A stretch of DNA of 38,017 bases, taken from positions 1-38,017 of the forward strand of contig JADLDC010000268.1 in NCBI GenBank assembly GCA_020846885.1, in the 5' to 3' direction. Below the pieces are notes generated by a model. It was not told the origin of the DNA and did not search any database. It saw nothing but the letters and a program-made list of their open reading frames with translations. This DNA is from Acidobacteriota bacterium (GTDB lineage Bacteria > Acidobacteriota > Blastocatellia > Pyrinomonadales > Pyrinomonadaceae). Within the stretch, counting starts at the first letter, position 1. Each line of letters starts with the position of its first letter. Of the stretch, positions 1-38,017 are shown in pieces. A program made the position numbers and the translations under genes.

Positions 1-341
1 AAAATGCAGCCTGCTCCCTCAAGCCAAAATGCACCGTGGACACTCGCGGCGGATGTGACAAGGTCGAACATGACCGCCGCCCGCGTCGGCGAAGCCGGGA
101 CAAAAGCCAGATGCCGGGGATGGTCAATGGCAACGCTGGCCTTTACAAGCACTTCGCGAAACAGCTTGAACGCAGTTTCGCCGCCGATCCCTTTTGCGGT
201 TACGGTTTCGCCGGCCAGCGCTTTCAATTCTTCTTCGCTGCGCGGGACACCAAGCGGCGGTTCGGCGTCGGTTATCCGTGCGATCGCAAACTTCATCACG
301 TCCAGCGTTAGCTCGACGACATCAATATCGACATTGTGCAT
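1..341 (-). CDS. PLP-dependent group II decarboxylase, N-terminal part (runs off left edge)
   Basis: Reading the minus strand from ATG at 341 gives an open frame to the window edge (about 113 residues) beginning MHNVDIDVVELTLDVMKFAI. It carries the sequence DHPRHLAFVPASPT followed by a segment ending WLEGAG, which I recognise as the N-terminal substrate-side region of pyridoxal-phosphate-dependent amino-acid decarboxylases (aromatic-L-amino-acid/glutamate decarboxylase family). The PLP lysine lies beyond the edge, so activity cannot be judged. The frame stays open upstream to a GTG at 371 that overlaps the stop codon of the YwiC-like gene; either start is possible and neither has a clear ribosome binding site. 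The near-overlap suggests co-transcription with the YwiC-like gene. Substrate is unknown. Confidence 0.75.
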   Translation of the reverse strand, partial: MHNVDIDVVELTLDVMKFAIARITDAEPPLGVPRSEEELKALAGETVTAKGIGGETAFKLFREVLVKASVAIDHPRHLAFVPASPTRAAVMFDLVTSAASVHGAFWLEGAGCI

Positions 342-363
342 TTTCAGATTGTCGGAAATTGGC

Positions 364-1170
364 TTAGACACCCAGATAATAGCCGATGATCATCGAAGCG
401 ACGGTTACCGCGCCGTAAACCACTTCCCAGATCCCGATCTTCATTGCTTTCATTTTCGACCGGTATGGCGAAAGTCCGAACCAGGAGCGGACTGCCAGAA
501 ACGCAAACACGCCGACCGTCAGGAATGATGCAAGGCCGACAAAGGCAAGGGCCGCGCAAACACCCAGCGCAATAAAATGCGAGATAACCGGCAGGAATAG
601 TGCGAAATTCTTGCCCTTCTCAAGCAAAAGCCGGTTCCGTACATATAGTATCGAAGGAACAGCGCGGCATACGAAGATCAACCACAAAGCGCCGGCGGCC
701 GATACCGAAAACCCGGCGGCGATGGCAAGCATAGCAGCCGAAGAGGAAACGGCAGCGGCTCCCGCCAATTCGGCGACAAGGCTCCGGCTTCGACGCGAAA
801 GATCAGCAAACACCTGCTGGGCCGCGATCGGGCCAGCGAGTGCCAGTGGATAAAGCGCGGCAGGGGCGATCCAGATCGTGGCGGCCATGCCGATCGCGGC
901 GGCGGCAAGAAAGGCCAATAGAAACCGAACAGATACGGCTGCAGCCGCAGGATTTCCGCGTGCAAGCCAATATACCTTTAGCGGCTGGCGGGAGAGAAAG
1001 GCAGCGACCACCATCAGCATGATCCACGGCGCGGCAAATGACCACGCGATCGCGCCGCCAACGATCAGCGGCTCAAGCAGAAAGCTCCACGATCCATGCT
1101 CGGTCGGCAGGACAATTCTCGAAATACTTATCTGCGGCCGTATCGGCCTTTCCAATACCCTTTCAGTCAT
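364..1170 (-). CDS. YwiC-like integral membrane protein
   Basis: A 268-residue hydrophobic protein with about eight predicted membrane segments. Near its N-terminus is the motif PTEHGSWSFLLEPL, typical of the YwiC-like family, whose function is not established. I chose ATG at 1170 rather than the longer frame starting at 1224. A sigma-54 promoter match lies at 1209-1223, inside the longer version, and a purine-rich stretch (GGGGGTAA) lies upstream of 1170. The stop codon touches a possible GTG start of the downstream decarboxylase, so the two are probably one transcript. No evident link to the EPS pathway. Confidence 0.8.
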   Translation of the reverse strand: MTERVLERPIRPQISISRIVLPTEHGSWSFLLEPLIVGGAIAWSFAAPWIMLMVVAAFLSRQPLKVYWLARGNPAAAAVSVRFLLAFLAAAAIGMAATIWIAPAALYPLALAGPIAAQQVFADLSRRSRSLVAELAGAAAVSSSAAMLAIAAGFSVSAAGALWLIFVCRAVPSILYVRNRLLLEKGKNFALFLPVISHFIALGVCAALAFVGLASFLTVGVFAFLAVRSWFGLSPYRSKMKAMKIGIWEVVYGAVTVASMIIGYYLGV

Positions 1171-1208
1171 TAAATTAGATCTTTTACCCCCGCCTGCGGT
1201 GACGGACC

Positions 1209-1223
1209 GCAAGTTGTATGCCA
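1209..1223 (-). promoter_or_regulatory. Sigma-54 (RpoN) promoter of the YwiC-like gene
   Basis: The minus strand reads TGGCATACAACTTGC. This matches the -24/-12 consensus TGGCACG-N4-TTGC with the invariant GG and GC exactly 10 bases apart. The GC lies 38 bases upstream of the ATG at 1170, giving a leader of about 25 bases. A sigma-54-dependent activator is encoded at the right edge of the window, but nothing shows that it acts here. Confidence 0.7.
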
Positions 1224-1360
1224 CCTGAGTGCAACCCTAATACCGTTGGAAATAATGGATCAAACCGATAAAACTTCGTAATTCGAGCATCGACGCGCGA
1301 ACAATCGCCGACGGAGCGCGTATATTCCCACCGTATAAAGAACAGACAACGGAATTTACA

Positions 1361-2917
1361 TCACTGGCCTTTTCTTCCGACTTGCGAAATATTCAGGTCA
1401 GCTCCCGGCCTCGCGCCGCCCGCTCCCGACTTAAGATATCGGCTGTCAGGGCGAAGCCCAAAGTCGCCATTCGCCGCATTGACAAAACCGACAGCCTCGG
1501 CCGAAGGCGGAAATACATTCGGTTCGCGGTAGCGTTCTTTCGTCCCGCCGATTATCACATTCCCGATTATCTTGCCGCCCGGAAAGAACCGATCGATCGC
1601 CGGCTGCCCGACACCCGTACCGTCGCCAAAGAATCCGTATTCATTCTCAAAAATGATGTTGCTGCGAAAGACGAACCCTTTCACCGGCTCACCATACGCC
1701 ACGGTGATGTTGTTCTTTTGCCGGACGGTATTATTCTCAATAACCATACCATCCCAATCGGTGACCTTCATAAAATGGCCGCCGCCGCCCCATTTCTGGC
1801 CGTCGATGTCGTCAAATATATTATTGCGGATCGTCAATCGGTGGCCGCCGGAACCTTCGTTACCAAGAATATTCAATCCGCCGCCGGTCCCGCGCACGAT
1901 GTTTCCGCTAAATTCTATGTCTTCAATGATCGTGGCATCGCCGTTGTCCGCGCGGGTCGTGAACAGGATCGCATTGCCATCCTGCCCCATTGCCCAGTTG
2001 TTCGTCATCAGGTTATTCGTGACCTTGATACGGCGGCCATTTTTGATCTCAAAGATATTCTTCACGACCCATTCCTTTCCCTTCCATTCAAGCGGTTTGT
2101 TGAGATGGTTCGAATCAACAATGCAGTCCGTCGGAACAAGCTTTAGCTCCGAACCGGCACCGCCAAAGAGAATGCTCTGAGCGGCACCTTCTATATAATT
2201 GTTGATTATCTCGATCGGCCCGTCCGTCGCCCACGCCGCGATGCCCTGGCTTTCGTCGCCTTTTCGTTTGATATCTGAGATGTAGCTGTTAACCACGCGA
2301 ATGTTTCTGCCGTTCGCCGCAATGCCGCGCCGCTGGCCTTCCGTCTCACTTCCGTGGATCCACACGCGGTCGAATTCGATATGGTGCGGCAGCATCTCGG
2401 CATTCTTTTCCTGTCCGCTCCCGATCTTGATGATGTCATAAAGCCCTTCGATGGTCGGCCCGAATTCGATACCGACAAATCGAAAATGATGCGCGCCGTT
2501 CTCCGCAAGGATGGCAGGCTCGCCTCTCACGTTAGATATGATCTTGGGAAGCCGATCCTTGTATTTGGCGGGATCTATCCGAACACCCGCTGCAGGCAGT
2601 TCGAGATCGGCGGCGGACGAACGGATCGTTATGAATTCGCTGCCCGGCTTTTTCGGCAATTTGAATGCTCCGCTATACGTCGCACCGGCCTCGAGAACAA
2701 TGGTGTCACCCGGTGCCGCCTTCTCCAACGCGGCCTGAAAGTCGCCTCCCTTTCGGACAGTAATTGTCTTGCCTGAGATCTCTAACGGAGTTCCGGAAAC
2801 ATGTCCCGAGCAGCTCGCGGTCATCGATCCGGAAAAGGCCAAACAGAGGATATTTGCTAAGAGCAGGATCAAGCGCATTAAATCGTTTTTCGGCGGGAAA
2901 CCTGGATCAGCGATCAT
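1361..2917 (-). CDS. Secreted right-handed beta-helix protein (pectate-lyase-like fold)
   Basis: This is a 518-residue exported protein. After an N-terminal hydrophobic stretch (MRLILLLANILCLAFSG, from residue 14) it enters a region typical of parallel beta-helix proteins. Repeating short strands carry Asn ladders such as NNYIEG, NNLMTNN, RNNIFDD and ENNTV, and the opening GDTIVLEAGATYSG resembles chondroitinase B/pectate-lyase-like helices. Such proteins bind, cut or epimerise polysaccharides; which one applies here is not visible. The first ATG (2917) overlaps the wecB stop codon as ATGA, which favours coupled translation, although ATG at 2878 gives a cleaner signal peptide. A Cys lies soon after the hydrophobic stretch, but the preceding residues are a poor lipobox. 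It is the last gene of the block. Confidence 0.75.
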   Translation of the reverse strand: MIADPGFPPKNDLMRLILLLANILCLAFSGSMTASCSGHVSGTPLEISGKTITVRKGGDFQAALEKAAPGDTIVLEAGATYSGAFKLPKKPGSEFITIRSSAADLELPAAGVRIDPAKYKDRLPKIISNVRGEPAILAENGAHHFRFVGIEFGPTIEGLYDIIKIGSGQEKNAEMLPHHIEFDRVWIHGSETEGQRRGIAANGRNIRVVNSYISDIKRKGDESQGIAAWATDGPIEIINNYIEGAAQSILFGGAGSELKLVPTDCIVDSNHLNKPLEWKGKEWVVKNIFEIKNGRRIKVTNNLMTNNWAMGQDGNAILFTTRADNGDATIIEDIEFSGNIVRGTGGGLNILGNEGSGGHRLTIRNNIFDDIDGQKWGGGGHFMKVTDWDGMVIENNTVRQKNNITVAYGEPVKGFVFRSNIIFENEYGFFGDGTGVGQPAIDRFFPGGKIIGNVIIGGTKERYREPNVFPPSAEAVGFVNAANGDFGLRPDSRYLKSGAGGARPGADLNISQVGRKGQ

Positions 2918-4041
2918 TCGACGCGGGCCGCGTTCGTATTCTCGACAGCGTCCGAATATATTCGACCTAAGACTTCAACGATGCGTTCGGCGGCATGTCC
3001 GTCCCAGAGTTCTGGAATTTCACCCTTCTTCCAGTTTCCCGCGGCAAGTTTCTTAAAGTATACCGATAATCTCCGCGGATCGGTACCTATGAGCTCATTC
3101 GTGCCGATCTCAACCGTTTCAGGCCGTTCTGTCGAATCACGCAGTGTCATGCACGGAATTCCAAGTACCGTCGCTTCCTCGGTGATGCCGCCTGAATCCG
3201 TAATAACGGCCGCCGCGTGCTTGAGCAGGTAGATGAATTGAAGATAGCCGAGCGGATCAATCGTGACGAGCCGTTCATCATTGAACCCCGTCAATTCGAG
3301 CGTTCTGCGTGTTCGCGGATGTACCGGAAAGATCACTTTGCGATCATTTGCGCCGCTAATAACCTCGGTCAGAAAGCTGACGAGTGTTTTTCGATCATCA
3401 ACGTTTGCCGGCCGATGCAGCGTTAGAAGAAAATACTCGCCTTCGCGAAGGCCGTTCAAGTCCCAACACACCGGCTGCTGTAATCGATCTAAATTTTGAT
3501 ACAGCGTATCGATCATTGTGTTGCCCACAAAATGGATACGCTCATCGCTGACGCCGGTCCTTTGCAAAAGCTGCCCTGCCTTGCGAGTGGTTGTAAAGAA
3601 GCGATCGCAAATGCTGTCAGTTACTATCCGGTTTATCTCTTCCGGCATCGTCATATCACCCGAACGAATGCCCGCTTCGACATGTGCCACGGAAACGCAG
3701 AGTTTCTTTGCCGTGATCGTGCAGGCCATTGTCGACGTCACGTCGCCAACAACTATCACAACATCCGGCCTGTTTGCCTCTAACTCGCGTTCAAAACTGA
3801 TCATTACTGCGGCCGTTTGCTCCGCCTGTGTGCCGCCGCCGCATTCGAGATTGATGTTCGGCTCTGGGATCCCAAGCTGCGCAAAAAACTCGCCGCTCAT
3901 CTTTTGATCAAAGTGCTGGCCGGTGTGAACAAGCCGATAGTCCATCGAGATACCGCCAATGCGGGCCTTATTTATCGCCTTGATAATAGGCGATATCTTC
4001 ATAAAATTAGGACGCGCTCCCGCGACTATTGTGATCAGCAT
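2914..4041 (-). CDS. wecB: UDP-N-acetylglucosamine 2-epimerase, non-hydrolysing
   Basis: The enzyme interconverts UDP-GlcNAc and UDP-ManNAc in the cytoplasm, supplying ManNAc (or, after oxidation, ManNAcA) for surface polysaccharides. The 375-residue length is normal for the family. Diagnostic segments are present: GARPNFMKISPIIKA at the N-terminus, HVEAGIRS followed by PEEINR, the LHRPANVDD segment, and the C-terminal UDP-binding DSGGITEEATVLGIPC. No UDP-ManNAc dehydrogenase (WecC) is encoded in this window, so the product may be used as ManNAc or oxidised elsewhere. A gap of about 190 bases containing a hairpin repeat separates it from the methyltransferase gene upstream. Its stop overlaps the next start (ATGA). 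Confidence 0.95.
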   Translation of the reverse strand: MLITIVAGARPNFMKISPIIKAINKARIGGISMDYRLVHTGQHFDQKMSGEFFAQLGIPEPNINLECGGGTQAEQTAAVMISFERELEANRPDVVIVVGDVTSTMACTITAKKLCVSVAHVEAGIRSGDMTMPEEINRIVTDSICDRFFTTTRKAGQLLQRTGVSDERIHFVGNTMIDTLYQNLDRLQQPVCWDLNGLREGEYFLLTLHRPANVDDRKTLVSFLTEVISGANDRKVIFPVHPRTRRTLELTGFNDERLVTIDPLGYLQFIYLLKHAAAVITDSGGITEEATVLGIPCMTLRDSTERPETVEIGTNELIGTDPRRLSVYFKKLAAGNWKKGEIPELWDGHAAERIVEVLGRIYSDAVENTNAARVE

Positions 4042-4105
4042 TTCGTTTTCAGATCTAAAAGCCCGCAGTTGGCCTCAGTCTTTTCGTGAATTTTCGCCTC
4101 TTAGA

Positions 4106-4156
4106 TTCGCGCGTTTCGTGGTACCGAACGTCGCCCATTTCCACGAAACCCACGAA
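4106..4156. repeat. Imperfect inverted repeat (intergenic hairpin element)
   Basis: Arms at 4106-4121 (TTCGCGCGTTTCGTGG) and 4141-4156 (CCACGAAACCCACGAA) pair at 14 of 16 positions around a 19-base loop. Further copies of the short word TTTCGTG or its complement lie just outside, at about 4082-4088 and 4171-4177. This looks like a REP-type intergenic element rather than an intrinsic terminator, since no T-run follows either arm. It sits between the methyltransferase gene and wecB. Confidence 0.75.
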
Positions 4157-4229
4157 ATGAAGACACGAAAGTCACTAACAATAATCTGCCCGCCAAAAAT
4201 GTCGCATACGGCTAAATGGGCCGCGGTCC

Positions 4230-5123
4230 TCACGTCTTGATCCGCCGAAAAACCATTTCGTTGCATCCTAGCCCGACGTTATCGCATTTCATCGCCGTTA
4301 CCGTGAATCCACGTCCTTTGAAAAACTCGAATAACGCCGATGGCCCTGCAACTTCATACGGAAAGCCGCCGACCCAGTCAATAATATCGTGCCAGCGATT
4401 CATTCCGCGGGCGTTTCGGTAATTTTTCCAGTGCGAGAAATATCCTTGCGGTTTTCCGCGAAGAGCAAAACTCAGGAACCGCTTTGATTCGTCAGGGATC
4501 GAAACCAGCGCCGCAAACGGAGATCTCAGAACGCGCGGGAGTTTACAATAGGTTGATTTTATCCACCGCCATCGTTCCGCCTGTGAGCCGGTATCATTGT
4601 AAATCGCAATAAAAAGCGTCCCACCTTCAGTCACCGGAATTGCCGCATGTTCAAGGGCCTTCCACATTTCGCCGGTATGATGGAGCACACCCCACGAGTA
4701 AACAATATCGAACGCACCCAAACCTGATACATAATTATTGTCAAGAACAGAGCCTTGTTCGACAGTCCAATCGGGATCATCCGCAAAATAACGCCGTTTC
4801 AACTCGCGTGTACAAACGACCGAGTTCGTATCGAAATCAAACGAGAAGACCCGTGCGCCCAACCTGCGGGCCGCAAGCGAGAACAATCCGCTGCCCGAAC
4901 CAATATCAAGAAAAGTACGCCCCGCCAGATCGTTCACCTCGAGCATTTCGGCCAAGGACCGTTCTGCACGAATTATGCGGTCTTCGTCCAGTACCTTTAG
5001 AAATGCCGCCCAATTCCTGCCGAACTCGAACCGTTCGCCAAGCGCTACTTCGCGTGCATGTTCGAAGGCAACCTCATTTGAGCCGGTATTTGCTGACACA
5101 GTGAGCATTCGTTCAAATCTCAA
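4230..5123 (-). CDS. Class I SAM-dependent methyltransferase
   Basis: About 297 residues with a Rossmann-type SAM-binding domain. Motif I is FLDIGSGSG (residues 71-79), followed by an acidic strand end (FSFDFD) and the post-I/II segment FDIVYSWGVLHHTG. It probably methylates a sugar or a lipid-linked intermediate of the EPS, given its position inside the cluster; the acceptor cannot be read from the sequence. The frame opens with TTG at 5123, whose bases overlap the TGA of the upstream DUF218 gene (TTGA). ATG at 5108 is an alternative start giving a protein five residues shorter. Confidence 0.85.
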   Translation of the reverse strand: MRFERMLTVSANTGSNEVAFEHAREVALGERFEFGRNWAAFLKVLDEDRIIRAERSLAEMLEVNDLAGRTFLDIGSGSGLFSLAARRLGARVFSFDFDTNSVVCTRELKRRYFADDPDWTVEQGSVLDNNYVSGLGAFDIVYSWGVLHHTGEMWKALEHAAIPVTEGGTLFIAIYNDTGSQAERWRWIKSTYCKLPRVLRSPFAALVSIPDESKRFLSFALRGKPQGYFSHWKNYRNARGMNRWHDIIDWVGGFPYEVAGPSALFEFFKGRGFTVTAMKCDNVGLGCNEMVFRRIKT

Positions 5124-5764
5124 TTAAACAACCAATAGTAGCCAAACTTCACGTATTCCGCACCGACTGTCCGCCAGCCGCGCCGCGTCATCCACCAGGT
5201 GTACCGGCCAGGATACCGCGGCCCCGACGGCGAACGGATGATCCCGATCGCGATGTTCGCGCTGTTCTTGGCGGCGACCCGATCAAAGGTCCATAGCGCC
5301 CGCCGCGAATGATAGTCTGACGTAACGATCAGGATGCTCCGATATCCGCGCGTCGCAGCCGCCCGAATTGCCAGTTCCGCCTCGTCATCGGTTCCATGTA
5401 CCTTCCCCGGGAGCCGTTCTATAGCATCGGCCGGTACGTCCTGGGCGCGCAGGGCCGCTTCCATCCGCTCAACAAAGAACGGATTGCCCTTTTCGCGATC
5501 GTCCCAGCCGCCGCGTTCACCGTCATCGGTGATCAATATCCGCGGGGCGAGGCCATCGCGGAACGCCTGTGCTCCACCTTGTGCCCGTTGAGCGTAGTCT
5601 GCGGCTCCGCTCAAGATAACGATCGCATCGGCCCGCGCGATCGGCCTCTCCACTACAAGCACGTCCGCCAAAAAAGGCGCCAACGCGATCCACAAGGCGG
5701 CCAACACGGCAAAACCCAAGGCGATCAACAGCCGTCTATTCTTTCTCGGTTTCGGTGCGTTCAA
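5120..5764 (-). CDS. DUF218 (YdcF/ElyC-like) membrane-anchored protein
   Basis: A 214-residue protein with one N-terminal membrane segment (LLIALGFAVLAALWIALAPF) followed by the DUF218 domain. The motif ADAIVILSGAADYAQRA marks the start of the fold, a DDEAELAIRAA segment follows, and VTSDYHSRRALWTF is the typical second motif. ElyC of this family affects envelope polymer assembly linked to undecaprenyl phosphate, which suits an EPS locus, but the biochemical role is not known. The only sensible start is TTG at 5764, preceded by a good Shine-Dalgarno sequence (AAGGGG). It overlaps the glycosyltransferase gene upstream by 29 bases. Confidence 0.85.
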   Translation of the reverse strand: MNAPKPRKNRRLLIALGFAVLAALWIALAPFLADVLVVERPIARADAIVILSGAADYAQRAQGGAQAFRDGLAPRILITDDGERGGWDDREKGNPFFVERMEAALRAQDVPADAIERLPGKVHGTDDEAELAIRAAATRGYRSILIVTSDYHSRRALWTFDRVAAKNSANIAIGIIRSPSGPRYPGRYTWWMTRRGWRTVGAEYVKFGYYWLFN

Positions 5765-6938
5765 TCAATCCCCTTAACTCTTCGATCTTTGCCTCCCAGC
5801 TTTCATGTCGGACCGACTCGGATATCTCAGCCCGCGAACGTCCAGACAGAAGCGCTGTTTCGATCTTCCCAAGAAAGTCCCCATGGTCGGCCGCCGCCAG
5901 GCAGTTTTCCAGAATGCGTACCTCCGGAATGTCGGTCGAGACAACCATCAAACCAGCGGCCAGATATTCACGGACCTTCAACGGGTTAGCGGCGAGCGTC
6001 AGTTCATTGATCACGAATGGATTGATCGCCACATCAAACCCCTTGCAGTATGCGGGCAGATCGGCGTACGGCTTGCGGCCAAGCAGATGGATGTTTTCTG
6101 CGCCGTTAAGGACTTTGATCTTTTCTTCTGCGTCAACTGCGATCTTGCCGATCAAAACAACGGAACCGCTCGTATATCTCTCCGCCGTTTTTCGGATCAA
6201 GTCATAATCGACCCAATCAGCAAGCAAGCCATGAAAGCCAATGATCGGCCGGGGCAGATCGGCGATCTCAGCCGGGATCTTAGTGTCTGGTTCGATGGCA
6301 CCGCGAAAATGTTTCCAATCAGTCCCGTGGCGAATAAGATGCATGTTCACGTTCAACGCCTTCTTTGACTCAAGAAGTTTTTCCGCGGAAACGACCACTA
6401 GATCAGCGGTTCGGAACAAGCTGTCTTCGATCTCCTTCAGCCCGCTCGAAACACCTGTGAACGCCGTGTATTCGTCAACGCAATAATAGACAGTCGTATT
6501 CTCGCCAAGTTTGCCCGCGAGAAGGCCGGCCGCGGGATTGAATACCATATTGATCGGACGCCTAAACCCCAGACGACGCATTGCTCGAAGGACATGCGAA
6601 CGCAGAAACCGCTGATTAAAACCGCGAATCGCTGCGTTGCCATACGCTGGAATTGCCAAAGGATTAAGAACAAAAATGTTCGGCTCAACCTCTTTTACCG
6701 GCTCAGCAAACGCAGCCAATTTGCGAAAGATGCGAGCCATATCCTTTTTCGCGGCCGTCGGCATGCGGTTTGCGATAGCATTTACCCATAGAATTCGATT
6801 TTCACGCGCGAGAATGCGTATTAAATGTGTTTTTGATAGCGGATCTCCATTCCAGTCGTGACTAAAGCAAAGGATATCGCGGCCGCGAAGTACGCCCGTC
6901 TCCTTATTCACATTTGGTTCTGCAGCAGCAACTAACAT
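5736..6938 (-). CDS. Glycosyltransferase, group 1 (GT-B fold)
   Basis: About 400 residues from ATG at 6938. The N-terminal half begins with a strand (RGRDILCFSHDWNGDPLSKT) typical of GT-B enzymes that act on lipid-linked oligosaccharides. The C-terminal half has the nucleotide-sugar region IIGFHGLLADWVDYDL and NPLKVREYLAAGLMVVSTDI, with the conserved Glu at the E-x7-type position. Donor and acceptor are unknown. The open frame extends to 7004, but that would overlap the amidotransferase gene by over 60 bases. ATG at 6938 lies four bases after that gene's stop and matches the packing of the operon. Confidence 0.85.
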   Translation of the reverse strand: MLVAAAEPNVNKETGVLRGRDILCFSHDWNGDPLSKTHLIRILARENRILWVNAIANRMPTAAKKDMARIFRKLAAFAEPVKEVEPNIFVLNPLAIPAYGNAAIRGFNQRFLRSHVLRAMRRLGFRRPINMVFNPAAGLLAGKLGENTTVYYCVDEYTAFTGVSSGLKEIEDSLFRTADLVVVSAEKLLESKKALNVNMHLIRHGTDWKHFRGAIEPDTKIPAEIADLPRPIIGFHGLLADWVDYDLIRKTAERYTSGSVVLIGKIAVDAEEKIKVLNGAENIHLLGRKPYADLPAYCKGFDVAINPFVINELTLAANPLKVREYLAAGLMVVSTDIPEVRILENCLAAADHGDFLGKIETALLSGRSRAEISESVRHESWEAKIEELRGLIERTETEKE

Positions 6939-6942
6939 TGGA

Positions 6943-8883
6943 TCAATATCTAACCGTTGCCTCCCCGGTACGCAAACTCGTTCGCTCCGGCGCTTCGCCG
7001 TCAATGAAAATTCGATGCCAGATCTCGAGATTCATTAACCGAAACAACCTGGCAGTATGATCCTCGCCCGCATCATGCGCGGCCACTAGATGCTTTAATG
7101 CTTTTGCATTGAAGATGCCGCGTCTGAGGCTTCGTTCGCTAAGGATATATTCATCGACCATGTGTCTAAACGGCCCGCGAAGCCAAGCACCGAGCGGCAC
7201 CGGAAAGCCCATCTTCGGCCGGTCGAGTATCTCGGGCGGTAGAATCCCGTGCATCGCTTTTCTCAGGATCCACTTTGTATCATGCCCGCGAAGCTTCATC
7301 TTTTCCGGAAGCCGGGCCGCAAATTCGACAAGTTTGTGGTCGAGAAACGGTACGCGGCTTTCGATCGAAGCGGCCATCGACATCTGGTCCTGTTTCATCA
7401 ATAGCTCGTGCAGATACGATCGGATGTCAACATACAGAAGCCGGTCAAGCAGGCTTTCCGCACCGGCCTGATCAAGCCAATGGTGAAGATTTGCGTACGG
7501 AGAGCTGGAGCCGATCCTTTCGGCCGTTTCGCGTGTAAATAACCCACGCTGCTGCCGTTTGCCAAAGATGGCAAAGTTATCGAAGAACAGATCTTCTACG
7601 TCCGCGTCTCTCGCCAAAAATGTACGCGCCAGTTTCCGGTTAAGGACGCCGGGCAAGGCCGCAACCCCCGAACGTACCGCGCCGCGAACAAATTCAGGGG
7701 TTAATGCTTCGTACTTTTCACCGTAGCCAAGCAGTGTCAAGGCTTTTCGATAGCGTGCATAACCGGCCAGCGTCTCATCGCTCCCCTCGCCAGTAAGGAC
7801 GACTTTCACGTGCTCTTGTGCAAGTTTGGAAACAAAGTACAACGGCACTGATGCTTCAAACCCGAGCGGCTCATCCTCGTGCCAGACCAATTGCGGAAGC
7901 GCGTCAAAGAACTGATCCGGCGTGATCGTTATTTCGTGATGATCAGTATTGAACCTTCTGGCCACCTGGCGAGCGAAGCTGAATTCGTTCGCCTCCTGCT
8001 CCGCAAACCCGACGGAAAAGGTCTTGATCGGATCATCGACAAGCTCCGACATTACGGCGGCGATCGCCGATGAATCGATGCCGCCGGAGAGGAACATGCC
8101 CAGCGGAACATCCGACATCAACCGAAGCCGGACGGATTCGCGAAACATCTCGTACCATTCGCCAACTGCCGCATCTTCATCCGGAAAATCATGCTTAGGG
8201 TGAAACTCAAGGTCCCAGAACTTCTCTATCGTTATCCGGCCGTCGCGCCATTTCAACCAGTGTCCCGGAAGCAGCCGGCGTACATCTTTGAAAAGAGTCT
8301 CGTCATAGCTCGTGCCGTGATTGGCCAGCTGTTCGGGCAGTACGGAATAGTTCAATTCGGGCCTGACTGCTCCGGCCTCGATCAAAGCCTTTATCTCGCT
8401 CGCAAAGAAAAAGCTGCCTGACTGATCGCGAACGTAATAAAGCGGCTTAACGCCAAGCCGGTCACGCGCAACAAAAAGCTCCTGCTTGTTTTCGTCCCAG
8501 ATCGCAAAAGCAAACATTCCGCGCAGCTTATGAACACATTCAGCTCCGAATTCTTGATAGAGATAGAGTATCGTTTCAGTGTCCGATGTCGAGTGGTACC
8601 TATAACCGCGGCTAAGAAGGTCGGAGCGGTGGTCCGCGTGGTTATAAACTTCACCGTTGTAAACGATCACGAGCGACCGGTCGTCGTTGAACATCGGCTG
8701 ACCGCCCGACCGCAGATCAACTATTGACAGCCGTCTATGCCCGAGGCCAACCCGCCCATCAGCGAATACGCCGGACGCATCAGGGCCGCGATGTGAAAGT
8801 GAATCGCGCATTGCGATCAGCCGTTCAACATCCACCGCGCGGCCGCTTCCTTTTGTATGGACAATTCCGTTAATTCCGCACAT
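6943..8883 (-). CDS. asnB: Asparagine synthase-like amidotransferase 1 (glutamine-hydrolysing)
   Basis: A 646-residue two-domain enzyme. The N-terminal glutaminase domain starts MCGINGIV, so Cys2 is available as nucleophile, and carries RRLSIVD and YNGEVYN. The synthetase domain has the PP-loop SGGIDSS at 266-272, LTGEGSDETLAGY, and RPKMGFPVP with the conserved Lys. In exosortase/EPS loci such proteins are annotated as amidotransferases and are thought to amidate uronic acids or other carboxyls of the polymer rather than make asparagine; that is inference here. It is one of three paralogues in the window. It starts three bases after the heparinase stop codon, so it is clearly in the same operon. 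Confidence 0.92.
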   Translation of the reverse strand: MCGINGIVHTKGSGRAVDVERLIAMRDSLSHRGPDASGVFADGRVGLGHRRLSIVDLRSGGQPMFNDDRSLVIVYNGEVYNHADHRSDLLSRGYRYHSTSDTETILYLYQEFGAECVHKLRGMFAFAIWDENKQELFVARDRLGVKPLYYVRDQSGSFFFASEIKALIEAGAVRPELNYSVLPEQLANHGTSYDETLFKDVRRLLPGHWLKWRDGRITIEKFWDLEFHPKHDFPDEDAAVGEWYEMFRESVRLRLMSDVPLGMFLSGGIDSSAIAAVMSELVDDPIKTFSVGFAEQEANEFSFARQVARRFNTDHHEITITPDQFFDALPQLVWHEDEPLGFEASVPLYFVSKLAQEHVKVVLTGEGSDETLAGYARYRKALTLLGYGEKYEALTPEFVRGAVRSGVAALPGVLNRKLARTFLARDADVEDLFFDNFAIFGKRQQRGLFTRETAERIGSSSPYANLHHWLDQAGAESLLDRLLYVDIRSYLHELLMKQDQMSMAASIESRVPFLDHKLVEFAARLPEKMKLRGHDTKWILRKAMHGILPPEILDRPKMGFPVPLGAWLRGPFRHMVDEYILSERSLRRGIFNAKALKHLVAAHDAGEDHTARLFRLMNLEIWHRIFIDGEAPERTSLRTGEATVRY

Positions 8884-8886
8884 CGA

Positions 8887-10926
8887 TCATTCAGCGTCCG
8901 GAAGAACAAACCTGTTCTCCACTTCAAAATCCGAATTCCTGTTTAATGAGAATATCAGCTTTGTTGCCGGAACCAGCATTCCATACACGGGCGAAATCTG
9001 CGTTTGCTCTGCACCCCACACGCCGCTCTCGCCAGGTATTTTCTCTATCACCTTTGTAACAATAGCCAATACTTCACGTTTTCCTTCTTTTGTCAGAAGG
9101 GAAACGCACTCGTTATCGCGTATCTCGGCTTCGATCAAAGGAGAAAGTACAAATGATAGAGCGAATTGATTCGTTTCCGCGTTCTTTATCTTGTCCACAA
9201 GCGTGATCTCGCCGTTCTTGCGGACCTGAAATTCCCGCTCATACCGCACGCCAAACCGCTCATATCCGTTATGCGTCCCGCGAAAAATGACGCCGGCATC
9301 GCCGCATTTCCATTCCAGCATTTTCGAATCCGGCCAGTGCTTCCATGAGAACGGCCCATTTGGTTCCGCGGAGCCGTGACCATTGACCGTAAGGCAATTG
9401 TGGGCGGATGAGGACCGAAAATGATCGCGTGCCGTTCGATCCGCGGTGTACGTGTATGTTCCTGAATCAACAAAGACCGGGACACCGCCGAATGATGCGA
9501 CAAAGGCCAACGCGTCCGCGTGGGCGTGCCCGCAGTTCATAAAGCCGTGTTCTCCGCAATCGATCGCAAGAAAGTTTGATGACCTGTCCCAACCAGACCG
9601 GATCACGTAAACACCGCTTTGCTGAAACGCCTGGACGGATTCATCGACCGGAACAGTTTCAAGTTCGTCGAACTTCTTCGATCCATCCGGGCCCATAAGC
9701 CAAAGCACCTCCGCTCCGCATTGACCTGAGACAGTTTTCAACTGTCCGTCATTCAGCACGGCCGCCCCGACGGCAAGAGTCTCGCGGATGTCGGCGATGC
9801 CGCCGCCCGGATAGTGAAGCCGTCCGCCGTCTTCATCGCCTATCAGCGGCGTTTCACCGTTGGGCTGGGTCATCCACATAAGAAATTTCAGCAGCTTTGC
9901 GAGTTTGCGCTCGTGAACAGGATCCGAGGGCGATCCTTCAACCTTTCGGAGAATGGCAAGGGTCAAATAAAACTCCGCGGTATATCGATGATAATGGGTG
10001 GCTTGTTCGACATAGCCGCCGTCTTCACGCACCTGACGTCCGAGTTCGCTTATCAGGATCTCGTATCCGGTGCTCTTCCATCGCTCAGCTCCCGCGAATC
10101 CGCGCAGAAACGTGCCGATCAGATAGAGGCCGAGCGCCTCGCCGGTAAGATGTGTATTCGGGCTGCTGTATGTAGATAAATATCGTTCGATGTGGCGGGC
10201 GTTCAAGATAAGCCCCTCGATCATCTTTGCGAAAACGTCAGAGCCAAAATGCGGGGAGCCGTGAAAATAATGAAACGCCCATATCCACGAGATGGACCGG
10301 TACGCGATCTCCATCGAAGAGATCCAATTTACACCTAGCTTTGGCGGATTTCTTCGCAGCCAATCCTCTACATGAGAAACAAATACCGCGGCAAACGCCT
10401 CATCGCCGGTGATCCAGTACGCCCGGCCCAGAGGAAGGAAGTACTGATGCCGGTTCAACTCCCATACAACTTTCTTGTCACCCGTTTCGGTCGGGTCCGT
10501 TTCGTCAAACTGCGACCAATGCCGAAGCTGCGACCGCTTTCCCGAAACAGGATCAAAATGCCAATCCGGCGTTGTATCGCCAAACCGAAGGCCCTGATAA
10601 CCGAGAAGATCGTAGGTCCCTGACAAAATGCTTTCAGCACGCCGAATTATGGCGTCGCGCTCATCGGGAAAGCTATCCTCAAGAACTGCAATTGTAGCGT
10701 CCCGGTCAATGCATGACGGAAAAAACAACACTTTACGCGTACAGAAATACCGAAATAGTTCTTCGGCCGACCTAAAGCGCTCTGGACCAAAGGACCTGAG
10801 TAGATCGATCTCGGCGCCTTTCGACCTGGCCCCGGCCCGCTCAACAATGGCCGCAGCTTTCTGCCTGCCGCGCTCGACGATCTCGGCAACAGACCGTCCC
10901 TTAAGTTTTTTCAGCCTTGCGATCAT
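8887..10926 (-). CDS. Heparinase II/III family protein
   Basis: A 679-residue protein with an N-terminal alpha/alpha-toroid domain and a C-terminal beta-sandwich, as in heparinase II/III and related uronate lyases. The catalytic region is recognisable as NCGHAHADALAF, DSGTYTYT and SSAHNCLTVNG, giving His, Tyr and His candidates. Members cut uronic-acid-containing polymers by beta-elimination and occur in many exosortase EPS loci. No signal peptide is visible: the start MIARLKKLKGRSVAEIVERG is basic and helical, so export is unexplained. ATG at 10926 overlaps the stop of the preceding glycosyltransferase as ATGA. Confidence 0.88.
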   Translation of the reverse strand: MIARLKKLKGRSVAEIVERGRQKAAAIVERAGARSKGAEIDLLRSFGPERFRSAEELFRYFCTRKVLFFPSCIDRDATIAVLEDSFPDERDAIIRRAESILSGTYDLLGYQGLRFGDTTPDWHFDPVSGKRSQLRHWSQFDETDPTETGDKKVVWELNRHQYFLPLGRAYWITGDEAFAAVFVSHVEDWLRRNPPKLGVNWISSMEIAYRSISWIWAFHYFHGSPHFGSDVFAKMIEGLILNARHIERYLSTYSSPNTHLTGEALGLYLIGTFLRGFAGAERWKSTGYEILISELGRQVREDGGYVEQATHYHRYTAEFYLTLAILRKVEGSPSDPVHERKLAKLLKFLMWMTQPNGETPLIGDEDGGRLHYPGGGIADIRETLAVGAAVLNDGQLKTVSGQCGAEVLWLMGPDGSKKFDELETVPVDESVQAFQQSGVYVIRSGWDRSSNFLAIDCGEHGFMNCGHAHADALAFVASFGGVPVFVDSGTYTYTADRTARDHFRSSSAHNCLTVNGHGSAEPNGPFSWKHWPDSKMLEWKCGDAGVIFRGTHNGYERFGVRYEREFQVRKNGEITLVDKIKNAETNQFALSFVLSPLIEAEIRDNECVSLLTKEGKREVLAIVTKVIEKIPGESGVWGAEQTQISPVYGMLVPATKLIFSLNRNSDFEVENRFVLPDAE

Positions 10927-11981
10927 TTACTCAACAGTTCTAAATAAGCCTCGACCGCCTTAGCGGCATTTCCGCCTTCCCCATGAACTTCTGGTCGGAC
11001 CGAGAATTGCGCGCCAATACGCTTAGCAACTGCTTCGACCAAGGATTCGTAGTCAAATGGCGCTCTTATCGTGAGAACTCCTTGCGGGCGCATTCCGTTA
11101 TCAGACGCAACGACCGGCGTGCCCAAGAATAGTGCTTCCCTCACCGCGATAGAATCACCGTCGTAATCCGTTAGCCGAAGCAAAGCGCTAGCCCGATCTA
11201 TCAGATGCAGCACTATCGAATGGTCGAGATCGCCGGCCAGATCCACGCGATCGTTCAGCCCGTTTCGGTTGATCGCCTCGGCCAGAACCTCCCGCTGCGT
11301 GCCGTCCCCAATTATCACTAGTCCGGCATACGGGTATCGTTCCAACACTTGCGGCATTGCATTTATAAGAAACTCGTTCCCGTATTCTCGTTCGAGTGCT
11401 CCGACCGAAAGCAGAAACGGATCAAACCCTTCGATCATTTCCGACAACTTAGACGGGAGCGAAACCGAAGGGTCCGGCCCGTTGAGTTCGTACGGCGGGA
11501 TCAAACGCGATCTTTCTTCATGCACACCGAAAGCGCTGAACATTTCCGTCATCTGTTCGTTAACGCCGATCACAAGATCTAGAGATCGAAGTGCCAAAGC
11601 GCGAACAGAATTCCGCTTGGCCGTTCCTGCCGTGTTCCGGGCATAACCGCCGGAGTGGAATGTAAGGACAGACCGTTTTCCCGGAAGGATGCCGCAAAGA
11701 AACGTGAGGCCGGCAAGCTTCAAAGTGAAATCACCGCCAAGATGGTAGTGAACGACGTCGCACTTTGTCGAAAGGAGGAGTTTTACGAGTCCAAAGGATG
11801 ACCTCGGTTTAACGACATGCGGATCATTGGTTGTTCCCGTCCGGTCAGTAACGTCGATGATAGTCGACCCATGGCCTAACTCGATCAATTTTCTATGGAT
11901 AGCAAGTAAATTCATCGACACCCCGCCATGCGGCGGCGGTACAGGGCCGAGTTGGACAATACGCATCCGGCGTTCAGGCAT
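10923..11981 (-). CDS. Glycosyltransferase family 4 protein
   Basis: About 352 residues of GT-B fold. The N-terminus has GPVPPPHGGVSMNLLAIHRK, the glycine-rich acceptor-side loop usual in GT4 enzymes. The C-terminal domain has SVGALEREYGNEFLI and DYDGDSIAVREALFLGTPVV, a GT4-like donor-binding segment with the conserved Glu. I chose ATG at 11981 because GGAGG stands five bases upstream of it; the frame is open to 11996. It overlaps the end of the preceding glycosyltransferase gene by a few bases. The sugar transferred is unknown. Confidence 0.87.
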   Translation of the reverse strand: MPERRMRIVQLGPVPPPHGGVSMNLLAIHRKLIELGHGSTIIDVTDRTGTTNDPHVVKPRSSFGLVKLLLSTKCDVVHYHLGGDFTLKLAGLTFLCGILPGKRSVLTFHSGGYARNTAGTAKRNSVRALALRSLDLVIGVNEQMTEMFSAFGVHEERSRLIPPYELNGPDPSVSLPSKLSEMIEGFDPFLLSVGALEREYGNEFLINAMPQVLERYPYAGLVIIGDGTQREVLAEAINRNGLNDRVDLAGDLDHSIVLHLIDRASALLRLTDYDGDSIAVREALFLGTPVVASDNGMRPQGVLTIRAPFDYESLVEAVAKRIGAQFSVRPEVHGEGGNAAKAVEAYLELLSK

Positions 11982-13146
11982 AGTTGCCTCCGCCATTTCC
12001 AGGTTCGAAAAGCTCCAGTGTCCTTTCCAACTGTCTCCGAATCGAAAATCGTTCCGCTACTCTTTCCCTCGCGACATTCCCAAAGCGCTCTGCAAGGGCC
12101 GGTTGGTCCAGAAGCGTTACGATACGCTCGGCCATCGCTCGGTCATCGTTGGCATCGACAAGAAAACCAGTCACTCCCTCGACGATAGCTTCGGCCGCAC
12201 CGCCCACATTCGTGGCAACAACAGGCTTTCCGGCCGCCATGTATTCAAGGATCGAGTTCGCGAACCCTTCCGAGTCGGAGGTAAGCACGCATATCGCCGA
12301 GGCATCCAACAGTTCCGGGATCCGCGTGCAGCGGCCGATAAAAAACATCCGATCTGCGATCCCAAGCCGTTCCGCCTCTTCCGTTATCAGACGCATCCGT
12401 TCGCCCTCCCCGGCGGCGACGAATCTCGAATCCGGAAATTCTTCGGCCACCCTTTTGGCCGCCCGAAGGAACATCTCGTGATTCTTTACCTTTTCCCGTA
12501 GGTTCGCCACGATGGTCACAAAACGAAATTCGCTTTCTGCTGGCAGCCCTAGTTCACGCAAAACGGCCGCCCTGTCACGTGAGTATCCGTTAAATTGGGC
12601 CATGTCGATCCCGTTAGACACAAGCTGAAGTTTCCTCTTTGAAACGCCGGAATCCAACAAAGATCGCCGTACAGCCTCCGAATTGACAACGACTGCTGAT
12701 GCCAGCCGAAAGGCGCGCCGCTCGATAAAGTTTTGTAATGCGGTCCGCATCCCAGTTTCACGTTTTGCCGCAATGCGGACACGAACACCTGCGATGCGCG
12801 AGCCGATCATTCCAAAGATATTCGTATAGAAGTCGTGCGTCTGAACGACTTCTATGTCATTCGCCCGCAGCCAACCAGAGAACGTTCGGACCTGCCGGAA
12901 AAAGTTCAAGTCGTAGAATGAATTGAGCGGAAATTCCGGTATCTCGACAAAGCGCCGGCCGATGTCGCTGTCGAGCAAGATGCCGCCTTTGTTCAGGCAG
13001 GCAAGCCGAATGTCGTGGGTTCCGTCGTCCTGGAGCAAACGCGCTAGCTGCAGGGCCTGGCGTTCGGAGCCGCCCTGATTAAAACTTGGGACTAGTTGTA
13101 GAACTTTCTTTTTCACGCAGCCGTGGCCCAACAGCCTATCAGGCAT
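11974..13146 (-). CDS. Glycosyltransferase family 4 protein
   Basis: About 390 residues of GT-B fold. The motif NQGGSERQALQLARLL near the N-terminus is the typical GT4 loop. VTIVANLREKVKNHEMFLRA and YMAAGKPVVATNVGGAAEAI are the donor-binding segments of the second domain. The frame opens with TTG at 13149; ATG at 13146 is preferred and still overlaps the amidotransferase stop region. A GTG at 13113 (VKKKVLQLV) would start the domain more directly and remains possible. It probably adds one residue of the EPS repeat unit. Confidence 0.87.
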   Translation of the reverse strand: MPDRLLGHGCVKKKVLQLVPSFNQGGSERQALQLARLLQDDGTHDIRLACLNKGGILLDSDIGRRFVEIPEFPLNSFYDLNFFRQVRTFSGWLRANDIEVVQTHDFYTNIFGMIGSRIAGVRVRIAAKRETGMRTALQNFIERRAFRLASAVVVNSEAVRRSLLDSGVSKRKLQLVSNGIDMAQFNGYSRDRAAVLRELGLPAESEFRFVTIVANLREKVKNHEMFLRAAKRVAEEFPDSRFVAAGEGERMRLITEEAERLGIADRMFFIGRCTRIPELLDASAICVLTSDSEGFANSILEYMAAGKPVVATNVGGAAEAIVEGVTGFLVDANDDRAMAERIVTLLDQPALAERFGNVARERVAERFSIRRQLERTLELFEPGNGGGNYA

Positions 13147-15019
13147 CAATGTAGCGGCGGAACCAGAGTTCCATCATCCATAGCGTCCAGAGAGCATCCG
13201 AGCGGTCGCGCCGCCCCGCCGCATGCTCATCAAGCAGCGATCGAATAGAACTTCGTTCGAACCATCCGCGTTCCAGTGTTCTCCGGGCCAAAAGATCGTC
13301 CGTCATCCGTCCGCGAAGCTGATCGTTGATCCAGCGTCCGACCGGAACCCCAAAACCCTGCTTTTCGCGGTGCAAGATCTCATCCGGTACGAGACGCTTC
13401 ATTGCCTTTTTCAGAATATACTTTGTTGTGCCGCCGTTTATTTTCAGGCGTGATGGGATCGCAGCCGCTAATTCGATCACCTCATGGTCGAGCAGCGGCA
13501 CCCGGGCCTCGATCGAATTTGCCATTGTCATTCGGTCAACCTTGGTCAGGATGTCACCCGGAAGATACGTTTTGCTGTCGAGATAGAGGAGCCGCGCAAG
13601 CGGATCAACACGCGCCGCGGCATCACCAAATCCGGCAAACTCGAGCTCCCCGGCCGAACCGCCGCCGTTCAGCTCCGCCCGGAAGTCCGCCGTGTAAAGA
13701 AGCTGTTTTCCCGGGCCGTTAAAGGTCGAAACGCTGTCGATATAACGTTCTATCGGGCCAAGCGAAATATTGAAAAGAAAATTCTTGCCAAAGCTGCCGC
13801 GCGGCAACGCCGCACTCAGCCGGCGCAGGCCATGCCAACGCACAAACTGAGGGATACGGCCGTATTTGCTTCTTTTCTGATCGATCAAATAACGATCGTA
13901 GCCGGCGAAGAGTTCGTCCCCGCCATCGCCTGAAAGTACGACCGTTACATGGTCGCGGGCCATCTTCGAAAGCATGTAGGTCGGAAGTGCCGATTGGTCG
14001 GAGAATGGTTCGTCAAAATGCCAAACGATCTCGCTGATGGTATCGAAAAGGTCAGGCGTGACAATAAATTCGTGATGTTCGGTACCAAAATGCCGGGCTG
14101 CGATCCGTGCGTATTTCAGCTCGTCAAAGCTGTCCTCGTGAAATCCTATCGAAAAAGTCTTGACCGGCTTTGGGGATAGCCGCGACATCATTCCGACGAC
14201 GGTTGACGAATCAACCCCGCCTGAAAGAAATGCCCCGAGCGGGACCTCAGATATCAGACGGATCTCCACTGCCTCGCGGATCTTCTCAAATAGCAGGCCC
14301 GCCCATTCGGATTCCGGCCGATCATCCGTCGGTGTGAGGTTCAGGTCCCAATATCTATGCGTCTCGACCTTGCCGCCTTTGTAACGCAGGAAAAAACCCG
14401 GCGGGAGCTTCTTAACCTTGTTGATGATGCAGAACTCTTCAGGGACGTAGCCGAATGACAAATATGCGTCCAACGCCGCCGGATCGATCTTCTTTTCTAC
14501 TCCGCCATGCGCGAACAGTGTCTTTAGCTCTGAACCAAAGATGAACTCACCTTTGTCCGTAAAGGTATAGAACAGCGGCTTTTTGCCAATGCGGTCCCGC
14601 GCAATAAATAAAGATTCAGCCCGGCGGTCCCAAATAGCAAACGCAAACATTCCGCGCAGTTTATCAAGACATTTCTCGCCAAATTCCTCGAACGCATGAA
14701 CGATCACCTCTGTGTCAGAATTGGTCCTAAATGAATGCCCAAGAGAGACCAGCTCGCTTCGGATCGCCTGAAAATTGTATATCTCTCCGTTAAAAACGAT
14801 CGCAAGATTCCCGTCTTCGGTAAATATCGGCTGTTGTCCTGTTTTTATATCGATGATCGAGAGCCGCCGCATACCAAGCGCGGCCCGTCCGGTCACGGTT
14901 GTCCCTTGTTCGTCAGGCCCGCGATAGATAATGCTGGCGCACATTCGGTCCAGCCGCTCGGCCCGGGCTTCGGCCGGTTCGCTTTGGTCCTTCGCAATAA
15001 ATCCCGCTATTCCGCACAT
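13139..15019 (-). CDS. asnB: Asparagine synthase-like amidotransferase 2 (glutamine-hydrolysing)
   Basis: A 626-residue protein. The start at 15019 is fixed by the need for Cys2 as glutaminase nucleophile (MCGIAGFIAKDQ); the frame runs open to 15067 but would bury the cysteine. The glutaminase domain has RRLSIIDIKTGQQP and FNGEIYN. The synthetase domain has SGGVDSS at 266-272, LSGDGGDELFAGYDRY and REKQGFGVP. The GDGGDE variant differs from the GEGSDE of the other two paralogues in the window, so it is probably a different subfamily. It starts seven bases after the flippase stop codon. The substrate is inferred to be a sugar carboxylate. Confidence 0.92.
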   Translation of the reverse strand: MCGIAGFIAKDQSEPAEARAERLDRMCASIIYRGPDEQGTTVTGRAALGMRRLSIIDIKTGQQPIFTEDGNLAIVFNGEIYNFQAIRSELVSLGHSFRTNSDTEVIVHAFEEFGEKCLDKLRGMFAFAIWDRRAESLFIARDRIGKKPLFYTFTDKGEFIFGSELKTLFAHGGVEKKIDPAALDAYLSFGYVPEEFCIINKVKKLPPGFFLRYKGGKVETHRYWDLNLTPTDDRPESEWAGLLFEKIREAVEIRLISEVPLGAFLSGGVDSSTVVGMMSRLSPKPVKTFSIGFHEDSFDELKYARIAARHFGTEHHEFIVTPDLFDTISEIVWHFDEPFSDQSALPTYMLSKMARDHVTVVLSGDGGDELFAGYDRYLIDQKRSKYGRIPQFVRWHGLRRLSAALPRGSFGKNFLFNISLGPIERYIDSVSTFNGPGKQLLYTADFRAELNGGGSAGELEFAGFGDAAARVDPLARLLYLDSKTYLPGDILTKVDRMTMANSIEARVPLLDHEVIELAAAIPSRLKINGGTTKYILKKAMKRLVPDEILHREKQGFGVPVGRWINDQLRGRMTDDLLARRTLERGWFERSSIRSLLDEHAAGRRDRSDALWTLWMMELWFRRYIDA

Positions 15020-15026
15020 CTGAATT

Positions 15027-16619
15027 CTAGGCAGCTTTCGGTTCCGAAGAACGCCGCGGCATCGCACGCCTCAGCAATCGTGAAAACTTCTCCTTATCGT
15101 CCGGATCGACCGCACCCAGCCATATCGCAAAGACTAGATAAGCGGTGCCAAAGATAGAAGCAAACAAACCGAGGAACATACACCCTCCGACAAACTCAAA
15201 ACCTTTCGCCAGGCCGAAAAACGCCAAGGCGCGTTCGGCCAAAGCTAGAAACAGGTTCATCATTTGGCCTGCGGCCGCCGCGTAAACAACGACCAAAACC
15301 ACCGCGGCAGCCGATGCAGCGGCCGCTATCTTCCCAATAGGTTTCAGAAGATGAAGATCGCTAAATCGGACTTCCAGCATTCTGGCCGATATCCAAGCGG
15401 CCACAAGTTTTTCAAAGACTATCGAGGCGGCCACGATCGCGATCATATCCAGCAGCCCAAAACGGCCGATACCGTACCAAAATACTGCTAGCAAAACGAT
15501 AACAATGCCGACACGGACCCTAAGAAGAAAATGAGCCGCCTTTGGGTACGCCCTCGTTATCGGGTCCACAACCAGGCTAAAAAGTGGCAATGCGATCAGA
15601 TTTACACGAAAGATCGCGGCGCTTGCCGCATATTGGCTTGTGAACAGGGTCGTTATGAATTCACTCGCCACCACCATCAGAAACGCAAAAAGCGGAAAAT
15701 AGAAGAAGGCAAGCTTCTGCGTTGCCGTAACCGTCAGGCGCAGCATTTCGCCCTTTTTGTCCTCATCCTGGAGCTGGCTCATTTTTGGGATCATGACCGA
15801 ACCGACAGATTCATAAAGCAGCGTTATCAAAGGAAGCTGAAAACAACCGACCGAATAGATCGCAAATTCCGCGGCCGAAAAACTATGGCTGACAAAATAA
15901 TTGTGGATATCGGTTTGGCCGACATACAGCATTACCGAAAGCCCGAACGGAACCGTATAAGCGAATTGGCGTCGAAAAAATGGAAGGTCAATATGGGCCC
16001 AGAACCGTGGAAATCTCTTGTGCAGGTATGCGACCAATAATACCGACTGTCCAGCAAATACGGCGATCGCGGCGTAAATGATCGAATCGACCGTTCGAAA
16101 CATCACGACCGCGCCGATCATCAACAGGGTCTTGATCCCTTGGGAAAACACGATAAAGACCGCACCGAGCCGGGCCTCCTGCTGCGCCAACGCCGCTGTT
16201 TCAAGAAAGCTCGAAAATATCCAAAGCCAGATCACTATGCCGATCAGCGGTGACAGACGGGTCAATTCTTCGCTCTGAAAGGTTGCACCGAGCACGCCGG
16301 GAAACAGGAACAGGACCAGAAACGCGGCGGCTCCCATCAGAAAGTTAAAGGCCAAAATATTCAGCACCGCCGCATGGTGCTTTTCCGGATCGCGGTTCAG
16401 GTAATAGTAGGCGCTCATGGAAAAGCCAAACGGAAGCACCAGCACCGCATTGGCCGCCACAAGGAAAGCCTGCCTGTAAACACCAACATTCTCCTGCGTT
16501 AGATAGCGCACGACAAGCAGCGGCAGCATCGTATTCAGGGCAAAGCCGGCGATCTTTGCGACCAGGATCCAGACACTCTGCGTCGTGAGCGATTCCTTTT
16601 TTTGTTCCGATATTCCCAT
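15027..16619 (-). CDS. Polysaccharide flippase (Wzx/MVF-like), multi-pass
   Basis: A protein of about 530 residues, almost entirely hydrophobic, with 12 to 14 predicted membrane segments. The opening KESLTTQSVWILVAKIAGFA and RYLTQENVGVYRQAFLVAAN are typical of the polysaccharide biosynthesis (RfbX/Wzx) family. It would flip the undecaprenyl-linked repeat unit across the inner membrane for the polymerase encoded two genes upstream. ATG at 16619 is chosen, seven bases after the GT2 stop; the frame is open to 16676, which would overlap the GT2 gene. The start MGISEQKKESL fits a cytoplasmic N-terminus. Confidence 0.88.
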   Translation of the reverse strand: MGISEQKKESLTTQSVWILVAKIAGFALNTMLPLLVVRYLTQENVGVYRQAFLVAANAVLVLPFGFSMSAYYYLNRDPEKHHAAVLNILAFNFLMGAAAFLVLFLFPGVLGATFQSEELTRLSPLIGIVIWLWIFSSFLETAALAQQEARLGAVFIVFSQGIKTLLMIGAVVMFRTVDSIIYAAIAVFAGQSVLLVAYLHKRFPRFWAHIDLPFFRRQFAYTVPFGLSVMLYVGQTDIHNYFVSHSFSAAEFAIYSVGCFQLPLITLLYESVGSVMIPKMSQLQDEDKKGEMLRLTVTATQKLAFFYFPLFAFLMVVASEFITTLFTSQYAASAAIFRVNLIALPLFSLVVDPITRAYPKAAHFLLRVRVGIVIVLLAVFWYGIGRFGLLDMIAIVAASIVFEKLVAAWISARMLEVRFSDLHLLKPIGKIAAAASAAAVVLVVVYAAAAGQMMNLFLALAERALAFFGLAKGFEFVGGCMFLGLFASIFGTAYLVFAIWLGAVDPDDKEKFSRLLRRAMPRRSSEPKAA

Positions 16620-16626
16620 TCTCCCG

Positions 16627-17796
16627 TCAGCGCAGCCCCGAATCCCGAATCGGCTCCCAGGCTGCATATCGCTCACCCTTTAAAAACTGAATGAATCCCG
16701 CGACAGACGCGATGTTGGCCAGGAGGAAATAGAGCGGGATCGACAACGGGCCGCCTTTCACGCCGATCCGTTCAAGTACCCATGCTGCCGCCGCCGCCGC
16801 AAAGAATGCCGCCTGTACCGCAAAAATTAACAAAAACACCCGCGAGTTGAATGCGAGCACCGCCGAGGAAACAAAGGCGGCGGCCAGAAAGATAGGAATG
16901 CTGTACCGCAAAACCTTATGAGACAAAAGCTGAAGAGCATAGATTCCCGAGTGAAACGGATCCAGCATTTCGCGGTTTCGCCACAGGTCCGTAAATGTTT
17001 GCGAAATAACGCGAACACGCATCTTCATTTCCTTCGACGCCTCGCCGTTGGTTACTTCGGCACACACGGCAAGAGGTTCATAAACAGTTCGCAAGCCTTG
17101 TTTGCGAATGACCGTCGCGATTAGAAAGTCTGAACATGCTTCCGGATACATCGGCAAATAATTCGCACGTCGTACAGCGTAGATACAGCCTGAAACGCCG
17201 ATCAGCGAAGATGCTGTGCTTTCGTTCCGCTTGAGAAACGATTCATAGTTCCAGTAGGACCTTGCCCCCGAACCGACCGTTGTCGCGGCCGGATCCACAT
17301 ATACAAGCTTCCCCGCGACACAGCCAACCGACGCATCAGCAAAATTGGCCGCCAGCATGCAGACTGCGTCAGGCTCATACATTGACGTAGCGTCGGAAAA
17401 CACAATTATTTCGCCGGCCGCCGCTTCGACGGCCAAATTCTGTGCGGCTGTCTTTCCCCGCCGCTCCGGTTGGCGGACGAGCCGAACCCCGCGGCCCGCA
17501 AATTCGCGCGCTATATCGTCAGTACCGTCGGTCGAGGCGTCGGAGGTGATAATTATTTCAAGTTTTTCCTCTGGATATTCAAGGGCAAGCGTATTTTCCA
17601 ATTTTTGCCGGATATCCCGCGCTTCATTGTAGGCGGCAATGATGAAACTCACACTCGGCCGGATCGGCGCCTTTTCAACATTTTTCGGAGCTAACCGCGC
17701 CATGACGAACATCAGCAGCGGATAGCCAAAATAGACGTAGAGAATAAGCCCCACGCTCACAATAAATACGGCCTGTCCGACAAGTGAACCGCTCAT
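16627..17796 (-). CDS. Glycosyltransferase family 2, membrane-associated
   Basis: A 389-residue protein with one N-terminal membrane segment, then a GT-A domain. PSVSFIIAAYNEARDI is the nucleotide-binding strand, SDASTDGTDD follows, and FSDATSMYEPDA carries the DxD-like metal site. Two or more hydrophobic segments close the protein. The organisation resembles processive or lipid-linked GT2 enzymes of EPS loci. ATG at 17796 lies two bases after the stop of the polymerase gene, so the two are co-translated neighbours. Donor sugar unknown. Confidence 0.88.
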   Translation of the reverse strand: MSGSLVGQAVFIVSVGLILYVYFGYPLLMFVMARLAPKNVEKAPIRPSVSFIIAAYNEARDIRQKLENTLALEYPEEKLEIIITSDASTDGTDDIAREFAGRGVRLVRQPERRGKTAAQNLAVEAAAGEIIVFSDATSMYEPDAVCMLAANFADASVGCVAGKLVYVDPAATTVGSGARSYWNYESFLKRNESTASSLIGVSGCIYAVRRANYLPMYPEACSDFLIATVIRKQGLRTVYEPLAVCAEVTNGEASKEMKMRVRVISQTFTDLWRNREMLDPFHSGIYALQLLSHKVLRYSIPIFLAAAFVSSAVLAFNSRVFLLIFAVQAAFFAAAAAAWVLERIGVKGGPLSIPLYFLLANIASVAGFIQFLKGERYAAWEPIRDSGLR

Positions 17797-17798
17797 TT

Positions 17799-19361
17799 CT
17801 AGCCGGGTTGGGCCTCCGTCTGTGAAAGTGATGTACCCGCCGCCGCTTCGCCAAGGTCCTCATATGTCAATTGGTATATCCGCCGCATGCCAACCGCATA
17901 TGCGACGGGATAATAGACGTACCAATTATAGGCGAGGGACGAGAAAAAGCTTGAAACAAAGTAACCCGCGATACTTGCCTGCACTCCGATAGAAAGGTAG
18001 TAGAGCCATGTGGTATCGCCTTTTGCAAAAAGCCGGCTTTCCATTTTGTTGAGTTTTCTCACCGGGCTTAAAAGAATGATCAGATAGGCCGCAAACGCGA
18101 GCCATCCGAGTTCCGCCGACACCTGAGTGAATGCATTGTGCGTCCCCAGATTGTAAACTCCAACGATCTCAAAATTTCCGATCCCGATCCCGAGCGGATT
18201 GCGAAGAGTGACCCAGATGGAACGGACCAGCAGTTCGGTACGCTGGCTTGCCGATCCGACCGGATCGAGCGACGGTATGAAGATCGATAAGACCCGCGAT
18301 CCGTAATCGCCCGGAGCAAGCAAAATGGCCGTCCCGCCTGCCGCAGCGGCGATAAGAGCCGTCCTGACACGGTGGAGCCGTCCAAATTTCCAAACCAGAA
18401 CCGCCGCCACCGCAATGAGGCCGAGAAACGCACCGCGCGATTGTGTCACAAGGCTTCCCGCCGTCATTATCACTGCTCCGGCGAAGAATATCAGCTTGAT
18501 CGCCCGGCTTTTTGCGGCGGCACCCAACGCGATGGCGATCGGAATAAATATGACCAGATGCACGGACATGTCGTTCGGATTTCCGAACATTCCGCCAAAA
18601 TCGACACTTACGCGATAGCCTTCGGTCCGAAACTCGCCGTTCAAATAAAGATCGACGGCCTGCAGGCTCAACATTATCCCGACCGCAACGCCCAGCCACA
18701 TCAGCCCCTTTATTCGCCGCTCCGTCCGCAGCGTGTTCACCATCACGATAAATACAAGGACGACTTTGATGAACGTATCGTTGAACGTTGCCCATGCAAG
18801 CCCAGGGCTAAGCGCGAGCGGCATCGTCAGCAGTGCCCAGGCGGTGATAAAAAGAATGCATTTTACTTCGATAGGCAGAGCCGTAATACTTCCCTCGACT
18901 GAAATTTGTGTTGGAAGATAGATCAAAAGCGTCGCGGCGGCCACGATGAGAGCCATTTGATTGAAGCCGGACAGTTCGGGGATCAGCTCGTAGGGCCGGA
19001 AATACAAGACAAGCGTAAAGAGGAATATGCCCGCATAGGTCAGGGTGTGGCCATGTCGCCTGATCCATGTTTCACGTGTAATAGGCCGAATGGCGCCTTG
19101 GTCCGTTCGACCTGCTGTCACGCCGCCGGCCTCCTGTACTTCGGCCCCAACGCTCTGCTCATTGCAATTGGCTCCCGCATCAAGGGCCACGCCAGGGATC
19201 GTTTCCTCAGGCGCGCGCTGGGAAAAGGTCTCGATCACCGAACTATCGCGCTTTATCGCCGGCCGCACACTGGGCCGCCCATTCGCGATCGAAGGCGCAG
19301 GCCGCGCACTGTGGGGACGCAAGGTCGCGAAACCAGAACTTGATGTGCTCCTACTGCTCAT
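17799..19361 (-). CDS. O-antigen ligase/polymerase family protein (Wzy/WaaL-like)
   Basis: A 520-residue protein with about ten membrane segments after a long hydrophilic N-terminal tail of some 105 residues. The large periplasmic loop region holds QSRGAFLGLIAVAAV and GIGIGNFEIVGVYNLGTHNA; the latter matches the GxGxGNF...HN motif of the O-antigen ligase (Wzy_C) domain. It would polymerise the flipped repeat units. The Ser/Pro/Arg-rich tail is unusual and no ribosome binding site is evident before ATG at 19361, so the true start could lie further in. It is the first gene of the minus-strand block. Confidence 0.85.
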   Translation of the reverse strand: MSSRSTSSSGFATLRPHSARPAPSIANGRPSVRPAIKRDSSVIETFSQRAPEETIPGVALDAGANCNEQSVGAEVQEAGGVTAGRTDQGAIRPITRETWIRRHGHTLTYAGIFLFTLVLYFRPYELIPELSGFNQMALIVAAATLLIYLPTQISVEGSITALPIEVKCILFITAWALLTMPLALSPGLAWATFNDTFIKVVLVFIVMVNTLRTERRIKGLMWLGVAVGIMLSLQAVDLYLNGEFRTEGYRVSVDFGGMFGNPNDMSVHLVIFIPIAIALGAAAKSRAIKLIFFAGAVIMTAGSLVTQSRGAFLGLIAVAAVLVWKFGRLHRVRTALIAAAAGGTAILLAPGDYGSRVLSIFIPSLDPVGSASQRTELLVRSIWVTLRNPLGIGIGNFEIVGVYNLGTHNAFTQVSAELGWLAFAAYLIILLSPVRKLNKMESRLFAKGDTTWLYYLSIGVQASIAGYFVSSFFSSLAYNWYVYYPVAYAVGMRRIYQLTYEDLGEAAAGTSLSQTEAQPG

Positions 19362-19570
19362 TAAATAATTCTTAACAGTGCCAATCGGCCCGGATTACCG
19401 AAATCGGAGCTGCCGGTGCGAATGAGATCCATATTTTTCTAAAATCGGGTAAACGCTTTGTATTGAAAGTATTCTATCATTGTTGAAGAAATAGGCGCTT
19501 TTGATTCGGCTTTAGCTGCCGGCACCCGTCGGAGTACGGTCGATGTGTTTGCCGCATCATTCCGCATTTA
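19362..19570. promoter_or_regulatory. Divergent intergenic region between two EPS operons
   Basis: This is a 209-base, locally AT-rich spacer between the divergently transcribed polymerase gene (minus) and glycosyltransferase gene (plus), so it must hold promoters for both. On the minus strand TAGAAT occurs at about 19475 and could be a -10 box, but I found no convincing -35 partner and no sigma-54 match with both conserved dinucleotides. Confidence 0.4.
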
Positions 19571-20818
19571 ATGGAGATCTTAGCGATATCACTTGCCTTT
19601 CCGCCGCTTGCATATCCGCGGTCGATCCAGGTTGCGCGCCTGCTCAAGCATACCGACGCGGCGACGGCCCTCTTTTGCGCGGACGAACCGGGGGCTCGTC
19701 TTGACCCGTCGATCGAGCCGCACGCGGAAAGCCGATTAAAGGCATGTATTCGGATCCCTGTACCGTCAGGGCGGCTTTCGGACCGCATTCTTCACAAATT
19801 TGCCCGCGGTGTCTGGAATCGGCGAAATCTGGTCCCGGACGGGTATCGAAAATGGAGGCCGCTAGTCGTCGAGAGTGCCGTAAATTACGTCACACAGAAT
19901 CGCTTCGAACCGAATGTGCTCGTCACGTTCGCTCAGCCGTTCACGGACCACTTGATCGGCCTGGACCTAAAGAAACTGCTCGGTCTGCCCTGGCTTGCTC
20001 ATTTCAGCGATCCGTGGGCAGACAACCCGTTCACTCCGTTCGATGCGGTGACGCGAAAACAAAACCTGAAACTTGAGCGGACCGTTGCGGAAGGAGCAGA
20101 CGCTCTTGTTTTCACATCCCGCGAAACCGCCGATCTATTTTTCGGAAAGTATCCGGCCGAATTGCGGAGAAAGGCATATGTATTGCCCCAGTGTTATGAC
20201 GCGACGCAATTCACATCGCCGGGAGCGCCGTCCGTCGGCCCAATAACCGTACGCTATCTCGGCAATTTTTACGGCCGTCGATCGCCGCTGCCCTTGATCG
20301 AAGGTTTGATCGAGCTTTATCAAAAAGATCCGGAAATCATCGCGGACGTACGGTTCGAACTTATCGGCCCGGGCGATCAGAACCAGGTAAAAGCGTTGGC
20401 TGCATCGCTGCCCGCTGAATGCGTTAGCGTTCTGCCAAGCGTAAGTTACGAGGAAAGCCTTGCTCTGATGACGTCCGCGGACGGACTGATGATAATCGAT
20501 GCGCCGGCAGAGACCAGCGTTTTCCTTCCGTCGAAATTGATCGACTATATCGGAGCGGGAAGGCCCGTGTTCGGCATAACGCCAAAGGGAACGGCCGCGG
20601 AGCTGATCGGCAAACTTGGCGGATCTGTGGCCGATCCGGCACTGCCCCGCGATGTCTCCGCCGGACTACGCAAATTTATCAGATGCCTCCGGGACCGGCG
20701 AAATGAGCGGCCCGATCGTCCCTGGGGCGACGCATGCGTCCGGGAACAATTTACTGCTGCTAAAGTGTCAGCCGATTTTCTTCAGATGCTTGAGAATTTA
20801 ACGGTCAAATCGAAATGA
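19571..20818 (+). CDS. Glycosyltransferase (GT4-like, GT-B fold)
   Basis: A 415-residue protein. The first strand MEILAISLAFPPLAYPRSIQ and the segment LPWLAHFSDPWADNPFTPFD are characteristic of GT4-like enzymes. The second domain has VRYLGNFYGRRSPLPLIEGL and FLPSKLIDYIGAGRPVFGIT. It is the first of three plus-strand genes. The sequence before the ATG has no obvious ribosome binding site. The donor is unknown; the Asp/Trp-rich acceptor segment resembles enzymes acting on amino or deoxy sugars, but I would not assign one. Confidence 0.85.
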   Translation: MEILAISLAFPPLAYPRSIQVARLLKHTDAATALFCADEPGARLDPSIEPHAESRLKACIRIPVPSGRLSDRILHKFARGVWNRRNLVPDGYRKWRPLVVESAVNYVTQNRFEPNVLVTFAQPFTDHLIGLDLKKLLGLPWLAHFSDPWADNPFTPFDAVTRKQNLKLERTVAEGADALVFTSRETADLFFGKYPAELRRKAYVLPQCYDATQFTSPGAPSVGPITVRYLGNFYGRRSPLPLIEGLIELYQKDPEIIADVRFELIGPGDQNQVKALAASLPAECVSVLPSVSYEESLALMTSADGLMIIDAPAETSVFLPSKLIDYIGAGRPVFGITPKGTAAELIGKLGGSVADPALPRDVSAGLRKFIRCLRDRRNERPDRPWGDACVREQFTAAKVSADFLQMLENLTVKSK

Positions 20819-22212
20819 ACGGTTATAACATATTGTACGACTGGGTTATCGAGGCAGAATTTGCAGGCGGTGCGATCGCCGTCCTGTTCTATGGCTCGAT
20901 CCATGCGGCACGGCATTTTTTTGACTTTTCGGTAAATAGGACAATAGAATGTATCGGTTGGTTCGGCAGGACATGTCTCAAGCCGATCGTGCGTCGTCCC
21001 TATCATCGCATTACCTCTGACCTTCCAATGATTCGATCGATCATACGCTCACTTCGAAATGCGATCGAGCCCGAGCGCTTAACAAACCAGGCCGTTTTTG
21101 AACGGGATGCCGACCTTCGCGGACTGCCGGAGTTTGATCCGGGAATTGACGCAACCATGGAGGCATCGGCCAGGTGGCTTTGCCGGGCGCAGGATAATTC
21201 CGCCTCGCAGGACGGAGGTGTTGCCCGCGATTACAGCCTGATCGAAGGTTGGAACTCGTCATATCCCGAAACAACGGGCTACATTGTCCCGACCTTGATC
21301 GCCTACGCTGAACTGACGGGAGATAAACATCTCCTGACGCGGGCAAGGCTGATGTTGGATTGGCTTGTGTCGATCCAATTTCCGGACGGCGGTTTCCAGG
21401 GCAGCGTCATCGGGGCCGAACCTATTTTGCCGGTAACCTTTAACACCGGCCAGATACTGCTTGGCCTTGTTAGCGGTGCTGAGCAGTTTGGAGAAAAGTA
21501 TCGCGGTCCCATGAGGCGGGCCGCCGACTGGCTGGTTGCCACCCAGGATGAGGACGGCTGCTGGCGAAGCCACCGGTCCCCGTTCACTGAGCCGACGGAT
21601 AAGGCCTATGAGACTCACGTTTCGTGGGGATTGTTCGAAGCCGCCCGGCTTGAGCCGGAAGCTGGTTATGCAAAAGCTGCCCTGGCCAACATCCGCTGGG
21701 CCCTTAAGCTTCAGAATGAGAATGGCTGGTTCCGCGATTGCTGCCTGTCTGAACCGGAGCATCCGCTCACGCACACGATCGGGTACGTACTGCGCGGCAT
21801 TGTCGAAGCGTATAGATTCTCAGGCGAAGAAGAATTCCTCACCGCATCGCGTCGAACGGCTGACGCTCTGCTTTCCGCAATGGGGCCAAACGGCGAACTT
21901 CCGGGACGGTTGAACGATAATTGGAGCGGGACCGTAGATTGGACCTGCCTCACCGGAAATGTTCAAATAGCCTCATGCTGGTTCTTGCTGTATGACATCA
22001 CTGGCGATAACCGCTATCTAGAAGCCGCCCGTGCGGCCAACAAGTTTGTCAGACGCACGATGGATCTCGACGGTCGGCCCGAGACACGGGGGGCCGTGAA
22101 AGGTTCGTTTCCCGTCTCGGGCGGCTACTGCACTTACGAGTATCCAAACTGGGCAGCAAAATTCCTGATCGATTCGCTGCTGCTTGAGAAGAGCTTTATC
22201 GCGGAGGCCTGA
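20815..22212 (+). CDS. Alpha/alpha-toroid protein (six-hairpin glycosidase / epimerase-like)
   Basis: A 465-residue protein made of repeated helical hairpins with Trp/Gly-rich turns: WLVSIQFPDGGFQGS, WLVATQDEDGCWRS, WALKLQNENGWFRD, and a C-terminal GGYCTYEYPNWAAKFLIDSL. Such toroids occur in six-hairpin glycosidases, prenyltransferase/terpene-cyclase-like proteins and the glucuronyl C5-epimerase C-domain; the sugar-acting types fit this locus best. The first 71 residues are unlike the rest and include a hydrophobic stretch (GGAIAVLFYGSIHAA). ATG at 21028 is a possible alternative start. ATG at 20815 overlaps the previous stop codon as ATGA. The precise activity cannot be stated. Confidence 0.7.
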   Translation: MNGYNILYDWVIEAEFAGGAIAVLFYGSIHAARHFFDFSVNRTIECIGWFGRTCLKPIVRRPYHRITSDLPMIRSIIRSLRNAIEPERLTNQAVFERDADLRGLPEFDPGIDATMEASARWLCRAQDNSASQDGGVARDYSLIEGWNSSYPETTGYIVPTLIAYAELTGDKHLLTRARLMLDWLVSIQFPDGGFQGSVIGAEPILPVTFNTGQILLGLVSGAEQFGEKYRGPMRRAADWLVATQDEDGCWRSHRSPFTEPTDKAYETHVSWGLFEAARLEPEAGYAKAALANIRWALKLQNENGWFRDCCLSEPEHPLTHTIGYVLRGIVEAYRFSGEEEFLTASRRTADALLSAMGPNGELPGRLNDNWSGTVDWTCLTGNVQIASCWFLLYDITGDNRYLEAARAANKFVRRTMDLDGRPETRGAVKGSFPVSGGYCTYEYPNWAAKFLIDSLLLEKSFIAEA

Positions 22213-23174
22213 TGACGTTGTCCACGACCTTCCGTGCCATTCACAGCCCGACTACTGACGACATCGGCCGGATCGCGGACCTCGATCCGTTCAATCCGTT
22301 CGTGACAAATGAATATGCAAGTGTTCGCCGCGCGATCGGAGCGGAAGTGCTCGTCATGGTCGAGGCCGATAGCGGGACCGTTGCGGCAGGCTGCCTTGCC
22401 TTTCTCACCCGCGGCCGTTTGAATTCCAGGCTAGAGATCACTTCGCTGCCGCCCATTATCGATGAGAACGTATTCTGGAATGGGCTATTTGTCGAATGTC
22501 GCAGCCTTGGCGTATCGGCTCTCAGCGTCAATAGCTTTGCATCCATGCGGGCGGTGATACCGAGGAGCCGGCAACAGGCCGCTGCAAAAAAGCGAATCGA
22601 GTACGTCCTCGACCTCACCGTCCCTAACCTCTCAAAGCTAGTGAACCGACGGCACAATAGACAGATCAAGGCGGCCCGGGCGGCACATCTTGAGCTTAGA
22701 GCGTCCGATGATGCATCGGCCCGTGAAATTCACGTCAGTCTGTCTAACGCATCTCTTGACCGCCGTCGACAGCGGGGCGAATCAGTTATCTCGAAAACGA
22801 TGCGCGAAGAGGTCGATGCATTTCTTGATAACGGGGCCGGTAGGATACTTCAGGCCGTTCAGGGTAGCGAGGTATTAAGCAGCCTTCTGATCGCGCAAAG
22901 CAGGCTCGGGGCCTACGGGCAAAGTTCCGGGACCAGCGACGAGGGACGCAAGGTCGGAGCCTCTCATTTTCTCTTCTTTGAAACTGCGGCCGCACTCCGG
23001 TCTGAGGGATTTAAGGTATTTAATCTCGGCGGCGCCGATCAGCAGAGCAGTGGGTTGCGGGAGTTCAAGTTAGGGATGGGCTCAATCGCGATCGAACTTG
23101 AATCTGCCGAGTTCTTTACCGGAAATATGTTCAAAAGGGCCGCCGCAAGGGCCGCTGCATTATTGCGTCGATAA
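22212..23174 (+). CDS. GNAT/FemAB-like acyltransferase
   Basis: A 320-residue protein with a duplicated GNAT-like arrangement. The first half has FNPFVTNEYASVRRA and a short RFNxx-type strand. The second half has NRRHNRQIKAARAAHLELRA, typical of FemAB-like (acetyltransferase_6) proteins, and ends with FNLGGADQQSSGLREFKLGM. FemAB-like proteins are regular companions of exosortase/PEP-CTERM EPS systems and may transfer an acyl or aminoacyl group to a sugar. Its ATG shares a base with the TGA of the toroid gene (TGATG). It ends only three bases from the convergent amidotransferase gene. Confidence 0.82.
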   Translation: MTLSTTFRAIHSPTTDDIGRIADLDPFNPFVTNEYASVRRAIGAEVLVMVEADSGTVAAGCLAFLTRGRLNSRLEITSLPPIIDENVFWNGLFVECRSLGVSALSVNSFASMRAVIPRSRQQAAAKKRIEYVLDLTVPNLSKLVNRRHNRQIKAARAAHLELRASDDASAREIHVSLSNASLDRRRQRGESVISKTMREEVDAFLDNGAGRILQAVQGSEVLSSLLIAQSRLGAYGQSSGTSDEGRKVGASHFLFFETAAALRSEGFKVFNLGGADQQSSGLREFKLGMGSIAIELESAEFFTGNMFKRAAARAAALLRR

Positions 23175-23177
23175 CCG

Positions 23178-25076
23178 TCACAACGTTGCTCCCCACGCCT
23201 GGATCCACAACTCAAGAACGATCAGAGCCCAAACACGATTTGCGGCGCCGTCACTGCCGTTCTTCGCCTCATTGAGCGATCGTTCCACGGCCGGGTGAAA
23301 CAGGACGGACCCAAGCCGGCTTTGAGAGCTGAGCAGCGTTTCGTGCGCCCAAGAATGAAGACCATTGGCTATCCACTGGTTTGCCGGATCCGGAAAGCCC
23401 CGCTTCGGCCGTTCGATGATCTCGCGCGGAAGCCGCTTTGCACAAAACCGGCGGAGAACGCTTTTTGTTTCGTACTGATTGATCCCATTGCGCCGGACCT
23501 TTACAGAATTGGGCTGACGGTTCGCCCATTCGACCAGGCGGTAATCAAGAAACGGTGTGCGGGCCTCAAGCGAGGCCGCCATTGTTGCTTTGTCGGCTTT
23601 CATCAAAAGGTCTTCGACAAGCCAGTCCTTTTGATAGACCGCAAGTATCTGTTGAAGCGGGTCTGCGGAACCGGCCGCCTCATATTGGGCCGAGACGATC
23701 CGCTCGCTGCTTTCCCAGCATTCTGAAGGCATCAGTACTTCCTTCTCTGCCTGGCTGAAGTTTCCCGTAATGTGCGGCAACGCGATCTTGTTCCAATTTT
23801 GCAGCGGCAAATTCGCGACTTTATCGGCCCGGCGATGAAGGCCGTCCGGCCCGAGGCGTGCAAAAGCCGCGCCAAGTTTCAATGCGGTCGGAAACCGCTG
23901 CAACAGGCGAACACGGTTCCATTCCCTCTCCGCCCGGTCAAAATCGTAGCCCGCAAGGATCTCATCACTACCTTCACCCGAAAGCACGACCTTAACGTGC
24001 CGCCGAGCAAGCCGCGACAAGGCGAGTACAGAGATCGCCGATAGGTCGGCCAGCGGCTCGTCGGTCGCATAGACCACCTCGGGCAGCATTTGGTGAAATG
24101 TCTTTTCATTCAGTATAACTTCGTGGTACTGGGCTCCCACATGACGCGCAACCTGTGCGGCGTAGGACAATTCTGAATAGTATCCGCCTTCCTCAAATCC
24201 GACAGAGAATGTGTGAAAATTGCGATGTCCCAACTCGACCGCGGCCGCGGCGATAGCGCTTGAATCCAGGCCGCCGCTCAGAAATACGCCGACGGGAACA
24301 TCCGCCGCGACCAACCGCAGTTCGACCGCGTCAAGGAACAGTTCTGCGAATTCTTTATCGATCTCCCGCTCAGGCCGGGGAACTCGCTCGTCATTTACGA
24401 CATCGCTTTCCCAATATCGCTCAATGATCGGCGGGCCGCCCGGGCTGAATCGCAGTAAATGTCCCGGCGGCAGTTTTTTTACGCCTTGCCAGATCGAATT
24501 AGGCCCCGGCACATAGCGAAACGTAAGATAGTCCCAGAGTGCTTGCTTGTCCAGACGCCGATCTATCAATCCGGACGCGAGTATCGCCTTTATCTCCGAG
24601 GCGAACAAAAACGCTCTGCCGTCCCAATAGTAATAGAGCGGCTTAACGCCCATGCGGTCGCGAACGAGCAAAAGGGTCCTCGAATTCTTATCCCAGGTCG
24701 CCGCGGCGAACATCCCGTTCCAATCGTGGATCCCGGCCTCGCCCTTGGCGACGAGGCTTTTAAGAACGACCTCAGTATCGCTTTCGGTGGTCCAACCTGA
24801 AGCACCTTCCGACGTAAGCCGCTCGCGCAGCGTTCGGTAATTGTAAACTTCGCCGTTAAAAACAATTCCTCGGCCTGCTTGCTCGTCCCAAATAGGCTGT
24901 CGGCCGCCCGAGAGATCAATGATCGAAAGCCGCCGCATCCCGAATCCAAACCCATCTTCGGCCCACGCTCCCTCATCATCGGGGCCGCGATGGGTTATCG
25001 AATCGTTCATTCGCCCGACTATGGCCAGGCATTCTTCGCGGGAGTGGTCTCCGGCAATACCGACAATACCGCACAT
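23178..25076 (-). CDS. asnB: Asparagine synthase-like amidotransferase 3 (glutamine-hydrolysing)
   Basis: A 632-residue protein starting MCGIVGIAGDHS, with Cys2 as glutaminase nucleophile, then RRLSIIDLSGGRQP and FNGEVYN. The synthetase half has SGGLDSS at 267-273, LSGEGSDEILAGYDF and RPKRGFPDP. It is complete and of normal length, so all three amidotransferases in this window look functional. ATG at 25076 directly follows the TAG of the BNR-repeat gene (TAGATG). Its role is inferred as amidation of a polymer component. It is the last gene of the core EPS operon and converges on the FemAB-like gene. Confidence 0.92.
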   Translation of the reverse strand: MCGIVGIAGDHSREECLAIVGRMNDSITHRGPDDEGAWAEDGFGFGMRRLSIIDLSGGRQPIWDEQAGRGIVFNGEVYNYRTLRERLTSEGASGWTTESDTEVVLKSLVAKGEAGIHDWNGMFAAATWDKNSRTLLLVRDRMGVKPLYYYWDGRAFLFASEIKAILASGLIDRRLDKQALWDYLTFRYVPGPNSIWQGVKKLPPGHLLRFSPGGPPIIERYWESDVVNDERVPRPEREIDKEFAELFLDAVELRLVAADVPVGVFLSGGLDSSAIAAAAVELGHRNFHTFSVGFEEGGYYSELSYAAQVARHVGAQYHEVILNEKTFHQMLPEVVYATDEPLADLSAISVLALSRLARRHVKVVLSGEGSDEILAGYDFDRAEREWNRVRLLQRFPTALKLGAAFARLGPDGLHRRADKVANLPLQNWNKIALPHITGNFSQAEKEVLMPSECWESSERIVSAQYEAAGSADPLQQILAVYQKDWLVEDLLMKADKATMAASLEARTPFLDYRLVEWANRQPNSVKVRRNGINQYETKSVLRRFCAKRLPREIIERPKRGFPDPANQWIANGLHSWAHETLLSSQSRLGSVLFHPAVERSLNEAKNGSDGAANRVWALIVLELWIQAWGATL

Positions 25077-26057
25077 CTATTGTTGTTTCCTGCCTTGCAT
25101 AAATTGTCGGTCCGGCAAAGCTGCCGCAATGATCGTCCCGCCATAGCCAACGGCAATGGCTCGATCGCCCGCGAACGCAATTCGCTCCAGTCTGTGAGGC
25201 GTTCCGCTCTTTTCGAACATCCACGTCTTGCCCTGGTCATGAGTACCAAGTATCATGCCGCCGTCACCAACGGCGAAGCCGTTCATTCCGTCAAAGAAAC
25301 CAATATCGAGAATCTCCGCCGTCGTTCCGGACGACTGCGGCCGCCACGTCCGGCCGCGATCGCCGGTAAAGAATATCATCCCTGCGGCCCCAGCGGTCCA
25401 TCCAGCATTTTCGTTAGCAAAGAATATCGAATTCAATTTCTGCTCCGGCCTGGACGATGTGAACACCCCGTTCTGCCAACTCCTACCGTTGTCGTCACTA
25501 AAGATCAGTGTTCCGCCGCCGCCCGCCAGGATCATCCGCGATCCGGAAACCATTTCGCCATCAAGTATCCGAAATTTGATGGGCAGCCAGTGCCGCGCTT
25601 CGGGCTTGCCATCCTCAGGAAGCCCCGCGACAACGCCGCCTTCACCAACAAGAAGCGCACCGGTGGGCGTAAAGAACATCCGGCTAAAGCGTTCTCGCGA
25701 CGCCGCAAGTTCTATGACTGACCACGTCTTGCCGCCATCGATCGTCCGCATCAAATACGCGGGATTTTTTCCACCGGCCGTCCTGCCGCGATCGCAAAGC
25801 ATCCAGCCGCTGGAGATGTCGGCGAAATACACATCGCGAATCGTATCAGCTGTCGGGACACGAAGCTTTCGCCAGGACGCGCCGCCATCCTGTGTAGCCA
25901 ATAAGGTGCCGTTGCTGCCGGCCGCAAATCCGCGGTCAGCGTCAATGAACTCGACCGCCTGCAGCCACGCGAGGCTCCCTGAATCCTGCTTCCGCCAATC
26001 CGCGGCCATGACGCTGGAAGCGACGGCCAGTAATAGCATCAACGACAGGATATACAT
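25077..26057 (-). CDS. Exported Ycf48-like BNR/beta-propeller repeat protein
   Basis: About 326 residues. A signal peptide (MYILSLMLLLAVASSVMAAD) precedes at least five blades of the Ycf48/BNR type, each with a pattern like FxDxxxGxAxGxxGTLLxTxDGGxSW: for example GFAAGSNGTLLATQDGGASW, LMRTIDGGKTW, LIFSDDNGRSW and FFTGDRGRTW. Ycf48 itself is a photosystem II assembly factor, but the repeat is widespread in exported bacterial proteins, so no photosynthetic role is implied. In this place it may scaffold EPS export or bind the polymer in the periplasm. The start is taken at 26057 because the longer frame overlaps the Wza-like gene. Confidence 0.82.
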   Translation of the reverse strand: MYILSLMLLLAVASSVMAADWRKQDSGSLAWLQAVEFIDADRGFAAGSNGTLLATQDGGASWRKLRVPTADTIRDVYFADISSGWMLCDRGRTAGGKNPAYLMRTIDGGKTWSVIELAASRERFSRMFFTPTGALLVGEGGVVAGLPEDGKPEARHWLPIKFRILDGEMVSGSRMILAGGGGTLIFSDDNGRSWQNGVFTSSRPEQKLNSIFFANENAGWTAGAAGMIFFTGDRGRTWRPQSSGTTAEILDIGFFDGMNGFAVGDGGMILGTHDQGKTWMFEKSGTPHRLERIAFAGDRAIAVGYGGTIIAAALPDRQFMQGRKQQ

Positions 26058-26082
26058 GTATTTAGGCCGTGAAATACATCTC

Positions 26083-26790
26083 CTAGAACGGCGAGCCGAA
26101 CAATATCCGGACAGCACTCGCCTTTCCGATCGCGTCCATTATCTTCGTAATGCTCCATTTCTTTTCGGGTACGATCAACTGGTCGCCCGGCAGCAGATAG
26201 GGCACCTCGCTTTCTCCTTTTGAGATCTCGCTCAGGTCAATGATAGTTCGTGCAAAGGAGCCATCGCGGGTCATGCGCAATAGGACCACTCGTTTTGAAT
26301 CTCCTCCGCTTGCCACGCCGCCTGCCTCGGCGATCGCTTCATAAACACTATAGCGCCGGTTCATCAACTTAACACCGGGAGCTGCGACCTTGCCGAGGAC
26401 GCCAAAACGCGCCGACCCCACCTTGTCCAAAGTCACCGTCACCTGCGGATCGATTATGTATTCGTCAAGCCGCTTTTTCAGTTCGGCGGCAACCTGGTCA
26501 GTGGTCTTTCCTCCGACGAAAACGCCGCCGGAAATAAGCGGGTACGCGATCCGCGCCGTCGGCGGGATCACGATGCCGGTCTTCGAATAATTTGGCTCGC
26601 CAAAGACATCGACCGTGATCACGTCCTCGGGGCCTAGATGATATTGGCGCAAATAGTTGTTGTAGTACGGCAGCAGTTCAGCCTCTTCGTCAGAAACGGG
26701 CTTAGGGGGCTGGGCCATGGCAGCAACGGCAAAAAGGGCCGCGACCGCCGCGGCGGCCATCCAATGTGAGATCAGGGTTTTGTACTTCAT
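26083..26790 (-). CDS. Polysaccharide export protein (Wza-like, Poly_export plus SLBB)
   Basis: About 235 residues with a signal peptide (MKYKTLISHWMAAAAVAALF...AMAQ). The polysaccharide export domain follows (YHLGPEDVITVDVFGEPNYS, then AYPLISGGVFVGGKTTDQVA). After it comes a soluble-ligand-binding beta-grasp segment (GVLGKVAAPGVKLMNRRYSV) ending LLPGDQLIVPEKKW. It would form or gate the outer-membrane exit for the EPS. No lipobox cysteine is visible, unlike E. coli Wza, so it is probably not a lipoprotein. ATG at 26790 is preceded by AGGAG; an in-frame GTG at 26802 is an alternative. Confidence 0.9.
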   Translation of the reverse strand: MKYKTLISHWMAAAAVAALFAVAAMAQPPKPVSDEEAELLPYYNNYLRQYHLGPEDVITVDVFGEPNYSKTGIVIPPTARIAYPLISGGVFVGGKTTDQVAAELKKRLDEYIIDPQVTVTLDKVGSARFGVLGKVAAPGVKLMNRRYSVYEAIAEAGGVASGGDSKRVVLLRMTRDGSFARTIIDLSEISKGESEVPYLLPGDQLIVPEKKWSITKIMDAIGKASAVRILFGSPF

Positions 26791-26804
26791 CGGATACTTC
26801 ACTC

Positions 26805-28211
26805 CTAACGGCCTCCCTTTCCAAAGAGGACCGTTTTTACCGTCTCAAAAATGATGATCGCATCCAGGGCCAGTGATTGGTTCTTTATATAATAAAGGTC
26901 GTATTGAAGCTTTTCCCTGGCATCTTCGACCGACGCTCCATACGGATATTTTATCTGGGCCCAACCGGTCAGGCCTGGAGCAACGAGGTGTCTGTGGCCA
27001 TAGAACGGTATTTGCTCGGTCAATTCAGCGACAAAATGCGGGCGTTCCGGGCGCGGGCCGATGAAGCTCATCTCTCCTTTCAAAATATTCCAAAATTGCG
27101 GTATCTCGTCGATCCGCACCTTTCGGATGAGCCTTCCGAACCTTGTTATCCTATCATCGTCCGACGACGCCCAAACCGGCATTCCGTCTGCTTCGGCATC
27201 TTGATACATCGATCGGAACTTCATCAACTCAAAAACAATGCCGTCCCTGCCAACGCGCTGCTGCTTGTAAAACACTGGGCCCGCTGATTCGAGCTTTATG
27301 ATGATCGCGGTAAGTATCGCGATCGGAAAAGAAAGTACGACCCCGATCAGTGCAAGCGACCGGTTGACGATCTCGCGTATGACAACAATAAGTTTTGTAT
27401 CCCGCTCGCGACCCGAAAAGATCAGCCATGACGGCCGAAGCATATCAAGGTGTACCTGCCCTGTAACGCGTTCGTAGAAGGATGCGCTTTCCTCGATGTC
27501 CACGCTGTTTTCCAGGCTCATTCTGAGCAGTGATTCCGTCGGAAAATTTCCGCGCCTCTGCGCAAGGGCCACGACGATCCGATCGATCTTACGCTCGGCA
27601 ACGATCTTTTCTAACTGGTCGGAGTTGCCTAAGATCGCAGCTTCGCCAAGCTCGGCCCGCGACCGCGGCGAATCGCCGTTCTCAACCCCCGGCACAGCAA
27701 CAAATCCCGCGATACGATAGCCTGCATCCCGCCGAGTATAGACAATATTAGCTGTCGCGACGGCCGCTTTGCCGGCGCCAAGTATCAGGACCTTCTCGCC
27801 GAGATCTGGATGCCCCGTAAGATAGTGAATGCAGGTCCGCCAAACCAGCAGCAGAACGAGGGTCAAGACAACGGAATAGATCAGCGTGCCGCGCCCGATC
27901 ATCAACGGGGGGACAAGATAGTAGAGGATCGCAAGGATGGTCCAGGCAATGCCAGTCACCTGCACAAGGCGAAACAATAGTTCTCGCCGATTGTGCATAA
28001 CGCCGTAATCGTATAGGTCGTAGAGGTAGATCGTGACAAGGCAAACCACGACCGCAAGTGTGACCTTACTGAGGGCTCCATTCTCGATGATCTGATAGGC
28101 GGTACCCTCCCAACCCAGGCGCAGATAGAGCGCAAGCATGATCGCGATAAAAACTATCGCGACATCGGCCGCTATCAGGCCGGCCGTGCGTGGGCTGAAT
28201 TTGGTACTCAT
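26805..28211 (-). CDS. Undecaprenyl-phosphate glycosylphosphotransferase (priming enzyme)
   Basis: A 468-residue polyprenyl glycosylphosphotransferase that loads the first sugar-1-phosphate onto undecaprenyl phosphate at the inner membrane. It has four N-terminal membrane segments, then a CoA-binding-like Rossmann domain (GEKVLILGAGKAAVATANIV), then a membrane segment and the catalytic sugar transferase domain. The latter has QQRVGRDGIVFELMKFRSM, RKVRIDEIPQFWNILKGEMS and FIGPRPERP. The architecture matches the PEP-CTERM-associated sugar transferase subfamily. It sits between the kinase and the Wza-like gene, 13 bases after the kinase stop. Confidence 0.93.
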   Translation of the reverse strand: MSTKFSPRTAGLIAADVAIVFIAIMLALYLRLGWEGTAYQIIENGALSKVTLAVVVCLVTIYLYDLYDYGVMHNRRELLFRLVQVTGIAWTILAILYYLVPPLMIGRGTLIYSVVLTLVLLLVWRTCIHYLTGHPDLGEKVLILGAGKAAVATANIVYTRRDAGYRIAGFVAVPGVENGDSPRSRAELGEAAILGNSDQLEKIVAERKIDRIVVALAQRRGNFPTESLLRMSLENSVDIEESASFYERVTGQVHLDMLRPSWLIFSGRERDTKLIVVIREIVNRSLALIGVVLSFPIAILTAIIIKLESAGPVFYKQQRVGRDGIVFELMKFRSMYQDAEADGMPVWASSDDDRITRFGRLIRKVRIDEIPQFWNILKGEMSFIGPRPERPHFVAELTEQIPFYGHRHLVAPGLTGWAQIKYPYGASVEDAREKLQYDLYYIKNQSLALDAIIIFETVKTVLFGKGGR

Positions 28212-28224
28212 CGCTAACTACAGC

Positions 28225-29199
28225 TCAGGCCCTTACAGGCTCATTCCGATCGTACAAGCCATATTTATAATAGCTTTCGTCCATCAATGGGACTTCCGAC
28301 TGGTTCAGTATGGTTCCCAGCATCCGCTCTCGGGGTAATGAATCGAGGACCCTGTCAACGTCTTTATACTTCGTATGGTCCGCACGAATGACCAGCAGAG
28401 CTCCGTCCGTCTGGTTTATCAGCAGCGACGCATCAGTAAATATTCCTAGCGGTGGTGCATCAATAATTACAAAATCAAAATATTCCCGTGCCTCTTTCAA
28501 TATCTCCGAGAAACGCGGGCCCGAGATCAACTCCGCCACATCGCTGCGTGGTTCGCCGCCCGGCAAAAGATACAGGCCTGCCGGCTGGAGATGTACGATC
28601 GATCCCATCAAAGAGGCTTTGTCCGACAATACTTCGGATAGCCCAGACCGAGCTTCGATCCCTAAATAGGCCGCAAGGCTCGGTCTGCGAAGGTCGCTGT
28701 CGATCATCAGCACACGCGTGCCGTCTGCCTGGGCAAACAGCCACGAAAGGTTCGCCGCCGTGACCGATTTTCCTTCCGTTGGGCCAACGCTTGCGATAAC
28801 AATGGCCTGTAGTTTTCGCTTCCTGCTCCTGTGGAGGATCTGAGTCCTTAAATTTCTATATTCTTCACAGTACGGCGATCTCGGCTCTGTGATCGAAACA
28901 AGCCGCGGATTCACTTTCTCAATGTTGACGAAGAAGCTTTGGACCTGCGGAAGTTCGTCGAGTTCTCGGGGTTCAAGCGGTACGAGCGTTTGCGGGCGGC
29001 TGGCGTTCGCTTCCGGTGGCAGCCTGTCCTTTGCTCCATTCTCGGCCCTTGGTGCGCCGATCCTAAGGTCGGGCGCGAAAAGTGATCCCGCCGGCACATT
29101 ATCCGCCAATGCGTCGACGCTCGTCTCGACATCGAGTATGTCTTCCCGTTCGGCCGGAAACTCGCTTTCGTACTTCTGTATCGTTTTTAGAAATTTCAT
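28225..29199 (-). CDS. BY-type tyrosine autokinase (CpsD/Wzc C-domain, exosortase-associated)
   Basis: A 324-residue cytoplasmic P-loop kinase. Walker A is SVGPTEGKS at 137-145, Walker A' is VLMIDSDLRRP at 163-173, and Walker B is FVIIDAPP at 243-250. A C-terminal tyrosine cluster (YYKYGLYDR) supplies the autophosphorylation sites. An N-terminal acidic, poorly conserved region of about 90 residues precedes EEYRNLRTQI, the oligomerisation motif. It partners with the separately encoded Wzz-like protein to control polymer length, as in Gram-positive and PEP-CTERM systems rather than fused Wzc. ATG at 29199 follows a GGGGG ribosome binding site. Confidence 0.93.
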   Translation of the reverse strand: MKFLKTIQKYESEFPAEREDILDVETSVDALADNVPAGSLFAPDLRIGAPRAENGAKDRLPPEANASRPQTLVPLEPRELDELPQVQSFFVNIEKVNPRLVSITEPRSPYCEEYRNLRTQILHRSRKRKLQAIVIASVGPTEGKSVTAANLSWLFAQADGTRVLMIDSDLRRPSLAAYLGIEARSGLSEVLSDKASLMGSIVHLQPAGLYLLPGGEPRSDVAELISGPRFSEILKEAREYFDFVIIDAPPLGIFTDASLLINQTDGALLVIRADHTKYKDVDRVLDSLPRERMLGTILNQSEVPLMDESYYKYGLYDRNEPVRA

Positions 29200-29243
29200 C
29201 ACTAACCCCCAATCCTCGTCCTACGGGAGTCACCACTGCATTC

Positions 29244-30170
29244 TCATTTCGCCCCAACGCGGCTGCGGTCCAAAAGGAGTTCATCGTGGCCAACCGGCGT
29301 CAGCACCCTGGCCGAACGGACCGCCTCTACGGGCCGGTCGCTTGGAATCACGCTGTCGCGGTCCGGAAGCAGGTCAAGATTCTCTGCAACGCTCTCGACA
29401 ACTTTGCGGCTGATCATTGGGTCACCAGCCGCGTAGGCCGCGATCATCGAATTATCGCAAAGATTATTTATAAGCCTTGGAATTCCTTCCGAACATTGAA
29501 AAATATAATCGATCGCGTATGGCGAAAACACATTCGGCTGCGGCGAACCGGCAATGAACAGGCGTTCGGTAATGTAGCGCTTCACCTCATTGACACTTTC
29601 AAGAGCCGGCATTACACAGCGTAAGGCGATCCGCTGCTTCAACTGGCGAAGGCTCGGCCTTCGAAGGGTTTCAGTCAACTCCGGCTGCCCGGTAAGGATT
29701 ATTTGAAGATGTTTAGCGTTGTCCGACTCCAGGTTGAGCAGCAGCCGTATTTCCTCAAGGACCTCGTCCGGCAGTTCGTGAGCTTCGTCAACGATAAGGA
29801 CCGTACGCAGCCCGCGGCGATGGCGGTCTTCAAGCAGCCGCGCCATTTCACTCAAAAGTTCGGTCTTGTTCGACCATTCAGTTATCCCGAGCATTTCCGC
29901 AACATGGTGATAAAATTCTTCAATGGAAAGATGCGGATTCACGATGTATGCGGCAAGCACACTCGAATCAAGCCTTCGGATGATCCACCGCAATGCCGTC
30001 GATTTTCCAGTGCCGACCTCGCCCGTCAACACGATCAAGCCCTTTGCCATTTCTATCCCGTAATACAAACTCGCTAAAAGCTCGTTGTAGCTCGGGGTAA
30101 AAACAATGAACTTAGGGTCCGGCGTTAGACCGAACGGATACTCATTCAGATTGAAAAACTCTTTGTACAT
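29244..30170 (-). CDS. ExeA-like AAA ATPase of PEP-CTERM loci
   Basis: A 308-residue ATPase beginning MYKEFFNLNEYPFGLTPDPK, a hallmark of ExeA/GspA-like ATPases. Walker A is GEVGTGKST at 50-58 and Walker B is VLIVDEAHEL at 124-133; LTGQPELTETLRRPSLRQLK is the sensor region. A subfamily of these ATPases is found consistently in exosortase EPS clusters, where its precise job is not known. The C-terminal tail after residue 265 is low in conservation. It lies between the Wzz-like and kinase genes in the same orientation. Confidence 0.92.
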   Translation of the reverse strand: MYKEFFNLNEYPFGLTPDPKFIVFTPSYNELLASLYYGIEMAKGLIVLTGEVGTGKSTALRWIIRRLDSSVLAAYIVNPHLSIEEFYHHVAEMLGITEWSNKTELLSEMARLLEDRHRRGLRTVLIVDEAHELPDEVLEEIRLLLNLESDNAKHLQIILTGQPELTETLRRPSLRQLKQRIALRCVMPALESVNEVKRYITERLFIAGSPQPNVFSPYAIDYIFQCSEGIPRLINNLCDNSMIAAYAAGDPMISRKVVESVAENLDLLPDRDSVIPSDRPVEAVRSARVLTPVGHDELLLDRSRVGAK

Positions 30171-30212
30171 TCTCGGGTCACTTGGGCCTTAGCCAAGGCA
30201 AACTCACCAACT

Positions 30213-31871
30213 TTAACTGAACCTCTCAATAATTCGCGACACATGGAGGACCATGACCAGCACCGGAATGCTAAGTACGGCCGCGACAAATCCTCCGGCG
30301 ACCTTTAATAGATGCGATCTGTAATTTGCGGTTATCTCTTTTTCGGAAAGCAGGTCCGGCACAGCCGCAAGTACCGGGAGGCCCGTGTAGTGCTTCGCAT
30401 CCTCGATACTTTGGACAGTGAAAATCTTCGGTATTTCGAGCGCCGCGGCAAACAGAAGGCCAAGCCCAAGGCCGGCCAACGCGCCAAAGGCGATGAACAG
30501 CGGCCGCTTGGATGCATTTTCAGGTGTCGCGGGCAGATTGGCCGGGTCGACCACCCGGATAGATTCGCCCTGCGCATTTGTCTCACGCTCGACCTGCTGC
30601 TGCGCGTTGTTAAACTTCTTCTGCAGCTCGTCATACGCCGATTTTGCTAGATCAAGCTGGTTGGTGATCCCTTCAAGCGCGACCCGAACGTTCGGGATCG
30701 AATTGATCTTTGTCTCGAGCAGAGCGATCTGCCCAGCGTTCTGTGTCAGGTCAAGGTCTTTCGCCTGAAGCTGCTGTTCGATCTGCGCGATCTGGCCTTC
30801 GGCCTTTGTTTTGTCAATTTCAAGGCTTTGCTTCTGCAACTCAGCCTTTCGGCTGCCTGCCTGATTCGCCTGCTTCACGCGGATATCGGTATTCTTTGCA
30901 AGTTTTTCAAGTTCCTCGTTGATCTTGCCTATCTCAGCCTCTGCCTGGATAACTTCCGGATGCTTTTCGCGATATTGCTTCCTCAGCCGTTCCAGCCTCG
31001 CACCGGTCTCGGCCCGTTTTTTTACGAGTTCCGCGTATGCCGGGGTATCTTCGATCCGCGCCGCCTGCTGGACAGCGGCCTTGGTCTCATTCTCTCCAAA
31101 ATTCTCGATCAGCCGCATCTGGCTGTTCATCGCGCGAATACTTTCCTGGATCCTGCCCCGCTCGTTCAGCAATGATTCTTTGTCCTTTGAGATCGTCGCC
31201 TCGCGCGTGCGCAAGCCCTCAAGCTGGGCGATCAGTCCCTGGGCTGACTCGGGCAAGGTCTCAACGTTGTTGGCCATGATGTCGAGCCTTTGCTTTTCAA
31301 TTGCGTCAAGATTCGTCTTTGCCTGTGAAAGCTGATTATTGATGAACTCCCGCGTGGTCTCCGCACTCCGCTTCGACTCGACCGACTGGGCCGTCACATA
31401 TTCTTTCGCAAGCTCCGCCGTAACGTTCCGCGCCTTTTCCGGCGAAGGATCGCGAAAGCTGATGCGAAATCCGACCACCTTTTCGTTATCCGCCTTTTCC
31501 GGCACAACCGCGACGTTGTCGCGCATCTTGTCAACGATGCGCTCCACCGGAACGCCGGCCGCTCGATCGTCAGCGTAAAGATCGAACTTCTGCAGCATCG
31601 GTTCCAGGGCCGTACGGCTGAGAACGGATTGATTGATCGCCTGCAGCCGGTTTGACAGGTCATCGTCTGTCAGCGACGGAGCTACCTTTTCAGAAATGGC
31701 AGGCGGCGTCAGTGTCAGGAACGAAGTTGACACGTATGTGCTCGGAAGCCCGCGGACAACCCAGAATACGGACACAAAAACAGCGAGGGCCGGAAACAGA
31801 ATATGCCACTTCCGCTTCTTTGCCATCCGCAGATATTCCACAGCGGTCCTTTGTCGAAACTCCACACCCAT
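30213..31871 (-). CDS. Wzz/GumC-like chain-length determinant of exosortase EPS systems
   Basis: About 552 residues. A Wzz domain starts after the first membrane segment (WHILFPALAVFVSVFWVVRG). A long periplasmic coiled coil, rich in Glu/Gln/Lys, spans roughly residues 150 to 430. A second membrane segment (PLFIAFGALAGLGLGLLFAA) is followed by a short cytoplasmic stretch and a further hydrophobic C-terminal segment. It regulates polymer length together with the BY-kinase. The start is placed at ATG 31871 (MGVEFRQRTAVEYLRM); the longer open frame to 31964 has residues unlike any Wzz N-terminus. Confidence 0.9.
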   Translation of the reverse strand: MGVEFRQRTAVEYLRMAKKRKWHILFPALAVFVSVFWVVRGLPSTYVSTSFLTLTPPAISEKVAPSLTDDDLSNRLQAINQSVLSRTALEPMLQKFDLYADDRAAGVPVERIVDKMRDNVAVVPEKADNEKVVGFRISFRDPSPEKARNVTAELAKEYVTAQSVESKRSAETTREFINNQLSQAKTNLDAIEKQRLDIMANNVETLPESAQGLIAQLEGLRTREATISKDKESLLNERGRIQESIRAMNSQMRLIENFGENETKAAVQQAARIEDTPAYAELVKKRAETGARLERLRKQYREKHPEVIQAEAEIGKINEELEKLAKNTDIRVKQANQAGSRKAELQKQSLEIDKTKAEGQIAQIEQQLQAKDLDLTQNAGQIALLETKINSIPNVRVALEGITNQLDLAKSAYDELQKKFNNAQQQVERETNAQGESIRVVDPANLPATPENASKRPLFIAFGALAGLGLGLLFAAALEIPKIFTVQSIEDAKHYTGLPVLAAVPDLLSEKEITANYRSHLLKVAGGFVAAVLSIPVLVMVLHVSRIIERFS

Positions 31872-31943
31872 AAACACTTTCGTCACGCAACGCGCTTTGC
31901 CGTACTGGTCGATTTCAATATAAGTTAGTACGAAAGCATACAA

Positions 31944-31957
31944 ATTTCTAGAGAAAT
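31944..31957. promoter_or_regulatory. Short palindrome upstream of the Wzz-like gene
   Basis: ATTTCT-AG-AGAAAT is a perfect six-base inverted repeat in the gap of about 100 bases between the exosortase stop and the Wzz-like start. On the minus strand it is followed by TTTGTA and, 16 bases on, TATATT, a weak sigma-70-like pair. This could be an internal promoter and operator, but the evidence is only the pattern. Confidence 0.25.
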
Positions 31958-31972
31958 CGCTCAAACATCCAT

Positions 31973-33580
31973 TTAATCCGGCAAAAAACCAGCCAGGTCG
32001 TCCCCAAGATGCCCTGTTAGGTCAATGGCGGCGGCCAAAGACCGCTGAGGGTCTTTGCCGAGGGGCGTCATAACCCGAACGAGGCCTCCGTCTGATCTCC
32101 GCCGGACAACGCTATCTATCGCCGTATAGAACTTGTCCTCGTATTCGCTGACAGAAGTACGCCCGCGGCCCTGATACCAATAGATCAGATATTCCTGATG
32201 CTCGCCTCGATTAACGACATACAGATTTGTGTCAAAACGCCGGCCATTCGGGGTCGTGATCGTCAGGAGCTGCGGCTCGGTCATTTCCCAGCCGGTTCCG
32301 GGCAGGCAGTTGAGCGGACTGTGGTACGTTGAACCGCCACGCTGCGAGGCGTAAAATCCGACATAGATATTCAATCGTTTGCCGGGGCCGTAGTAATCAC
32401 GCATCACGTAATCAGTAGCCCGCAAAACCCGTTCGCTTTCAGCATCGAACCGGATGTCAGGATTTCGCTGCTCCCACGTCCCAAGCCTCGCCGGTATCTC
32501 GGCCAAGGGCCGCCGGCCGACCGGCACCTCGCCCCGATATTGGAGCCAGTTGACGAAACCGCCGCAAATGGCCAGCAAAAGCAAGATCGCCCAGGCCCGC
32601 TTGACCGGAACAATACGGCCCGGTCCAATTGCCTCGGAAGGAATATCGCCGCCACCCGGTCCAGCCCCTTCGCAGCTAAGGATGCGCGCTATAAGAAAGT
32701 TCAGGCCAAGCAATAGTGCGAGCGCTGAGAAAAAGACCGCTGAGCCAGAGAGATCATGCCAAACACCTTCGACGGCATCTTGCCCGTACAAATACGCAAT
32801 AGCGCCAGTGATAAGGACGCGCGCCGCGTTCGTTATAAGGGCAACAGGCACTGACATTGCCATCAACAGAACCGTCCGCTGAACATCCCTAGCAAAGAAA
32901 AGTTCCTTGAAGCCATTCGTTAACGAATCCCGGCGGTCCCGCGTAAAGTAACCGAGAATCAGCGCGAGCGTGATCAGGGTGACCAGCGACCTGATCCCGC
33001 TGCATGCCTCGACAACCTCCAGGCTAACGATCTCACCGGTCGCCCGAACTGGTATCTCTATGACATTACCCATTCTTACGGCGGAAATTCCAATGATATG
33101 CAAGCCTGATTCGGCCATTCTGGACGCAAGCATTTGCAGCGGCAGGGCGATCTTGTTAAATAGGATCTGAGGTATCGGGACCGCAAGAATGAGGAGGAGA
33201 AGCGGTATTGAAAGTTGCCTGATCATTCCGGCCCCAAAGAGACCAATGATCATTCCGACGATCATGAAAAGCAGCGACAACCGCTGGGCGTAAAGGATTG
33301 ACGCGAGTGTGCCTGCCACAAGCAGGAGCAAGGCGATCGAGCCAAATACCCATCCTACCGAACTCCAACTACCGTTAACGGCGCTCTTCAACGAATCGAA
33401 TCGCTGCCAGACGATAAAGCCAATAACGAATGGGACAAGCAGGCCGTGGGAGTAGTTATCATCGGTCCACCAATCAACGCCGAGTTTCCACAAAACGGTA
33501 GAATACATGAACACGACCGCAGCCCCGACCAACGATGTCATCCATGCCTGGCGAGTCAGATCATGTGAGCTATTTCGCAT
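31973..33580 (-). CDS. Exosortase with C-terminal EpsI domain (XrtA-like)
   Basis: A 535-residue membrane transpeptidase-like enzyme that recognises PEP-CTERM tails. About eight membrane segments hold the catalytic residues: Cys193 in VVEACSGIRSL, Arg254 in NAARVLITGAIAYL and His275 in GVWHDLSGS. From about residue 325 there is an EpsI (DUF3485) domain, with NIYVGFYASQRGGSTYHSPL and CLPGTGWEM. Fusion of exosortase and EpsI is known for the XrtA type that accompanies EPS loci. The start at ATG 33580 is chosen because the longer frame to 33631 crosses a hairpin. The only PEP-CTERM gene in view lies directly upstream. Confidence 0.93.
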   Translation of the reverse strand: MRNSSHDLTRQAWMTSLVGAAVVFMYSTVLWKLGVDWWTDDNYSHGLLVPFVIGFIVWQRFDSLKSAVNGSWSSVGWVFGSIALLLLVAGTLASILYAQRLSLLFMIVGMIIGLFGAGMIRQLSIPLLLLILAVPIPQILFNKIALPLQMLASRMAESGLHIIGISAVRMGNVIEIPVRATGEIVSLEVVEACSGIRSLVTLITLALILGYFTRDRRDSLTNGFKELFFARDVQRTVLLMAMSVPVALITNAARVLITGAIAYLYGQDAVEGVWHDLSGSAVFFSALALLLGLNFLIARILSCEGAGPGGGDIPSEAIGPGRIVPVKRAWAILLLLAICGGFVNWLQYRGEVPVGRRPLAEIPARLGTWEQRNPDIRFDAESERVLRATDYVMRDYYGPGKRLNIYVGFYASQRGGSTYHSPLNCLPGTGWEMTEPQLLTITTPNGRRFDTNLYVVNRGEHQEYLIYWYQGRGRTSVSEYEDKFYTAIDSVVRRRSDGGLVRVMTPLGKDPQRSLAAAIDLTGHLGDDLAGFLPD

Positions 33581-33602
33581 GATATCTATCGTTACAGTAA
33601 AA

Positions 33603-33640
33603 CAAGCCGCAATGTCACTCGAAAGCAACAATACGGCTTG
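33603..33640 (-). terminator. Terminator-like hairpin between PEP-CTERM gene and exosortase gene
   Basis: On the minus strand CAAGCCGTATTG and CATTGCGGCTTG pair at 11 of 12 positions (one G-U) around a 14-base loop, and TTTTACTG follows directly. This resembles an intrinsic terminator or attenuator just after the PEP-CTERM gene. It would let that small gene be transcribed at a higher level than the exosortase and genes downstream. Confidence 0.55.
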
Positions 33641-33678
33641 AATTCCCTAGTACTGCTCGACGAGTTGGGACGGAATTC

Positions 33679-33942
33679 CTATTCCGAGCGGCGAAGGCGT
33701 CTCCGTGCCGCAAATCCGACACCGGCGAGGCCCGCGCTGAACAGAATTATCGATATCGGCTCCGGTGTCGGCACGCCGCCGCAATCCCCGGTAGTACGTT
33801 CCTCGTTCGCGGAACGGTCATAATCGCAGCCATGCCTTGGTTTACGTTCTGGCCCGTCACCTGCATTTACCACGGTCGCGACGCCGCCGAAAATGGAAAC
33901 AGTAAGACACAAGGCCAAAACAAGTTCAGTTATCTTCTTCAT
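33679..33942 (-). CDS. Small PEP-CTERM sorting-domain protein
   Basis: An 87-residue exported protein with a signal peptide (MKKITELVLALCLTVSIFGG, probable cleavage after residue 27, VNA/GDG). A short hydrophilic core follows, then the PEP-CTERM tail: PEP at 60-62, a hydrophobic helix and a terminal Arg cluster (ARRRLRRSE). After both cleavages only about 33 residues would remain, rich in charged residues and containing Cys39 and Cys54. It lies directly upstream of the exosortase, its expected processing enzyme. A good Shine-Dalgarno (GAGGGG) precedes the ATG. It has no recognisable domain beyond the sorting tail. Confidence 0.93.
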   Translation of the reverse strand: MKKITELVLALCLTVSIFGGVATVVNAGDGPERKPRHGCDYDRSANEERTTGDCGGVPTPEPISIILFSAGLAGVGFAARRRLRRSE

Positions 33943-34266
33943 GAATTCCCCTCTGGATCGATGATCCTCTCACACACAGGCAATGACTCCTATATTCCAG
34001 GCTGTTGCTCCTGAAAAGCCGATACGAACCAAAGCATCGCCTGCTCAAACTCATACATGCGCTCCCAAAAGCCAACGCCGGAATCGGCGCTTAAACAGCT
34101 AATACTTCGGAAGGACTTAGAGCGAACGTAACTATGATAAGGCCGTATCGTCCCATTTTTCTGTATGATGGATTACACTATACGACAATTTTTGTCACAT
34201 TTTCAGGGAACCGCGCCAGACAATAAGGAGTATTATTAATACCTATCGACTTGGAAAGGAGGAAAA
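33943..34266. other. Divergent intergenic region upstream of the core EPS operon
   Basis: A 324-base spacer without a gene between the PEP-CTERM start (minus) and the small membrane protein (plus). It must contain the promoter of the core EPS run. I see the ribosome binding sites at both ends and a short inverted repeat, GACAA-TTT-TTGTC, at 34184-34196. No sigma-54 site with both conserved dinucleotides and no convincing sigma-70 pair was found. Confidence 0.5.
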
Positions 34267-34542
34267 ATGGACTTCTATTTCTTGCTGTTTTCGCTCTTCT
34301 TCCCGCGAATAGTGCTGGTGGTATATCTACTTTGGAACATGTATCCCGCGAATTCTGTCCCGCAATGGGCTGACATACTGCTCGGGGTCTGTTCCCCGCG
34401 GGTATTGATCCTTATATACATATATCAAGCTATGGGCTATGAGAATATTTGGTTCGCCGCGCATTTGATCGCCGCGATCCTTGCTTATACCGGCGGCGGG
34501 CGGGAAACGTTCCGTAGGCGGCGCAGGGCCGCTGACGTTTGA
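34267..34542 (+). CDS. Small hypothetical membrane protein
   Basis: A 91-residue protein with three hydrophobic segments (FYFLLFSLFFPRIVLVVYLL, then ILLGVCSPRVLILIYIY, then NIWFAAHLIAAILAY) and a basic C-terminus (GRETFRRRRRAADV). An excellent Shine-Dalgarno (AAAGGAGG) stands five bases before the ATG, which is the main reason to believe in it. I do not recognise the family with certainty. It is divergent from the PEP-CTERM gene and may be independent of the EPS pathway. Confidence 0.65.
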   Translation: MDFYFLLFSLFFPRIVLVVYLLWNMYPANSVPQWADILLGVCSPRVLILIYIYQAMGYENIWFAAHLIAAILAYTGGGRETFRRRRRAADV

Positions 34543-34648
34543 TCCGAAACTTATATAGGCGTCACCAACTCGGATTAAGTATACCCTTCCCTCCGGATCA
34601 GCTTAGTTCAGTGTTTTCTTGGACTTAGTGTAGTCTGGATTACAGAGG

Positions 34649-34915
34649 CTAGCGGCCGCGCCGTGCTAGGATGTGCTTTCCGAAAGTCTCGGGCATTTTT
34701 CGCTGGCGTTGAACCGGGCGATCCAAATATTCGGAAAATTCGACTCCGCCTTTGATCAGGTGCAGAAAAAAAGAACCCGGAATCAAATTTAGGATTGCCA
34801 ACCGTTGTTTTGATTCCGGGACCAGGGTTTTAATACGCTCAGCAATCTGGGCGTATGCGTAGCTAAAAAGCGAATCGACGGTGGATTCCAGTTCCGCCGG
34901 GCCTTTTTTTTTCAA
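34649..34915 (-). CDS. Doubtful small ORF, possible gene remnant
   Basis: An 88-codon frame that reads like real protein (KKKGPAELESTVDSLFSYAY, then RLAILNLIPGSFFLHLIKGG) but has only a TTG start with no ribosome binding site. The frame is open upstream for about 14 more codons to a TAA with no ATG or GTG. It may be the 3' end of a decayed gene, or a short protein with an unusual start. The only stretch of nine As in the area lies right at the TTG. No family recognised. Confidence 0.35.
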   Translation of the reverse strand: MKKKGPAELESTVDSLFSYAYAQIAERIKTLVPESKQRLAILNLIPGSFFLHLIKGGVEFSEYLDRPVQRQRKMPETFGKHILARRGR

Positions 34916-35132
34916 CGCAGCACTTGAGTCGCCATTCGTGTCTGCTTCTTCATACCAGCGTTAGTGCAGCATAGGCTGCTGTGTGAAACACCATGCCTAA
35001 GCCATGCCGCCAGGATGTGGTATCATTACAATTAATTCCAACTGTGCTGGCGATCTGTGAATCTTAGCCTTAGATCGATGCGCCGACCGTTCACCGGCGC
35101 TCAACACCGATCATCAGGAGAACTTACCGATA
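34916..35132. other. Intergenic region upstream of the M3 peptidase
   Basis: This 217-base spacer contains the ribosome binding site (CAGGAG, about 11 bases before the ATG at 35133). I see no gene, RNA or clear promoter in it. Together with 34543-34648, which is also empty, it flanks the doubtful ORF. Confidence 0.5.
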
Positions 35133-37304
35133 ATGAAAATATACGTTCGCATGGGCAAACGCCCATTATTTTGGATTCTGGCATTTGCCTCGATTTTTGC
35201 AATTATGACCGTTAAGGGAGATCGTTCCGTCACCGCCGGCCCTGCGAATGCCCGTGCCGCCAACCCGCTTCTTGAAACCTGGACAGGCCCGTATGGAGGC
35301 GTTCCGCCATTTGACAAGGTCAGGGTCGCTGACTTTGAACCGGCGATGGCCGAGGCGATGAAAGAGCATCTCGCGGAGATCGATGCGATCGCGGCCAACA
35401 AAGAGGCTCCAACGTTCGAGAACACGATCGTCGCCATGGAAAGAAGCGGTCAGGCCCTGAAACGAGTTTCGACTGTTTACGATATCTGGACCAGTAATCT
35501 CAACTCAAAGGAGCTTGAGCCGATAGAAGCGTCGATCGAGCCGCTGCGGGCTGCGCATGGAGACAAGATCACGCAGAACGCTGACCTGTTCAAACGTATC
35601 GAAGCCGTTTATAGCACGGAAGGCAAAAAGAAAGATGGTGGTGAACGCTCGCGTTTGGCATGGCTTTACTACACGAACTTTGTTCGATCAGGGGCCAAAC
35701 TTGCGCCGGAGAAAAAGGCGAGACTGGCCGAAATAAACAAATCTTTGGCCGGCCTCTTCACCAAATTCAGCCAGAACCTGCTCGGCGACGAAGGCGAACT
35801 CTACGTCGAGATAAAGAACGAAGCTGACCTCGCCGGCCTTCCGCAATCGCTTCGTGATGCCGCGGCCGCGGCCGCGAAAAGCAAAGAAAAGAATGGCTCC
35901 TGGCTGATCAGAAACACGCGGTCCTCGGTCGATCCGTTCCTAACTTATTCGGAAAACCGCGCCTTGCGTGAAAAGGTCTGGAGGATGTTCGTTAACCGTG
36001 GAGACAACGGCGATGAACGCGACAATAACGCGATCATCACCGAAATACTCCAGCTCCGGGCTGAACGGGCAAAGCTTCTTGGATTTAAGACGCACGCCCA
36101 CTGGAGGCTTGAGAATACGATGGCGAAAACTCCGGAAAACGCCATGAAGCTTATGGAAGGCGTTTGGCCGGCCGCGATCGCGCGCGTTAAAGAAGAGGTC
36201 GGCGATATGCAGGCACTTGCCGATAAAGAAAAGGCTGGTATCAAGATCGAGCCGTGGGATTATCGGTATTACTCCGAAAAGGTTCGCAAGGATCGATACG
36301 ACCTTGACGAAAATGAGATAAAACCGTACCTGCAATTGGACAAGATCCGTGACGCGATGTTTTGGGTCGCCGGCGAGCTGTTCAATTTCAAGTTCACGCC
36401 TGTCAACAACGTGCCCGTATTTCACCCTGATGTCGTCGTTTACGAAGTTACGGACAAGACAAGCGGCAAACATATCGGCCTTTGGTATTTTGACCCTTAT
36501 GCCCGCGACGGCAAACGGTCAGGTGCCTGGATGAACGAATATCGCGAGCAAAGCCGCATGGACGGCCGCGAAGTCGCAACCATCGTTTCGAACAACTCGA
36601 ACTTCGTCAAAGGCAAGCCGGGTGAGCCGGTACTCATTTCCTGGGACGACGCGACGACCATGTTCCATGAATTCGGACACGCCCTGCACGGCCTTTCATC
36701 GAACGTGACTTATCCGACACTTTCCGGCACGAATGTGGCACGCGATTATGTCGAATTCCCGTCGCAGCTTCTCGAACACTGGCTGAGCACGCCAGAGGTC
36801 CTGCAGAAATATGCGCTGCATTACCAGACCGGCAAGCCAATTCCGCAGGAGCTTGTGGACAAGATCAAAAAGGCCGGGACATTCAATGAAGGCTTTGCCA
36901 CGACCGAATATCTTGCAAGTGCGTTGGTCGATATGAAACTCCATCTGGCGGGTGACACAAAGATCGACCCGGATAAGTTTGAACGCGAAACACTTGCTGC
37001 ACTCGGCATGCCGCACGAAATAGTCATGCGCCATCGCACACCGCAATTCGGACACGTTTTTTCCAGCGACGGTTACTCGGCCGGCTATTACAGCTACCTT
37101 TGGTCGGACGTCATCACGGCAGATGCCTTTGGCGCTTTTGTCGAGGGCAAAGGCCCATATGATAAGGAAGTTGGAGCACGACTGGTGAAGTACGTCTTCT
37201 CCGTCGGAAACACCATCGACCCGGCGGAAGCATATCGCAAATTCCGCGGCCGCGATCCGAAGGTCGAGGCGTTAATGAAGAAACGCGGGTTTCCCGTAAA
37301 GTAG
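35133..37304 (+). CDS. M3 family zinc metallopeptidase (peptidyl-dipeptidase Dcp-like), exported
   Basis: A 723-residue enzyme with an N-terminal signal segment (PLFWILAFASIFAIMTV) and the M3 catalytic site HEFGHALHG, with zinc ligands His512 and His516 and Glu513 as base. The third ligand is probably in RDYVEFPSQLLEHW. Conserved substrate-side elements near the C-terminus, such as FGHVFSSDGYSAGYYSYLWS, are intact. Dcp-type enzymes release dipeptides from peptide C-termini; the signal segment suggests action in the periplasm. It is on its own promoter and converges on the sigma-54 regulator. No direct link to EPS synthesis is evident, although it could degrade cleaved signal or PEP-CTERM tails. 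Confidence 0.9.
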   Translation: MKIYVRMGKRPLFWILAFASIFAIMTVKGDRSVTAGPANARAANPLLETWTGPYGGVPPFDKVRVADFEPAMAEAMKEHLAEIDAIAANKEAPTFENTIVAMERSGQALKRVSTVYDIWTSNLNSKELEPIEASIEPLRAAHGDKITQNADLFKRIEAVYSTEGKKKDGGERSRLAWLYYTNFVRSGAKLAPEKKARLAEINKSLAGLFTKFSQNLLGDEGELYVEIKNEADLAGLPQSLRDAAAAAAKSKEKNGSWLIRNTRSSVDPFLTYSENRALREKVWRMFVNRGDNGDERDNNAIITEILQLRAERAKLLGFKTHAHWRLENTMAKTPENAMKLMEGVWPAAIARVKEEVGDMQALADKEKAGIKIEPWDYRYYSEKVRKDRYDLDENEIKPYLQLDKIRDAMFWVAGELFNFKFTPVNNVPVFHPDVVVYEVTDKTSGKHIGLWYFDPYARDGKRSGAWMNEYREQSRMDGREVATIVSNNSNFVKGKPGEPVLISWDDATTMFHEFGHALHGLSSNVTYPTLSGTNVARDYVEFPSQLLEHWLSTPEVLQKYALHYQTGKPIPQELVDKIKKAGTFNEGFATTEYLASALVDMKLHLAGDTKIDPDKFERETLAALGMPHEIVMRHRTPQFGHVFSSDGYSAGYYSYLWSDVITADAFGAFVEGKGPYDKEVGARLVKYVFSVGNTIDPAEAYRKFRGRDPKVEALMKKRGFPVK

Positions 37305-37311
37305 GTCCGCA

Positions 37312-37373
37312 ATTGCAGAAGCCCGCACGAAGTAAGGGCGTATCATTGCAGAAGCCCGCACGAAGTAAGGGCG
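37312..37373. repeat. Tandem pair of 29-base repeats
   Basis: Two identical 29-base copies lie at 37312-37340 and 37345-37373, four bases apart. Each begins ATTGCAGAAGCCCGCACGAA and ends GTAAGGGCG, and each contains the internal pair GCCC/GGGC. They look like a dispersed REP-type element downstream of the M3 peptidase gene. Confidence 0.85.
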
Positions 37374-37412
37374 AGTTGCCCAACGTTGAGTGACCTGCCC
37401 TTACTTCGTGCG
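37355..37412. repeat. Inverted repeat between convergent genes
   Basis: The 16-base word CGCACGAAGTAAGGGC in the second tandem copy recurs inverted at 37397-37412 (GCCCTTACTTCGTGCG), giving a perfect 16-bp stem with a loop of about 26 bases. No T-run follows, so it is not a classical intrinsic terminator, but it could stop or protect transcripts from both convergent genes. The inverted copy overlaps the 3' end of the regulator gene. Confidence 0.75.
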
Positions 37413-38017
37413 TGCCTCTGCATCAATACCCAAATTCCGCATCCGGCGGTAAAGGTGGCTACGGTCAACGCCCATATTTTCGGCGGCCTTGCTAACGTTG
37501 CCGTCGAATTCTGCAAGCTTGTGGAGGATGAACTCGCGCTGATATGCGTCGGTTGCCTCGCGAAAAGTTGGGAAGCGGAATGTCGAAGCAGGCCGCTCGC
37601 CGGTTGAGCCGAGTTTTGGCAGATCGTCAGCGTTGACAGTCTGACCGCTATGAGTGATGACAATCCGTTCGATCGTGTTTTTCAACTCGCGCACGTTTCC
37701 GAGCCAGACGTGGTCACGCAAGGCATCGATCGCATCTTTACTAAATGACTTCGGTTTCTTTGCGTAATTCGTCGAAAATCTGAGGTTGAAGTGTTCAATA
37801 AGTTGAGGAACGTCCTCGGACCGTTCGCGCAGCGGCGGTACTTGAAAAGGAATAACGTTCAGCCTGTAAAACAGATCGTGCCGGAAATTGCCGTTGTCGA
37901 TCAACGCATCGAGCGGCTTGTTTGTGGCTGAGATCACACGGACATCGACCTTTATCGCCGTATTGCTGCCCACGGGTTCAAACCGCTGTTCTTCCAGAAC
38001 ACGCAGCATCTTTGCCT
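37401..38017 (-). CDS. Sigma-54-dependent transcriptional regulator (NtrC type), C-terminal part
   Basis: The frame is open to the right window edge, so the N-terminus is missing; about 205 residues are visible. They cover the end of the sigma-54-activating AAA+ domain (VISATNKPLDALI, DLFYRLNVIPFQVPPLRERS, GNVRELKNTIERIV) and a Fis-type helix-turn-helix (DGNVSKAAENMGVDRSHLYR). The GAFTGA loop and any receiver domain lie outside. It probably activates sigma-54 promoters. Exosortase EPS loci often carry such a regulator (PrsR), but the identity cannot be settled from this part. Its stop codon lies inside a repeat element. Confidence 0.92.
   Translation of the reverse strand, partial: AKMLRVLEEQRFEPVGSNTAIKVDVRVISATNKPLDALIDNGNFRHDLFYRLNVIPFQVPPLRERSEDVPQLIEHFNLRFSTNYAKKPKSFSKDAIDALRDHVWLGNVRELKNTIERIVITHSGQTVNADDLPKLGSTGERPASTFRFPTFREATDAYQREFILHKLAEFDGNVSKAAENMGVDRSHLYRRMRNLGIDAEARTK

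Follow-up and report, generated by a model that had tools for sequence, protein, structure and literature searches.

The window, by which we mean the whole 38,017-nucleotide stretch of DNA analysed here, carries a gene for an 87-residue PEP-CTERM protein that is probably (at roughly 60%) a substrate dedicated to the neighbouring exosortase, and probably its sole one, with a role in attaching or assembling EPS. This reading rests on the absence of any further PEP-CTERM match from its genome, the adjacency of the two genes in relatives, the mutual exclusion with a different, longer target, the absence of amino-acid replacements in the mature part (dN = 0), the conserved cysteines and the intact catalytic residues of the enzyme. 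The linkage to EPS genes fits the published PEP-CTERM/EpsH model (PMC1569441) and counts in its favour. A dedicated partnership had been proposed from the sequence alone, and it is now supported by the sole match, the adjacency in relatives, two cysteines in 13 of 13 short proteins and the absence of the long target. A limited literature search returned no description of such an arrangement.

The short gene and its parts are as follows.
33679-33942, minus strand: whole coding sequence of the 87-residue PEP-CTERM protein, above the curated cut-off of PF07589
33862-33942, minus strand: signal peptide, residues 1-27, predicted cleavage VNA/GDG, from the sequence and an AF2 helix at residues 2-26
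33766-33861, minus strand: hydrophilic mature core, residues 28-59 (32 residues), dN = 0 against G005
33826-33828 and 33781-33783, minus strand: the core cysteines Cys39 and Cys54, respectively
33682-33765, minus strand: sorting tail, made up of PEP at residues 60-62, a transmembrane helix and the basic cluster RRRLRR; PF07589 match at residues 58-82, AF2 helix at residues 62-85

The translation reads MKKITELVLALCLTVSIFGGVATVVNA / GDGPERKPRHGCDYDRSANEERTTGDCGGVPT / PEP / ISIILFSAGLAGVGFAARRRLRRSE, with cysteines at position 12, within the signal, and at positions 39 and 54. Judged from the sequence, the N-terminus has the n, h and c regions of a signal peptide followed by VNA/G. The tail scores 25.5 bits against PF07589 (cut-off 20.7) and 21.4 bits against TIGR02595 (cut-off 16), while all NCBIfam whole-protein PEP-CTERM families score far below their cut-offs, so that the tail alone matches. 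With these scores and dN = 0, the very small PEP-CTERM substrate described in the sequence-only reading, with its signal, Cys39, Cys54 and PEP at 60-62, is borne out. Its figure of about 33 residues for the mature chain becomes 32 residues between signal and PEP or 35 if PEP is included, depending on the cut. The AF2 model consists of two helices (2-26 and 62-85) and a disordered core with pLDDT below 50 across residues 28-56, and thus offers no confident core structure. A lipoprotein anchored via Cys12 was considered and rejected, as LALC is not a lipobox and the residue is Ser in G005.

Comparison with G005, the nearest relative, shows that the gene is real. The two short genes differ in 40 codons, 37 of them silently; the three replacements all lie within the signal peptide, and the 60 residues from 28 to 87 have no amino-acid change. 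Synonymous sites are near saturation (dS ∼1.1), and dN = 0 at this distance, together with the profile score, excludes a chance open reading frame. Protein identity between the same two genomes is 75-79% for the exosortase, 91% for the chain-length protein and 97% for the ATPase, so the mature part of the short protein, identical in core and tail, is the most conserved product of the operon in this pair. The short protein is under strong purifying selection.

The gene heads an EPS operon, whose other members are encoded downstream of it.
31973-33580, minus strand: exosortase fused to EpsI, 535 residues from ATG 33580 (TIGR02602, TIGR02914, PF09721, PF11984)
30213-31964, minus strand: chain-length determinant, TIGR03007-like, below that cut-off
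29244-30170, minus strand: XrtA-system-like ATPase, TIGR03015-like, below that cut-off
28225-29202, minus strand: tyrosine autokinase, TIGR01007 above cut-off
26805-28211, minus strand: sugar-phosphate transferase, TIGR03013 above cut-off
26083-26802, minus strand: polysaccharide export protein, TIGR03027/03028-like

A YCF48-like protein and an amidotransferase also belong to the operon, on the same strand as the short gene. The exosortase-EpsI fusion scores 148.8 against TIGR02602 (cut-off 105.55) and 106.4 against TIGR02914 (cut-off 42.8). Its mechanical open reading frame begins at TTG 33631, earlier than the supported start; ATG 33580 is probably the true one, because the TTG lies inside a conserved hairpin (described below) and the frame of the extension contains a stop in G005. 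Measured from this ATG, the short gene is separated from the exosortase by about 98 nt, and the earlier description of it as encoded directly before the exosortase stands. The catalytic residues Cys210, Arg271 and His292 (552-residue numbering) are present in 36 of 36 exosortase sequences, and the enzyme at 31973-33580, in the same genome as the short protein, has them intact.

No second PEP-CTERM protein above cut-off was found in the window genome, which is 79% complete, so that further targets may be missing from the assembly. Among 41 genomes of the genus, 26 have a PEP-CTERM match above cut-off, nearly always exactly one. The EPS cluster is present in 33 of the 41, and the target co-inherited with it is of two kinds. 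A distal protein of ∼200 residues occurs in 19 of these 33 genomes, and in 13 the short two-cysteine protein stands at the operon head in its place. The two are never found together (0/33), and the long one is present in 19 of the 20 EPS-cluster genomes that lack the short one; it was not found in the window genome. The long target carries AGPVRFDQVVQ... and a CDC motif, together with Thr-Pro repeats, a PVPEP tail and, inside the protein, a second stretch of hydrophobic residues, FPKWALLGLAAIP; an example of this family, the sole target in most long-target genomes, lies at L111 7548-8186. Long-target genomes also encode a large TPR-like lipoprotein (PrsT-like by look) between the exosortase and the chain-length gene, as at L105 9246-11612 (plus strand) and L116 10838-13294 (plus strand), which is missing at that spot in short-target genomes.

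Seven of the 13 short proteins have an intact PEP tail, namely those of the A-type genomes G000, G005, G006, G017 and G024 and the B-type genomes G030 and G039. In six of the seven the gene directly precedes the exosortase; in G017 it is likewise at the head of the operon, on a contig that stops after the hairpin. The expected adjacency to an exosortase in relatives therefore holds in these six genomes and fails in six others, where the chain-length gene directly follows and the operon has no exosortase. In other genera of the family, wherever upstream sequence existed, no short PEP-CTERM gene adjoining the exosortase upstream was found.

In each of the 13 short proteins the core holds exactly two cysteines, separated by 9 to 38 residues; in the window protein, 14 residues separate Cys39 from Cys54. 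Cysteine makes up 0.5% of residues in the proteins of the window, which puts the chance of at least two in such a core at ∼0.01-0.06 per sequence, a figure that supports the cysteines but gives no clean probability, as sequences within a clade are not independent. Of the two kinds of conservation anticipated for homologues, that of both cysteines was thus confirmed, but that of the core did not extend beyond close relatives: the sequence between the cysteines is CD...EERTxGDC-like in four genomes and free elsewhere. G030 and G039 have a longer CH..G...H...C module at the same place, in adjacent targets of 135-136 residues with outer cysteines, and a TTGDCG stretch is common to the G039 target and the window protein. 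These larger neighbours could suggest that the short protein is a vestige of such a target, now an exosortase decoy, which we regard as very improbable, since a vestige would not be expected to evolve with dN = 0 across 60 residues, as seen in the lineage of the window.

In six genomes (G010, G012, G015, G020, G021 and G032), the EPS cluster lacks an exosortase. In five of them, searches with PF09721 and TIGR04178 gave no exosortase or archaeosortase above cut-off anywhere in the genome (completeness of the genomes 92-98%). The exception, G012, encodes an exosortase elsewhere, next to a target of 806 residues (L165 7874-11148, minus strand; the target ends PEPEEYLLFG...), a pair with the look of those of XrtN and VIT-domain proteins. 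In each of the six genomes a gene for a protein of 90-100 residues stands immediately before the chain-length gene (L145, L146, L153, L154, L157, L158). The protein has a hydrophobic stretch at its N-terminus, two cysteines in its core and a tail of PEP-CTERM-like build. The PEP motif itself is decaying: two of the proteins read DPEP, one AEP and three FES, and the tail still follows LxLFGxGLxGFAxxxRR. Pairwise dN/dS among these genes is ∼0.14; they are therefore not pseudogenes and are under purifying selection. Profile matches cover four of the six over their full length (E 1.5e-4 to 8e-7). The shared place, build and profile matches make homology to the window protein likely, short of proof because N-terminal and tail hydrophobicity feed the profile score.

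In the chain-length tree the six form a clade of their own (100/100), and this joins G000, G005, G006 and G024 with G030 and G039 in one larger clade (100/100); the chain-length copy of G017 is partial and was omitted. The exosortase tree unites the A-type and B-type enzymes (93/98). The simplest reading is that the exosortase gene, once situated between the short gene and the chain-length gene, was lost a single time; no exosortase remnants were found in that gap in the exosortase-free clade.

Retention of the short protein without an operon exosortase makes a role that needs no sorting possible, perhaps within the membrane. The protein might then serve mainly as an accessory subunit of the EPS machine in the inner membrane, beside the chain-length protein, with sorting as a secondary or regulatory step (release) that was lost in one lineage. 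The gene has stayed directly upstream of the chain-length gene in the exosortase-free clade, keeping both cysteines and the membrane tail under dN/dS ∼0.14 while PEP decays to AEP or FES, as such a subunit would predict. However, the LxLFGxGLxGFAxxxRR tail remains clearly PEP-CTERM-like, beyond the needs of a plain anchor, PEP is invariant in the five closest exosortase-bearing genomes, and the homology of the exosortase-free proteins is drawn from position, build and modest profile scores. We consider this alternative possible, if unlikely.

Three further elements flank the short gene.
33603-33640, minus strand: intercistronic RNA hairpin CAAGCCGTATTGTTGCTTTCGAGTGACATTGCGGCTTG, 38 nt
34162-34177, minus strand: operator-like palindrome TGTAATCCATCATACA, followed by the short gene at a distance of about 220-235 nt
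34629-34644, minus strand: second operator-like copy TGTAATCCAGACTACA

The hairpin lies in the gap that separates the short gene from the exosortase and is found at the same place in the five A-type genomes and, diverged, in G030. Folding z-scores range from -4.4 to -8.2 in five of the six, and both sides have changed in 5 of 16 pairs, against 0 to 2 in slid controls. At E < 1e-4 across the genus, a model of the hairpin recovers this locus alone, in the six genomes; all six sequences were used to build it and score by construction, so it is the absence of other copies that counts. Rfam gave no match for the hairpin, and with the single-locus matches this led us to reject a dispersed repeat or a known RNA. 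Nor did a terminator scan call it as a standard intrinsic terminator, although T-rich stretches do follow the hairpin. It could serve as an expression-ratio element that yields more substrate than enzyme.

The palindrome pattern TGTAATCCANNNTACA occurs exactly twice in the window, at the two positions listed. A search of the 41 genomes gave 11 exact matches, of which 8 precede A-type short genes, compared with 2 for a reversed control pattern, and G030 has a perfect palindrome in the same frame at -218; the element is near-private to the short-gene locus. The sole off-locus match in an A-type genome, at L187 1501-1516, precedes a gene for an OlsB-like acyltransferase, beside an M3 peptidase; as the acyltransferase gene was not found in most other A-type genomes, we drew no link to it. 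A published PEP-CTERM motif 1 ends in TTTACA (PMC1569441), and its likeness to the palindrome is a lead only. The intergenic region that the short gene shares with a divergent gene (34267-34542, plus strand) holds a conserved GACAAAAATTGTC palindrome; the product of the divergent gene is a membrane protein of 91 residues that belongs to no known family and shares 91% identity with its G005 counterpart. Further upstream, 37401-38015 (minus strand) encodes a fragment of an NtrX-like, also PrsR-like, sigma-54 enhancer-binding regulator. G005, G006 and G017 keep this regulator gene linked to the short-gene locus, in G017 a short way upstream of the short gene, and no convincing sigma-54 (-24/-12) promoter was found downstream of the operator.

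A broader and decidedly tentative reading, which we think unlikely to hold as a whole, takes the private operator, the ∼35-residue two-cysteine substrate, the ratio-setting hairpin and the enzyme as a minimal exosortase unit, whose substrate would work inside the EPS machine as well as after sorting and would have outlived enzyme loss in the sister lineage as a permanent membrane subunit. If true, the core component would be the substrate and not the exosortase.

As the dedicated substrate of its neighbour, the short protein would be exported by Sec and lose its signal, leaving a periplasmic chain of ∼35 residues held in the inner membrane by the PEP-CTERM helix, with Cys39 and Cys54 probably closing a disulfide loop. 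The exosortase cysteine would cut at or near PEP and pass the peptide to an acceptor that the operon itself makes, the nascent EPS or its lipid carrier. There the peptide, as a small cap or link, would attach the polymer to the cell surface or organise it there. The export, anchoring and cleavage steps are modelled on the family as published (PMC1569441). EPS adhesion as the outcome is suggested by analogy with other exosortases, whose loss disturbs EPS adhesion in Nostoc (PMC12188702). The very short two-cysteine chain, strictly conserved between the two closest genomes, would also suit a released signal or antimicrobial peptide with the tail as a merely cleavable membrane anchor, yet the neighbourhood showed neither a dedicated transporter nor an immunity gene or receptor, which makes a free peptide look the least likely of the three roles proposed from the sequence alone, the others being a polymer anchor and a sugar carrier. 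The gene moreover heads an EPS operon, and core length and sequence vary freely among relatives while the EPS linkage is constant; we hold a released peptide to be improbable.

The acceptor of exosortases, and the purpose of the transfer, have been open questions since 2006, and the acceptor is left undefined in two papers of 2006 and 2025 (PMC1569441, PMC12188702). With one enzyme and one detectable substrate of ∼35 residues, the window genome avoids the usual dozens of large targets, and the small size of the substrate makes it a good test case, a modified C terminus being easily within reach of mass spectrometry. In such a one-enzyme-one-substrate genome, mutants of either gene should give the same phenotype, and the sister clade that has the substrate without an operon exosortase is a natural control.

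By every testable feature of its sequence, the short protein is a member of the PEP-CTERM family. It shares with the PEP-CTERM/exosortase system (EpsH; PF07589/TIGR02595 and PF09721/TIGR02602) the signal peptide, PEP, transmembrane helix and basic end, and the locus shares the Cys/Arg/His triad, the EpsI fusion and the surrounding EPS genes. Published genomes have a median of 8 PEP-CTERM targets, and more than 65% of PEP-CTERM genes are single-gene operons (PMC1569441), whereas the window genome has one target, tiny, adjacent and within the operon. The chain-length protein, ATPase, kinase, sugar transferase, export protein and amidotransferase recall the XrtA/EPS cluster (TIGR03007, 03013, 03015, 03018, 03108), but most window members fall under the equivalog cut-offs, the exosortase is not XrtA by score (TIGR03109, 154.6 bits against 208), and the window has no TPR lipoprotein between exosortase and chain-length gene, unlike the long-target genomes. 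The best-scoring subfamily is XrtD, the VPLPA-CTERM exosortase (TIGR04152), also an exosortase-EpsI fusion of ∼490 residues; the window enzyme scores 327.7 bits, short of the 400 that mark the cut-off, and its target has a PTPEP tail in place of VPLPA. XrtN with its VIT-domain target is a dedicated one-enzyme-one-target exosortase whose targets are large proteins; the window pair likewise has one adjacent target per enzyme but leaves only ∼35 residues. What is new is the size of the substrate, the single-target state, the position within the operon, the replacement of a different target within the genus and the retention of the substrate after loss of the enzyme.
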